From a virus, in the IMG/VR virus record IMGVR_UViG_3300037247_000873, positions 1-47,368 of that record: a DNA stretch of 47,368 nucleotides. One strand, written 5' to 3'. Below the pieces are notes generated by a model. It worked only from the letters and a program-made list of their open reading frames with translations. It made no database searches and was not told the DNA's origin. The position numbers and the translations under genes were made by a program. Positions 1 through 47,368 of this stretch are shown piece after piece. Within the stretch, counting starts at the first letter, position 1. Every line of letters starts with the position of its first letter.

Positions 1-127
1 CATCCTAGATGATCTACAGCCAGAAGAATGGCTCCAAGGAATGGTAGAGCGCACCCGCAGTTTCGACCAAGCGGGCGTACTTACCTCCGATGAGGGCCTA
101 GTAGTGGACATGGGCGATGGCTCACAG
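1..127. repeat. Left copy of 127-bp terminal redundancy
   Basis: These 127 bases are identical to 47242-47368. An exact overlap of odd length 127 is what a de Bruijn assembler with k=127 leaves on a circular contig, so this most likely shows a circular or circularly permuted genome and not a physical terminal repeat. A small gene reads straight through the joint, which supports circularity. Confidence 0.95.
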
Positions 128-172
128 TTCCAAATCACCGTCGTCATGAGCCGCCCCCAGAAAGGAGCATGA
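1..172 (+). CDS. 3' part of contig-spanning small protein (68 aa when joined)
   Basis: This is the C-terminal part of a gene that starts at 47207 and crosses the circular joint. Joined (47207-47241 plus 1-172) it gives 68 residues beginning MDAKTLAASLEDILDDLQ and ending in PQKGA. It is acidic, without cysteines or membrane segment. A GGAGGAG ribosome site precedes the start. It ends 3 bases before the next start at 176, in the rightward operon. I do not recognise the family. Confidence 0.8.
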   Translation, partial: ILDDLQPEEWLQGMVERTRSFDQAGVLTSDEGLVVDMGDGSQFQITVVMSRPQKGA

Positions 173-175
173 GAC

Positions 176-430
176 ATGGGACAGGGACAAGAGCCGGGCG
201 CGGAGTTAGACGCAGCGTTCAAGATGGCGTTGACGGGCTGGTTCCGCAACCCTGAGAAGATTGATGACAATACCGGCAAGGCGCTGCGCTTCATGTGGGA
301 TGCTGGACGACTCTATGACGAAGCCCAGCGAGACACCCTGCTGGAGGCGCTGAAGCGCGTCACCGTCGATTACCCACCGAGCGATGAAGACTGGAAAGCC
401 GCCCAGGAGGCCATCGACGCGGCCAGCTAG
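176..430 (+). CDS. Small hypothetical protein, last gene of the rightward operon
   Basis: 84 residues, soluble, alpha-helical in appearance, acidic, with no recognised motif. The start at 176 has AAAGGAG about 10 bases upstream, overlapping the end of the preceding gene. It closes the rightward operon. Its stop codon shares the tetranucleotide CTAG (427-430) with the stop of the convergent leftward gene, so the two operons meet with no spacer. Function unknown. Confidence 0.75.
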   Translation: MGQGQEPGAELDAAFKMALTGWFRNPEKIDDNTGKALRFMWDAGRLYDEAQRDTLLEALKRVTVDYPPSDEDWKAAQEAIDAAS

Positions 431-738
431 TTTTGCGCCGGTTCGCAAATCAGGACGGCGCGGACCTTGGCGATTCGCCGAAGCGCATCCTCGTACCCCT
501 GGATAGCCGTAGCATTGTTGCGCGGTGGTCCGGCTACCTTGACTAGGGCCTCAAAGCCTATGAGCGTCTCCTCCAGCGCCGCCTCTAGCGCGTCCACGTC
601 GCGGCAGAGGCGCAGGACAAGCCCTGCGTGTGCTTCTTGGCGAGCCCGGACCTCTGGCGGGAAGTGCCCCTTGTGGATAGCCAGAACCTTTAGCGCTTCC
701 TCATGTTCGCGCGCCCGTTCCTCTTTCGTCGTCTCCAT
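427..738 (-). CDS. Small helical protein, last gene of the leftward small-gene operon
   Basis: 103 residues from ATG at 738, with GAGAAGG 9 bases upstream. An in-frame TTG at 747 is a less likely start because it abuts the ribosome site. The protein is charged and probably coiled-coil: a KEERAREHEEALK segment at the N-terminus, then a long helical stretch with LRLCRDVDALEAALEETL. The start lies one base after the upstream stop. Its function is not recognised. It is the promoter-distal end of an operon of about 38 genes. Confidence 0.75.
   Translation of the reverse strand: METTKEERAREHEEALKVLAIHKGHFPPEVRARQEAHAGLVLRLCRDVDALEAALEETLIGFEALVKVAGPPRNNATAIQGYEDALRRIAKVRAVLICEPAQN
432..449. terminator. 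Weak hairpin at the convergent operon ends
   Basis: TTTGCG (432-437) and CGCAAA (444-449) form a 6-bp stem with a 6-base loop directly after the stop of the rightward operon. There is no T-run on either side, so it is only a possible bidirectional end signal. For the leftward strand it lies inside the last codons of the 427-738 gene. Confidence 0.3.
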
Positions 739-739
739 G

Positions 740-1006
740 TCAGTCAACCTTCTCAGTTAGATACTCAGGCACAATGGGATAAGGCCAACGCAGACCTTCA
801 GGATCGGTGAAGTATTCCCGCCGAACGCGCGGGTCGGTGACCTCCAACACGATCGTCTCGGCACCATTCAAGTCCAGCCAGGGTTGCTCTGACAGCATGA
901 CGTAAGGCGTGGGCTCGCTGAAGCACGTTGGCTCCGCGTTGGGCAAGAGGCCGTGCTGTAGGATGCTCGCCAGCCTGCTCCGCGTCGTCGCGTGGTAGCA
1001 CTTCAC
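740..1006 (-). CDS. Mini ADP-ribosyltransferase-like protein
   Basis: 88 residues from GTG at 1006, which follows the upstream TAG directly, with GGGAGAGGG as ribosome site. The N-terminus (KCYHATTRSRLASILQHGLLP) has the YHxT...L..IL.HGLLP pattern seen in the NAD-binding first strand of small ADP-ribosyltransferase folds (Tpt1/DarT-like). A C-terminal glutamate (PEYLTEKVD) could be the catalytic acid. At 88 residues it is shorter than typical DarT (about 200). It may modify a host target, but neither activity nor substrate can be read from the sequence. Confidence 0.5.
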   Translation of the reverse strand: MKCYHATTRSRLASILQHGLLPNAEPTCFSEPTPYVMLSEQPWLDLNGAETIVLEVTDPRVRREYFTDPEGLRWPYPIVPEYLTEKVD

Positions 1007-1219
1007 CTAGCCCTCTCCCTTCCGCTTCAGGGCGCGCCTCTGCCGGTTCGTCTCTGGCGCGCCGTTCCAGGTGCCCCCAGGCTCCGGACGCCACGAACGG
1101 CGCCGGTATACCAAGCACCAACATCCAGGACGGGGACAGCAAGCGTGCCGCACGCAGTGATGATGTCCACAGCCGTAGCATTTTCGACCAGTATCCTTGT
1201 GCGGCGGACACCGCTTCAT
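1007..1219 (-). CDS. Cys/His-rich small protein
   Basis: 70 residues with a dense metal-binding cluster near the N-terminus: CPPHKDTGRKCYGCGHHHC followed by HACCPRPGCWC, then a basic tail (RRALKRKGEG). At least nine cysteines and several histidines could hold two zinc ions. The start overlaps the upstream stop as ATGA. A nucleic-acid-binding role is plausible from the basic tail, but no family is recognised. Confidence 0.7.
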   Translation of the reverse strand: MKRCPPHKDTGRKCYGCGHHHCVRHACCPRPGCWCLVYRRRSWRPEPGGTWNGAPETNRQRRALKRKGEG

Positions 1220-1539
1220 TCAGCACCCATCTTCGTCAGGGCGGCCAGCACCATCGTTTCGGGCGGCCCCTCCGGTATGTCCTTGAGCATGTCCCGCGCC
1301 TCCGCCACCTTGTACCGCAGGGCCATGAGGCCGGCCACGGCCAACTCGCGCGCCTCGGACGGCTTTGCGGACTTCGCAACGACAGACCTGACCAGCGCAC
1401 GGCCCTCGGCCTTCCGCGTGACTGCGATGTGCGCCGGGTTGGCGTAGTGGATGCGCGGCGTCAGATCGTAGGGCCGCTTGTCCCCGTCTAGGAACTGGAT
1501 CGGTTCGCCGCAGTCCCGACAGTTACTTGTACTTGGCAC
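1216..1539 (-). CDS. Zinc-ribbon small phage protein
   Basis: 107 residues from GTG at 1539. The N-terminal NCRDCGEPIQFLDGDKRPYDL resembles a half zinc ribbon common in small phage proteins, where a CxxCG..I knuckle is followed by a conserved PxDL segment. The remainder is helical. The upstream 34-aa membrane gene ends inside its first codons, so translation is probably coupled. Exact function unknown. Confidence 0.7.
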   Translation of the reverse strand: MPSTSNCRDCGEPIQFLDGDKRPYDLTPRIHYANPAHIAVTRKAEGRALVRSVVAKSAKPSEARELAVAGLMALRYKVAEARDMLKDIPEGPPETMVLAALTKMGAE

Positions 1540-1627
1540 GATCCCTAAGCTCCAAAGCCACAACGAGAAGCATCCCTGCGAACCAGGAACCGAAGAAAAC
1601 CACGACGAACAACTCCAGCGGACTCAC
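1523..1627 (-). CDS. 34-aa single-span membrane microprotein
   Basis: GTG at 1627 forms a GTGA overlap with the upstream stop. The product begins MSPLELFVVVFFGSWFAGML, continues with LVVALELRDRAKYK, and is one hydrophobic helix of about 22 residues followed by a charged, positive tail. This predicts a periplasm-in, cytoplasm-tail topology. It overlaps the next gene by 17 bases. Too short for ordinary gene callers; support comes from the overlap geometry and the clean membrane segment. Confidence 0.6.
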   Translation of the reverse strand: MSPLELFVVVFFGSWFAGMLLVVALELRDRAKYK

Positions 1628-1836
1628 CGACCCAGCCTCTCGATCTGGGCGCGAATCTCACAGGACCAACCCCGCCCGCAGAAGAGCCCGGTATCACGCG
1701 AAGCCAAGCGACACCCAGCCGCATGAGAGGCCAGGGCCAGGGCGCGGGCAAGGTCCATCTCCTCCAAGCACGCAGCGATGCCGCACTGACAAAACTCATA
1801 TTCTGCCCAGGCTTCCTTCAGAGTCGGTTCACTCAT
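1624..1836 (-). CDS. Small Cys-containing protein
   Basis: 70 residues, helical, with cysteines in FCQCGIAAC, GCRLA and LFCGRGWSC. It may bind a metal, but the spacing is irregular. It starts in an ATGA overlap with the upstream gene and its stop overlaps the start of the membrane microprotein. No family recognised. Confidence 0.65.
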   Translation of the reverse strand: MSEPTLKEAWAEYEFCQCGIAACLEEMDLARALALASHAAGCRLASRDTGLFCGRGWSCEIRAQIERLGR

Positions 1837-2156
1837 CGCCCCAGCGCCTCAATCTCGGCGACAAACTCAAGGTGTCCTGCCTCAAGCTGTGAGTGAGCGC
1901 CCCCCTCCTCGACATACACCCTGTAGGCCCTCGCCTCTATCGCCAGGGCCAGGGCGCGGGCGTTCAGTTTGGCCCCCTCCGGCAACGCAGCCCACGCCTC
2001 CTCGATAGTCTGGGCAGCAGCATCGTGTAATTGCTCGACTAACTCGATTCGGCAATAGGTGTGTATCCCCCTGTGGCCAGCCAGCTTGACACACGCATAC
2101 ACGTCGGCACCGTCCGCCCCACCAGCTTTCTGCTTGTTGCAAGAGATGTCAGCCAT
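1833..2156 (-). CDS. Small hypothetical protein with N-terminal Cys motif
   Basis: 107 residues from ATG at 2156, preceded by GGGGGGAAGCG. The N-terminal part has CNKQ...VYACVKLAGHRGIHTYC, a pattern seen in small phage proteins where C, C, H and H follow a 'C.L..GH.G.H' signature, probably a zinc site. The C-terminal half is helical. It lies 25 bases after the 77-aa gene and overlaps the next by ATGA. Confidence 0.7.
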   Translation of the reverse strand: MADISCNKQKAGGADGADVYACVKLAGHRGIHTYCRIELVEQLHDAAAQTIEEAWAALPEGAKLNARALALAIEARAYRVYVEEGGAHSQLEAGHLEFVAEIEALGR

Positions 2157-2181
2157 CGCTTCCCCCCTACTGCCGGAACCG

Positions 2182-2415
2182 CTAGGGGCTGGCACCGCCA
2201 ACGCCGCCGCAAAGTTCAAAGCCGTTATGGACAGGGCACATCCGCTGCAATGAGATTCGGCTCTTGCGACCGTCGAAGTCAATTCGGCCCGTCACGCTGC
2301 TGTGCCTTCCAGACTGCACGTAGGCATAATTCTCATCCACGGCTAGAACCTTCACCTGCCGCCTGAACATGCGGCTGTCCAAGTCCTGCCATATCTGACC
2401 TGGGATAACTCGCAT
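2182..2415 (-). CDS. Small SH3-like/beta protein
   Basis: 77 residues starting MRVIPGQIWQDLDSRMFRRQ, with AAAGGAGAAGG 3 bases before the ATG. The 'PGQIW.D.D.R...R.V.V' pattern followed by short beta strands resembles small phage proteins with an SH3-like barrel (DUF6354-like in feel; assignment not certain). The ending contains CPVHNGFELC. First gene after the 2416-2794 gap. Confidence 0.65.
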   Translation of the reverse strand: MRVIPGQIWQDLDSRMFRRQVKVLAVDENYAYVQSGRHSSVTGRIDFDGRKSRISLQRMCPVHNGFELCGGVGGASP

Positions 2416-2674
2416 TGCCTTCTCCTTTCAGGGCGCAGGGGGCCATCGGCAGGTTGCCCTACCGGAACCATCTTAGCCCCCAGCATGACACCGATGAGGC
2501 CAACTCTGGGGTAGCAGTCGGGGGTATGGAACCCAGAGCATCCCTGCTGTCGGCGGGTGCAGACCGTGACCCCAGTCCCCTCCCGCACCGCGCTTTGTTC
2601 GCACCGGCCCAATGCCGTTGGTGGCTGGTGTATAGCAGCGTGAGTACCGGCGGAGCCTGCCAACAGGCAGGGGC

Positions 2675-2743
2675 TTATGGCCTTCTCAGCGCGTGCTGGA
2701 TGGCGCTCGCCCAAGAAGTGTGGTACTGTATGGGTAATGTCAT
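2675..2743 (-). CDS. Possible 22-aa leader peptide
   Basis: ATG at 2743 opens a 22-codon frame (MTLPIQYHTSWASAIQHALR, then RP and stop). It begins 9 bases after the putative -10 box CAGAAT, so its mRNA would have almost no leader. It could be an attenuator peptide for the structured region behind it. Support is positional only. Confidence 0.3.
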   Translation of the reverse strand: MTLPIQYHTSWASAIQHALRRP

Positions 2744-2751
2744 CCTGATCC

Positions 2752-2780
2752 ATTCTGGATCGCCCGCGCCCCCAAGTCAA
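2752..2780 (-). promoter_or_regulatory. Weak promoter inside the small-gene operon
   Basis: TTGACT (2780-2775), 17 bp, CAGAAT (2757-2752) on the minus strand. The -35 lies in the loop of the GCCCCC/GGGGGC hairpin. It has the spacing of the strong phage promoters, but the -10 departs from their TASSNT form. Confidence 0.35.
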
Positions 2781-2794
2781 GGGGGCGTTTGGGT

Positions 2795-3142
2795 TCATAG
2801 GCTTACCCTGGCTTCGCTGTCTTCGTCTTCCCATTCGTGGGCGAAGTACCCGTTCTCCCCGCCCGTGTGGTCGCTCTTGTGGGAGCCTTCATGGCCGCGA
2901 GGCAGGGCGCAAATACTAATCAGCTCGTCCTGATAGCGAGCTGCGCTTGAGCAATACAGCCTGCCGAGCGCTTCCCGCAGGACGGGCAAATCCTGGAAGG
3001 TTGACAGCGTGATGTCCACTACCTTGTCTTCCGCCGTGAGGCCCCGGAGATGGACATGCCCGTAGTTGTCGTTTGCCCACGTCGTGATTGTGAGCCCCTG
3101 GGCAAGTACTTCTGTCTTCGACTTCAGGCTTTGAATCTTCAA
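2795..3142 (-). CDS. Small hypothetical protein (TTG start)
   Basis: 115 residues. TTG at 3142 is chosen because AAAGGAGAAGG lies at the same spacing as for the ATG at 2415 and the GTG at 3494, and no ATG is available. The N-terminal half is beta-rich (TITTWANDNYGHVHLRGL). The C-terminal half has ISICALPRGHEGSHKSD, a C..P.GH.G.H motif like that of the 1833-2156 protein, then a strongly acidic tail. The two share a small-protein motif but are otherwise different. Confidence 0.7.
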   Translation of the reverse strand: MKIQSLKSKTEVLAQGLTITTWANDNYGHVHLRGLTAEDKVVDITLSTFQDLPVLREALGRLYCSSAARYQDELISICALPRGHEGSHKSDHTGGENGYFAHEWEDEDSEARVSL

Positions 3143-3185
3143 GTCACCTTCTCCTTTGCTGCCTTGGCTCGGTCTGTGGCGTCGG

Positions 3186-3494
3186 TCAGGGGGCTTCCTG
3201 CGCAGATGGTGCTGTCTGGCGCTGTTTCTCCTCAAATAGCGTCAACATCTCATTGATGTCCACTGCCCCAGGCCGCTGTATTCTGGCCGTGTCAAACTCG
3301 ATGACGGCTCGATCTGTGAGGCTGTAGATGTTCAGTGCCCAGCGGGTCTTTGCACGTTTACCTGTTAGCGACTTCTCGATAGAATTCAGTAGGGTAAGCA
3401 TCATCTTGGCGGCCTTCAGCGTGTGGGCTGCGCCAGGTTTGTAGATCGGAGGCTTGTCGTCGTCGATGACGGTCATCGTCAAGAGTGCCATCAC
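3186..3494 (-). CDS. Small hypothetical protein
   Basis: 102 residues from GTG at 3494 (ATG at 3491 also possible). The ribosome site is AAAGGAGAAGG. No cysteines. A predicted helix (AHTLKAAKMMLTLLNSIEKS) is followed by strands. No family recognised. The upstream gene stop overlaps the start. Confidence 0.7.
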   Translation of the reverse strand: MMALLTMTVIDDDKPPIYKPGAAHTLKAAKMMLTLLNSIEKSLTGKRAKTRWALNIYSLTDRAVIEFDTARIQRPGAVDINEMLTLFEEKQRQTAPSAQEAP

Positions 3495-3673
3495 GTCGCC
3501 TTCTCCTTTGCCGCCTTGGCGGCCTTCCGCGCCTTGGCGCGGCCTATGTACCCGCCCACGCCCCTTGCGTCCTCCCCAAAGGTCGGCCAGCTACCCGTGG
3601 CTCCGCACCGGCACTTGCCTTCGACAGCGAGCCCATTCGGCGATTCAAGAATGTAGCGGTGGGCGTGTGTCAT
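3491..3673 (-). CDS. 60-aa zinc-knuckle protein with basic tail
   Basis: The N-terminal half contains HRYIL...GKCRCGATGSW and the C-terminal tail is KARKAAKAAKEKAT. The 'H...G.C.CG..' form is common in small phage proteins. The lysine/alanine tail suggests nucleic-acid contact. Start in ATGA overlap with the upstream gene; GGAGGACCG precedes it. Confidence 0.7.
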   Translation of the reverse strand: MTHAHRYILESPNGLAVEGKCRCGATGSWPTFGEDARGVGGYIGRAKARKAAKAAKEKAT

Positions 3674-3948
3674 CGGTCCTCCGGCGCGAGGGCGGCGCCG
3701 GCTTCAGCACCTTGGCTCTTGGCGCCGTTCCTAAGTGCAGCCAGCGTTGTCCGAAACGTCTTGATGCTGGTGTACCCGGTGCGTTCACTCTCTAGGCGAT
3801 CACAGAGTTCAGCAATGCAATCTGCCTCTACCCGGACCAGGTTCGCCAGCTCCCGCAGCCGCCTATTCTCCCCCTCCAGCTCAGCGATGCGCCTCACTGC
3901 GACCAAGCGCTCAGCCTCGCGGAGCCTGTCAGCTATGTATAAGTTCAT
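3670..3948 (-). CDS. Small coiled-coil protein
   Basis: 92 residues from ATG at 3948, with GGAGG 4 bases upstream (an in-frame GTG at 3951 is too close to the site). Residues 5-55 form a heptad-rich coil (RRIAELEGENRRLRELANLV). Probably an oligomeric accessory protein; function unknown. Confidence 0.7.
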   Translation of the reverse strand: MNLYIADRLREAERLVAVRRIAELEGENRRLRELANLVRVEADCIAELCDRLESERTGYTSIKTFRTTLAALRNGAKSQGAEAGAALAPEDR

Positions 3949-4313
3949 CACGCCTCCTTCAGCGCCTTCTTTGCAGCGTCCGCAACGGCGGCGAGGGCTT
4001 GGCAGCGCGCACAGGATTTACTGTTCGTATGTGGGCCAGTGCTAGCCTCTAGCGCCTTCAGCACCAGCTCGATGTGGTTCGCGGCCAGGGCGATGCTCTT
4101 TGCTAGCCCTTCGGCCTCTGCGCGATGCGGAACGTCCTTAACAGAATCCGGCCAATAGTGGCAGATAACAACAATCTCATCATTGGCGGCGATAACACCG
4201 GGCGCGCCGGAGCCCTCACCAACGTCTGATGTGTAATGCCAGGGAAGCGGCGAGCAACCCTGTGACCCCTCCCTCAACTTCGCCACCAGGGCGGATGCGG
4301 TTGGCTCAGTCAT
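3948..4313 (-). CDS. Small hypothetical protein of the 'AANDEIV' phage type
   Basis: 121 residues from ATG at 4313. It combines a PLPWHYTSD segment, an IAANDEIVVICHYW strand and a helical region (IALAANHIELVLKALEAST) in the order seen in the widespread small phage proteins that begin TP.PW... and contain ...AA..LL.AL. A similar protein is encoded at 46832-47125. The C-terminus adds a CARC pair. Function of the family is unknown. Confidence 0.7.
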   Translation of the reverse strand: MTEPTASALVAKLREGSQGCSPLPWHYTSDVGEGSGAPGVIAANDEIVVICHYWPDSVKDVPHRAEAEGLAKSIALAANHIELVLKALEASTGPHTNSKSCARCQALAAVADAAKKALKEA

Positions 4314-4465
4314 CGTGCGGCTCCCTTCTTCTGTAGTGCGGGCCAGTAGTACAGGCGGCATGTCGGGCACCTCTTCTGCCGCTCGCCGCGCCGCGTCCGT
4401 CGCTCTGCATCTGAGTGCCAGTTCAGATAGGTCAGGTCGGGGCGTATGCAGCAGGGCGCGATCAT
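4310..4465 (-). CDS. 51-aa zinc-ribbon microprotein
   Basis: It starts in an ATGA overlap with the RuvC-like gene and ends in an ATGA overlap with the next. Features: a CC pair at residues 5-6, then a helix DLTYLNWHSDAERRTRRGER, then CPTCRLYYWP. This matches a recurrent small phage protein (C...L.W..AE.R...G.RQ..C..C..W.WP). Likely binds one zinc ion. Too short for many gene finders. Confidence 0.75.
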   Translation of the reverse strand: MIAPCCIRPDLTYLNWHSDAERRTRRGERQKRCPTCRLYYWPALQKKGAAR

Positions 4466-4932
4466 GAGAACGTCCTCCGCGCATACTCAGCCAACAGCAA
4501 CGCGTCAGCGCGGCCGTGGTCCTTCTTCCTCGATAGCTGATCGGCCAGGTGGGGGAACAACTGGATCGCCCGTAGCCGCGAGGCGTCCTTGCCCTTCCCC
4601 ATACCGTCGAGCATTTCCTTCTGCCAGCGTTGGGGAGTGGGCTGTTCAAATCGCACCAACAACGACGTCAGGATACCGCGCCATAGCCCCACGCCTACTC
4701 CCATGCTGAACATAGAGGTGACGCCCTGGCCCGGCATCGCATGCACTTTCTCTAGGGCACAACCGCCAACACGATACGGACGGAGCACGCCTACCATTCC
4801 ACCTACGTTGTACTCGCGCTTCTTCGACTTTCCCTTGCCCTCTACCGTGAGCGTCGGCGTGTCGATCAATATCCCGTCGGGCAGGATGGCCACGGCTCCA
4901 TCGAGTCCTGAGTCTATGCCTATGAACTTCAT
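4462..4932 (-). CDS. ruvC: RuvC-like Holliday junction resolvase
   Basis: 156 residues, the usual size for this family. Four-way DNA junctions are cut by an RNase H-fold nuclease using acidic residues that hold two metal ions. Visible residues: D7 in FIGIDSGLDGAVA, E61 in ALEKVHAMPGQG, and D143 in the HGRADALLLAEYA helix, in the right order and spacing. The gene likely resolves recombination or packaging intermediates for the phage. Ribosome site AGGAGGGAGC; ATGA overlaps at both ends. It is the only recognisable DNA-processing enzyme in the small-gene operon besides the HNH protein. Confidence 0.9.
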   Translation of the reverse strand: MKFIGIDSGLDGAVAILPDGILIDTPTLTVEGKGKSKKREYNVGGMVGVLRPYRVGGCALEKVHAMPGQGVTSMFSMGVGVGLWRGILTSLLVRFEQPTPQRWQKEMLDGMGKGKDASRLRAIQLFPHLADQLSRKKDHGRADALLLAEYARRTFS

Positions 4933-5198
4933 GCTCCCTCCTGTTGCGGCGGCTCATCCTGGGGCTGCTGTGGGGCTCCCTGGCCGGCGATCTGGGCGCG
5001 GAGCATGTGGTACTTGCAGCACCAGAGCCTTCCTTGAGTTTGCTCAACCGGATGATTCGTGTCGTATTCGGTCGCCTCCTCCAGCATTGCCAGCACGTAC
5101 TCGTCGGCGGCAGCCATGATAGAATCGGGGTGATCTAGGCCAGCCGCAACTATGCGGGCCGCTTCCTTTGTTTTCTGGCGGGCTTCCTCTATCAGCAT
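4929..5198 (-). CDS. Small hypothetical protein
   Basis: 89 residues from ATG at 5198 (GAGAGGAGG upstream; TGATG overlap with the previous stop). Mostly helical, with a CCKYH motif near residue 59 and a Gln/Pro-rich tail ending DEPPQQEGA. Directly precedes the resolvase gene in the same transcript. No recognised function. Confidence 0.7.
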   Translation of the reverse strand: MLIEEARQKTKEAARIVAAGLDHPDSIMAAADEYVLAMLEEATEYDTNHPVEQTQGRLWCCKYHMLRAQIAGQGAPQQPQDEPPQQEGA

Positions 5199-5377
5199 CA
5201 GTCCTCCTCTCCCGGGGCGGCAGTGGCCCATCGCGAGCAGGGCAGGAAGTTCGGGCATTCTATCTGACAAAGCTCGCATGTCGGCCAAGCATTCTTTTTT
5301 GGTGACACAGTTGAAAGAGGAACATCACAGCAAGGACACACTCTGGGCATCCTCGGTAGTGGCGAATAGCGTGTCAC
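5198..5377 (-). CDS. Zinc-finger microprotein, 59 aa
   Basis: GTG at 5377 in a GTGA overlap. Cysteine pairs CPCC near residue 14 and CELC...EC near residue 35 define a likely four-to-five ligand zinc site with a short acidic tail. Possibly a transcription or host-protein adaptor; not recognised. Confidence 0.7.
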   Translation of the reverse strand: MTRYSPLPRMPRVCPCCDVPLSTVSPKKNAWPTCELCQIECPNFLPCSRWATAAPGEED

Positions 5378-5565
5378 TTCTCCTCCCTCGCGGCGGCCCA
5401 GCACTCATCACAGAGATGGTGAAGGTCGTCGGCTGCGCCATCCTCGAAGCAGAACCGGCGGTGGCAGCCACCACACCGCCAGAGCGGGCCGGCACGACAC
5501 TCCTCGTGGCCCTTAGACCGGCAGGTGAGGCGGTGCTTATGGACGCCTTTCGTGTAGCTGTTCAC
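5374..5565 (-). CDS. Zinc-finger small protein, 63 aa
   Basis: GTG start in a GTGA overlap. The sequence carries CRSKGHEEC, then CGGCHRRFCFEDG and HHLCDECWAA, that is four Cys/His pairs in RING- or FYVE-like order (C..C...C..C....H..C..C). Likely binds two zinc ions. Function unknown. Confidence 0.7.
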   Translation of the reverse strand: MNSYTKGVHKHRLTCRSKGHEECRAGPLWRCGGCHRRFCFEDGAADDLHHLCDECWAAAREEK

Positions 5566-5927
5566 CGGTTCTCAGCCCACTCCCCCTCCGGTGCGAGGGC
5601 GGCGAGGGCTTCTTGCGCTTCGCCGAGTTCCCAGAATCGCCGCTCCGCCACATAGCAGAGCTTCGTCTTAGACACCTGACTACAGGCATCACAATAATGC
5701 AGCCGGTAACTACGCTCAGCCTCATAGCAATCCCGCAGCGCGTCCCTCTCGGCCTCTAGGGCGGCGATGCGGTTCTGGGCCCACTTCACCCCGGCGAGGA
5801 AGTAGTAGGCATACTCTTCTCGCTCCTCGTCGGTGGTGCAGCGCTCCCAAGCGTCCACATAGCCCTTCAGCCGTTGCGTAACGGCCTCGATAAGCGCCTC
5901 GCGCTGCGACGCGGTTAGCTCAGGCAT
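5562..5927 (-). CDS. Helical small protein with Cys pair
   Basis: 121 residues. It is mainly long helices: a TASQREALIEAVTQRL start, a coiled segment KWAQNRIAALEAERDALRD and a YCDACSQ knuckle at about residue 78. The start overlaps the XRE gene end by 8 bases. No recognised family. Confidence 0.7.
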   Translation of the reverse strand: MPELTASQREALIEAVTQRLKGYVDAWERCTTDEEREEYAYYFLAGVKWAQNRIAALEAERDALRDCYEAERSYRLHYCDACSQVSKTKLCYVAERRFWELGEAQEALAALAPEGEWAENR

Positions 5928-6270
5928 CGCGCCCTACGCTATCTGGGCAGCAGCCGCGCTTAGCCTCCGGCTTGCGGTGCTCGGCCTCGAAGCTGGGCAC
6001 CGGCTGGATACCGAAGGCACTCATCGGTACGAAGCCGATAAAGAGCCCCACGTCCAGCGCCGAGGCTAAGCGCGTCAGTTGCACCTTCGTGGGCAATGGG
6101 CCCGACGCATTCTCAATCTCGCCGATGCGCCGAGCGTAGACGCCTGCCCGTCGGGCCAACTCAGCGATGCTCCACTTCCTGCCCCGGCGAGCGTTGACAA
6201 GGCTCTGCCCAAGCTGGTGCCGTGCGATTGCCCAAGCGTGCTCATGGCGTTGTTGTCGCTCTGTCTTCAC
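5920..6270 (-). CDS. XRE-family helix-turn-helix regulator
   Basis: 116 residues from GTG at 6270, with GAGGAG 7 bases upstream. Residues about 17-75 make the five-helix XRE fold: ARHQLGQSLVNARRGRKWSI, AELARRAGV (recognition turn), RRIGEIENAS, then QLTRLASALDVGL. DNA-binding repressors or activators of this class control lytic/early switches. Its gene lies mid-operon, so it may act on other phage or host promoters and not in a classic divergent switch. The C-terminal part has a CC pair. Confidence 0.8.
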   Translation of the reverse strand: MKTERQQRHEHAWAIARHQLGQSLVNARRGRKWSIAELARRAGVYARRIGEIENASGPLPTKVQLTRLASALDVGLFIGFVPMSAFGIQPVPSFEAEHRKPEAKRGCCPDSVGRDA

Positions 6271-6953
6271 GGCACTACTCCTCGCCACCAGCAGCCCTCT
6301 CCGTCCCAGCCGCCCCACCCTCCAGTGCCGCCAGGGTCCACGGTGTTGGACCACCAGGCGACGTTTCCCCCGACGTGGTAGGGGTTTCGAGGATCAGAAA
6401 GTCCAGTTGCATCCACAGTCCGGCTCCAACTGGCAGGGTGAAACTGCGCCCGTGAAACGTATCCGTTATCGTACCACCCACCCCAAATGGACGACTCACA
6501 TGCAAGTACATCTATGAAATGCGCCTCCCACTCTGGCCGTCCGTTGTAGTCCCGGTAGCCCTGGACGAACGCGGCCTCCGCTCCGTCACGCCATTGGTCA
6601 AGCTCCTCCATTCCCTCTCGCAATGAGGGCACGTCTCCCACGCGAGTCGTAGGTGAGGGCAAAGCCTCCCACTGCTTCCATAACCGCTGTGAGCCTGTTT
6701 CCACTCCGCCAGCCGCGCCTCGGTCCGGCGTTGGTCCCGGCGTCGGCCAACTGCGTGCCATGCTCGCCTGCCGATGTACCAGGGGTTGGGCAATACTGCT
6801 GACATCGCTCCTAGGCTGAACCACATGAGATGGTGAAGTTCCATATGTTCCTCCCGCTATCCCCATGCTCACCACCGCCAGGATCAGCAGGGCGGCGCGT
6901 TTCAGGCGGTGCCTCGCAGTGGCTTCGGGCGGAATCGCGCAATAGCGGGGCAC
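6267..6953 (-). CDS. Lysozyme/Rpf-like secreted wall hydrolase (start uncertain)
   Basis: Up to 228 residues from GTG at 6953. Residues about 18-35 (KRAALLILAVVSMGIAGG) make a membrane anchor or signal, then a Pro/Thr-rich linker, then from about residue 135 a lysozyme-fold domain: EAHFIDVLACESSIW, YVSRAQFHPASWSR, TGLSDPRNPYHVGGNVAWW, GGTGGWGGW. The glutamate in ACESS is the expected catalytic acid of Rpf/transglycosylase-like domains. The upstream half overlaps another credible gene at 6512-6844, so translation might instead begin at ATG 6611. It sits far from the main lysis genes; a role in entry, or in wall remodelling, is possible. Confidence 0.65.
   Translation of the reverse strand: MPRYCAIPPEATARHRLKRAALLILAVVSMGIAGGTYGTSPSHVVQPRSDVSSIAQPLVHRQASMARSWPTPGPTPDRGAAGGVETGSQRLWKQWEALPSPTTRVGDVPSLREGMEELDQWRDGAEAAFVQGYRDYNGRPEWEAHFIDVLACESSIWGGWYDNGYVSRAQFHPASWSRTVDATGLSDPRNPYHVGGNVAWWSNTVDPGGTGGWGGWDGEGCWWRGVVP
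6512..6844 (-). CDS. Overlapping 110-aa membrane/zinc protein
   Basis: A second frame inside the previous gene. ATG at 6844 has GGGAGG at ideal distance. The product has a hydrophobic N-terminus (HHLMWFSLGAMSAVLPN), a basic stretch (RRRDQRRTEARLAEWKQA) and CPHLRLAWETCPHCEREW, a usual zinc-knuckle form in this phage. The last 27 residues look unstructured. Either this or the N-terminal half of the wall-hydrolase frame is spurious, or both are translated. Confidence 0.45.
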   Translation of the reverse strand: MELHHLMWFSLGAMSAVLPNPWYIGRRAWHAVGRRRDQRRTEARLAEWKQAHSGYGSSGRLCPHLRLAWETCPHCEREWRSLTNGVTERRPRSSRATGTTTDGQSGRRIS

Positions 6954-7048
6954 CGTGGATCATGCGGCGGTAGGACGATCATCCAGGTTGTATCAGGATC
7001 GCGCGCCATCTCGAATAGAATCCGGCAGCGTCCACAAACTTCTTCCAT
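6902..7048 (-). CDS. 48-aa CxxC microprotein
   Basis: ATG at 7048 in a TGATG overlap with the upstream stop. It begins MEEVCGRCRILFE and later has HDPRCPAI, giving three cysteines and a histidine, enough for one zinc. The 3' half overlaps the possible GTG start of the wall hydrolase. Function unknown. Confidence 0.6.
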   Translation of the reverse strand: MEEVCGRCRILFEMARDPDTTWMIVLPPHDPRCPAIARFRPKPLRGTA

Positions 7049-7263
7049 CAGTCAGCCTCCTTGGGCCAGCAGGCAGGGCAGGGCTTCAGGCCGCGCGCCT
7101 GCTCTGGTGTTAGGGACTCGCTTTCGTCCAATCTCGTTCTGTGGGCTTGGCCCTGGGTGACGCGCAGGCGCAGCATCTCCGCCTCACAGGCCGCCCACAG
7201 CGGCGCTCCTGGACGGGAGCGATGGTAGTAGTGCCTGTCGCCTGGCAGCAAGCCTAGGGCCAT
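7048..7263 (-). CDS. 71-aa small protein
   Basis: AAGGGAG precedes the ATG at 7263. A central AACEAEMLRLRVTQGQ helix and a C-terminal LKPCPACWP motif resemble small phage proteins of the type 'H.R......C...PC..CWP'. Probably zinc-binding with C26; unproven. Confidence 0.65.
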   Translation of the reverse strand: MALGLLPGDRHYYHRSRPGAPLWAACEAEMLRLRVTQGQAHRTRLDESESLTPEQARGLKPCPACWPKEAD

Positions 7264-7284
7264 CAGGCTCCCTTCTTGTGGCCG

Positions 7285-7620
7285 CTAGGCGCTCGCGCCG
7301 GACGCTTGCTCGGCGGCTTCGGTCACCGCATTGCTGGCATGTTGCTCGTCGCCCAGTGCAAAACGGTGGCCATTGAGCGCCGCGTCAGCGATGTACCAAG
7401 CATTTGCGACAGGTGCGGGGTAGCCCTCGCCGGGCACGCCGAGTTCGTGCATCACACGGTCCAGGGCTTCCCGGTAGGCCCGTCCCTCGTTGTAGACGAG
7501 CCCCTTGTAGTAGTCACGCTCGGTACGCAACTGGCGGACTCTGTGAAGCCTACGTCGCACCGGCTCCCAGAGACGTTCCTTGAGGGTTGCCAGCCTGAGC
7601 CACCAACGTATCGTTCTCAT
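7285..7620 (-). CDS. Small helical protein
   Basis: 111 residues. The basic N-terminal helix (RWWLRLATLKERLWEPVRRR) is followed by an acidic or neutral half with GVPGEGYPAPVANAWYIADA. The start lies 3 bases after the HNH gene stop, with GGGAG upstream. No recognised family. Confidence 0.7.
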   Translation of the reverse strand: MRTIRWWLRLATLKERLWEPVRRRLHRVRQLRTERDYYKGLVYNEGRAYREALDRVMHELGVPGEGYPAPVANAWYIADAALNGHRFALGDEQHASNAVTEAAEQASGASA

Positions 7621-7623
7621 CGT

Positions 7624-8442
7624 TCAATCTCCCTTCCTTGTGTGAACGTGCCCGCAGCCCTCGCCCTCGCCGCAGACACACCGCTGTTTTGCGCCGTCCG
7701 CAACGGGCTCGCTTTTTATCTGGGCCGAAATCTCCAGCGCCGGTTTGTGCTCGGCGTTTAGGTCCAGGGCCAGTTCCAGCGCAGCCGGTCGCTCCTCCGC
7801 CGACAGTTTCGCCACGGCCAGCGCCACGGTCATGCCCAGCTTCTCCATGTCTACCCAGCGGCCGTTCGGGTACTCCTCCGTGGGGCCGAACAGCGCGTAC
7901 AGGTGGCACCGCTCGTAGACGCGCCGCCAGTGGACGTGCTTGCCCTGCTCACTCAGTATCTCCGCCGCCCGCTCGTACCACTTGTGGGTGGTGTGCGAAT
8001 AGCGTTCCTTGAGCGCCCAGGCGATCTCGCACTGCGTCTGAAGGGCAGATACCGCCGCGCTGTCGGCCTTGGCCCAGCCTTGCGCCAGCCCGTCATCCGT
8101 CAGCCATAGGTAGGCAACGGCAGAGGCCCCACACTCGCAGTCCGTCACGTAGCGGTGACAGTTAGCGCACATCTCCCTATCATTGAGCCTGAGCCCGCGC
8201 CGGCCAATCACCCAGCCTTCGTCGCCGGGGGCCAGCAGTTCCACCATGCCGTCTACCACGCGGAAGTCCCACTTGCCCTCATGCAACTCTCGATGGCAAC
8301 CCCTACATACGGGCACGGTATCGTGCGCCGTTGGCGGAGCCTTGTCGCCCCGGCCACCCATTCCGCGTATCTCAATGTGGTGTTCGCCATGCGGGGCGCT
8401 CGGCTTGCCGTCGCGGATGCATGAGACGGAGAGATCGTTCAC
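7624..8442 (-). CDS. HNH-nuclease-like protein
   Basis: 272 residues from GTG at 8442 (GTGA overlap). Residues about 6-55 form an HNH/treble-clef module: C9, then GEHHIEIRGMGG with the HH pair, then PVCRGCHRELHEGKW with the zinc cysteines and final His. The rest is helical and ends in CVCGEGEGCGHVH, a second metal site. HNH proteins nick or cut DNA, often aiding packaging or recombination. It is not next to the terminase genes. Long helical region 130-240 may dimerise. It is not an IscB: no RuvC domain is fused. Confidence 0.75.
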   Translation of the reverse strand: MNDLSVSCIRDGKPSAPHGEHHIEIRGMGGRGDKAPPTAHDTVPVCRGCHRELHEGKWDFRVVDGMVELLAPGDEGWVIGRRGLRLNDREMCANCHRYVTDCECGASAVAYLWLTDDGLAQGWAKADSAAVSALQTQCEIAWALKERYSHTTHKWYERAAEILSEQGKHVHWRRVYERCHLYALFGPTEEYPNGRWVDMEKLGMTVALAVAKLSAEERPAALELALDLNAEHKPALEISAQIKSEPVADGAKQRCVCGEGEGCGHVHTRKGD

Positions 8443-8627
8443 GGCTTCTGCTTCCCCTTCATCGTGTCCTTCCACTTCTCCAGGCACTCGGCCCTATAGC
8501 ACAGCGGGGACTCGCTGGACTCGCCGCAGATGATACAAACGGCGGGCAGGGCTGGGAGCAGGCAGGCGGCACACTGACCGTCTGCGAAGTCGTCACAGGG
8601 GCCGTACCACGGATGGGGCTCGGTCAT
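8439..8627 (-). CDS. 62-aa Cys-rich zinc protein
   Basis: ATG at 8627 follows GAGGAGCCCGC and overlaps the upstream stop as ATGA. It holds CDDF..GQCAAC, CIICGESS and LCYRAECLEKW: three pairs, probably two zinc sites. The tail is lysine-rich. No known family. Confidence 0.7.
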   Translation of the reverse strand: MTEPHPWYGPCDDFADGQCAACLLPALPAVCIICGESSESPLCYRAECLEKWKDTMKGKQKP

Positions 8628-8845
8628 GCGGGCTCCTCTATTTCGGCGAACTTGCCTGGTGCATAGCCCAGGAACGGTCCGCCCGGCCACTGGGCCAAGC
8701 GATCCTTCTCAGACACCCAGACGGTGCCGTAGTTACAGGCTCGGCAGTCCGTCGCCCCCAAGAAATCGCTGCCGCCCAGTGTGTAGGCCGATTCCATGCC
8801 CGTGCCCCGACAGCTACCGCAAGTGAACTGCTTCCAGCGCGTCAT
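8624..8845 (-). CDS. DnaJ-like CxxCxGxG zinc protein
   Basis: 73 residues. FTCGSCRGTGMES and DCRACNYGTVWV are two CxxCxG-type knuckles like those of the DnaJ cysteine-rich domain, followed by a helix and a DRLAQWPGGPFLG motif. This two-knuckle plus 'YPGGPF' layout is seen in small phage proteins. Possibly a chaperone-like or adaptor protein; role unknown. Confidence 0.75.
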   Translation of the reverse strand: MTRWKQFTCGSCRGTGMESAYTLGGSDFLGATDCRACNYGTVWVSEKDRLAQWPGGPFLGYAPGKFAEIEEPA

Positions 8846-9438
8846 GCGGGCTCCTCCGGCCCTGGGTCGCCGTCGCCTTCTTCCAGGGCGATGAAACTCT
8901 TAGCCCACGGCAGCAGCGAGCGGCTATCGCCCCCGATGACCTGCAAGGCGTTCAGGTACATCGTGTCGGCTAGGAACAGCCAGTGACCCAGGGTTCGCTG
9001 GGGGCTATTCTCTGGCTCCATCTGGTTGATGAACTCCCGTGCTTCCTTCATCGCCACCTCGTACAGGATGTAGTTCTCTCTGTTGGGTGGTGTAGGCGTG
9101 GAACCGGACGGGGCCATCGGCTCAGGCAATGGGGGAAGCGGCGTCGGTGGCCCTATTGGGGCCGTAGGCGTCAGGCCAGCCGGCGTCACCTGTGGCGGCA
9201 CAGGGCCAGCCTGCCCCGTCGTGGGCCAGGCGCTCAGCACGAAGAAGCTCGAAGTGCCGTCGACCCTGATGTTCTCCTCGTAGGTGATGGTGATGGCCGC
9301 GTCCGGCCGGAAGGGACGCGGGCCGTCGTACCTGATCCCGAAGTTCCACCAGTTTTCGTACTCGTTGAGCAGGAAGCCCTTGCCGCTGGGGCTCATCTTC
9401 TTCACGGTTCCGCTGAGTTCTGCTGTCTCGGCTGGCAT
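8842..9438 (-). CDS. OB-like domain protein with Pro-rich linker
   Basis: 198 residues from ATG at 9438. Residues about 8-72 are beta-rich (SGTVKKMSPSGKGFLL, WWNFGIRYDGPRPF, AAITITYEEN) and look like a small OB barrel. A Pro/Thr-rich linker (about 80-118) leads to a helical C-terminal domain (YILYEVAMKEAREFINQMEP) and an acidic end. The arrangement, barrel plus disordered linker plus acidic tail, would fit a single-strand DNA-binding or recombination accessory protein, but the assignment is tentative. Confidence 0.6.
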   Translation of the reverse strand: MPAETAELSGTVKKMSPSGKGFLLNEYENWWNFGIRYDGPRPFRPDAAITITYEENIRVDGTSSFFVLSAWPTTGQAGPVPPQVTPAGLTPTAPIGPPTPLPPLPEPMAPSGSTPTPPNRENYILYEVAMKEAREFINQMEPENSPQRTLGHWLFLADTMYLNALQVIGGDSRSLLPWAKSFIALEEGDGDPGPEEPA

Positions 9439-9728
9439 CAATCAATCTCCTCCCGGTGTCGTTTGTCTCTCCAGAACACGGGCCTGTGGTCGCCGTCCTC
9501 TAGGTCGTGCTCAAGGTCCATCGCGTAGAAGGCGGCGATCTCCCGCTGCCTGTGGCGGGCGGCCAGCCCCGCGAGGCACGGCTGGCAGGTTACGCACTCG
9601 ATCACCACGTAATACTCGTGCCGCGCTTCCATCTCGTAGCGCGCCAGGCCACACACCGCGCTGTCGGGGTACATGGAGGCGTGAGCGTGCGACACCCACT
9701 CGGTGGCGACGGGCTGCGGGTAGGTCAC
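9438..9728 (-). CDS. Small protein with CxxC and acidic tail
   Basis: 96 residues from GTG at 9728 (GTGA overlap). A central beta strand leads to VIECVTCQPCLAGLA; the C-terminus (DLEHDLEDGDHRPV) is acidic. Plausible single zinc knuckle. Unknown. Confidence 0.65.
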   Translation of the reverse strand: MTYPQPVATEWVSHAHASMYPDSAVCGLARYEMEARHEYYVVIECVTCQPCLAGLAARHRQREIAAFYAMDLEHDLEDGDHRPVFWRDKRHREEID

Positions 9729-10042
9729 GGCAACCTCAGTGCGTCGGCTAGGCCCAAGCCGAGGGCTCGGTAATAATTGCCCCTGCGTCGGTCGCTACCC
9801 GACCCCCGAACGTAGCGTTGCCAAGCGACCTCCATCATCTCGCTAAGGTCGTCATACTGCGAGTTGGTGAGTAGCTTCTCTGCAAACCACCACAAATCCA
9901 GGCACAACAGCCCTGCTCGCTGTAGGTTCTCCCGCGTTAGGGCGGCGCCCTCTGGCCAGACTTGGAGGAAATCATCCACCTGGCCCGCGCAGGCTTCACG
10001 CCGCCCCAGCCACGCCTTCGTGATCTTCTTTGGCGTTCTCAC
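9725..10042 (-). CDS. Small helical protein
   Basis: 105 residues from GTG at 10042 with GAGAGGG upstream. All-helical (ENLQRAGLLCLDLWWFAEKL, DDLSEMMEVAWQRYVRG). No recognised domain. Confidence 0.65.
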   Translation of the reverse strand: MRTPKKITKAWLGRREACAGQVDDFLQVWPEGAALTRENLQRAGLLCLDLWWFAEKLLTNSQYDDLSEMMEVAWQRYVRGSGSDRRRGNYYRALGLGLADALRLP

Positions 10043-10362
10043 GTTCCCTCTCCTCTCAGCCGCGCCGCGCCCTCCGTCATCGTGCCGCCAATGGCGCGCA
10101 TCTGGCCCAGCAGGCCGGCGGCGATGTCCTCCAACTCTGTCCGGCAGGCGTCTAGCTGTCGCTGTGCCTCAGCGCGATCCACTGCCAGGCCAGCCACGCC
10201 AGGATCGGCAGCGTGATCGGGATGAACAGGTACTCCATCAGGGGCCCCCGTCTTATATTTGCAGTCGCACTGGATGGATCGCCCCGGAGTCCAAGCGACG
10301 AAGTGGCACCGGCCAGCGTGGGATGCGTGACCGCACTCAGGGCATTGGGGATCACCGCTCAT
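10039..10362 (-). CDS. Zinc-knuckle plus coiled-coil protein
   Basis: 107 residues from ATG at 10362 (TGATG overlap). The N-terminus has PQCPECGHASHAGRCH and QCDCKY, a pattern frequent in small phage proteins (C..CGH..H.G.C....C.C). The rest (AEAQRQLDACRTELEDIAAG) is helical. A short membrane-like frame is nested in it (10152-10235). Confidence 0.7.
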   Translation of the reverse strand: MSGDPQCPECGHASHAGRCHFVAWTPGRSIQCDCKYKTGAPDGVPVHPDHAADPGVAGLAVDRAEAQRQLDACRTELEDIAAGLLGQMRAIGGTMTEGAARLRGEGT

Positions 10363-10622
10363 CACGCGCCGCCTCGGGCTGCGGCGTGGCGGGCCTGGTC
10401 GATGTCTGGATATGCTTCCCGCCAGCCACAGTCGCATGGCGTCTCGTTGAAGGGCTGGAGAGAAGCAGAGCAGCTCTTGGTGTGGTTGCCGTACTTCTCC
10501 AGCGCCGCCAGCAGGTTGAACGCCTGCGCGTGCGTGGGACAGTGGATGATGGTTAGGTGCTTAGGGGGCCTAACCTCACCAGTGATCTCGCATCCACACT
10601 CCATGATTGTTACCCCACTCAT
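10362..10622 (-). CDS. Cys-rich paralogue A of a tandem pair
   Basis: 86 residues from ATG at 10622. It carries MECGCEITG, IIHCPTHAQAFNLLAALEKY and KSCSASL...PCDCGW. The middle (IxxCPxHAxxxxxLAAL) matches the neighbouring protein 10622-10918, so the two are diverged tandem copies. Likely zinc-binding. Confidence 0.7.
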   Translation of the reverse strand: MSGVTIMECGCEITGEVRPPKHLTIIHCPTHAQAFNLLAALEKYGNHTKSCSASLQPFNETPCDCGWREAYPDIDQARHAAARGGA

Positions 10623-10935
10623 CACGAGGCCCCCTTCACGCGGTCCAGGGCGGCGGCCTCAGCTTGGCGAATCGGCTCAAGCGCTGCCGTGGCCTTGCTG
10701 CGGATGGCAACCAGATATTCGCGGTCCGTCGCATTGCAGTGCTGGCAGACTTCGCAGGCGATGTACTCGCGCATCTGCCAACTGTCGTGCTCGATCTCCT
10801 GCAGCGCCGCCAGCATGTCATCCACCGCCGCGTGCTTGGGGCAGTAGATGATCTCGTAGGAAACTCCGCCGGAGCATATCTCATCCGCATTTGGTATGAC
10901 CTCGCACGCGCACGTCATCACGAGGCCCCCTTCAC
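10619..10935. repeat. 21-bp direct repeat at two gene junctions
   Basis: The 21-base sequence at 10619-10639 recurs exactly at 10915-10935, 296 bp apart. Each copy contains the end of one gene, the ribosome site (GAAGGGGGCC on the minus strand) and the start of the next. The spacing equals one gene unit, as expected from unequal duplication of the gene between. Confidence 0.8.
10622..10918 (-). CDS. Cys-rich paralogue B of a tandem pair
   Basis: 98 residues from ATG at 10918. MTCACEV, IIYCPKHAAVDDMLAALQEI and CEVCQHC parallel the cysteine/histidine layout of its downstream neighbour. It ends DRVKGAS, and the gene upstream also ends HVKGAS, because a 21-bp repeat spans both junctions (10619-10639 and 10915-10935). 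Confidence 0.7.
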   Translation of the reverse strand: MTCACEVIPNADEICSGGVSYEIIYCPKHAAVDDMLAALQEIEHDSWQMREYIACEVCQHCNATDREYLVAIRSKATAALEPIRQAEAAALDRVKGAS

Positions 10936-11271
10936 ATGGGCCAGGGCGGCGCAGGCAGGACAGTCTTTGGCCCAGCGGTCGTAGCGGCCAATCCGTACAG
11001 CCTCTTGGTGGGCGACCGGTGAGCCGTTCTGCGTTTCCCACGCAACAGCCCGCACATGCTCCTCACGTAGCGCCGTCACCAGTTCCTCGCGCTCCGCGTC
11101 CCGCTCGTCCAGCAGCACCTTGAGGCGCTCGGTGTCGCCCGCGATCACACCCAGGCGTGCTGCAAGGTCTAGTATGTCCACAGTTGCCAACGGCTCAAGG
11201 GCGGCCTGTTCGCTGATCGCCGCCACCAGCGCCATCGCGTCCGTGTCGGGCGGCACCTGTAACTCGCTCAT
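10918..11271 (-). CDS. Coiled-coil protein with terminal CxxC
   Basis: 117 residues from ATG at 11271 (ATGA overlap). Helical, with a coil at ERLKVLLDERDAEREELVTA and a C-terminal DCPACAALAHVKGAS. Unknown function. Confidence 0.7.
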   Translation of the reverse strand: MSELQVPPDTDAMALVAAISEQAALEPLATVDILDLAARLGVIAGDTERLKVLLDERDAEREELVTALREEHVRAVAWETQNGSPVAHQEAVRIGRYDRWAKDCPACAALAHVKGAS

Positions 11272-11468
11272 GGCTGCCTCAAGGTGGGGAGTGTTGCCCA
11301 GTGCGGTTGGCCTGGTGACTCGCCTGTCGTCTCGACGTGGCCGCAAGCCCCGCAGCACCAGCCGATAGCGTAGGTGTGGGCTTCCTGCCCCCGCTGTGGG
11401 TTAATCCTGGCCCACGCGCCCTTCAGGCGTTGCGGATGCTCGCAATTTGCTTCTTGCTCGTTGCTCAT
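11268..11468 (-). CDS. 66-aa zinc-knuckle protein
   Basis: ATG at 11468 is preceded by a strong AGGAGG. NCEHPQRL and WCCGACGHVE provide a plausible C/H..C..C site. It is the first gene after the structured RNA region, and unlike its neighbours it starts with its own full ribosome site and no overlap. Confidence 0.7.
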   Translation of the reverse strand: MSNEQEANCEHPQRLKGAWARINPQRGQEAHTYAIGWCCGACGHVETTGESPGQPHWATLPTLRQP

Positions 11469-11496
11469 GCTATCCTCCTGTCAGAGACATCCGTTC

Positions 11497-11949
11497 AGGC
11501 ACGGCCCCCGGCCACTCGGTCAGGGGCCGCGCTGTGCCAGCATCGTTCCGCTACCGCATCACTCCCTTCCTCTAGGTTGCCCATGCTTCGACATTCCCAG
11601 ACTCCCGCATGGGGTCCCGCGCCGGCATCCATGCCGGTCCTTGCTTCGCATCCGGTGCGAGCATCGCGGGGGAGGACACAGCGAACCGGACTGACCCGCA
11701 AGGTTTCCCCAGCGAGGACCCGCTGTGCCCTCCTCCGTGATGCGCCTGTGCGCTTCGCGGGGCGGAAGGGTGCCGGCGCCGAGCGGCTGGGTGGTGGCTC
11801 CCAGCGCTCTTGTGGAGTGGGACAGGCACCGCACCCCTCCGCTCCGAGAAGCCCATGAACACGGAAGCGCCGCGAAGTGAGACGTTGCTGGTGGCGTAGG
11901 CGTCCCTGGAACGGGACTGTGAGGAACTTCGCGGCGCGTCGGTACTCAT
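11497..11949 (-). ncRNA. Large structured RNA, HEARO/omega-RNA-like candidate
   Basis: On the minus strand the region begins at an ATGA (11949-11946) shared with the upstream stop and folds into consecutive long stems. A perfect 12-bp stem joins 11926-11937 with 11867-11878 and encloses a GTCCC/GGGAC hairpin. A 12-bp stem (11831-11842 with 11762-11773, one G-U) encloses a hairpin GAGCG-CTGGG/CCCAG-CGCTC (11781-11809). A 23-position stem with two mismatches joins 11720-11742 and 11671-11693. Then come CCGGCAT/ATGCCGG, CCCATGC/GCATGGG (11580-11613) and a terminal GGCCCC/GGGGCC stem near 11510-11530. Paired arms dominate; the competing 125-codon frame is implausible in composition. Placement after ATGA fits what is known of HEARO RNAs, now understood as IscB omega-RNAs, but no IscB gene is adjacent. 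Class assignment is a hypothesis; strong structure is seen directly. Confidence 0.65.
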
Positions 11950-12284
11950 GGACTAACTGCCTCCCGGCCCAGAAGCTCGGCATTGCGGCGGGCGAACTCC
12001 GCCTCGGCGGCGGGGTAAAGATCGGTTCGGCTTGGAGCCTTGCCCCGATGCTCAAGAAACACATGGGGAGGACTACAGCCACACGAAGGCTCCGCTAGTT
12101 GGCCTACCGCTACTCGAAAGCATTCTGCGGTCTGGTGGCGATGAGCTTTGGGGTAATCCTGATGTCTCAGCGAGGCCAGCCAAAGCACTTGCCCCTCCCA
12201 GTGAACGCACCGCAGCACCCACGGCGGACAGTCGCACTCGCGCTGGCCGTTGGGGCTGGGCTGGGCTAGGGGGCTACTTTCCAT
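11946..12284 (-). CDS. Small Cys-containing protein, second gene of operon
   Basis: 112 residues. ATG at 12284 overlaps the end of the repressor gene by 11 bases; AGGACGG lies upstream. ECDCPPWVLRCVHW and SCGCSPPH form a Cys-rich N-terminal region; the C-terminus is helical (AAEAEFARRNAELL). Its stop (ATGA) is immediately followed by the structured RNA. Unknown function. Confidence 0.65.
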   Translation of the reverse strand: MESSPLAQPSPNGQRECDCPPWVLRCVHWEGQVLWLASLRHQDYPKAHRHQTAECFRVAVGQLAEPSCGCSPPHVFLEHRGKAPSRTDLYPAAEAEFARRNAELLGREAVSP

Positions 12285-12435
12285 TCCGCCCGTCCTTCGT
12301 GTGCTCTTGCATGATGCGGATCATCTCCTCGATCACGCGGGCAGGCCGCATCTGTCGCTTCGCGGCCTCGATGTCAACCCAGCGCTTGAGGTCTGCGTCG
12401 ATTCGCCATCCAGCTTGTACTATCTTGATAGCCAT
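12274..12435 (-). CDS. Ribbon-helix-helix repressor, leaderless
   Basis: 53 residues from ATG at 12435. MAIKIVQAGWRID makes the DNA-contacting beta strand, DADLKRWVDIEAAKRQ helix A and RPARVIEEMIRIMQEH helix B, the layout of Arc/CopG-type repressors. There is no Shine-Dalgarno sequence. The predicted transcription start coincides with the A of the ATG. The promoter -10 lies inside a 16-bp inverted repeat that reaches the start codon, so the protein very probably represses its own operon. It is the first gene of the 12-kb small-gene operon. Confidence 0.85.
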   Translation of the reverse strand: MAIKIVQAGWRIDADLKRWVDIEAAKRQMRPARVIEEMIRIMQEHTKDGRNGK

Positions 12436-12450
12436 GTTACGACGGTAACA
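12435..12450. promoter_or_regulatory. Palindromic operator for the RHH repressor
   Basis: TGTTAC (12435-12440) and GTAACA (12445-12450) are inverted half-sites separated by 4 bases. On the minus strand the repeat contains the -10 box TACCGT and ends at the first base of the repressor gene. Binding there would block RNA polymerase. Two RHH dimers on adjacent half-sites would fit this spacing. Confidence 0.65.
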
Positions 12451-12470
12451 CAGCGGCAGGAGCCTGTCAA
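12442..12470 (-). promoter_or_regulatory. Promoter of the leftward small-gene operon
   Basis: TTGACA (12470-12465), 17 bp, TACCGT (12447-12442) on the minus strand. Expected start is about 12435, the first base of the RHH gene. Same family as the promoters at 32104, 32278, 40379, 45309 and 45522. Confidence 0.75.
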
Positions 12471-12523
12471 CCCCTCTAGCACGGAAATCGGTTTCATGCT
12501 TCCGCCATTGCGGATGGCGCAAA

Positions 12524-12553
12524 GTGCAGCGCCCCGTGTCCGGGGCGCTGCAC
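12524..12553 (-). terminator. Terminator of the late operon
   Basis: A perfect 13-bp, GC-rich stem (12524-12536 with 12541-12553) and a 4-base loop, followed on the minus strand by TTT. It lies downstream of the endolysin gene and just upstream of the next promoter. A second hairpin, GGTGGG/CCCACC (12587-12603), precedes it. The whole 12471-12738 interval holds no gene that I can support. Confidence 0.75.
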
Positions 12554-12667
12554 CTGGGCGGGTAGACATCTCTGCCCGTCCGAACAGGTGGGTTCGTCCC
12601 ACCCGTTAACCTGGGGTTGCCCGTCGGCCACACCCAAGGGGGCACCTCTATCCTACCACACTCAGCG

Positions 12668-12737
12668 TAGTGGCGCCGATCGCGTCGACCACCGTATCTG
12701 AATGCTTGCTCGCCAGATACGAAATTAGTGGCGCCGA
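12668..12737. repeat. Direct repeat flanking an inverted repeat
   Basis: TAGTGGCGCCGA occurs at 12668-12679 and 12726-12737. Between them GTATCTG (12694-12700) and CAGATAC (12714-12720) form an inverted pair. The unit lies directly after the endolysin stop. It could be a transcription-end structure, a binding site, or a scar of a small mobile sequence. Confidence 0.5.
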
Positions 12738-12738
12738 C

Positions 12739-13539
12739 CTAGCCCACCCGCACGCCGATGTAGGCCAGCCGACGCTTCAAGCTGTCCGGCACCTTCAGGC
12801 CGTGCTCGACGTAGGCGGCAAACTCACGGATGATCGTGGCGGCTGTGATGGTGGCTTCGTTTGGCATGTCGCCCTCCTTGTCCTTCACGATCTCGGCCCA
12901 CTCTGGATTCGTGGCGTGGGCCATGGTGTAGGCCTGATAGCCGGGGAGACCCCGGCGGTGAACCTCCGCGATCTGTTCAGCCACGGCGCGGGCACCGATT
13001 ACGTCATAGGTCTGGATGGTGGGCAGAACCGGCTTGCCGGCGAAGTCCTTACCATCCAGAGATGCGGCGAAAGCATCACGCACCGACTGCTGGAAGGTCA
13101 TCGGGTAGACCATGGGCATCCAGCCGGCCACATGATCGGCCAGCACCCGCTGGTAGGGCAGGTCCATCCGGCTACCTCGCGTATCGACCGAGGCGTACAG
13201 TTCGGACGTGGGCTGATGGCGGCGGAACTCGGCGACTAGGCGGCGCATCGGCTCCGGGCCCTGCGCCTCCCACTCGACCTCGGCGTTGATGACGGCGAAG
13301 CGTGCGCCCTCCCTTACGTTGTCCGCGAGACGGCCCGCCTCCACTTCGGGCTGGTCCGGGTAGACGTAGCGTTCCGTCGCCCAGGCAACCCCAGCCGCGC
13401 TAAAGGCAGCATGTGTCACTGGGTAGCCCCACTTCACGATGACGCCGGCGAGGTCCGCGTCCTTTGCCCTCTGAACACAGGAAGCGACAGGCACGGCCCC
13501 GTACTGATTCCACCAAGCCCAGCGGCCTACCGCTCGCAT
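12739..13539 (-). CDS. Putative endolysin, TIM-barrel glycosidase-like
   Basis: 266 residues from ATG at 13539, with AGGAGG 5 bases upstream. The pattern of alternating strands and helices (AGVIVKWGYPV, ARFAVINAEVEWEAQGPEP, SELYASVDTRGS, VAGWMPMVYPMTFQ, PVLPTIQTYD) resembles a TIM-barrel glycoside hydrolase; the acidic residues in NAEVEWE are candidate catalytic ones. The C-terminal 40 residues form a separate helical tail. It follows two small membrane proteins and ends the late operon, the usual place for a lysin. No signal peptide, so release would depend on a holin. The fold is inferred and not a firm family match. Confidence 0.6.
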   Translation of the reverse strand: MRAVGRWAWWNQYGAVPVASCVQRAKDADLAGVIVKWGYPVTHAAFSAAGVAWATERYVYPDQPEVEAGRLADNVREGARFAVINAEVEWEAQGPEPMRRLVAEFRRHQPTSELYASVDTRGSRMDLPYQRVLADHVAGWMPMVYPMTFQQSVRDAFAASLDGKDFAGKPVLPTIQTYDVIGARAVAEQIAEVHRRGLPGYQAYTMAHATNPEWAEIVKDKEGDMPNEATITAATIIREFAAYVEHGLKVPDSLKRRLAYIGVRVG

Positions 13540-13552
13540 CTCACCCTCCTTA

Positions 13553-13744
13553 TTACCTGGCATTCTTCCGTCCGTTGATCCCGTTTTCGCTGGCGTGGCC
13601 GAAGACGTAGCCGGCCGCCGTTGCGATCACCGCAATCAGCCACGTTGGAACCTCGGTGCCAGTGAACTCCAGCACCAACGCGCCCGCCAAGGCGGTGAGC
13701 GCGAAGCCGCCAGCGAAGATGATGCGTACCATCGCTTTCGTCAT
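13553..13744 (-). CDS. Holin-like membrane protein
   Basis: 63 residues from ATG at 13744 (GGAAGG upstream). Two hydrophobic segments, VRIIFAGGFALTALAGALVL and VPTWLIAVIATAAGYVFGH, are joined by a short acidic turn, and the C-terminus is charged (GRKNAR). Size, topology and position directly before the lysin gene are those of a class II holin. Confidence 0.65.
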   Translation of the reverse strand: MTKAMVRIIFAGGFALTALAGALVLEFTGTEVPTWLIAVIATAAGYVFGHASENGINGRKNAR

Positions 13745-13746
13745 TC

Positions 13747-13863
13747 CTACCCTTCCTTTCGTTGCTTCCACCAGCGCATTACTAGCCAGCCCCCGATCAG
13801 CAGCTTGGCGTTGAGGATCGTATCGGCGGCAATCAGCAGCGTCAGGGTGTCGTTCCAGTCCAT
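13747..13863 (-). CDS. 38-aa membrane microprotein, holin partner candidate
   Basis: ATG at 13863 shares one base with the upstream stop (TAATG). Sequence MDWNDTLTLLIAADTILNAK continues LLIGGWLVMRWWKQRKEG: one membrane helix with a basic end. Its stop lies 2 bases before the holin-like start. A second holin or antiholin is a reasonable guess. Confidence 0.6.
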   Translation of the reverse strand: MDWNDTLTLLIAADTILNAKLLIGGWLVMRWWKQRKEG

Positions 13864-15116
13864 TAGTAAATCCCTGGAATCGCACTGCCCAGAGCCGCGC
13901 CACCTTCGGGCATAACCACATGGGGCTCACTCGGGAGAGGGAAGTCACCTGGCAGGGCGTTCGGGCCTGCAGTTAGATACTCCAAGCCGATCTGCGTGAG
14001 CCTGAGCGTTCGGCCACCGGGCACAGTCACAAGTTCTACGCCAGCCTCACAGGCGTCGAACACCGATGCGGGCGTGTTGCCGTTAATCTCGTTGAACGTC
14101 CTATCGCGGCCGGCGCCGCTGGCACCCAGTATCCTGTAGCCAGCGGCGGGATCGTATTGTGTGGCATAGTCATAGGTGCCGCTCTCTAAGAGGTAGGTTC
14201 TTGCAAGAAGACCAGCAGTTCCAGTTAGGCTTGCCGAGCCAATGACCTGAACAGCGAGCGGCGTGTCGCCCCCGTCCGCGTTGGCGATAGCGTAACCCTG
14301 CTTGTCGCCCGTTACGTCCCCCTCGTCATAGGTAGTGTCGCCGTTCGGTGGTATCTCATTCACATCCTCCCAATCAGGGTTGTCGCCTGTGCCTGTGTCA
14401 AAGTCTCCATCCGTGCCGTTGGCGGTGGGCACTTTGAACTTCGTCGTTACCGAACCCAGCGGTGTTGTGTTCGGTGACACGTTGAGCACCTGGCGGGCCA
14501 TCTCGTCCACATAGAAGGGGCCACCAACTGTCGGGAGTGCTCCCTTACCAACACGAGAGCCGAAGGCTAGCTTGGCAATGGCCGTGACATCTCCATCCCC
14601 ATGATTGCTCACATCAATGGCCTTGTCCCAAGCTCCCGCCTTCCAGACGAAAAGCATGTCCCGTGATTGGGCCTCTACCCGTAGGTCTATGTACCAGAGA
14701 ATCCAGTAGACAGTGTTGGCCGCGACATAAGGTGTGCCGACCGTCGTGCCAACCTCATCCTCGTCCTTGTCAACAATCCCTAATTCTTCGCTGGTGTTTT
14801 GTAGGAGCCGCCGGACAAGAGTGCCGCCAGTATTTCCGTTGCTAATCTCGGCAATAGAAATAGGTTCATCAAAGTCGGCGGCGAATCGGTACATGAACAT
14901 GACGGTAAAGAGATTGGCGGATAGGATGTTCGCTGCCCATCCGTATCGGTTGTTGGCATCACCGTTCACGGGGTCGATGGAAAACGAGTAAGCGCCTGGG
15001 AAACCGCCCGGCGCAGCGACTATACCGTCATTGACGGTCGCAAACTGGTAGAACCCACTGCCCTGATTAGCGGCCGACTGGCCCGCTTCTGCCCCAGCGA
15101 AAGCCTCGAAGGTCAT
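13863..15116 (-). CDS. Lectin-like tail or fibre protein
   Basis: 417 residues. The N-terminal 220 residues are beta-rich with alternating aromatic strands (YSFSIDPVN, VMFMYRFAADFDEPISIAEI, TVYWILWYIDLRVEA, FYVDEMARQVLN), as in concanavalin-type sheets of phage structural proteins. The C-terminal half has a different beta-rich composition ending GGAALGSAIPGIY. Start overlaps the upstream stop (ATGA). Probably a distal fibre or decoration part. Confidence 0.6.
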   Translation of the reverse strand: MTFEAFAGAEAGQSAANQGSGFYQFATVNDGIVAAPGGFPGAYSFSIDPVNGDANNRYGWAANILSANLFTVMFMYRFAADFDEPISIAEISNGNTGGTLVRRLLQNTSEELGIVDKDEDEVGTTVGTPYVAANTVYWILWYIDLRVEAQSRDMLFVWKAGAWDKAIDVSNHGDGDVTAIAKLAFGSRVGKGALPTVGGPFYVDEMARQVLNVSPNTTPLGSVTTKFKVPTANGTDGDFDTGTGDNPDWEDVNEIPPNGDTTYDEGDVTGDKQGYAIANADGGDTPLAVQVIGSASLTGTAGLLARTYLLESGTYDYATQYDPAAGYRILGASGAGRDRTFNEINGNTPASVFDACEAGVELVTVPGGRTLRLTQIGLEYLTAGPNALPGDFPLPSEPHVVMPEGGAALGSAIPGIY

Positions 15117-15628
15117 CTAGCCTCCATCTCGTCGGTCACCGCCTGCCGCTCACCGACGTAGAAGTAGAAGTTTCGGTAGTCATCATTAGGGTCAAGGTCA
15201 TCCCCAATCGGGATACCCGCGCCATCTGTCTTCTTGCACGCACCAGCGGCCGCCACGCGGTCGAGAAAGCCCGTCATCCAGTCGGAGGTCTTGGGCACCA
15301 GGCCCCACACCTTCTCGGCCCCTACGGTCGCCATGTGGGCGTTGATGGCCTTGATGTTCTCGACGTAGGCAGCCAGCAGGTCCCCCCTTCGATTCAGATT
15401 CGCCAGCCAATACTTGATCATCATGTTGGCGGTCTTGTCAATGGGGCAGGTCTGCGGGTAGTCGAGGGCGACGGCCACCAGCGGTGTATCGTCCACGGCT
15501 CGCTCAGAAAACCAGGTGAAGCCTGAACGGTCGAACCAGCGGTCGCTCACATCAGCCAACGAGCGGTGCCGCTTGTCGATGAGAGCCAGGGCTCGGATGT
15601 CGTCTTGGGTATCGGATAGTACGGGCAT
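15113..15628 (-). CDS. Structural-module hypothetical protein
   Basis: 171 residues, helical, soluble; FYFYVGERQAVTDEMEAR ends the protein. KVWGLVPKTSDWMTGFLDRV is a mid-protein amphipathic helix. Placed between two large fibre genes, so possibly a fibre chaperone or tail accessory. Not recognised. Confidence 0.65.
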   Translation of the reverse strand: MPVLSDTQDDIRALALIDKRHRSLADVSDRWFDRSGFTWFSERAVDDTPLVAVALDYPQTCPIDKTANMMIKYWLANLNRRGDLLAAYVENIKAINAHMATVGAEKVWGLVPKTSDWMTGFLDRVAAAGACKKTDGAGIPIGDDLDPNDDYRNFYFYVGERQAVTDEMEAR

Positions 15629-15629
15629 A

Positions 15630-17909
15630 TTATTCGTCCGACGCGTTGTTGGTGCCGTAGCGGATGTAGACCATCAGCAGCGGAGCTTCCTCTGTCATAT
15701 CCCCGCCTGTCCGTTCCACCTCCCAGATCACCAAGTCCCCACCCGACGGGCTACCGGCAATCGTGAGGGCACTGCTCTCATCGGACTTGTGATAGCGCCC
15801 TACGCCTGTGAGGAGCGTATCTGTAATGGTCACCTGAGCACCCTGAGCCTCGCCGATCAAGTCGCCGTTCTGGGTAGAACTACCACGGAGGCCGAAGATC
15901 ACCGTGTCTCCCGCCGAGGAATCTGTTGGTGAAATCCAAGCGTACCACCACGTCACTGTCCCACCGTCATAGTTCTCGGGGAGGAACATCTCCATGCTGC
16001 CCTGCTCATTGGCGGCAAAGGAGCGTGTAATGTAGTTCTTCCCACCTGTCCCCGTCTCAGCCTGCACGGCGTCAGCGCACGGATTCGTAGTGTTCGGGAC
16101 GAGGGTGCCGGCCCTGATGATGATGCTGCGCTTGGGCACCGTGAGCGGTTGGTCAATACCGTCGTCGCCCGTGAACCACAGCTCGTTGGGCGTAGCCGTG
16201 TTCACCCATAGCTGGCCCGAACCTGCTACGTCGGCGTCGGCATCGGCCTGCTCCTTGAGGAAGACGACGCCGCCGTTGTCGATGTTGTTGCCGTCCAGGT
16301 CGATATCGCCCGTCATCGCCTTTGAGCCGTCTATGTCGAAGTGGGCATCGTGGTCGGAGCCCTCAAGCCCAGCCAGATTGCCGTGGTCCGTCACCCCCAC
16401 GACAGAGAACTGAGTATCGAAGGCGCTAAGTATCTCAGCCGCAGTCCCAGCAGACTTCTGGAAGATAAAGCGCGCAGCCAGGACGCCATGCACCTGTAGC
16501 CGTTCCGGCAGGACACTGGGCGCAGCTTCGGCCTCTGCCTGGGCTTGGGTGACGTACTGGTTCGTTCCGTAGACCATGACCAGCTCACCGTCCAGCTCGA
16601 TGTACCACCACAGGTTCGCCCACTTGTTGTTGCCCATGTCTTGCAGGGTGGCGTCACCATCGTCGTATTGGGTGTTCGGCCACGCAGCGACACCCGTAGC
16701 CTTCTGGCCGTCAGCCGAGTAGGTGTCGAAGGTGTCTGCGGCGCCGCCCGGGTCAGTGTCAAGAGCGCCGATGGTGAACTTGGTCAATCCTCGCCAGAGC
16801 GCACCCGTGCTCACGACTACGTTCCTAGTGCCCGTCTCAGAGAAGATCAGCCCACCAACCGCCTTGTCACGAGCAATTGGAGCGGTCCCTACAACACGTT
16901 GGATCATGAAGTTCGCGTGGTCGCCAATCTCCCAGGGAGCGTTCTGGATGTGGAGCGTTCCGCCCTCATTCACAACCGTGCCCAACGGAAAGTCGGTGTT
17001 GAGGTTGAAGTTGTTAGTCGTGCGAACGACGACGACCGGGGGCGTGCCATCCTCAACTCCGATGTAGCGGATGCTATCGGCGGTGATGGCTAGGCCGTTA
17101 GACGCAGCCCAGTCGCCGAAGCGAAGTTGCGCCGTCGGGCTGTTCGATGCACGAAGCGCGCCCGCGCCGGCAGCCACGTTGATCGTAGCGCCGCCGGCAT
17201 CTGAGATAACACCGCCGTTGATCCACCCCGCCGAGTGGTAGACGGTGTTCAGGTCTTCTACGTTGCTGTAGGTCGGGCTACCAATAGTGGGGAGTTGAAT
17301 GACAGATGCGTCTAGTACACTTCCCCCCTGCACGTCCGCATGGTCGTGCTGGCGGGCTTGGAGTGCGCCGCGCCCCATAACGTGCCAGCCAACACCGGTA
17401 CGCATCAGGAGCACGAAGTCCGTCGCCTCGGTTAGAGACAGGTCTGAGGCATCCTCCATAAAGATGCTGTCTGACCCACCAATTCCATGCTTCAGGACAA
17501 CAGTGTGCGCGCCGTCCTTCGGGGCAATGACCAGTAGATCGTTAGGCTGGCCCCCAAGAATCGCATCGAGATCGTCAGTACCCGCGCCACCATTAGTTTC
17601 GACACGAAGATGCGTCCTTGTCGCCGTGACTGTCCCGCCAGCACTGATGGTGACATCTTCGAAGTTCTCCCCCATGTTGAAGAAGACATCCGGGAACTGT
17701 AACCTCTTATCTGAAGTAAGGAGGAAGTTCAGCCAGACAGCATCAAACGACCTGTCTGCATCGTACATTTGCAACCGCCCGCTGTTAATCTCCGATCCAA
17801 CCGCATCTGAGGTGTAGACGATGAGGCGGCCGGCCGGGTTAGGGAATGCAATGTCACGCTGGGCAGCGGTCATTTCTGAGGGAATGAACGGCGGTAAAAG
17901 TATTGGCAT
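15630..17909 (-). CDS. Large fibre / receptor-binding candidate
   Basis: 759 residues, low-complexity beta-rich architecture throughout, few cysteines. Motifs include HDHADVQGG (His/Asp turn seen in trimeric fibres, possible metal site), a repeated GD.DLDGN.I style segment (KAMTGDIDLDGNNIDNGGV) as in fibre stalks, and a C-terminal beta domain (WWYAWISPTDSSAGDTVIFG). The GNLAGLEGSDHDAHFDIDG stretch before the stalk motif is characteristic of phage fibre knobs. TGATG overlap with the upstream gene. Confidence 0.7.
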   Translation of the reverse strand: MPILLPPFIPSEMTAAQRDIAFPNPAGRLIVYTSDAVGSEINSGRLQMYDADRSFDAVWLNFLLTSDKRLQFPDVFFNMGENFEDVTISAGGTVTATRTHLRVETNGGAGTDDLDAILGGQPNDLLVIAPKDGAHTVVLKHGIGGSDSIFMEDASDLSLTEATDFVLLMRTGVGWHVMGRGALQARQHDHADVQGGSVLDASVIQLPTIGSPTYSNVEDLNTVYHSAGWINGGVISDAGGATINVAAGAGALRASNSPTAQLRFGDWAASNGLAITADSIRYIGVEDGTPPVVVVRTTNNFNLNTDFPLGTVVNEGGTLHIQNAPWEIGDHANFMIQRVVGTAPIARDKAVGGLIFSETGTRNVVVSTGALWRGLTKFTIGALDTDPGGAADTFDTYSADGQKATGVAAWPNTQYDDGDATLQDMGNNKWANLWWYIELDGELVMVYGTNQYVTQAQAEAEAAPSVLPERLQVHGVLAARFIFQKSAGTAAEILSAFDTQFSVVGVTDHGNLAGLEGSDHDAHFDIDGSKAMTGDIDLDGNNIDNGGVVFLKEQADADADVAGSGQLWVNTATPNELWFTGDDGIDQPLTVPKRSIIIRAGTLVPNTTNPCADAVQAETGTGGKNYITRSFAANEQGSMEMFLPENYDGGTVTWWYAWISPTDSSAGDTVIFGLRGSSTQNGDLIGEAQGAQVTITDTLLTGVGRYHKSDESSALTIAGSPSGGDLVIWEVERTGGDMTEEAPLLMVYIRYGTNNASDE

Positions 17910-19345
17910 CAGCTTGACTCCGCTAGCACTTTGCCTCCGTGGAAAGAGAACATCCCGCCCACTAGGCCTCCAACTTCAAGCCGATACGTCTTACGGCCCG
18001 AGACGTTCGGGGAGGTACCATTGGGCAGATAAAACGTGCCGCTTCTTAGGACCTCAGAGGCGGTAGCAGTCCCAACAATTTCAGAGCCAGCTACAACGAT
18101 CCCATCCGTGACGTTGTAAAGGCGAGCATTTACCGGCGTGCCTGCGGCAGCCGTATACATGCCGACAGTGAGGCGAAACACTGAACCAGAAGCAAAATCG
18201 TCGGGATCGCCGGTCTGCTCAAGGCCAAGCCAAGTTAGTGTATCCGGGTCCCATACCCCCCATGGAACGAATTGCTCCCCGCCGCCCAAGATGCTTGGGA
18301 GCGGAATGCGGATTGGGATTTCAACCGGGTCGGGCGTGACGGTGACACCACCGATCGTGACGCTCGGCGCCGGGACACTAATTGACACCACAACTGGGCC
18401 AGGGAGCACCGTGATGATCAAGGAGGGTGTCGGCAGAACGATGGGTATCACAACTGGATCGGGCGTAGCTATCGCCCCGCCAATCACGACAGTGGGTGCA
18501 GGTACCGAAATGGCGACGACGACTGGATCGGGGAAAAGGGTTGTGTCGAGGCCTTCAGAGATAGCCAGCGGCGCAGGAATGAGAATTGGTATCACAACCG
18601 GGTCGGGGGTCGCGGTGACGGGGCCTATGACGGTCGTTGGCGCTGGGTGGGCTATGGGGACAGCAACCGGGTCGGGGGTCGCGGTAACAGCGCCTGCGAC
18701 TACTACCGGAGTCGGTATGTCAATCGGCACCTCGACAGGATCGGGAGTGAGTGTAACGGCACCGGCCACAATCGTTGGCGCTGGGACTGCCGTGGGCACC
18801 ACAACGGGATCGGGCGTAGCCGTAGTGTCCAGCCCTGCGGCCGTGTAGTCAATGTTCAGCTTCGCGCCGTAGGCATTGCCCGGGTAGTCCCAAGAGCGCG
18901 GTAGCCGCTCGCCGGAGCCTGATGAGTAGATGTGCAGTAGAACGATAGCTGAGGGATCGAAGTTATTAGGAGCGCCAAGCAGCTCCTGGAGGAGCGCGGC
19001 AATCGCGGTACTAGAGGAACGCGGGAAGTCGTAATCGTTCCCCGAGGCCCAGGTCCCGAACTCACTACCGCCGCCTGGTGTACTAGCAGTGGTCCGTGGT
19101 CGCTGTGCAGTATCACTGATGTTAGAGGTTGTGGTTGTAAAGGTGCCAGGGGCCTCCGCCTTATGTGCATACCACGTAGCAATGAAAGGACCGCTATCCG
19201 AAGCATGCGCGTAAGGGAAGTTGATCTTGGTGCCAGCGTTGATCGTCGCACCCGCCAACCCCGAGACGCCCGTTGACCAGCGGAACCCGTGGTGTAGCCC
19301 AACCGAGTATTTGCCAAGGAAGAGCCTGATATAGTTAAGATTCAT
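17909..19345 (-). CDS. Structural protein with eight TPDPV repeats
   Basis: 478 residues in three parts. Residues 1-175 form a beta-rich head domain (aromatic strands, SSGSGERLPRSWDYPG). Residues 177-356 hold eight tandem units of mostly 23 residues with consensus TPDPVxVPIxxPAPTxVxGAV. Residues 357-478 form a C-terminal beta sandwich (RLTVGMYTAAAGTPVNARLYN). The repeats should give an extended, Pro-rich rod, so the protein looks like a fibre shaft or spacer between a virion anchor and an outer domain. Confidence 0.7.
   Translation of the reverse strand: MNLNYIRLFLGKYSVGLHHGFRWSTGVSGLAGATINAGTKINFPYAHASDSGPFIATWYAHKAEAPGTFTTTTSNISDTAQRPRTTASTPGGGSEFGTWASGNDYDFPRSSSTAIAALLQELLGAPNNFDPSAIVLLHIYSSGSGERLPRSWDYPGNAYGAKLNIDYTAAGLDTTATPDPVVVPTAVPAPTIVAGAVTLTPDPVEVPIDIPTPVVVAGAVTATPDPVAVPIAHPAPTTVIGPVTATPDPVVIPILIPAPLAISEGLDTTLFPDPVVVAISVPAPTVVIGGAIATPDPVVIPIVLPTPSLIITVLPGPVVVSISVPAPSVTIGGVTVTPDPVEIPIRIPLPSILGGGEQFVPWGVWDPDTLTWLGLEQTGDPDDFASGSVFRLTVGMYTAAAGTPVNARLYNVTDGIVVAGSEIVGTATASEVLRSGTFYLPNGTSPNVSGRKTYRLEVGGLVGGMFSFHGGKVLAESS
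18278..18817 (-). repeat. Tandem 69-bp coding repeats (TPDPV units)
   Basis: Eight imperfect units start at residues 177, 200, 223, 246, 271, 294, 314 and 337 of the 478-aa protein, spacing 20-25 residues. Codons are partly conserved (GGATCGGG, ACCGGGTCGGG recur on the plus strand), so recombination could change the repeat number. Confidence 0.8.
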
Positions 19346-19398
19346 AGCCCCGCCGAGCTGCTGCCAGGCGTCGTCCGCGCTTGCGTCAACCTGAAGGT

Positions 19399-19818
19399 CT
19401 AGGGTTGCCGTGGCGCAGCCTCCAAATCTATGTCCTTGCCAGGCAGTGCCGCCACTTCGGGGTTCGCCAGGATGCCGTGTGGGTCACTCTGGTCGCGTTG
19501 CGTGGGCTCCCGCAGAGGCATCCCCTTACGGCTTATCATCTTGTCGCCCTCGAAGAATGCGTCAGCCGTGATAGCATTCGCCGTACTGTGGTCGCCCCTG
19601 TAGCCACACTCCTCCGCTGCTCGTGCGTAGCGACGGATGTTAGACATGATCTGCGGCTCAAGCTCATCCGTAAGGCGCAGGGCCATCACATGGCTGTTGA
19701 TCAGGTAAGGCTCGTCCCGTCGCGTGCGCGCGGCCTTAGTCTTCCAGAAGTGGATCAAGAAGAAGGGCAAGCCGGTCTTCTTGTCTGTCGAGACCTCGAC
19801 AATTCTTGGGTACAGCAT
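19399..19818 (-). CDS. Structural-module hypothetical protein
   Basis: 139 residues; beta start (LYPRIVEVSTDKKTGLPFFL), then helix (MSNIRRYARAAEECGYRGDH) and a disordered tail. Placed between a small beta protein and the repeat protein. I see no diagnostic motif. The 53-bp gap after its stop carries nothing notable. Confidence 0.65.
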   Translation of the reverse strand: MLYPRIVEVSTDKKTGLPFFLIHFWKTKAARTRRDEPYLINSHVMALRLTDELEPQIMSNIRRYARAAEECGYRGDHSTANAITADAFFEGDKMISRKGMPLREPTQRDQSDPHGILANPEVAALPGKDIDLEAAPRQP

Positions 19819-19821
19819 GGC

Positions 19822-20274
19822 CTAGGTGATTTGGGCGATCCCTTGGGCGTTCCACTGGATCGTGAAGTTCCCCGTGTTCCCGTTGAAGCCGGAGATACCG
19901 CCCGACTCGATCCAGAGGATTGGGATGTCGGCTCCCGCCCCATCCACGTACTTGACGACAAGCGCACCTGCAAGGGCTCTCGTGCCGGCGCCCAGGGCCG
20001 TCCAAACCACATCGTCACTGTTGTCCCACTCGGCTCGGTCGTTCGCCGTGTCCTGGTTGAACGTGAAGTTAGCCTGGGTCGGGGTCTTTCTCGCGTAGTT
20101 TGCGCCGTCATACTCATCCAGCGCGAGTGCGGCAACTGTCGCTGCGTCTTCCTCTGTGTCCGCGTCCGTATTTGTCGAGCAGAGGATGATGTCGAATCTG
20201 TCTCCGCTCGTATGCATGTCGAGTTCGCCACGCCCGAGCATCTGCTTCATTATCGTGTATCCAAAATCGGTCAT
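19822..20274 (-). CDS. Beta-rich structural protein
   Basis: 150 residues, AAAGGAGAAGG upstream of ATG 20274. Strands such as FDIILCSTNTDADTEED, NFTFNQDTAN, ALVVKYVDGAGADIPILWI and a GISGFNGNTGNFTIQW ending resemble a compact jelly-roll or fibre-attachment domain of the kind often found in environmental phage tail modules. Function not established. Confidence 0.65.
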   Translation of the reverse strand: MTDFGYTIMKQMLGRGELDMHTSGDRFDIILCSTNTDADTEEDAATVAALALDEYDGANYARKTPTQANFTFNQDTANDRAEWDNSDDVVWTALGAGTRALAGALVVKYVDGAGADIPILWIESGGISGFNGNTGNFTIQWNAQGIAQIT

Positions 20275-20289
20275 TTCCCTTCTCCTTTC

Positions 20290-21843
20290 CTATGGTGAGA
20301 ATATCTGTGGCGATTGCGGGTCCCAGCCAAAGTTGATTTCGATGGCATAGGGCACCGCAGTTCGCGCTTCTGCATCCGTGTACTTTGTGTGGTGGGGAGC
20401 CCCGTCCCCGATAGCCGTGTGCTCTGCTGGTGTCAGGTCGCCGGGATGGAAGTGGATGTCGTCCATATCCGTGAGGGGGCCAGAATAGAGAGTTGCCCAG
20501 TCAGGGGCATGGATGTCACTGATGTAGGGGTTGAGCCAGTCGGTGTCTACAACAAGGAAAGTTTGTGATGACGAACCGCCAGGCCGGTAGCCAAAGATTC
20601 CCCGAATTACAAGCGAATCATTGGGGCCAGAAGAGGCACTTCCAAAGTTCCCAAATGACCCGTCAGCATGGGTAAAGCGGATAGTAAGATTGAGAAAAGA
20701 AAGGTCATCAATGTTGCTGGAGGAAGCGCCCGTCGTAAAGAGCGGTGCCGTTATCCCTGTCCGAATCCAGAGGTTTTGGAAAATCCCATCAGCCAGGGCG
20801 TTTGGGAAGGCTAGGGCGTTAGAGATTATATATCGTCCCCCATCAAGATTAAAGAAGCCGGGAGCTGCAAGCTGGGAACCACCAATCCACCAATAACTCA
20901 TTGAGAGGTCGTTATCATACGCCTCAAGTATGCCGGGAGAGTATGAAGCGCTGGTTCCCTCTACCCTATAGAATCCCGCTAGCGTTCCTATACACCCATG
21001 GACAATTAGCCTGATTTTGCTAAGGCTATCATTACCATCCTGACGTGCTAAGTACTCACCATCGAAGGCACAATGATCAAACGTGAGATTTTTTATCTCA
21101 CTAAGGGTGTTGCAGTCATATATAGCACGGTTAGCTGTAGGAGTGGAGAAGCCCACATTCGAGAAGTGTAACCCCCCAGTATCAGTGCCTCCTGTGGAGC
21201 CCTGCTCGAAGATGTCTGCGTTAGCATTGGCCGTGATAACGACGCTGCGCTGACTGTGAGAGGAGATGGTAAGAACAGCGTCTTTCTCTAGTCCCCCTAT
21301 GTCGATGTCGCTCTCCGTGACGCTGTGGCAAAGCCAGATCGTCTTGTCGGCATTTGTTGCAATCGCGGCCGCTACAGCAGCAGCCAGGGTCGTGTGGGTG
21401 CCTGATCCGTCGGACGAAACTACGTAGTCAACGTTCATCAATTGGGCGCCAGAGATCGTCAGCCGCCGGTTGTTGGGCCAGGAACCCCGCGTCAGAGCGA
21501 TGCCCCCGATAGCGTCGAGCTGGTAGCCGAAACCTTGCGATACCTGGTCGTCCATGCCCTCGATGGGCTGGTTGTGATGGTGGCCATCGTCTACCTTCCG
21601 CCGGTAGGCGTTGTTGGGCATGTAGTTCTCAAGCGCCTGCACGCGAGGAAGCGCCTTCTCCATGGCCTCCTCTACGGCTGAGAGCCGCCTAGGGAGGCCT
21701 AAAGCCTCGCGGTCGCCCTCTACTACGCTTTCCTGCACCAAGGCCTGTACGGTCTCTAAGGCTTCGGCGGAGAGATGCGGACGCAGCGAGTCGAGGAAGC
21801 TGTCGCGCTGCTGGTTGGGCGGGAGATCGCCTAGATCGCCCAT
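20290..21843 (-). CDS. Beta-helix tailspike (pectate-lyase-like)
   Basis: 517 residues. An N-terminal coiled coil (about 20-75, RLSAVEEAMEKALPRVQALE) should trimerise. From about 135, YVVSSDGSGTHTTLAAAVAA and IWLCHSVTESDIDIGGLEKD match the first turns of right-handed parallel beta-helix proteins (pectate lyase, pectin methylesterase, tailspikes). HHTKYTDAEAR near the C-terminus is a common fibre cap motif. It likely binds or cuts a host surface polysaccharide. The central section is clearly AT-richer than its neighbours, suggesting an exchanged receptor-binding module. Confidence 0.8.
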   Translation of the reverse strand: MGDLGDLPPNQQRDSFLDSLRPHLSAEALETVQALVQESVVEGDREALGLPRRLSAVEEAMEKALPRVQALENYMPNNAYRRKVDDGHHHNQPIEGMDDQVSQGFGYQLDAIGGIALTRGSWPNNRRLTISGAQLMNVDYVVSSDGSGTHTTLAAAVAAAIATNADKTIWLCHSVTESDIDIGGLEKDAVLTISSHSQRSVVITANANADIFEQGSTGGTDTGGLHFSNVGFSTPTANRAIYDCNTLSEIKNLTFDHCAFDGEYLARQDGNDSLSKIRLIVHGCIGTLAGFYRVEGTSASYSPGILEAYDNDLSMSYWWIGGSQLAAPGFFNLDGGRYIISNALAFPNALADGIFQNLWIRTGITAPLFTTGASSSNIDDLSFLNLTIRFTHADGSFGNFGSASSGPNDSLVIRGIFGYRPGGSSSQTFLVVDTDWLNPYISDIHAPDWATLYSGPLTDMDDIHFHPGDLTPAEHTAIGDGAPHHTKYTDAEARTAVPYAIEINFGWDPQSPQIFSP

Positions 21844-23994
21844 CTACAATATCCACCTTTCAATCGTCACTTCTACCGCATACTGAACCTCGCCGTGCGC
21901 GGCAGAGATTACCGCCTCGCGGACATCTCGAACGTAGCCCGTGAAGGTGGTGTTGAACGTAGGCTCCCGCACGGGCACGCCCTCGCTACTCTTGAGGCCG
22001 CGCAGGGTCTTCAGGGCGTCCTTCACGCCCAGGCTGCTGCCGCGCATCCCGTCAGGCGTGACGGGGATGATCGCCTTGTAGGTGTGGGGTGTAACAGCGC
22101 GAATTCCGAAGGCGCGGATGCGCGGGTCGGCTGTATCGGGGCTGAAGGCCGATGCCTGATTGGTGTCGAACCGGATGGAAGGAATCACTTCGTAGCAGGT
22201 ATCCCGGTTGCTTGAGGCCGTGCCGGCAGCACCCCCGCCAGCAGTCACGTTCACGGGGATGCTGAAGGTGTTGGCGCTAATCCAGGTAACGACGTGCTCA
22301 CCGTTGATCTCTGGCACGGCATCGTGCCCCGCTATCGTCACGATGTCGCCTGACTGGAAGCCATGAGCCGTCACCGTGAGCACCGTCGGGTCTGCGGTGG
22401 AGGACGAAGTGATCGCCGTGCTCTTTTCGACTGGCGTGAACTCGAAGTGGCCGGGGCCATCAGCGGATGTCAGAGCGCTTCCAACCTGGATAGATGTGGT
22501 GATCCGGTCACGGTGTATCCGCGCCTCGATATCCACGTTCGCGTACTCGTTGTTGTCGATGTCGAGCCACATCATGCGGATGCGCTTCTGCTTCTCAGGC
22601 TCACCGAAGTCAGTGCCAGGCATCCATATCTGGGCCTTCTCGTTGTCCCCACCACGGTAGGTACTCGCAAAGCCATCAATCCTGATCTGGCGGATTGACC
22701 CATCCAACTCGAGGTCAAAGACGGCAAAGCGGCGGGCATCGTCCAGCATCCACAAGATCGGGTTCGCGGAAGTCGTGGTGATGCCGATGCGAAGTTTCGC
22801 ACTCCAACCGGTTTCTCGGGGCGAGAGCAGATTCCCCATCCACTTGATCGTGCCATCGCTTTCGACCCAGCCAACATGCAGACCTGTGTTGCTGGTAACT
22901 GCGTAGGCCCAGCGACCCCAGGCAGCGAACCCGAACCATCCGAGGGGGCTAGGCGTCAAGCCATCCAGGTTGATAGGTGTCCAGTTTGCGGGTGCATCAG
23001 GCCCAATGGTCACTGCGGAGTCTCCCCAGACACGCCAGAGGCCCGTGCTGTGAGCCCAGTAGGCGTAGGGGCCAAAGGCCCCGCTGTTGGAGCCGTCAAG
23101 GCCCTGGTAATTGGTGAGGTAACCACCCGTCGCGCCGACAAACTCCATGACAGGAATGCTGTTGCCCTGAGAGTCGAAGCGATACGGGCGATCCGGCTTG
23201 GAGACGAACAACTCACCGCTCACGCTGAGCATGTCCGTGATCTGGAAGCTGCTATCCCCAACTTCGAAGTCGCCTGCGAAGCTCGCGGCATCAACCGCTG
23301 TGGCTGAAGCGTCAATCTTGTTAGTGGTGTGCGCCCTCCACATCTGGGCCACACCCTCGTTCTGCATCTTCGCGAGGTGCAGTGCGAGAAAGTCCATCGT
23401 GTTCCAGGAGTCATTCGTGATGGCGTCAGCCCCAACGGTGTCCAGCCGCTCCACAAAGGCCCCGGCAACGCCGCCGAAGGGCACGTACCACTTGCCCTCG
23501 AAATACACTGGCCGGCCCGCTTCGCCGTCGCTGATCGTCGTGCTGCCCGTCTCCTGGGTCGGAGTCCCGATGCCCGACCCACCTAGATCGATCTTATAGA
23601 TTCGGCCAGCGTTGGCAATGTAGAGGTATTCCTTGCTGCCGGGGCCGTCCATGACGAAGCCGTAGGCAGGTTTGTCCGCGTCGGCCCCCGTGGACAGCGT
23701 GATGGCTGCGACCCGCGCACCCTTCCGCATCCTGAGATAGGGAAAGGTGGACGTATCCAGGTTCACAGCGTTGTAGATTTGGTTCGGCGCGGTGATCTGC
23801 TTCTCGGTGAACAAGCCCATGCCGCCGTTGAAGCCCGAGTCGTAGCGGCGCTCCAGGGTGCGCGCAGAGGCAACTGTCTCCCACTTCTCGCAGGGATACT
23901 CGATCCCGTTGATAGCGATGCGGAAGGGTTCTGGCCCGCCGGCGGCGAAGTCCTCTACGTCTTCCTGGGGTGGCGCGAGCGGGTCTTGGACCAT
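21844..23994 (-). CDS. Large tail protein, beta-propeller/nozzle candidate with FCCH-like insert
   Basis: 716 residues. Repeated short strand motifs with W and G (GKWYVPFGGVAG, RPYRFDSQG, GLWRVWGDSAVTIG, WAYAVTSNTGLHVGWVE, NPILWMLDDARRFAVFDLEL) suggest a beta-propeller like podovirus nozzle proteins (T7 gp12 type). Residues 528-595 form a separate domain with the PTVLTVTAHGF...GDIVTIAGH...NGEHVV pattern, which also occurs in the upstream gene. C-terminal strands YAVEVTIERWIL finish the protein. The stop abuts the start of the tailspike. Role as tail tube or nozzle is inferred. Confidence 0.65.
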   Translation of the reverse strand: MVQDPLAPPQEDVEDFAAGGPEPFRIAINGIEYPCEKWETVASARTLERRYDSGFNGGMGLFTEKQITAPNQIYNAVNLDTSTFPYLRMRKGARVAAITLSTGADADKPAYGFVMDGPGSKEYLYIANAGRIYKIDLGGSGIGTPTQETGSTTISDGEAGRPVYFEGKWYVPFGGVAGAFVERLDTVGADAITNDSWNTMDFLALHLAKMQNEGVAQMWRAHTTNKIDASATAVDAASFAGDFEVGDSSFQITDMLSVSGELFVSKPDRPYRFDSQGNSIPVMEFVGATGGYLTNYQGLDGSNSGAFGPYAYWAHSTGLWRVWGDSAVTIGPDAPANWTPINLDGLTPSPLGWFGFAAWGRWAYAVTSNTGLHVGWVESDGTIKWMGNLLSPRETGWSAKLRIGITTTSANPILWMLDDARRFAVFDLELDGSIRQIRIDGFASTYRGGDNEKAQIWMPGTDFGEPEKQKRIRMMWLDIDNNEYANVDIEARIHRDRITTSIQVGSALTSADGPGHFEFTPVEKSTAITSSSTADPTVLTVTAHGFQSGDIVTIAGHDAVPEINGEHVVTWISANTFSIPVNVTAGGGAAGTASSNRDTCYEVIPSIRFDTNQASAFSPDTADPRIRAFGIRAVTPHTYKAIIPVTPDGMRGSSLGVKDALKTLRGLKSSEGVPVREPTFNTTFTGYVRDVREAVISAAHGEVQYAVEVTIERWIL
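22210..22413 (-). repeat. FCCH-like domain, copy in 716-aa gene
   Basis: Residues 528-595 of the 716-aa protein. Matches the 506-aa copy in order and spacing: ITSSS.ADPTV.T..(S/A)HG, (V/I)..I.GH, ING.HV.TWI.ANTFSIPVNVT.GG. Duplication and transfer within the tail module is the simplest explanation. Confidence 0.75.
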
Positions 23995-23998
23995 GCCA

Positions 23999-25519
23999 TT
24001 ACACGCTCGTTAGGGGGTTCGGGACGATGCGGAGTTCCTGCAAATTATATTCCAGCGCCTCGGCTCGTGCCTTCGCCCTGCGAGTCCACGCCTTCTCCTT
24101 TGGATCGCCCCAATCTCGCAAGATGGTCGCTATGACCCTGCTCCGTAGGTACTGGCGGTCGGCGGGTGTCGTGGCGGCGTTGGTGATGATGTCGTCAAAC
24201 TGCCGCATGACATCAACGTAGATAGGCCGGCTGTCGGCAGGTATCATCCCACCCAGCTTCACCTGATGCACGCCACGGGCGTTCAGGATGCTGCCCGGTG
24301 CGTGGTCGGCGCGAGGCTGCACCCCAAGCGGGATATACATGTCCCCGGGGCTCGCACCAGCGCCGGAGGCAGGCCCCGCGTCAAGGTAGCGGAATCCCCG
24401 TACCTGCCCTGGATAAGTAAACCAGGAGGGCATATCGTAGCTGCGCTGTGACGTGGACTGGACGATGAGCGGGGCGCTCACGTAGAAGTCGTCCAGGTTC
24501 GCGTTCGACAGGAATTGCAGCTTGCACTGCTCCACGCCCGAACCCACGGCCATGGTGAACCGCACCTCAGTCCAGGCGGGCTCGTCAGGGATTACTGTCT
24601 TCAGAGCCGCACTGCCAGTCGTGTCGTAGAGTACGACATCCATCGAGCCCACGTTCACCCAGACGAAGACGGAGACGAGCAGGGTTTCCGTGTCGGTGAC
24701 AGAGAAGCTAGCCGTCTCAAAGCCCTCATCTGCACCGTCAGCGATGATGTGGACTGCCCGCTCTCCCAGGAAGACACCACTGGAAGTGGTGACGTAGGCA
24801 CTCGTACTGGGTGTGCTCACGGTAGCGAGTGCGCCCGCGTCTACAGCGCCCGCGTAACTCGGGTAATTCGTCAGGTCTGGGTCAGCGACCAGCGACGGGA
24901 AGTGGATATGCGGCCCCACAGTCTCGCGCAGCACATCCGAGATAATCTGCTCCAAGCGTTCTGGGCCAAGCCCCAAGGGGTAGATCAGGTACTTCGTCGC
25001 GGTAGCTGGCAACACTGGAACGGCAGGCGAATAGGTCAAGGCAGAGGTGCCGTTGAAGCCACCATCATCCACGCCAACGTAGTCGCTCTGCTCCGCTACC
25101 GTACCCCCAGCGCCTCCGTCCGTGACGTTGACCGGGATGCTAAAGGTGTTGGCGTCGATCCAGGTCATGACATGTGCACCATTGATGTCGGGCGTACTGC
25201 CGTAGTGGCCCGAGATGATGACGGTGCGGCCGGCCACATTCGACAGACCGTGGCTCGCCGCAGTGATAACTGTCGGATCGGCAACCGAAGATGAGGTGAT
25301 AGTGGCGGCAGGAATGTCCGTCATGATCTCCAAGTCGCGGCCATCGTAGCGGTTAGCCTGCGTCGTGCCGCGCCCCAGCTTAGTATCCACCAGCGTTGTC
25401 GTGCTGCCACCGCCAGTGGTTCGCAGCGGAGTAGGCAGCTTCGCTATGGCCTCGTCCCTCGGGGCGAGCGCCTGGATCACGTCCTGCTTGATAACCTCGC
25501 GGCTCGTAAGAATGGCCAT
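23999..25519 (-). CDS. Head-tail connector/tail protein with FCCH-like domain
   Basis: 506 residues. N-terminal helix (SREVIKQDVIQALAPRDEAI), residues 74-142 an insert with DPTVITAASHGLS, TVIISGH, INGAHVMTWIDANTFSIPVN (resembling the FCCH-like domain found in phage proteins and E1 enzymes), a middle beta domain (VFVWVNVGSMDVVLYDTTGS) and a helical C-terminus (YLRSRVIATILRDWGDPKEKA). Adaptor or tail-hub roles fit its place before the 716-aa protein. Confidence 0.6.
   Translation of the reverse strand: MAILTSREVIKQDVIQALAPRDEAIAKLPTPLRTTGGGSTTTLVDTKLGRGTTQANRYDGRDLEIMTDIPAATITSSSVADPTVITAASHGLSNVAGRTVIISGHYGSTPDINGAHVMTWIDANTFSIPVNVTDGGAGGTVAEQSDYVGVDDGGFNGTSALTYSPAVPVLPATATKYLIYPLGLGPERLEQIISDVLRETVGPHIHFPSLVADPDLTNYPSYAGAVDAGALATVSTPSTSAYVTTSSGVFLGERAVHIIADGADEGFETASFSVTDTETLLVSVFVWVNVGSMDVVLYDTTGSAALKTVIPDEPAWTEVRFTMAVGSGVEQCKLQFLSNANLDDFYVSAPLIVQSTSQRSYDMPSWFTYPGQVRGFRYLDAGPASGAGASPGDMYIPLGVQPRADHAPGSILNARGVHQVKLGGMIPADSRPIYVDVMRQFDDIITNAATTPADRQYLRSRVIATILRDWGDPKEKAWTRRAKARAEALEYNLQELRIVPNPLTSV
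25094..25300 (-). repeat. FCCH-like domain, copy in 506-aa gene
   Basis: About 69 codons that align with 22210-22413 in the neighbouring gene. Shared landmarks on the minus strand are the ATCACYTCRTC-type start, an ACNTTCAGCATCCC stretch and a conserved glycine-rich end. The two copies are homologous within one genome. Confidence 0.75.
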
Positions 25520-25662
25520 CAGCGCCTCCTTCGCTTCACAGGTTGGCCACCAGCCCTAGCGCCGAAGAAACCGCGCTGACGGTTGCTGAGGCGCTTTCCA
25601 TGCACCTCACCGTGGCGGAGTATCTTCTTGGCCTTCTGGCGGCTGACAGGGCTGCGGGCCAT
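25519..25662 (-). CDS. 47-aa basic conserved phage microprotein
   Basis: ATG at 25662; the stop overlaps the next start (TGATG). Contains KKILRHGEVHGKRLSNRQRG and FFGARAGG..., a signature of a very common small virion-module protein (ILRHG..HG..L...QR.FFG..A.G). Very basic. Function unknown; location between capsid and tail genes is typical. Confidence 0.75.
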   Translation of the reverse strand: MARSPVSRQKAKKILRHGEVHGKRLSNRQRGFFGARAGGQPVKRRRR

Positions 25663-25664
25663 CT

Positions 25665-25829
25665 CTACCTACGCCTTACACCTCTACGCAAAGGGCGCGG
25701 CCGCCGAACCGCAGCCCCATCAGGCTTGGTCGTCCTCACCCTGCCCGGTGTAGTGATCGCGCCGAATCCGCGTCTCGGCCCGACCTGGCTAATCGGCCTT
25801 CGTACTCTACGTACAGCTCTGTGTGGCAT
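25665..25829 (-). CDS. 54-aa arginine-rich microprotein
   Basis: ATG at 25829 follows AGGAGGGG. About one third arginine (MPHRAVRRVRRPISQVG... PRPLRRGVRRR). Stop lies 2 bases before the next start. Likely nucleic-acid- or capsid-lumen-binding by charge; no known family. Confidence 0.65.
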   Translation of the reverse strand: MPHRAVRRVRRPISQVGPRRGFGAITTPGRVRTTKPDGAAVRRPRPLRRGVRRR

Positions 25830-25837
25830 GACCCCTC

Positions 25838-26107
25838 CTAGGCTCCATTACCGAGCGGATGCCTTCGCGTTGCCCTGTTGGGTGTGAGCAAGGCGGGCCC
25901 CTGCTGTTGCGGCTCAACAAGCATCACGGGCTGTGGCGCACCTGGCTGAACCATGCCATGAAAGCTGCACTCAGCCATCGGGTGCCAATAGAGCGACTTG
26001 TCCTCATTGACAAGCAGCAGCCGATCACCCACGGCGTCTACCGCCAGCACCCACTTGCCCTGGCCCTCCTCCGTGAGTCCCTCTACCTCGACCGAGAATG
26101 GAAGCAT
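25838..26107 (-). CDS. Small beta protein with disordered tail
   Basis: 89 residues. The N-terminal 55 residues are beta-rich (WVLAVDAVGDRLLLVNEDKS, WHPMAECSF) like a small SH3-type barrel; the rest is Gln/Pro/Arg-rich. Structural-module accessory of unknown role. Confidence 0.65.
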   Translation of the reverse strand: MLPFSVEVEGLTEEGQGKWVLAVDAVGDRLLLVNEDKSLYWHPMAECSFHGMVQPGAPQPVMLVEPQQQGPALLTPNRATRRHPLGNGA

Positions 26108-26116
26108 TTGATCCTC

Positions 26117-26869
26117 CTAGCTATACCAGATGTGCGCGAAAGCCATCTTCATGTAGTTGGTGCCCCCGCCCACGACGCCAATTCCGAAGTTGACTGGGAA
26201 CTCGTCCGTTTCCAGCGCCAAGAGTGATGTCGCGTCGTTCTGGGGCACCCCGTCCACAGACCACTGCACTCCGGCCGAGGTGATCACGATCTTCCAGTGA
26301 TGCCAGTCGGTGTCATCAACCGGCCCAGCAGCGCTCGTAGCCGCACCGCTCCTCAGCTTGAAGTTCGTACCGTCTGAATGAATCACGGCCAGCGCATCGT
26401 TGGCGGTGACGATAGAACCGCCGCCCTCAACGAAGCCGAAGCCCGAAGCCGGTTCATTGCCGGTGGCATCTAGGAAGGCCGCGAAGACCTCAAGCGTGAG
26501 CGTTGTCGGGCTGAAGCCCAGGAATTGCCCAGCCAACTGCCCGTGAGCATAGCTGCCGAAGATACCCGGCGAGGTCAGAAGGTCGGAAGCAGCATTGAAG
26601 TGGAAGGAGGAAGGGTCTTGATCGGTGGGATCAAGGAAGCTCCCATCCGAACCCACGTCCTCAACGATGCTGGTAGTCACCCAGCCGTGAACCGCCAGCA
26701 CGTCTAGCCCCTGGCCGGTGGCTACGGTAGCCTCGCCAGGACCGCCTGCTATCCAGAAATCCGTCCCTGCCGATTCAGCCCAGTAGCGGGGATTGGTGAC
26801 ATGTTCCCGCAGGTTGTGGCTAACTCGGACGATCCCGTGTCCCCTGGGTGTGGACAACTCCGTTGTCAT
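26117..26869 (-). CDS. Concanavalin-like structural/decoration protein
   Basis: 250 residues, beta-sandwich pattern with HWKIVITSAGVQWSVDGVPQ, LTLEVFAAFLDATG and NFGIGVVGGGTNYMKMAFA, the order seen in LamG/ConA-type domains of phage decoration proteins. Resembles the 29410-30153 protein in fold pattern. Sugar binding possible but not shown. Confidence 0.7.
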   Translation of the reverse strand: MTTELSTPRGHGIVRVSHNLREHVTNPRYWAESAGTDFWIAGGPGEATVATGQGLDVLAVHGWVTTSIVEDVGSDGSFLDPTDQDPSSFHFNAASDLLTSPGIFGSYAHGQLAGQFLGFSPTTLTLEVFAAFLDATGNEPASGFGFVEGGGSIVTANDALAVIHSDGTNFKLRSGAATSAAGPVDDTDWHHWKIVITSAGVQWSVDGVPQNDATSLLALETDEFPVNFGIGVVGGGTNYMKMAFAHIWYS

Positions 26870-26884
26870 CGTCCTTCTCCTTTG

Positions 26885-27607
26885 CTACTTGTGCGCGCCC
26901 ACCTTATGACCTCGCACTTGGTTTGCGGTGCCCGTGTAGGCGCATCCCTCTATGGGGCAGGACTCCATTACCTCGGTCGCAGTGGGCGCAGCTTGATTGC
27001 CACGCGCCAGTTCTAGGATGGCGGCGTTCTGGGCCATCGTCGCCTCGAACTGCCGGTCCTGGCGCTCAATCGCCTGCTTCTCCTTTTCGTCTGAGACATG
27101 CTTCTGCCAGATGTCCCACGTCTTGACGTGCTTGCCGCTCTCGTGGATGTACTTTGCGTAGGCGTTCGCCAGTTGGCCAGCCGGGCAGAACTTGCCCTGT
27201 AGTCCCAGGCTGTCCATCAGGGCCCGCTCAGGAGAGTTCTTGTGAAGGAAGCACTTTACCGCACCCTTCTGGTAAGCGGGAGCCCTGTTGATGTCAGCCG
27301 TGAACATGAACCTGCCATCGGGCAGGGAGCGTTCCAGGAGCTTGCGGGCGCGCTTCCGGGTGACGACAATCGGCTCGCCGTCCAGCGTCGCGTAGATGAT
27401 GGCCATCGGCCTCCGGGGGGACGTGTCGATGAACTTGATTTCGGACTCGTCCTGCTCGATGCCTTCCACCTGCTTCAGAAGATCACGGCGCTGCTCCTCG
27501 CGCTCTGCGGCCTGCTGCATCTGCTTCTGGGTCTCCTCCACGGTGACGGTTTCACCCGTCCGCTCCTGGGCCATCTCTGTCTGGGTGGGAACGCTAGGTG
27601 CGCCCAT
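26885..27607 (-). CDS. Virion-module protein with C-terminal C2H2-like finger
   Basis: 240 residues. Residues 15-50 are a coiled coil (EETQKQMQQAAEREEQRR), the middle is mixed (MAIIYATLDGEPIVVTRKRA), and the C-terminus is CPIEGCAYTGTANQVRGHK followed by VGAHK, a C-x4-C-x12-H-x4-H finger of the classical length. It overlaps the next upstream gene by 14 bases. Such a finger is unusual in a phage morphogenesis module. Confidence 0.65.
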   Translation of the reverse strand: MGAPSVPTQTEMAQERTGETVTVEETQKQMQQAAEREEQRRDLLKQVEGIEQDESEIKFIDTSPRRPMAIIYATLDGEPIVVTRKRARKLLERSLPDGRFMFTADINRAPAYQKGAVKCFLHKNSPERALMDSLGLQGKFCPAGQLANAYAKYIHESGKHVKTWDIWQKHVSDEKEKQAIERQDRQFEATMAQNAAILELARGNQAAPTATEVMESCPIEGCAYTGTANQVRGHKVGAHK

Positions 27608-28076
27608 TCTTCCGCTCCTTTACTCTGTCCCTCAGGGCTCGTACCGCTGTCTGCTCGGGCCAGGCGTTACGCTCCGCCCTGAAGTGGGGGCCTATGACGG
27701 TGCGGTTGCTCTTGGCCTTGTAGCGCAGTTCCACCTGGTCCACCGCATCCTGGACGAGGGTGGATTCAGCCATCATCTCCCGCCGGCGATCCATGTACTT
27801 CGTCTCGTGGCGGTTCTTCTCGGCGTGGGCCTGCAACTCGGCCACCGTGTTCTCGCCGAAGCTGGGCATCAGGATCGGCATCACCTTGTTCTCGTAGTCC
27901 TCCACCGGACCGATGTCCCACATGTACTTCGCAATCGCGTCGTCTCGGATGACGAACACACGCTGCACCCAGCGCATCCGCATCCCAGGCCCTTCGGGGT
28001 AAGGCATCGAGAGGGGGCCTTCTGCGAGGCCGTGGCACTCTTCGTCAGGAGAAATCCGATCAGTTACGATGTGCAT
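27594..28076 (-). CDS. Structural-module hypothetical protein
   Basis: 160 residues from ATG at 28076, which overlaps the end of the 38-aa zinc gene (the frame open further upstream overlaps that gene wholly and lacks a better start). Helical, with ENTVAELQAHAEKNRHETKY and a basic end (RALRDRVKERKNGRT). Unknown function. Confidence 0.65.
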   Translation of the reverse strand: MHIVTDRISPDEECHGLAEGPLSMPYPEGPGMRMRWVQRVFVIRDDAIAKYMWDIGPVEDYENKVMPILMPSFGENTVAELQAHAEKNRHETKYMDRRREMMAESTLVQDAVDQVELRYKAKSNRTVIGPHFRAERNAWPEQTAVRALRDRVKERKNGRT

Positions 28077-28180
28077 TCGTGGCGATCTACCTTCCGTTGG
28101 ACTGTCTTCGCGTCTGGCGCATAGACAACCTCGCCGCACTTGGCGCAGGTGGCCCAACTTTGCAGCTTGACCTTCGGCAT
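28064..28180 (-). CDS. 38-aa zinc-ribbon microprotein
   Basis: ATG at 28180 follows the previous TAG directly. Contains WATCAKCGEVVYAPD and VDRHECTS, giving C-x2-C and H-x-C, a minimal zinc finger with basic N-terminus. Short but the motif and the zero-gap junction argue for a real gene. Confidence 0.65.
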   Translation of the reverse strand: MPKVKLQSWATCAKCGEVVYAPDAKTVQRKVDRHECTS

Positions 28181-28261
28181 CTAGCGCTTCGGTGGCTTCC
28201 TCGACGCCTTGGCGATGGCTTCAGGCGTCATGCAACTTTCGCAGGGCTTTGGGCAGGGCAT
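28181..28261 (-). CDS. 26-aa four-cysteine microprotein
   Basis: ATG at 28261 is preceded by AGGAG at ideal distance. The product MPCPKPCESCMTPEAIAKAS then RKPPKR has four cysteines within the first ten residues and a basic tail. One of the shortest supported genes here; it could hold one metal ion. Confidence 0.55.
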   Translation of the reverse strand: MPCPKPCESCMTPEAIAKASRKPPKR

Positions 28262-28272
28262 ATTGCGTCTCC

Positions 28273-28530
28273 TTATTCTACCTCGAACTCGGTGATGAGC
28301 CCGTTCTCGATCTTGATCTTCTTGAACGTTCCCTCGTATTCACCGGTGAGCCCGCCGCCACCAACAGGCGTCCCCGCTACCTTGAGCGAGTCGAACCCGT
28401 CCTGATCCATCTCCCACTGGCTCGTAGCGGGGTTGTAGCGCCGCCACTGGCCGGTGCTTGGCTGATACCAGCGGCATCCTGGGCCAAGCCCAGTAGGCGC
28501 GGACTCACCGGTGAACGTCGCGTTAGGCAT
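28273..28530 (-). CDS. Small structural protein
   Basis: 85 residues; the ATG shares a base with the upstream TAA (TAATG). Ends KKIKIENGLITEFEVE, a beta finish seen in small head-tail proteins. A WYQPSTGQWRRYNP aromatic stretch precedes it. Head-tail or neck accessory likely; unproven. Confidence 0.65.
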   Translation of the reverse strand: MPNATFTGESAPTGLGPGCRWYQPSTGQWRRYNPATSQWEMDQDGFDSLKVAGTPVGGGGLTGEYEGTFKKIKIENGLITEFEVE

Positions 28531-29324
28531 TACGGAGCCAGTTGCAGCATGTAGAGCTGGTCCCCACCCCCACTGGAAGTCTTGGGCAGCAAGTGCCCGG
28601 CCCTCTGGTAGCCACCAGCGGCGGCTGCCTCGGCCTCAATGTGGCCGTACAGCGAACCGTTGGCGGCGAAGTAAACCTCGCGGTCGAACGAGGTCACACC
28701 CGGCACGGTGCTGATGACTCTGCCGTAGCAGGGCCCCCACGTCTGGCCCCAGTAGTAACTCCCCGAAGCCACCACGCAGACGGGAACGCACATCACGCTT
28801 GCGAAGGCGGTCGAAATCTGGCGCGTGTCGTAGTAGATGCTGGGGTAGCCCGTGACCCAGGTAGTGTCGGCGACGATGGCTGTCTCCAACGGACCGTCCA
28901 GGTAGAGCAGGATGTCGGTTCCGTCCGAGGCGTCATTGCGAAGGATGCGCCTCACCTGAAGGCGGTTGGTGAAGATGGCCACCCAGCCGCCCTTGTACTG
29001 GTCTGCCGTGCCCGTCGTATTCACCACCTTGATGCTGGTGGCCCCAATGGCGGCGGCCTGATTGGGCTCCTCGTTGGTGAGGCTCCAACTATCGAAGTTG
29101 GAGGCGCCATCATGTCGCTGCAAGACAGCGCCGGCCCTACAGTAGCGAAACACTCGCTCGTCGACCGCGAGCCTCGTGCCTAGGTCGTACTTCTGTACGG
29201 TGCTGTCCTCGTAGACGAGCGGGCTCGCGTCGGAGAACTTGGTGAGCGTCGCCCCGCCGGAAACGATGTCAACCGACCCGAGGGCGTGGTCACGCCGAAA
29301 GCCAAAACGAGTGGGAACTACCAT
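28530..29324 (-). CDS. Head/decoration protein family, unassigned
   Basis: 264 residues. GTRLAVDERVFRYCRAGAVL, IGATSIKVVNTTG and YKGGWVAIFTN follow a pattern that recurs just after major capsid genes in many environmental phages. Beta-rich, five cysteines. A bulged hairpin (29339-29360) lies 15 bases upstream of its start. Likely capsid-associated. Confidence 0.65.
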   Translation of the reverse strand: MVVPTRFGFRRDHALGSVDIVSGGATLTKFSDASPLVYEDSTVQKYDLGTRLAVDERVFRYCRAGAVLQRHDGASNFDSWSLTNEEPNQAAAIGATSIKVVNTTGTADQYKGGWVAIFTNRLQVRRILRNDASDGTDILLYLDGPLETAIVADTTWVTGYPSIYYDTRQISTAFASVMCVPVCVVASGSYYWGQTWGPCYGRVISTVPGVTSFDREVYFAANGSLYGHIEAEAAAAGGYQRAGHLLPKTSSGGGDQLYMLQLAP

Positions 29325-29338
29325 GGTCTTTCCTTTCT

Positions 29339-29360
29339 GGTAGGGGCTCAGGGCCCCACC
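29339..29360 (-). promoter_or_regulatory. Hairpin between decoration genes
   Basis: On the minus strand GGTGGGGC pairs with GCCCC and ACC across a 5-base loop with one bulge, just before the ribosome site of the 264-aa gene. A second small stem, GGTGT/ACACC, lies behind it. It could stop RNA processing or modulate expression between major and minor head genes. Confidence 0.45.
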
Positions 29361-29409
29361 TTATACCAGCGGAGGTGTTTCTCGGCACACCCCCACAAGC
29401 CGACTAGCG

Positions 29410-30153
29410 TTAGCGAGTCCAGTCCGTGTTCGCGTCGACCAGGAGGTAGTCCACGTCCAGATCACAAACGGTGTTGTCGTTGGCAAACGGGCCACAGATC
29501 ACGCCCTGAAGCGTCGTTGTGGACACAGCCCCAGTGATGAAAGCCTCTCGGTTGCCGTTGATCCAGAACTCTACCCTGCCGTCTCGATGTGCGACGAGGC
29601 GCAGAATGTCGTATTCACCGGCCACCGCCAGAATCCCGGAGTCCATCCCGAGCGTAGACGTTGGACCTGACGCGTCGCCGCCGTTGTAGACGCTGTGCCA
29701 GTAGCCTGCTGCCGTCAACTCGCTCGACAGGTAGAACCCGGCATAGTTCGATACCGTCTTCGTGATCGTGGTGACGGCGGAGAACGTCAGGGGGCTCCTC
29801 AAGTCGTCCGCGATTGTGCCGCAGATGCCGATGAAGATTTCCCTGGCGGTCAGTGCCGACATCTGTACCCGCGCCTCAACTACTATTGGGCCGTTGAGGG
29901 TGGGGCTGAACACGAGATCGGTGGTGAGGGCTACGGTCTTCGTGTCCTCATCCGTGGTGGTAAGCCGGACAGCGCCACCAGCGACGCCGAGTGCCAGAAC
30001 ACCTGCATCGTTGGTATCCGTGTCGCCCTTGATGGCGTAGTCGCCGATGTAGTACCCCGCCGCCGCCGTGTGAGCGACTGCGATGGCGAGGGGAATCTCT
30101 GGCCCTGTGAAGTGGTTGAACAGGTGGATTTTACCTGGTCCTGACTGTGGCAT
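29410..30153 (-). CDS. Capsid decoration protein, lectin-like
   Basis: 247 residues, start 27 bases after the major capsid stop. IHLFNHFTGPEIPLAIA, VEARVQMSALTAREIFIGIC and RDGRVEFWINGNREAFITGA follow the order of LamG-like decoration proteins found beside phage capsid genes. No membrane segment. Probably coats the mature head. Confidence 0.75.
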   Translation of the reverse strand: MPQSGPGKIHLFNHFTGPEIPLAIAVAHTAAAGYYIGDYAIKGDTDTNDAGVLALGVAGGAVRLTTTDEDTKTVALTTDLVFSPTLNGPIVVEARVQMSALTAREIFIGICGTIADDLRSPLTFSAVTTITKTVSNYAGFYLSSELTAAGYWHSVYNGGDASGPTSTLGMDSGILAVAGEYDILRLVAHRDGRVEFWINGNREAFITGAVSTTTLQGVICGPFANDNTVCDLDVDYLLVDANTDWTR

Positions 30154-30180
30154 TGTATTCTCCTTCTAGTCTCGCGGTGA

Positions 30181-31068
30181 CTAGGATGATGGCTGCGTTG
30201 CGTCGGACAGGTGGCGCTGCGCCCACACCTGCGTACCCGCAGAGGTGCGCTCAACGTAGCCGTACTCGTCGGTCATGATGATTACGCCCGCGCCCCCACC
30301 GAAGTACGGGTCGCGGTCTGTCTCGGGCTTTCGCATCATCCCCATGACAGCCACAACGCCCTCCAGCGCGTGAGTCGCGCCGTTCGCGTCGGGTGTGCTG
30401 TCGATGCTGATGTTGCCGGCCTTGAAGACGTTGGAGCCGGATACCGTACCCCTGAAGCCCCGGCGGAAGACTTCCTCCGTGAGCCCATTGGGGATGGTGT
30501 AGGTGCCGACACCGGCGACCAGTTCGGCCTGGATGTCGTAAATCTGGAAGCCGTGTAGGATGGTCGAGATGGTGCCCATCGAGGGCTCTGTCACGTTGCT
30601 CTCGATGTTGGACACGGCGGCCGAGATGTGGCCGAAGGAAATCGGGTTGCCGGTTCCCGGTGATGTCGTAGTGGCGAAGCCCGAGAACAATGCAAGGTAG
30701 TCCTCGTCCTTCTTGCGTTCCATCGCGTTCTGGGCCAGACTGCCCATCTTGGCACTGACGACAGCCGCAATCTTGCGGAACGTGCGGTCGGTGATCTTGA
30801 TGAGAATCTGGGTCATGTCGGGTTCGAGTTGGAGCAACTGGCCGGAAAGCTGCTGGAAGTTCTGGTTGCGGGTCGTCTCGGTGATGTCCGATGCCTGCTC
30901 TTGGTTCAGCGAGAACTCCTGCCAGTCTAGGCCGGTGCCCTTCTTCTGCCTGATCACGTCAGTGGTGCGCTGCCAAACGCCCTCGTCCTCGCGGATGATC
31001 CGGGCCTGTGCGATGATCGAGGGAAGCGCATCAGTTAGTGATCCGGTGGTTGTTTCGCCTGATGGCAT
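30181..31068 (-). CDS. Major capsid protein
   Basis: 295 residues in the usual order scaffold, capsid, decoration. N-terminal helices (IIAQARIIREDEGVWQRT), an E-loop-like beta segment and the C-terminal GGGAGVIIMTDEYGYVERTS fit an HK97-type coat fold of small size. The VFKAGNISIDSTPDANGATH stretch is a conserved feature of this environmental capsid family. Forms the icosahedral shell around the genome. Confidence 0.8.
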   Translation of the reverse strand: MPSGETTTGSLTDALPSIIAQARIIREDEGVWQRTTDVIRQKKGTGLDWQEFSLNQEQASDITETTRNQNFQQLSGQLLQLEPDMTQILIKITDRTFRKIAAVVSAKMGSLAQNAMERKKDEDYLALFSGFATTTSPGTGNPISFGHISAAVSNIESNVTEPSMGTISTILHGFQIYDIQAELVAGVGTYTIPNGLTEEVFRRGFRGTVSGSNVFKAGNISIDSTPDANGATHALEGVVAVMGMMRKPETDRDPYFGGGAGVIIMTDEYGYVERTSAGTQVWAQRHLSDATQPSS

Positions 31069-31084
31069 GTCTTTCTCCTAGGCT

Positions 31085-31963
31085 CTAGCCCTTACGGCGA
31101 GCCATAATGTCCTTGATTGTCCCGATGGGTGTTTCCGGGTTCATCAGGATGTCGTCTTCTTCCGCCTTGCTCTTGCCACCACCACCTCCGCCTCCCGGCG
31201 GGTTGACCGGTGGTGCTTGGCCGTTGCGCTTGGCCTCACGCACCTCGGTTTCGAGGCGGGTGATCTTGGCCTTCGCTTCCGTGAGTTCGTCCTTGAGCGG
31301 TTCCTTTGCAGAGTCCGCAATGGCGTCCACCATGTCGGTGAAGATTGAGGAGTCCGTGCCGCCGCGCGACAACCGATCCAGCCGTGGCCGGAAGTCAGAG
31401 AGCAACGCCTCCGACTTCACGACATCACCTAATTCCTTAACAAGGCTGGCGGCTCCATCCCAAAGGCCGTCTCTGCGACGCTCCTCATTGAACAGCGCCA
31501 CAGTCTCCTTGTTGTCATCGAGTAGGTCTTGGAGTCGGGCTAGGTCAACGGCAGGTTGGCCGTCTTCCCCCTTGGCACGGGCCATGCGCGTTATGTCCGT
31601 GGAGAACCGCCCTAACTTCTCCCCGATGACGCGCATTTCATCTACCCGCCTATCGTGGAGCGGTTGCAGCTCCTTGAATGCCTGGTTCCGACCTTCCTTC
31701 TGTGCCTGCTCACGGGCCGTGGTCACGCGATCCTCAACGAGGGGCTTGATCGACTCATGCTCAATGACATCAGAGGCTTCGGGGATGGTCGCCCAGGCTA
31801 CGGGCTCTGGCGTTGATGCATCACCTTCGCCACCGCCGACTTGCTCAGAGTCGCCCCCAGTCTGTTCCTGGGCCTGTAGGGGCGCAGATTCCAGCGGGGC
31901 AACGGGTTCCGGGCTGTCGGTGGGGGGTTGGGCGGGGCTTGCCAGTGCGTTCTCGTCGGGCAT
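31085..31963 (-). CDS. Scaffolding protein
   Basis: 292 residues. Acidic, Pro-rich N-terminus (PTDSPEPVAPLESAPLQAQE), a long coiled coil (TEAKAKITRLETEVREAKRN) and a Gly-rich linker before a short C-terminal helix (TPIGTIKDIMARRKG), the classical scaffold layout, in which the C-terminal helix binds coat protein. Encoded directly before the coat gene. AAAGGAG upstream lies within a hairpin of the leader (31970-32000), so translation may be controlled. Confidence 0.8.
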   Translation of the reverse strand: MPDENALASPAQPPTDSPEPVAPLESAPLQAQEQTGGDSEQVGGGEGDASTPEPVAWATIPEASDVIEHESIKPLVEDRVTTAREQAQKEGRNQAFKELQPLHDRRVDEMRVIGEKLGRFSTDITRMARAKGEDGQPAVDLARLQDLLDDNKETVALFNEERRRDGLWDGAASLVKELGDVVKSEALLSDFRPRLDRLSRGGTDSSIFTDMVDAIADSAKEPLKDELTEAKAKITRLETEVREAKRNGQAPPVNPPGGGGGGGKSKAEEDDILMNPETPIGTIKDIMARRKG

Positions 31964-32075
31964 AACAGAACACGCTCCTTTGAGGGTTGACCCCTAGGGA
32001 GCGCGTCCGCTTGACGGTGCACCTCTATGATAGAGAGCGACGGTCGCGCCCCTAGAGGTACAACCGTCGCCTAGA

Positions 32076-32104
32076 ATCCTACGTGATGGGCCTTAGTCTG
32101 TCAA
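32076..32104 (-). promoter_or_regulatory. Promoter P2 for scaffold/capsid genes
   Basis: TTGACA (32104-32099), 17 bp, TAGGAT (32081-32076). Predicted start about 32069, which is the first base of an 8-bp hairpin. The -35 and following GACT match 32278 and 40379. Confidence 0.7.
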
Positions 32105-32146
32105 GTGAGCGGTTTGTGCCGCGATTTGAACGATGAGCCCTGGTAT

Positions 32147-32203
32147 CTACGCTATCGGCGTCGCGTAGGCTCGTGACGGGCTCAGGAGGACGACCTCAAT
32201 CAC
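32147..32203 (-). CDS. Possible 18-aa leader peptide
   Basis: GTG at 32203 with GGAGATAGAG upstream opens an 18-codon frame (MIEVVLLSPSRAYATPIA). It lies inside the nested hairpin between the two promoters. Could be a translation-coupled attenuator; weak support. Confidence 0.25.
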   Translation of the reverse strand: MIEVVLLSPSRAYATPIA

Positions 32204-32249
32204 CTCTATCTCCTGGGCGCTACCCAAGCGTCTTTTCCCCACAGCCCCA

Positions 32250-32278
32250 AGGCTACATCCTTGATTCTAGTCTGTCAA
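32250..32278 (-). promoter_or_regulatory. Promoter P1 for scaffold/capsid genes
   Basis: TTGACA (32278-32273) starts 4 bases after the 1377-aa gene stop; 17 bp; TAGCCT (32255-32250). The block GGATGTAGCCTTG around the -10 also occurs in the 45522 promoter. Confidence 0.7.
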
Positions 32279-32282
32279 GGGG

Positions 32283-35200
32283 CTACTGCGCGGCGAGTAC
32301 ACGCCGTATCGCGTCGGTCTTCAGTTCTGGGTAGAAGAACAGGAGTTGGTCAGCGTTGTCCACAATGAAGCGCACGTAGTCCAGATTCAGCAATCGCTGC
32401 CTCGCAGAGGTGCTTTGCAGCGCACGGGCCTCTAGTATGAAGCGCTCGTCCTTACCCAACGCCTGGCCCGCCCTCTCGATAGCCTCCTGCATCGTGGGAA
32501 TGTCCGGGGAGTCCGGCCCTCTCTCGTCCTTGATGCGGTCCCGGATGGCCCGCACGCGGCGCAAGAAGGCGTCAATCTCGCGCTTTCTCTCGACCGAGAT
32601 GCCCCGGAATTGGGGGATGTCGCTGAGCTGGTTGCGGAGTTGCTGCGCCTGAAGGAAGCGCGTCTCTACATCCTGCAATTCCGCCGGGAGACGCAGGCGT
32701 GCTTCGTAAGCATCCTTGAAGCCGGGCACCAGGGCATCGATCTCGCCAATCAGCCTGTCACGCTCCTGCCCGAAGGCGAACCAGTCCGGCTGGGCTGAAT
32801 CCACATCGAAGAACTGCTCGCTGAACGGGTTCAGTTCGTTGAACTCCTGGCGCAGCCTGCCAGCCTCGCTCTCGGGATCACGGAAGTCTACATCCGCGAA
32901 GGCGGCGGATGTCGCGCCGAAGGCGATCTTCTTGAAGTCGGAATACTGATTGCGGAATTGAGGCCCTGCGTTCGGGTTGTTCTGGCGCACTTGTTCGGCG
33001 ACTGGTGCGAGGGCGGCGATGGGTCCTTCCAGCGCGGACTCGATTCTCTGGCGGCCCTCAGACTTCCCAAGGATGGCAGACAATTCGGGATCAGCATCCA
33101 CAATGACTCGGTGTACTTCTGGGTTGTACGGAGCCAGGTCTGGATATTGCTTCTCAAACCGAGCCGCCAGTTCCTCGCTCGGCGTTGTGTAACTCTGGAC
33201 ACCCACACCGAAGCCCGCTGGTAGGGCAAGCAGTCCATGCGCCCAACCACCTTCCTTGACCGCCTCAAAGACATCCTGGATGAACAGCGAGGTCAGGTTC
33301 TCGTAAGCTTCCCTGCCGATTACCTCTGGCGTGAAGGCTATGTCCTCGCCGATGGCTGTCTCGCCACGAAGCACGTCCACGGCTTCCCCAGCGGCAGGCG
33401 AGAGTTTGTTGCGAAGGAACTCGCCTGCTACGGTGAGCAAATCCACATCGACAAGCGCACCGCTGGAAATCTTCCTCTGGCCGCTGGCCGCCTGCGCTAT
33501 CAAGCGCCCTAGCGGCTGGAAGCCCGCCCAGATGTCCAGGCGGGTAGGGCCGACCCTGATCTTGCCCCAGTTGCTCGAACGCGGGTCCATCTCTACATCC
33601 GCAAGTCCCGACATCTTGATCATGGACAGAAGCCCAATACCCGTGCCGACGAACGCTATGAGATTGCGAGCTGCCAGCTTTCTAACGTGCGGCGAGCGCG
33701 AGAACAGGGACAAGGGAATCTGTACGAGTGATGCCTGTCGGCGGGCCGAGAACATGAGGCCACTAAGCAGCGGCGTGTAATCCTTGAGAGGGCCGATCTC
33801 GCCCCTACCCGTGAAAGCATTGATCATCGAGGCCAGCGCATCGCCCTCTCCCGCTGCTACCTTGTCGATGTTGTTCGCGTACATGTCCAAGCGCAACTTC
33901 GAGAGGAACGTGAGGTGTCCGCGCTCCGACTGTCGGACGCCGGGAATCTTGCGGATCATCCGACCAACAAAACTGCGTTCACCAGGGAGCATGAATGCTT
34001 CTTCGCGTTCGGCCAACGGTAGGGCGCGGCGACCCCCGAAGGTGAGAGCCAACTTATCATCAAGCGCCCGCTGGTACAAAGGATGCGCCCGCATCGAGGC
34101 CTCAACGCCGTCCGTGAAGCGTTGGCTAGCAAATGAGCGAAGGTAGAGCGGGATGTTTCCGTAGAACTCACGCGAACCAACGGTGGTAGCCGCCTGCCTG
34201 AGAATGGCGCTCACATCGAAGGTGGTCATGAGGGTTCGCGGCGCGTTGATCACGCCCATCAATTCCTCCCAGACCTTCGCCCCAAGAGGCCGCTTAGCCA
34301 GAAGGGCTTCTACCAACTCTGGGCCGAAGACCTGTTCCAACAAGTCAAGTTCGGCAGTTTGGGGCAGGCCGCCCATCAGTATCTTTTCCAGAGCGGTCAT
34401 CGTGTTGATGCGGGTGAAAGTCGTGCGTTCCTTGCCGCGATAGAAGTCACCAACGGTATTGAAGAGATCATTGATTTCGTCGGAGGTGAGCAAGGCCTCT
34501 GGTGCCTCAAACTCTGGCGATGGCAATTCGCCGCGCAATTCACCCTTCCCTGCGCGGAGTTGTTCGCGGCCTGTAACGCGCTCCATTGCGGCTTCTGCAC
34601 GGCCAGCGCGACGGCCTAGTTCCTCAGTACGCAACCGGCGCTGTTCCGGCTTCAGGCGCTTCGCGCTCCTGATGAGATTCGTCAACTTGTCAACCGTCGT
34701 TGGCTGTCCCGCAAGTGCGTCGGGGACTTGGCCTGCCGCCCTCGCGGTAGCGACTTCGGCGGGCTGTACCGCTGCGGCACGGGCCGTCGCAGCACCACGA
34801 GGCGCAAGTACATCTGCTGTTATCTCAAAGCGCCTAAGACCTGCCGCACCCCTCTCGATCTCACGAGCACCAAGGCGATCGAGTAGCCTTGCCACTTTGG
34901 GATTACGTGCTGTCGCCCTGATAGGCCGGCCTGGATTCACCGCCATCACGTCCTTCAGAATGTCGGACACATCGCCGAGGTCTGCAATGTTGGGATCGCC
35001 AGTTATACGGGAAAATGAAACTTCAATCGAGGTCGGATTGCCATCTAGGATTACTTCGATCCCGTCAGCCCGAATGACGGCCTTGCTCCCACGGGGGCCA
35101 AAGCCTCCCGCAAGATCGCGCGGTAGTACAAGATGTTGGCGTGCTACGACATCCTCCGCCACCTCGCCCGCAGCACGGGCGGGAACCGCTTCAGGCGCAC

Positions 35201-36416
35201 CAGCAGGAAGTTCTACCTGCGGCCCTCGACGTGCGGTAGCCTGGGCAATAGCCTCGTCTGGCGTGATGACACGCCCACTCGGAAACTCTGTGAATCGCGC
35301 TCCGGGCTGGCCGGCAAAGAGGCGCGCGCCCTCCGGTGTATTCAGGCTACCCGTGATCGTCCCCGGCACCCGACGGCGCAACTCGTCAAGGAACTCCTGG
35401 CCGCGTCCTGGGGCGTTGATGTCCATGAGGTGTGCGCCCTCCGGCGTCAGGCGGTAGTCCAGTTGCCCGCCCTCGCCAGTAAGCCGGTGAATCTGTCGTG
35501 GCTGATCGATTACCGCGTCTTCGATACCCCTGACTGGCGCTGCCACCTCGCCCGCAGCGCGGGCGGGTGCCTCACGGCTCAGCGTCTCGGCGGCCTGTTC
35601 GGCCAACTGCCGCTCCGCCGCATCAGTAGGCGGCGTGCGGGTGAGGAAGCGCCTTGCCCCAGCAGCCAACTCACGCAACTCAGCGCGCGTGGCCTGGCGG
35701 CCTGTGCGGGTAAGCAACCTGGCTGCCAGCGGCACGCCCTTTGCAAGAATCCGCAAAGCGTCATCCAGAATCGGGATGGGAAGCAAGTTGGAAGGCACTA
35801 GGACTTCAGGCGCGACGACGGCCCCGACAGCCTCACCGATCTCTGCTGGGCGGCCCGTGCCGGGGATGTCCGGTACACCTGCGGCCCTGAGCACTGGTGG
35901 CGTCGTGGGAGCGAACTGTTCGCCGATCCTTCTACCGGCGAAGCGTCCGATCGGATCAGTCAAGGGACGAAGCAGCTCTACTTCCGCCTCTAGTTCCCTC
36001 AGTAGCCCCCCCAGGTTTTCCCTGATGCCCATTGGCCGCCTACGGGCCTCCGTCACGGCCCCCATAGCCGCAAGGTCTTCCAAGCCGAGTTCAACATCGG
36101 GGCCGGGGCCAATGCCCCTTACAAGTGTAGGCGGCTGAAGGCCCAGCAGCGGCCCCCTCTCAGCCGGTCGCGGCGTGGCGATAGGTGTTGGCGGCGGCGC
36201 TGGCCGAAGGCGCGGTTCCACCATCGGCGGCTGAAGGTTGAACATGCCCTGGCCCGCAGCGAGTTCGGTGAGACTCTGGTCGGTGGCGGTCGTGGCGCTT
36301 TGTAGCCCCTCCGCCAGCATGGGGCCGAGGCCACCTACAACCTGCTCACGCCTGCGCTGGAAGCGCCGAGTGCGAAGTCTGGCACCGGGGCTGTCCCAAC
36401 CTGGTCCGATGGGCAT
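32283..36416 (-). CDS. 1377-aa polyvalent internal virion protein
   Basis: By far the largest gene. Residues 1-290 are Pro/Leu-rich and helical. Ala/Arg-rich linkers (ARAAGEV/ARAAGQV) at about 283-293, 411-420 and 543-563 separate compact domains; the third of these (about 430-540) ends NPKVARLLDRLGAREI, as in GNAT-like folds. From 560 to the end it is almost all helical, with MTALEKILMGGLPQTAELDL typical of 'large polyvalent' proteins of phages that inject a protein with the DNA. No membrane signal. Likely an internal core/ejection protein; enzymatic domains unproven. Placed between neck and head genes. Confidence 0.7.
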   Translation of the reverse strand: MPIGPGWDSPGARLRTRRFQRRREQVVGGLGPMLAEGLQSATTATDQSLTELAAGQGMFNLQPPMVEPRLRPAPPPTPIATPRPAERGPLLGLQPPTLVRGIGPGPDVELGLEDLAAMGAVTEARRRPMGIRENLGGLLRELEAEVELLRPLTDPIGRFAGRRIGEQFAPTTPPVLRAAGVPDIPGTGRPAEIGEAVGAVVAPEVLVPSNLLPIPILDDALRILAKGVPLAARLLTRTGRQATRAELRELAAGARRFLTRTPPTDAAERQLAEQAAETLSREAPARAAGEVAAPVRGIEDAVIDQPRQIHRLTGEGGQLDYRLTPEGAHLMDINAPGRGQEFLDELRRRVPGTITGSLNTPEGARLFAGQPGARFTEFPSGRVITPDEAIAQATARRGPQVELPAGAPEAVPARAAGEVAEDVVARQHLVLPRDLAGGFGPRGSKAVIRADGIEVILDGNPTSIEVSFSRITGDPNIADLGDVSDILKDVMAVNPGRPIRATARNPKVARLLDRLGAREIERGAAGLRRFEITADVLAPRGAATARAAAVQPAEVATARAAGQVPDALAGQPTTVDKLTNLIRSAKRLKPEQRRLRTEELGRRAGRAEAAMERVTGREQLRAGKGELRGELPSPEFEAPEALLTSDEINDLFNTVGDFYRGKERTTFTRINTMTALEKILMGGLPQTAELDLLEQVFGPELVEALLAKRPLGAKVWEELMGVINAPRTLMTTFDVSAILRQAATTVGSREFYGNIPLYLRSFASQRFTDGVEASMRAHPLYQRALDDKLALTFGGRRALPLAEREEAFMLPGERSFVGRMIRKIPGVRQSERGHLTFLSKLRLDMYANNIDKVAAGEGDALASMINAFTGRGEIGPLKDYTPLLSGLMFSARRQASLVQIPLSLFSRSPHVRKLAARNLIAFVGTGIGLLSMIKMSGLADVEMDPRSSNWGKIRVGPTRLDIWAGFQPLGRLIAQAASGQRKISSGALVDVDLLTVAGEFLRNKLSPAAGEAVDVLRGETAIGEDIAFTPEVIGREAYENLTSLFIQDVFEAVKEGGWAHGLLALPAGFGVGVQSYTTPSEELAARFEKQYPDLAPYNPEVHRVIVDADPELSAILGKSEGRQRIESALEGPIAALAPVAEQVRQNNPNAGPQFRNQYSDFKKIAFGATSAAFADVDFRDPESEAGRLRQEFNELNPFSEQFFDVDSAQPDWFAFGQERDRLIGEIDALVPGFKDAYEARLRLPAELQDVETRFLQAQQLRNQLSDIPQFRGISVERKREIDAFLRRVRAIRDRIKDERGPDSPDIPTMQEAIERAGQALGKDERFILEARALQSTSARQRLLNLDYVRFIVDNADQLLFFYPELKTDAIRRVLAAQ
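35158..35567. repeat. 26-bp imperfect repeat encoding interdomain linkers
   Basis: 35158-35183 and 35542-35567 share 25 of 26 bases. Both encode the PARAAGEVA linker on the minus strand, 128 codons apart. Recombination here could delete or shuffle the domain between them. Confidence 0.75.
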
Positions 36417-36419
36417 GAG

Positions 36420-36566
36420 CTAGTACCCCTGAACGATGGCTTCGTTCCAACGCGGGAGAGCGCCCTTCGCCTCTTCTCGCTTGATCTTGTTCCGCCACGC
36501 AGCCATCTCAGAACTCTTCAGGAAGGCTTCGATCTGGGGAGTCCAGTACCACGGATGGACAAACAT
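36420..36566 (-). CDS. 48-aa basic microprotein
   Basis: ATG at 36566 with TAGGAGCG upstream. Sequence begins MFVHPWYWTPQIEAFLKSSE, then a basic helix (WRNKIKREEAKGALPRW) and ends VQGY, 3 bases before the 1377-aa start. The opening resembles a conserved virion-module motif (P.Y....L...F...S). Role unknown; same transcript as the internal proteins. Confidence 0.65.
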   Translation of the reverse strand: MFVHPWYWTPQIEAFLKSSEMAAWRNKIKREEAKGALPRWNEAIVQGY

Positions 36567-36574
36567 CGTCGCTC

Positions 36575-38137
36575 CTATCTCAGCGCGGCCGTGGCGAACT
36601 GGCTGGCGGTCCCTCTCGGCGTGAAGAAGCCCAATTCTCTCACTTGCTGCTCATCACTCATGCCCGCAATCCTCCAGCTACTACGAAGGAGGCCCTGAGT
36701 GTCAGGGTCGAGTGTGCGCCAGACGCCTGCGAGTTGGCGCGGGGCCGGCAGGAAGATGCTCGGGCCGCTTCGGTCCGGCAAGCCCTGCTCGTCCACCGAG
36801 AGCGGCATACGCAGCGGCGCAGCCCTTTGGGCGAACGGCCGTAACTCAGCGGGCGGGGCTTCCGTCAGCGGCTCCCCGCCAAACTGCCCCAGCTCCCCTA
36901 TCTCTGAGAGTGGGAGGGCAGTCGCCTCCTCGGGGTTCAGCCCCATGCGCTGGACATCAAGCAGGCCACCGATCTTGCGGATGTCGCCCTCCGGGCTGCG
37001 GAAGAAGAACTCGTCTGTGCCTGCCGCCTGAAGCAAGGCAGGGCGGACCCCCAGCATCCCGAAGGTCTCGGCGGCACGGCCAGGCTGAAGGCTCAGGCCC
37101 GCGCCTCCAAAGCTGCCGAACGCGCCAGCAAGCGCCTGCCCCTCTGTCCCGGTACGGCCCAGCGGAATGAGGCCAGGATCATCGAAGCCGATCTCCCGGA
37201 AGATGGGCTCTAGCCCACGGGCAATGGCCGGGGCCGTTCGCGCCAAAGGATCGGGTGCCTCCGCGAAAGGATCGAACTCCTCGAGCCCGCCCTGTGCCCT
37301 CTTCGTCAGTGGGATAACACGGACTGTCCCCTGAGGCGTAAACTCTACGACTTCGGGGCCGGCCTCGCCCACGAGCATGCCCCGGCCAGTGCCCTCCGTC
37401 CCGCCAGCAAAGCCAGGCTGCGGACGTGGCAGGCCGCCCCGGACAGTCTGCCTGAGTCCGGCAGTCTGTTCCTCTAGTTGAGGCAGTGTCGCTTCCGCGC
37501 CCAACGGCTCCGCTATCGGCTGAGCGGCAACGCCGCGTAGTTCCTCCTCGAAGGCGCGTTGGGGCGTCTGGCCTATCGAGAGCGCGCCCTGGGCCGCAAG
37601 GCCACCACGTATCACGTCCTTCCCGAACATCTCGGTAACCAAGTTGCGTGCCTGCTCGCGGAGCCCCGTCTGCTGCTGGATGAGGGACGCGGCCTCGGCG
37701 GCGGCATCACGTCTCAGGCCAAACTGGCGCTGCTTCTCGGCCTCCTCGGCAGAGAATGCGCGTTGCACGCCAGCCTCCTCGCTCTGAAACCCCCGCGCCT
37801 CTTCCTCCAACTGACGGCGCTGCTCAAAGCTGAGCCCGCCACCGCCGGCCCCACCTTGGGGCAGAATGCGGGTCTGGCGCTGGACGCCCTCCGCGTCGAT
37901 CTCAACGTGGGAGCCCAGGGAAGTCATGAAAGTCCCCCCTGGGAAGGGAATCGGGTTGCTTCCTGGCCGGAGCAAGAAGAGTCGGCGTTCGCCAGCGGTG
38001 CCTCGCGTGAGAACGCCCAGAAAGTCGCCGGTGTTGGGATCGAAGAGAGGGCGGCCTATCGCGCTCCCACTTGCTTCGCCATCCTCCCCACCACCGCCGA
38101 GTATGGATGCCAGTTCCTCATCTGTCAGTTCAGGCAT
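36575..38137 (-). CDS. 520-aa internal/structural protein with tape-measure-like motif
   Basis: Residues 105-170 form a coiled coil (EQRRQLEEEARGFQSEEAG). Around 260 the sequence GMLVGEAGPEVVEFTPQGTV matches the 'LVGE.GPE.V' motif typical of the C-terminal part of tape-measure proteins. The rest is Gly/Pro/Ala-rich with many short repeats. A tape-measure would normally be larger and encoded after the tail tube; this gene sits between portal and head genes, so I call it an internal virion protein. Confidence 0.6.
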   Translation of the reverse strand: MPELTDEELASILGGGGEDGEASGSAIGRPLFDPNTGDFLGVLTRGTAGERRLFLLRPGSNPIPFPGGTFMTSLGSHVEIDAEGVQRQTRILPQGGAGGGGLSFEQRRQLEEEARGFQSEEAGVQRAFSAEEAEKQRQFGLRRDAAAEAASLIQQQTGLREQARNLVTEMFGKDVIRGGLAAQGALSIGQTPQRAFEEELRGVAAQPIAEPLGAEATLPQLEEQTAGLRQTVRGGLPRPQPGFAGGTEGTGRGMLVGEAGPEVVEFTPQGTVRVIPLTKRAQGGLEEFDPFAEAPDPLARTAPAIARGLEPIFREIGFDDPGLIPLGRTGTEGQALAGAFGSFGGAGLSLQPGRAAETFGMLGVRPALLQAAGTDEFFFRSPEGDIRKIGGLLDVQRMGLNPEEATALPLSEIGELGQFGGEPLTEAPPAELRPFAQRAAPLRMPLSVDEQGLPDRSGPSIFLPAPRQLAGVWRTLDPDTQGLLRSSWRIAGMSDEQQVRELGFFTPRGTASQFATAALR

Positions 38138-38435
38138 TGTCTTCCTCCGCTAGTTCCTTCACGGCGCGTTCCAGCCGCAGCACGAGACGCCTCGGGATGG
38201 GCTTGTCGGGCGGCAACTGGTAGCGGGCCGAGAGTTCGTCAAACTGTGCCTCGATGAGGAGCGGGTTGCCCAGAAGCGCGCGGTGCGCAGCCAGGCGTTC
38301 CTGGCGTGAGAGCTTGCGGCCGACGGCGGGACTCTGGATTAGGCTCTCCTTCTTCTGGCGGATGTCGTCCACGGCAAGTTGGCGCGCTGTCTCCATCGCC
38401 TCGCGTCCCAGGCCCACAAGATCGTCGTTGCTCAT
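38130..38435 (-). CDS. Small helical protein between portal and internal protein
   Basis: 101 residues. REAMETARQLAVDDIRQKKE and SRQERLAAHRALLGNPLLIE are strong helices; ends VKELAEEDNA. ATGA overlap with the portal stop; its own end overlaps the next gene by 8 bases. Likely a head or neck accessory; not recognised. Confidence 0.65.
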   Translation of the reverse strand: MSNDDLVGLGREAMETARQLAVDDIRQKKESLIQSPAVGRKLSRQERLAAHRALLGNPLLIEAQFDELSARYQLPPDKPIPRRLVLRLERAVKELAEEDNA

Positions 38436-40318
38436 GGCGCTGTCACCACTGGTTTCGGCCCTCCCGGCTGGGCGCTCAGAGGCGCACCGGCGCGGTTCGC
38501 GCTCCGTGCCGCCGATCCCCTGACGGTTTGGTTGACGCCCGGCGGCAGCTTGCCTCGCCCGTCGAACTCCTCCATGCTCATACCCTCGTCGCCGGCCAGT
38601 TCGACATCGGCCTCCTCAAGGAGAATCTGCATCCGCCAGGCAGCCATCTCCTCACTCAAGAGGAACCGCGTGGCCTCGGAGTTCTTGAACATCTCGTAGG
38701 GCTGCTCGATATCCAGCATCGTCTCCTCGACCCAGAAGAGGTCGATGGGCAGCCGGTGCTGGACGATCTGAGTCATAGTCGCGATAGCGTTCTGGATCAT
38801 GGCAATCTGGGAGACTGGCGCCTGTAGCTTGAACTCGCCCTTGAGGCGCGGTACCCAGTTGTCCAAATCCTTCGGGTCGAGCGTCACCGTGCCGCCCTTC
38901 TCGTCCCCACGCATGAGGACAATCGGCTCACCGAACGCCTCAACGGCGGCCATGAGCGTTTCGGCGTGATCGATGTGGGCAGCCACGATAGCGGTGGTGA
39001 GTTCCTTGAGGCGGGACTTCGCCTGCTCGGTGATCTGGTTGAGGGACCAGGCGGGCATGGACGCAGCGAGTGCGCCGCCGCTCAGGGCCTCGTGCGCGCC
39101 GGTCTGATCTCGGATGGTGTCGCGGAGGAGGCCGATCAGCTCGGCGTTCTGCTTGCCGAACTCTGGGATGTGGATCGCTGCGATGTCCTCGCGGCCCTCG
39201 CCCGTCGTAGTGTCGCCCGCCCTCAACTGCACGAAGTCCTGTTGGAGCAACTTCATGATACGGGAGCCGCCCTCGTCCCCTTCGTCGTCCTGGAACCACC
39301 CCTTCAGCCAGGGCATCACGGAGACGTAGCTTGCGGTTGCGGCCTCAGAGGCCCGCCTGTCCAACTGGGGGATCATGAAGCGGACATCGTGGAGCACCGA
39401 CTTCCAGAACTCGCCGGGCACCTTCGATGTGCCAGTCTTGCCCGCCAGGATGCGGATCGGGCAGCGGTTCATGTGGTGCTCGATAGAACGGAGAATCTTG
39501 GTATCCTTCGCGCCACCGAACTCGAAGCCCCAAACGCGGTGCGGTTCTTGGTCAACGATAACGCCATAGGCCACCCACTTACGGTTGGCGTAGATGACGA
39601 GTTTGACGGGCTCGAACCAGTTCTCTTTCTCCTCTGGTATCGCGCCACTCAACTCCTTTTCGCTGAAGATGTCCGCGAGTTCATACCAGGTGGTTTTGAG
39701 GGTCGAGAGGGCGAGGTCGTTGAGGGAGCCCATGCTGGGCGGGAAGGTGCTCTCCGCCGGCAGGTCGCGCCAGAGGATCGGAACGGGCGCTTTGCGCCTC
39801 CAGTCGGCCGTGCGCTTCTGGTAGTCAACCTCGGTTTCATCCTCGCCCTTCTTCGGATACTGCTCGCTCCAGTACGCGCTGCCGGATAGGTACAGCCCAG
39901 CCTCACGTCCCAGGCCGATAAGCTGCTTCGTCTGCCGGGACCAAGGGGAATCGGTGGCTGGGTTGAGCTGGTCCATCAGCTCGCCCATGGCGATCTCCAG
40001 CTCATCCGATTTGGCGACGTTGCGGGTGCCGGTGCCGAACCATTGGAAGCCGATGCGCGGCATGACGGAGTGGAGGTTGTAGAGAACGTCCACCGTGCGC
40101 GCCGCCTCCGCGAGCGACATGCGCTCCGGCTCCAGCCTGTTCTTGCGCTCGGGGTTGTTGGTGTCCTGGTGCGCGACAGCGTGGGCGTCGCGGATGAGGT
40201 CTATGAAAATCGTGTCGAGATTCTGCTGCGCCTTCCAGCCGGAGTTGGAGTTACTGATCCAGTCGAAGAGTTCGCGGACTTCCAGTTCAGTCGGTTTGGA
40301 ATCGAGGTCGCGTGACAA
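38432..40318 (-). CDS. Portal protein
   Basis: 628 residues from TTG at 40318 with CGGAGG 6 bases upstream. Order terminase, portal, scaffold, coat and length support the call. The protein is rich in helices with PRLKGEFKLQAPVSQIAMIQ, and has no signal or catalytic motif. Portals form the dodecameric ring at one capsid vertex and bind the terminase. Promoter 40379 lies 30 bases upstream, so portal and internal proteins may have their own start of transcription. Confidence 0.75.
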   Translation of the reverse strand: MSRDLDSKPTELEVRELFDWISNSNSGWKAQQNLDTIFIDLIRDAHAVAHQDTNNPERKNRLEPERMSLAEAARTVDVLYNLHSVMPRIGFQWFGTGTRNVAKSDELEIAMGELMDQLNPATDSPWSRQTKQLIGLGREAGLYLSGSAYWSEQYPKKGEDETEVDYQKRTADWRRKAPVPILWRDLPAESTFPPSMGSLNDLALSTLKTTWYELADIFSEKELSGAIPEEKENWFEPVKLVIYANRKWVAYGVIVDQEPHRVWGFEFGGAKDTKILRSIEHHMNRCPIRILAGKTGTSKVPGEFWKSVLHDVRFMIPQLDRRASEAATASYVSVMPWLKGWFQDDEGDEGGSRIMKLLQQDFVQLRAGDTTTGEGREDIAAIHIPEFGKQNAELIGLLRDTIRDQTGAHEALSGGALAASMPAWSLNQITEQAKSRLKELTTAIVAAHIDHAETLMAAVEAFGEPIVLMRGDEKGGTVTLDPKDLDNWVPRLKGEFKLQAPVSQIAMIQNAIATMTQIVQHRLPIDLFWVEETMLDIEQPYEMFKNSEATRFLLSEEMAAWRMQILLEEADVELAGDEGMSMEEFDGRGKLPPGVNQTVRGSAARSANRAGAPLSAQPGGPKPVVTAP

Positions 40319-40350
40319 CGGCAGCCTCCGAGGGGCGCACCGTCCCTGAA

Positions 40351-40379
40351 ATGCTACTTGAGGGGATTCAGTCTGTCAA
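40351..40379 (-). promoter_or_regulatory. Promoter of the portal operon
   Basis: TTGACA (40379-40374), 17 bp, TAGCAT (40356-40351). Predicted start about 40344, 26 bases before the TTG start codon of the portal gene. The -35 overlaps the end of the preceding small gene. Confidence 0.75.
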
Positions 40380-40561
40380 GAGCCCCAGCGCCCTTCCAGG
40401 TGGCGATGCGTGCGGGCAGCAGCAATGAGTGAAGGCAACGCCGCTGCTAAAACCTCCGCCCGCTTCTCTTTGATCCGCCCAACCTCGCGCACAGCCCAGC
40501 GCATCTTCCGACGGGCTCGGTAGCCATGCCAGATGCCGTCAAGAAGGCAGTAGCGAGCCAT
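40376..40561 (-). CDS. 61-aa basic small protein
   Basis: ATG at 40561, GGAGAG upstream. ARRKMRWAVREVGRIKEKRA and AALPSLIAAARTHRHLEGRW are basic helices. Overlaps the upstream zinc gene by 23 bases. Last gene before the portal promoter. Unknown function. Confidence 0.6.
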   Translation of the reverse strand: MARYCLLDGIWHGYRARRKMRWAVREVGRIKEKRAEVLAAALPSLIAAARTHRHLEGRWGS

Positions 40562-40763
40562 CACATCTCTCCAGCATCTTGCTAACCCGCAGGTGCTCAG
40601 CCATGCACTTAGCCGAGCATAACCAATCGGTACAGCCGCGACACTGCCACTCAGTCCTGTCGCAATCGCCGCCACACGCAGTACACCGAAACGGGGGCAA
40701 GAAGCCGTCGTAGTCAGCGGCTTGACCAGCTTCACAGGGCTTGCGAGCAAGAAGGATCATCAT
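40539..40763 (-). CDS. Zinc-finger protein after the large terminase
   Basis: 74 residues; FRCTACGGDCDRTEWQCRGC and WLCSAKCMAEHLR supply seven cysteines and a histidine in a MYND/B-box-like order. ATGA overlap with the terminase stop. Might modulate packaging proteins; speculative. Confidence 0.7.
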   Translation of the reverse strand: MMILLARKPCEAGQAADYDGFLPPFRCTACGGDCDRTEWQCRGCTDWLCSAKCMAEHLRVSKMLERCDGSLLPS

Positions 40764-42166
40764 AGGTCTCCATAGACAGACACCGGCTTCGTCTGCCGTT
40801 TTCCTGGCAGCTTCTTCCCATCATACTCGCACAGGACATTAGCTAGGGCGTCAAACGCATGGTCGTCATCCCCGCGCTCAAAATCGTCCGTCATGATCTC
40901 GTCAGCCGAGCCCTGGAGCTTAGTACGCTTCCAGGACAAGTTCTCCAGCTCGCCGATGAGGTTGGGGCATTCGGGCGTGACGTAGAGGCCGGGCATCTTC
41001 GTCGCGGCGTCCACGTTGAGCCTAGCGCCGACAAGCTGGACTCTCAAGGCGATCCTGTTCCCGTGGCGGGCCTTCTGGACCTTGAACCCCATCGCTCTCA
41101 GAGCTTCGATCTCTTTCTTCCCGGAAGGGTCGGCGATCCACTTCCTGATCCCGCACTCGCGCTGCATGTCGGCCATCGCCTTCGCAGTTTCTTCCATCGT
41201 CGCCTCGCGCTTGTACCATTCCTTGAAGGCCCAGGCGCGGCCGCCCGCCCCGAGGCCGACAGCCACGAGCGCAGTCGGGGAGACACCGCCAAAGTCGATG
41301 CCACCGAGGCGGTCCTTGAGGACAGCTCGGTGCGCCGCGTCCAACGTCCTGACGTGATCGTAGCGGGTGAACTGGGGGAAGACCTGGCCGGCCATCTGGA
41401 GCCACTGGCCGCCGAGTTCCTGCCGCGCGAGCGGGTTGTCCCAGCCGCCGTAAGCGCCCAAGAGTCCCTCGACATAGCCTACTGGTTCGATACCAGCGTC
41501 CTCAGCGTCCTGCGTCTGCGCGAAGAAGGTTGTAGCGCCGATCTGGCCGGGGCGTCCAGGCATAGGTTTGTCCACATAGCGACGCCAGACCCAATTGCGG
41601 CCCTTAGGTGTTCCCGTAGCCTTTAGCTGGTGGAAGTAGCCGGGCTGGCGGAGGCGCTGGATGAGGATGTTGAACGCCTCTTCCTGGCGATAGAGAGTGA
41701 TCTCGTCCATGCCCACTCTGGCGATATTCGGCCCGTACAAACGTTGCGGGTGAACATCCGTTGAGCGGCACCAGAGGGTAGAGCCGTTAGCGAAGGTGAT
41801 GTCGATAGGCGGCTGGCGCGTCATCGAGTAGAACGTGCCGTGCTGGCCGCTGTAGCATTCGTCAATCGTGGGTACGATGATGTCGCGCACCATCTGCCAG
41901 GTTGGCTCAGTGATTATCTGACGCGAACCAGGGCAACTCCAGGCGTAGTCGAAGAAGTCTATGATGAGGGCGCGGGATTTGCCGATGCCGACGCCGCCGT
42001 AGTAGAACGGATAGAAATCGCGTGAGTTATAGAAGTCGCGTTGCGGATATGTGCAACCGCAGTCGGGCGGGTGGGGCTGAACCTTGGCGTACTGGCAGAC
42101 GCCATCGGGGGCGTGGCGGATCAGTGAGAAGTCGGTTGTGGGGCGAACGTCAGTTGCGACGCCCAC
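40760..42166 (-). CDS. terL: Terminase large subunit
   Basis: 468 residues from GTG at 42166. The N-terminal ATPase has Walker A GGVGIGKS at about 57-64 and a NIARVGMDEITLY segment at the Walker B position. The C-terminal RNase H-like nuclease shows GGIDFGGVSPTALVAVGL and later acidic DDFERGDDDHAFDALANVL. This motor pumps DNA through the portal and cuts it. It is encoded upstream of the portal as usual. N-terminal C..C...C cysteines (CQYAK, CGCTYPQ) are atypical and may bind zinc. Confidence 0.9.
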   Translation of the reverse strand: MGVATDVRPTTDFSLIRHAPDGVCQYAKVQPHPPDCGCTYPQRDFYNSRDFYPFYYGGVGIGKSRALIIDFFDYAWSCPGSRQIITEPTWQMVRDIIVPTIDECYSGQHGTFYSMTRQPPIDITFANGSTLWCRSTDVHPQRLYGPNIARVGMDEITLYRQEEAFNILIQRLRQPGYFHQLKATGTPKGRNWVWRRYVDKPMPGRPGQIGATTFFAQTQDAEDAGIEPVGYVEGLLGAYGGWDNPLARQELGGQWLQMAGQVFPQFTRYDHVRTLDAAHRAVLKDRLGGIDFGGVSPTALVAVGLGAGGRAWAFKEWYKREATMEETAKAMADMQRECGIRKWIADPSGKKEIEALRAMGFKVQKARHGNRIALRVQLVGARLNVDAATKMPGLYVTPECPNLIGELENLSWKRTKLQGSADEIMTDDFERGDDDHAFDALANVLCEYDGKKLPGKRQTKPVSVYGDL

Positions 42167-42178
42167 GCTTCAGCTCCC

Positions 42179-42373
42179 TTACTGAGTATGTTTCGCCCAG
42201 CCCCGCTTCCAGACAGGGCCAACCCGGACGTATTGATTGTCGTAGCCACTCGTGCAGCGGCACACATCATCCCACCACCAGTGGTAGTTGTGTCCCGGAC
42301 ACACGGAAAATAGGAATGGCAACCGTCGCTGCAAGAACGCCCGCCAAGCAGGGGGCACGTTGCTTCCAGTCAT
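42179..42373 (-). CDS. 64-aa Cys/His/Trp-rich protein
   Basis: ATG at 42373 after GAGGAGG. VCPGHNYHWWWDDVCRCTSG is an unusual aromatic and metal-type cluster. Seated between a small gene and the large terminase. Unknown. Confidence 0.6.
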   Translation of the reverse strand: MTGSNVPPAWRAFLQRRLPFLFSVCPGHNYHWWWDDVCRCTSGYDNQYVRVGPVWKRGWAKHTQ

Positions 42374-42624
42374 CGTTTCCTCCTCAACTCCCTCACCTCG
42401 CGGATGGCGGAACGGGGGATGAAGGTGGCGCAGCCGTAGTCCTTGCTAGCACTGCTGCCAGAGTCACCCCGCGCCTCTACAACGACAAGTCCCGCCTCGT
42501 CGTCCTGCACCACGTAGCCGACGCTGTGAATGATCCAGGGCCGGGTTGGCAACTCTTCGCGGCTGCTCCAAGCATGGCGCGTCAGTGTGTCCTCCCACAC
42601 CACCTCAACGATGCGGTCACTCAT
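42370..42624 (-). CDS. Small beta protein
   Basis: 84 residues from ATG at 42624. Strands VEVVWEDTLTRHAW, WIIHSVGYVVQDDEAGLVVV and CATFIPRSAIREVRELRRK fit a small barrel with a basic end, common in phage as an unknown single-domain protein. Overlaps both neighbours. Confidence 0.7.
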   Translation of the reverse strand: MSDRIVEVVWEDTLTRHAWSSREELPTRPWIIHSVGYVVQDDEAGLVVVEARGDSGSSASKDYGCATFIPRSAIREVRELRRKR

Positions 42625-42772
42625 CACGCTCTCGCCTTTCGGTTTCTAGGCGGTCTATCTGATTGAGCAGCTTCTCAATGATGCGATCATGGCCATCGCA
42701 ATTCTTGATCTTGTCTTTCGCCAAGACGTGCTCTGCCCAACCGGCTTTCTCCTTCGCTGTCGGCTCACTCAT
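42617..42772 (-). CDS. 51-aa microprotein
   Basis: ATG at 42772 in an ATGA overlap. N-terminal SEPTAKEKAGWAEHVLAKDK and a helix DRIIEKLLNQIDRLETERRE; one cysteine. Overlaps the next start by 8 bases. Probably a coiled-coil; unknown. Confidence 0.6.
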   Translation of the reverse strand: MSEPTAKEKAGWAEHVLAKDKIKNCDGHDRIIEKLLNQIDRLETERRERDE

Positions 42773-43026
42773 CCCGGCAGCGGGTCCTGCTTGGCCCGCT
42801 CTAGCTCGCCCAGGGTGGGGTGGGGGCTGTTGTTGCCGATCATCTGCGGCGTGTCCGAAGTCGCCGACGTAGGGTTCTGGTGCACCGCCGGAGGGAGTTC
42901 AGGATGCAGCGACTCCCGCAGCATGTGCCGGGCCTGCCCCGAGATGTAGCGATCCTCCTCCTCCGCTAGCTTCTTCAGCGCCTCGTAGTCCTCGTCGTTC
43001 AGTGTGATGCTCACGGCCTTGCTCAT
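42769..43026 (-). CDS. Ribbon-helix-helix (CopG-like) protein
   Basis: 85 residues. MSKAVSITLNDEDYEALKKL starts with a beta strand, then helices with SGQARHMLRESL, as in CopG/Arc proteins; the C-terminal half is Pro-rich and disordered. ATGA overlaps on both sides. A second RHH regulator besides the one at 12435; its operator is not seen. Confidence 0.75.
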   Translation of the reverse strand: MSKAVSITLNDEDYEALKKLAEEEDRYISGQARHMLRESLHPELPPAVHQNPTSATSDTPQMIGNNSPHPTLGELERAKQDPLPG

Positions 43027-43175
43027 TCGGCCTCCAGGTATCGCTTTGCTGCTGCGACGTGCTTCGGGTCAATCTTGGCCAACTCAGCGGCGATCTGCTT
43101 CTCCGCAACAGCCAGCTCTTTGTCCGTCCGCTGCAACGCGAGACGGGCGATAACAGCGCCCCAATCCTTGCTCAT
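43023..43175 (-). CDS. 50-aa helical microprotein
   Basis: ATG at 43175 overlaps the upstream stop (ATGA). Helical throughout (TDKELAVAEKQIAAELAKID). Its first residues (MSKDWGAVIARLALQRTDKE) and its repeated leader GAGGTTTCATGAGCAA resemble the 43456 gene start. Unknown. Confidence 0.65.
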   Translation of the reverse strand: MSKDWGAVIARLALQRTDKELAVAEKQIAAELAKIDPKHVAAAKRYLEAE

Positions 43176-43456
43176 GAAACCTCCTCGTATGTGGCGGCGA
43201 AGATGTCGGGCTTGCAGGGGTAGAACTCGCCAGCTATACCTTTGATGATCCAGTCGCCTACATTGGCGCGATGCTCGCCTTCTAAGGTGGAGATCAAGAT
43301 GCTCCTGTCGTCACCTTGACGCAGCTTCCGCAGCGGCAGCGCGACGGGCTGACCTTCCTCAACAAACTTGTTCAGGGCAACATAGTTATCGCCAGTCCAC
43401 CGGATCGCGTCAATCACGACAGGCTTCTTGCGGAATCGCAATCCGTTGTTGCTCAT
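43172..43456 (-). CDS. Conserved small phage protein (FRKKPVVI family)
   Basis: 94 residues with LRFRKKPVVIDAIRWTGDNY, ISTLEGEHRANVGDWIIKGI and GEFYPCKPDIFAATYEEV, a signature recurring in a very widespread phage protein of unknown function. AGGGAGG precedes the ATG. Confidence 0.85.
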   Translation of the reverse strand: MSNNGLRFRKKPVVIDAIRWTGDNYVALNKFVEEGQPVALPLRKLRQGDDRSILISTLEGEHRANVGDWIIKGIAGEFYPCKPDIFAATYEEVS

Positions 43457-43465
43457 GAAACCTCC

Positions 43466-43555
43466 CTAGAATGCCCGACCGTCGAGGGCAAATATCAGTA
43501 CGGCTACCAACATACCTGCGATCATCCCGAGTAGGAATGCGCGCTCCGCGCTCAC
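43466..43555 (-). CDS. 29-aa single-span membrane microprotein
   Basis: GTG at 43555 makes a GTGA overlap. MSAERAFLLGMIAGMLVAVL then IFALDGRAF: one membrane helix. Short, but the overlap geometry and the hydrophobic core match the three siblings at 43851, 44005 and 44100. Confidence 0.55.
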   Translation of the reverse strand: MSAERAFLLGMIAGMLVAVLIFALDGRAF

Positions 43556-43851
43556 GACTTCCTCCCCCTGTACGCAGCCTGCCGCTGCGCGTGGCTCATG
43601 GGCATCTTGCGCCCACATGTCGGGCACGGCTCCCCAGGCAACGGCAGAACGCTGACATATTCCTGCGTGACGGCGGGCGTCACTTCCGTGACGGTCTGTG
43701 TCACTGGTAGCGGGGGCGTGACGCGGGGCGTAACAGGTGCGTGGTCGGGGACTACGACGCCGGTGAACTTCTTGACTGTCAACTTGTGCGGCTCAGTCAG
43801 CCAATGCCGCTCCCCACACAGCTTGCACTTCGGCTTGTCGCTACTCGGCAT
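43552..43851 (-). CDS. Two-knuckle zinc protein with Pro/Thr linker
   Basis: 99 residues from ATG at 43851. CKLCGERHWLTEPH and CPTCGRKMPMSHAQRQAAYR are joined by a PVTPRVTPPLPVTQTVTEVT linker. The two-site form with a basic 'QR.AY' end is known in small phage proteins. Likely interacts with nucleic acid. Confidence 0.7.
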   Translation of the reverse strand: MPSSDKPKCKLCGERHWLTEPHKLTVKKFTGVVVPDHAPVTPRVTPPLPVTQTVTEVTPAVTQEYVSVLPLPGEPCPTCGRKMPMSHAQRQAAYRGRKS

Positions 43852-43955
43852 CAGAACCAAGTCCCCGTGGCCGCGTGGTGCTCCGCCGCTATCCACGCCA
43901 GAAGCGACAGCGCTAGCACGATGGCCCCGAATAGGGCGAGGATTGGGTCTCGCAT
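43851..43955 (-). CDS. 34-aa membrane microprotein
   Basis: ATG at 43955 with GGAGG upstream. MRDPILALFGAIVLALSLLA and WIAAEHHAATGTWF: one membrane helix with a His-rich end. TGATG overlap with the zinc gene behind it. Confidence 0.6.
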   Translation of the reverse strand: MRDPILALFGAIVLALSLLAWIAAEHHAATGTWF

Positions 43956-44004
43956 CTGCTCAACCTCCTGCTCAGTTGCGTTTTGACTCACAAACTCTCT
44001 GGCG

Positions 44005-44103
44005 TCACCAGATCGCCCAGACCAGCAGCCACCCTAGAGCAAAGGCCAGAATATGACCGAGCAGGAGAATGGCTACAATGGCCGCCCGATCATACGTTGT
44101 CAT
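44005..44103 (-). CDS. 32-aa membrane microprotein
   Basis: ATG at 44103 in an ATGA overlap. MTTYDRAAIVAILLLGHILA then FALGWLLVWAIW; nearly all hydrophobic, one membrane helix. Weak ribosome site, so translation is probably coupled to the previous gene. Confidence 0.55.
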   Translation of the reverse strand: MTTYDRAAIVAILLLGHILAFALGWLLVWAIW

Positions 44104-44204
44104 CGCAAACCCCGCTTCCACTCCTCGTTGGTCAGATACCAACCAAGCACAAAGCCACCCGTCGCCGTAGCCCAGCCAGCTAGAATGAGAACTGCGAGTT
44201 CCAT
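44100..44204 (-). CDS. 34-aa membrane microprotein
   Basis: ATG at 44204. MELAVLILAGWATATGGFVL then GWYLTNEEWKRGLR: one helix with a charged C-terminus. Its stop overlaps the next start (ATGA). The four such genes may act together at the membrane. Confidence 0.6.
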   Translation of the reverse strand: MELAVLILAGWATATGGFVLGWYLTNEEWKRGLR

Positions 44205-44214
44205 ATCTGTGGCC

Positions 44215-44445
44215 TCAGAGCCGCGCAGGACACCAATGGCCCCGAGGTAGACCGAAAAGCAGATACCATGCAAGCCGCAACCGCGTATCGTACCAGTGAA
44301 CTACCTGCCCACAATACGCGCACTCGTAGCTGAGACGGCGCAAGATTCGCCCTGGTGGACGCAACCGCTTCCCACATACGACCGACTCCCACTCAGCTAG
44401 ACGGGATATCGGCTCAGTAGACTGCTCAATTGGGATCCCACTCAT
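44215..44445 (-). CDS. 76-aa zinc-ribbon protein
   Basis: VVCGKRLRPPGRILRRLSYE, then CAYCGQVVHW and GHWCPARL: four cysteines and basic stretches. The start has only a weak ribosome site. Unknown. Confidence 0.6.
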   Translation of the reverse strand: MSGIPIEQSTEPISRLAEWESVVCGKRLRPPGRILRRLSYECAYCGQVVHWYDTRLRLAWYLLFGLPRGHWCPARL

Positions 44446-44457
44446 CGCATTTCTGGC

Positions 44458-44652
44458 CTACCTACTTCTGCCCCAGATACGGCGTAGTCGCCACGGCGCA
44501 CCCCCTCTCCGACGCGGCCCTCCCATCCTCCCCCGCTCTAGAATGCTCGGACGCAACACCAGACACCTAATGCACCTGTGGCTGCTCCACCGATGCCGGT
44601 TCCGTATCTGGCAGAACCACCAGCGGGCTAAACTGCGGAACAGGTGATCCAT
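44458..44652 (-). CDS. 64-aa basic CxxC protein
   Basis: ATG at 44652 after AAGGTG. HRWSSHRCIRCLVLRPSIL gives a His/Cys site; the remainder is arginine-rich (RGRMGGPRRRGGAPWRLRR). Could bind nucleic acid. The 66-bp gap upstream is AT-richer and may hold a weak promoter, not resolved. Confidence 0.5.
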   Translation of the reverse strand: MDHLFRSLARWWFCQIRNRHRWSSHRCIRCLVLRPSILERGRMGGPRRRGGAPWRLRRIWGRSR

Positions 44653-44718
44653 TGGAATTGCACCTTTCTTAAATCTGGCGGATACCGCAACCCTATATGA
44701 CTCCCGCCTGCCGGGGTC

Positions 44719-44913
44719 TTAGGCTCCTTCGAGCGCCCCAGTCTCAACGCTCAGCTCTGCCCAGTGGCTCCTTTGTGCTTCGGGCAAGGTGGGGCACCAG
44801 GGGCATCGGGGCAGGTAGGTGGCGTAGTGGTGGAATTGAGGGCAGGGCCGTACGCGGAGGCCAAGGAACCATGCTACGCTCATCCACTGCCTGAACCAGC
44901 GAGGCTCATTCAT
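44719..44913 (-). CDS. 64-aa Trp-rich protein
   Basis: ATG at 44913, overlapping the upstream gene by 8 bases. WFRQWMSVAWFLGLRVRPCP and LPRCPWCPTLPEAQ suggest a membrane-near helix with a CxxC knuckle. Weak evidence beyond the overlap. Confidence 0.5.
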   Translation of the reverse strand: MNEPRWFRQWMSVAWFLGLRVRPCPQFHHYATYLPRCPWCPTLPEAQRSHWAELSVETGALEGA

Positions 44914-45241
44914 CCAGGTCGTCGAGGCAGTGGGCCTCGCCTGCTGGGAGGGCTTCTGGGGCGTCCCGGGGCTGTAGCGGGGCCAGGTCGCGTCCTACCA
45001 CACCTACCAGCACATGTAGCGGCCGCTCTGCGTCGCCGCTTACCTGGATGGACTGGGCTGGGCGGCCCAGGTGACGGTCCATGACATACTGGATCGTCTT
45101 GGGGTCTCCCGCCACTATCAGCTTGTCCATGGCACCCACCAGGCGTTCATACGGTATCTTCTGGCGCAGCAGTTCCATGAGGTCTGACTGTCCTTTGGGC
45201 CGTCCCCCAGGATTGCCAGATACGCCAGGCTGGAAGACCAT
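44906..45241 (-). CDS. Terminase small-subunit candidate (DUF5681-like)
   Basis: 111 residues. FQPGVSGNPGGRPKGQSDLM at the N-terminus is the 'PGxSGNPxGRPKG' motif of DUF5681, often found upstream of phage terminases. The rest is helical and then Pro/acidic. It is the first packaging-region gene after promoter 45309. DNA recognition for packaging is a reasonable role; no other small terminase is evident. Confidence 0.7.
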   Translation of the reverse strand: MVFQPGVSGNPGGRPKGQSDLMELLRQKIPYERLVGAMDKLIVAGDPKTIQYVMDRHLGRPAQSIQVSGDAERPLHVLVGVVGRDLAPLQPRDAPEALPAGEAHCLDDLDE

Positions 45242-45280
45242 GTTGTTACGCTCCTGTTCTCAATGGGGCCATCAGGGATA

Positions 45281-45309
45281 ACGGTACACCAGGCTGAGCC
45301 ATTCGTCAA
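45281..45309 (-). promoter_or_regulatory. Promoter of the terminase-region operon
   Basis: TTGACG (45309-45304), 17 bp, TACCGT (45286-45281). Predicted start about 45274, two bases before an ATG (45272) of an 8-codon frame (MAPLRTGA) whose stop overlaps the ribosome site of the next gene. Confidence 0.7.
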
Positions 45310-45328
45310 GGGTGGGGGCCAGGCAGTG

Positions 45329-45487
45329 CTAGGGCACTAGGGGGAGATGGGCGGCATTGGCGGCGAGCACCTCGCATCTCACCGGCCAGCCAAGGCGCCC
45401 CATCATCGACACGTAGTGACAGACATGACACTCACCAACGTAGTAGCAATCATGCTTAGGGCAGAGGGTGTAGGTGATGATGTCCAC
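45329..45487 (-). CDS. 52-aa leaderless zinc-finger microprotein
   Basis: GTG at 45487 is exactly the predicted transcription start of promoter 45522, so there is no leader. Sequence TLCPKHDCYYVGECHVCHY holds four cysteines and three histidines; a further cysteine follows in VRCEV. Likely a regulator or host-targeting factor. It lies alone between two promoters. Confidence 0.65.
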   Translation of the reverse strand: MDIITYTLCPKHDCYYVGECHVCHYVSMMGRLGWPVRCEVLAANAAHLPLVP

Positions 45488-45493
45488 GTCTCA

Positions 45494-45522
45494 AGGCTAC
45501 ATCCGGCGGGCCGATCCGTCAA
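45494..45522 (-). promoter_or_regulatory. Promoter of the leaderless zinc gene
   Basis: TTGACG (45522-45517), 17 bp, TAGCCT (45499-45494). The distance from -10 to the GTG is the same 7 positions as for the RHH gene at 12435. Confidence 0.75.
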
Positions 45523-45735
45523 GGGCACCTGTATAGGCGGGTGAGCTGTCTTTATTATGGGGGATAGGCGCCAGGCTATTGACAACGTTGGCCGGGTGTG
45601 AGATGGTGGGTGTGGACAGCGAACGGGTCGGTTTTCTTTCACCAGTTTCCCCCTGACCGCTAGCTGTCCACCGTCTCTGCCATTGGAGGCGGACCGAGCC
45701 GAGCGGTTGGGGGGTTTCTGGCTTGAGGGCGAAAC
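45523..45735. promoter_or_regulatory. Divergent control region
   Basis: Between leftward and rightward units. A weak rightward promoter (TTGACA at 45579-45584, 17 bp, GATGGT) and a 9-bp perfect inverted repeat GTGGACAGC (45612-45620) with GCTGTCCAC (45663-45671) would put a hairpin in the rightward leader. No gene over 20 codons is supported in this interval. Confidence 0.5.
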
Positions 45736-45924
45736 ATGAGTCCAGCCATATCGATGCGGTGTGCTGGCGGGTGTGGGACACGGGTGCAGGCTCTTGGACA
45801 TGGTGGTGGGCTCTGCCGGGGCTGCTGGCTGCGGATTAAGCGCGAGGAACAACTGCTTTCCGGCCCTTCAGGTTCAGTGCCGGCGGCCGATACTAAGGGT
45901 GGAAGGAGAGTGAAACGATGTTGA
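45736..45924 (+). CDS. 62-aa zinc-finger protein, first rightward gene
   Basis: ATG at 45736 with GAGGGCG upstream. CAGGCGTRVQALGHGGGLCR and GCWLRIKREE give a C..C...H....C..C layout; the C-terminus is basic (GGRRVKRC). Probably zinc-binding. Starts the rightward operon. Confidence 0.65.
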   Translation: MSPAISMRCAGGCGTRVQALGHGGGLCRGCWLRIKREEQLLSGPSGSVPAADTKGGRRVKRC

Positions 45925-46115
45925 TAATCGGCTTCATTGCCTGCCTCTGCTACGCTTGGCTGCTACGAAGGGTGTTGCTGCTTCGCTTTGAGGCGCGCCC
46001 GATGCCCCGATGCCAGGCGTGCTCGCGGGCGGTCGGGGCAGGTAACGGGATACGCGGGAGGGTAGGCTCAATCATCATTGCCTGCCGAACCTGCTCGGGA
46101 GAGAGGAGGAGGTAG
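45918..46115 (+). CDS. Membrane-anchored zinc protein, 65 aa
   Basis: AAGGAGAG precedes the ATG. One membrane helix (LIIGFIACLCYAWLLRRVLL) followed by PRCQACSRAV and IACRTCSGERRR: four cysteines, so a zinc ribbon beyond the membrane on the inside. Overlaps the upstream stop by 7 bases. Confidence 0.65.
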   Translation: MLIIGFIACLCYAWLLRRVLLLRFEARPMPRCQACSRAVGAGNGIRGRVGSIIIACRTCSGERRR

Positions 46116-46119
46116 AGAG

Positions 46120-46398
46120 ATGGCACGCACGCACTACACCCACGAGTACGTCGGCATCCGCGCCGACAACCTCAAGTACGAGCGCTTCCAGAGCGATGGC
46201 ACGCCTGTACGCGAGACTCACGGCGACACCTACATGGCCGTGATCGGCCCGTTCCGCACGATACGCGGGGCGAAGTACATGGCCCAGTACGGCAAGGGGA
46301 ACCCCCACTTGCAGCACGTCAATGACGCCGAGCACTACGCAGCCCGTGAGCGAGAGGCTACGCTGCGGCTCGGCAACGTCGCCAGTTCGCGGGCCTAA
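46120..46398 (+). CDS. Conserved small phage protein
   Basis: 92 residues from ATG at 46120 (GGAGGAGG upstream). FRTIRGAKYMAQYGKGNPHL is a signature of a small phage protein ('GPFRT.RGA.FMA.YG..NP') with unknown function. Charged termini. Confidence 0.75.
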   Translation: MARTHYTHEYVGIRADNLKYERFQSDGTPVRETHGDTYMAVIGPFRTIRGAKYMAQYGKGNPHLQHVNDAEHYAAREREATLRLGNVASSRA

Positions 46399-46449
46399 CC
46401 ACCCACGCGGCGTGTCGGCGCTGGCGCGATAGTACGAGGAGATGACGCG

Positions 46450-46629
46450 ATGAACCGGCGCGCGATTGTGCTCAAGCTGATCACCCTAGATGTAGCCGAG
46501 CACGGTAAGCTCACGAGCCACGGCATCCGGCTCTACGTCGAGAACCGCGTAAGCTGGCAAGCCATCCAGCCAAACATCAGAGCCGGACTCGCCCTCTGGA
46601 ACGCTAAGCAGAAAGAGGCCGCCTCATGA
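46450..46629 (+). CDS. 59-aa helical microprotein
   Basis: ATG at 46450 after GAGGAG. MNRRAIVLKLITLDVAEHGK ... QPNIRAGLALWNAKQKEAAS: basic start, two helices. Stop overlaps the next start (ATGA). Unknown. Confidence 0.65.
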   Translation: MNRRAIVLKLITLDVAEHGKLTSHGIRLYVENRVSWQAIQPNIRAGLALWNAKQKEAAS

Positions 46630-46754
46630 CATGCCTGATGGTCTGCGAGCAGTGCCACCACGACGAGGACGGACGACCGCTGCGACATTGCGACTGGTGC
46701 GCGAAAGCCCTCTGTTCCGAATGTCGCCCGCGCTCTAAGCACGCCTGCGCCTAG
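46626..46754 (+). CDS. 42-aa Cys-rich microprotein
   Basis: MTCLMVCEQCHHDEDGRPLR then HCDWCAKALCSECRPRSK and HACA: nine cysteines in pairs, suited to two zinc ions. Too short for most gene finders; ATGA overlap with the preceding gene supports it. Confidence 0.65.
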   Translation: MTCLMVCEQCHHDEDGRPLRHCDWCAKALCSECRPRSKHACA

Positions 46755-46831
46755 GCCCTCCTACCATGCGGCTCCGTGAGGCGACTCGCGGGGCCGGACG
46801 GTGAGATGAGCAAGCACAAAGGGAGAGAAGG

Positions 46832-47125
46832 ATGGACGCGACACACACACCGGGACCATGGACGGCACACGATGACGACGGCACGGGGACGCTGCCCTGC
46901 GTCCTATCAGACAAAGTGAACGCTGGCGGAAACTTCTACGTGGCCCAGTGCAACAACTTCGAAGACGCCAAGTTCATGGCCGCCGCGCCTGCGTTGCTGG
47001 AATGGCTCACAAAGGCTGCACAGATGGCCGAGCAGCAATACGAGGGCGGCGAGGACGCACCACTCCGCAGCGCCTGGGATTGGCTTCACACCAACGCCCG
47101 CATCGCGATTGAGGCCGCCAGCTAG
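46832..47125 (+). CDS. HTPGPW-type conserved phage protein
   Basis: 97 residues with THTPGPWTAHDDDG, NFEDAKFMAAAPALLEWLTK. This N-terminal 'HTPGPW' plus 'A.FMAAAP.LLE.L' helix is a very common phage small protein of unknown function. GGGAGAG upstream. The 77-bp gap before it holds nothing I recognise. Confidence 0.8.
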   Translation: MDATHTPGPWTAHDDDGTGTLPCVLSDKVNAGGNFYVAQCNNFEDAKFMAAAPALLEWLTKAAQMAEQQYEGGEDAPLRSAWDWLHTNARIAIEAAS

Positions 47126-47206
47126 CAACCGATCTCCTTGGGGCCGGATGGGGGAACGGCCTCGGGGCGGTGAGAATCGGACAAGGTTGACAGCATTGGA
47201 GGAGAC

Positions 47207-47368
47207 ATGGACGCGAAAACCCTTGCAGCAAGCCTGGAAGACATCCTAGATGATCTACAGCCAGAAGAATGGCTCCAAGGAATGGTAGAGCGCACCCGCA
47301 GTTTCGACCAAGCGGGCGTACTTACCTCCGATGAGGGCCTAGTAGTGGACATGGGCGATGGCTCACAG
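47207..47368 (+). CDS. 5' part of contig-spanning small protein
   Basis: Begins at ATG 47207 with GGAGGAG upstream and runs off the contig end. On the circular unit it continues at position 1 and stops at 172 (68 residues). See the entry at 1-172. Confidence 0.8.
   Translation, partial: MDAKTLAASLEDILDDLQPEEWLQGMVERTRSFDQAGVLTSDEGLVVDMGDGSQ
47242..47368. repeat. Right copy of 127-bp terminal redundancy
   Basis: Identical to 1-127. Assembly overlap of a circular contig is the simplest reading. Confidence 0.95.

Follow-up and report, generated by a model that had tools for sequence, protein, structure and literature searches.

The question raised by this locus is what lies between two cistrons at 11497-11951 on the minus strand of IMG/VR record IMGVR_UViG_3300037247_000873, the whole of which (47,368 bases) was our window and is called W in comparisons between phages. 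An earlier note on this DNA had proposed a large structured RNA of the HEARO/omega-RNA kind, interrupting an operon without other gaps. We found that the segment is non-coding and that it carries a multi-helix minus-strand structure kept by compensatory changes. As to its role, we give about an even chance to a large structured phage RNA that is new and modular and probably acts in trans after processing; here the structure is observed, and the function is what we infer.

Upon folding of 11480-11970, the minus strand reached -259 kcal/mol, where dinucleotide shuffles gave -227 ± 6 kcal/mol (z -5.1, with none of 100 shuffles as good), and the plus strand gave a z of -3.2. The segment thus has the excess stability whose lack the earlier note had named as a point against an RNA. 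When 200-base windows across the whole record were corrected for GC, the RNA region and 12401-12700 just upstream were the extremes. All three stems described earlier were located where they had been placed, and the minimum-energy prediction for the minus strand includes them or comes close to doing so. A 24-bp helix (H-A) is built around the 12-bp stem, the second stem contributes to a helix of 26 bp that is topped by an apical hairpin, and the third is an inverted repeat of 23 positions. The gap in the gene chain is likewise real, but the chain is not otherwise gapless, as there is at least one further gap, 12436-12738, which is also non-coding and structured.

A search with the W terminase yielded two sister phages, G005 and G006 (77 and 81% identity), with genomes that protein comparison showed to be collinear with W and of equal length. 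In both, a homologous segment occupies the equivalent place. Their minus-strand folds gave z values of -4.4 (G005) and -5.3 (G006), and their plus strands, at -0.9 and -1.8, were not far more stable than shuffles. We labelled the main stems of the minus-strand fold H-A to H-F; those placed in W are as follows.

11497..11951, minus strand: large structured non-coding RNA, its probable extent taken from helices H-A to H-E
11853..11951, minus strand: helix H-A, 24 bp (11951-11926 with 11878-11853), present in W and G005, lacking in G006
11752..11852, minus strand: helix H-B, 26 bp (11852-11825 with 11780-11752), from the three-phage alignment
11661..11743, minus strand: helix H-C, 23 positions (11743-11721 with 11683-11661), with double changes between W and G006
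11642..11663, minus strand: hairpin H-D1, TGCTCGCA/TGCGAAGCA, stem identical in G006
11571..11602, minus strand: helix H-F (TCTGGG/CCTAGA), one double change relative to G005
11499..11535, minus strand: 3' hairpin H-E, ACAGCGCGGCC...GGCCGTGC, motif invariant in all three phages

The core common to the three phages consists of H-B, H-F and the 3' hairpin H-E with its invariant ACAGCGCGGCC. H-B is capped by an apical hairpin (11809-11800/11791-11781), H-F is accompanied by a conserved GGGCAACCTAGAGGAA whose G006 copy is identical, and in H-E a single pair is doubly changed, from C-G to U-A, in G005. The outer helices are optional: G006 is without H-A, yet has extra hairpins. Where H-A is present, its loop contains CGCCACCAGC, with the same letters in G005. 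Two further pairings were considered. The long-range outer pair GCATCAC/GTGATGC of W was rejected as the homologue of a G006 pair, the 3' sides lying at non-homologous places, and it is excluded from the double-change totals below; loop-loop kissing via the GCCACCAGC motif is possible in G005 and inconsistent across the three phages, and is kept as a lead only. Inside the RNA, at 11549-11576 on the minus strand, a purine-rich GAGGA..GGG.GTG resembles a ribosome-binding site plus start codon; it is kept in all three phages and is followed by unrelated short frames.

The earlier claim that pairing is under selection was borne out by compensatory changes in both relatives. Across the three pairwise comparisons we counted 12, 7 and 6 double compensatory changes where 2.7, 1.4 and 1.4 were expected (p ≤1e-4), figures that come from three sequences, with limited power, and with the registers of H-A and H-C set by hand. 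On a sequence-only alignment of the three phages (A4), all 42 cells of the 14 H-B pairs were paired, five pairs had changed on both sides and none of 500 shuffles did as well; sliding the partner by 1-3 columns lowered pairing to 57-64%. RNAalifold on the same alignment found double changes in 10 of 30 pairs. For H-A, aligned gap-free from the conserved ATG, 7 of 24 columns were doubly changed yet paired between W and G005 (null mean 2.4), 21 columns were paired in both phages against 12.7 expected, and sliding the arms abolished pairing. H-C showed four double changes between W and G006, together with inserted base pairs and two A-C mismatches retained at the same positions. A search with a covariance model of H-B gave one minus-strand copy per phage, at 121, 92 and 83 bits in the very sequences that built it, with minus-strand scores far better than plus-strand ones, and no copy in five other phage records. 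Lastly, stem mismatches favoured G-T over A-C by 20 to 9 (p 0.03, by a strand-blind method), which argues that an RNA read from the minus strand is under selection, rather than DNA hairpins. The segment and its homologues therefore bear both marks of a conserved structured RNA, namely stability beyond that of shuffles and compensatory changes.

To place the RNA in its operon, we list the features around it.

12435..12553, minus strand: terminator-like hairpin (12553-12521), conserved element, promoter-like pair and palindrome, from the sequence and the relatives' alignment
12274..12435, minus strand: ribbon-helix-helix (RHH)-like gene, 53 aa, kept in G005 and G006
11946..12284, minus strand: gene for a Cys-rich small protein, 112 aa, directly upstream of the RNA; it has a homologue in G005 (41%) and is shortened in G006
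11268..11468, minus strand: next downstream gene, 66 aa, largely unlike the gene at that place in G005 and G006

The order of transcription-related elements and genes is thus a lysin-like gene, the terminator-like hairpin, the conserved element, the promoter-like pair (TTGACA at 12470-12465, TACCGT at 12447-12442), the RHH-like gene, the Cys-rich gene and the RNA. The RHH-like assignment is accompanied by a weak Pfam RHH match (E 0.009) in G006. Judging from the position of the pair, the transcript of the RHH-like gene would be leaderless. A palindrome, TGTTACCGTCGTAACA (12450-12435), overlaps the start of this gene. Each phage has a different palindrome over or near that start, reading TGTTACcgtcGTAACA in W, AGTACcgacGTACT in G005 (L025) and CCCTAGggtgccatgCTAGGG in G006 (L024), as though the regulator and its operator had changed in step. 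A consensus scanner recognised no promoter or terminator belonging to the RNA itself; the scanner missed the upstream pair too. Since neither signal was recognised, the RNA is probably part of the operon transcript, and its release from that transcript is an assumption. We propose that the RNA would be transcribed within the operon from the promoter-like site before the RHH-like gene, that processing at the strong hairpins might release or protect it, and that the folded RNA could then work in trans on a phage or host partner, either as a scaffold or as a decoy. A comparable mode of action has been put forward for GOLLD and ROOL, which are large ornate phage RNAs, although the segment is neither of them.

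The main rival, a serious possibility that we rank below the trans-acting RNA, is a leader-like, cis-acting operon RNA with control over elongation (by put-like processive antitermination), over processing or over mRNA stability. The location suits it well: the segment begins about 0.5 kb past a promoter-like site that itself follows a terminator-like hairpin, fills the gap between two cistrons exactly and stops some 20 bases short of the AGGAGG that forms the ribosome site of the next, 66-aa gene. The three genomes are collinear with apparently one-strand coding, signals of the RNA's own were not recognised, and the conserved RHH-like and Cys-rich neighbours and the early place in the operon fit a cis element too. 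The antitermination RNAs put (of phage HK022) and EAR are structured RNAs that likewise stand early in a long operon, so that position is compatible. However, they are far smaller than the segment, which at about 450 bases is well above their size and is without a match to either in the Rfam scan. The outer helices also vary freely, which sits poorly with a cis role. Moreover, W and its relatives have different genes downstream and yet keep the RNA, which suggests that its function is not tied to the downstream gene. Together with a core that is kept while helices around it are optional, this favours the trans-acting, released RNA over the cis element, only moderately.

An improbable alternative is that selection acts on the DNA, with the inverted repeats forming DNA hairpins at a replication origin, packaging site or recombination site. 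Double changes would equally preserve long inverted repeats, and the contigs of the three phages are cut differently, which suggests circular permutation and hence a packaging start somewhere. Against this, the fold advantage and the covariance-model scores are specific to the transcribed strand, G-U is preferred over A-C, motifs that are likely single-stranded are conserved, and GC skew shows no turn at the segment.

We consider it very improbable that the segment is a protein gene, read in frame 11572-11949 or 11495-12082, whose DNA is incidentally rich in inverted repeats. Open frames of 125-195 codons do run across the segment in W, and G005 and G006 have open frames there as well. However, the 125-codon frame, whose retention in homologues the earlier note had named as evidence against an RNA, is not conserved in the relatives: neither long frame of W matched G005 or G006 by tblastn at 1e-4, a search in which the flanking RHH-like and Cys-rich genes did match. 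The best-conserved block between W and G006, 46 bases long, sits in different frames, its first base falling at frame position 1 counted from the ATG in W and at 0 in G006, and compensatory changes are present. The codon score of the frames, -0.23 per codon, points the same way and is weak alone, as small neighbouring genes score low too.

Least probable of all is a HEARO/IscB omega-RNA, or some other guide RNA, that stands alone and is served by a nuclease from elsewhere, an idea prompted by the structure and by the ATGA at its 5' edge: the earlier label failed the covariance-model test, as the RF02033 search of the three phages came back empty even at E 10; the RRXRR/IscB-like domain had no match in them (G000, G005 and G006), in a search where the positive-control genomes were silent too; and the ATGA once read as a HEARO hallmark is an ordinary ATG/stop-codon overlap of the upstream gene, missing in G005, which has ATGTTCAGTGA. 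The segment shares with these RNAs a structured, non-coding nature, and at about 450 bases is about twice the length of the RF02033 model (211 positions).

The wider check against Rfam, suggested earlier for HEARO, GOLLD, ROOL and introns, produced no such match by cmscan. At gathering scores, Rfam 15 gave no match in the three genomes, and at permissive thresholds it gave scattered weak ones, mostly to microRNA models. A group I or II intron was rejected because an Rfam match is absent and the segment lies between two genes, not inside one. ROOL and GOLLD are phage-encoded RNAs of several hundred bases with elaborate structure, conserved and variable regions and unknown function, and they usually, though not obligatorily, lie near tRNA genes (PMC12286853). 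The segment resembles them in phage origin, size range, elaborate structure and its mix of conserved and variable regions, and here, as in other large RNAs, outer helices have been gained and lost around a core. It differs in length, with about 450 bases against 659 and over 800 for ROOL and GOLLD, in having no Rfam match, and in that no tRNA gene was detected in its three phages. A more specific proposal, which we offer tentatively, is that it represents a further ornate phage RNA class, unrelated to GOLLD, ROOL and OLE, acting as an RNA-based particle or scaffold of a phage-host complex and carried in a cassette with an RHH-like regulator and a Cys-rich protein.

Few classes of large structured RNA are known from phages, and their functions are poorly understood. 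An independent class whose core is compact and whose outer helices are dispensable would point to repeated evolution of such RNAs in phages, and the segment, if it is one, would offer a smaller object for work on structure and function. Here an RNA family invisible to a curated RNA library was found from reading one genome.

So far the family, which has no match in the libraries searched, is known from three genomes of one rare phage lineage. The window had no DNA match in INPHARED, and BLAST searches there from each of the three homologues returned chance fragments or nothing. A pattern scan for the 3' hairpin gave 40 matches in IMG/VR, of which the real ones were the two sister phages only, and none in GTDB; the apical-hairpin pattern found only G006 in IMG/VR. 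A search for wider kin through alignments of the terminase and a conserved structural protein led again only to G005 and G006, with none in GTDB. The RNA was also absent, by BLAST and covariance model, from the lysin-like relatives G001-G004 and the tail-fibre relative G007. The phage lineage itself is very isolated: most of the proteins tested have no PHROGs match, and kin by the conserved structural-type protein number two in IMG/VR and zero in GTDB.

Two observations concern the DNA just upstream of the RHH-like gene. The second structured non-coding gap, 12436-12738 on the minus strand, folds with a z of -7.2 into several hairpins; it contains the terminator-like GTGCAGCGCCCC/GGGGCGCTGCAC-TTT followed by the promoter-like pair, and the relatives have kept its portion GGCGGA...TGAAACCGATTTCCG.GCTAG. 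Beyond it, 12739-13563 on the minus strand encodes the lysin-like protein, so assigned by position only, which has relatives at 47-55% in four other phage contigs and not in the sister phages; gene exchange is the likely origin of this gene.
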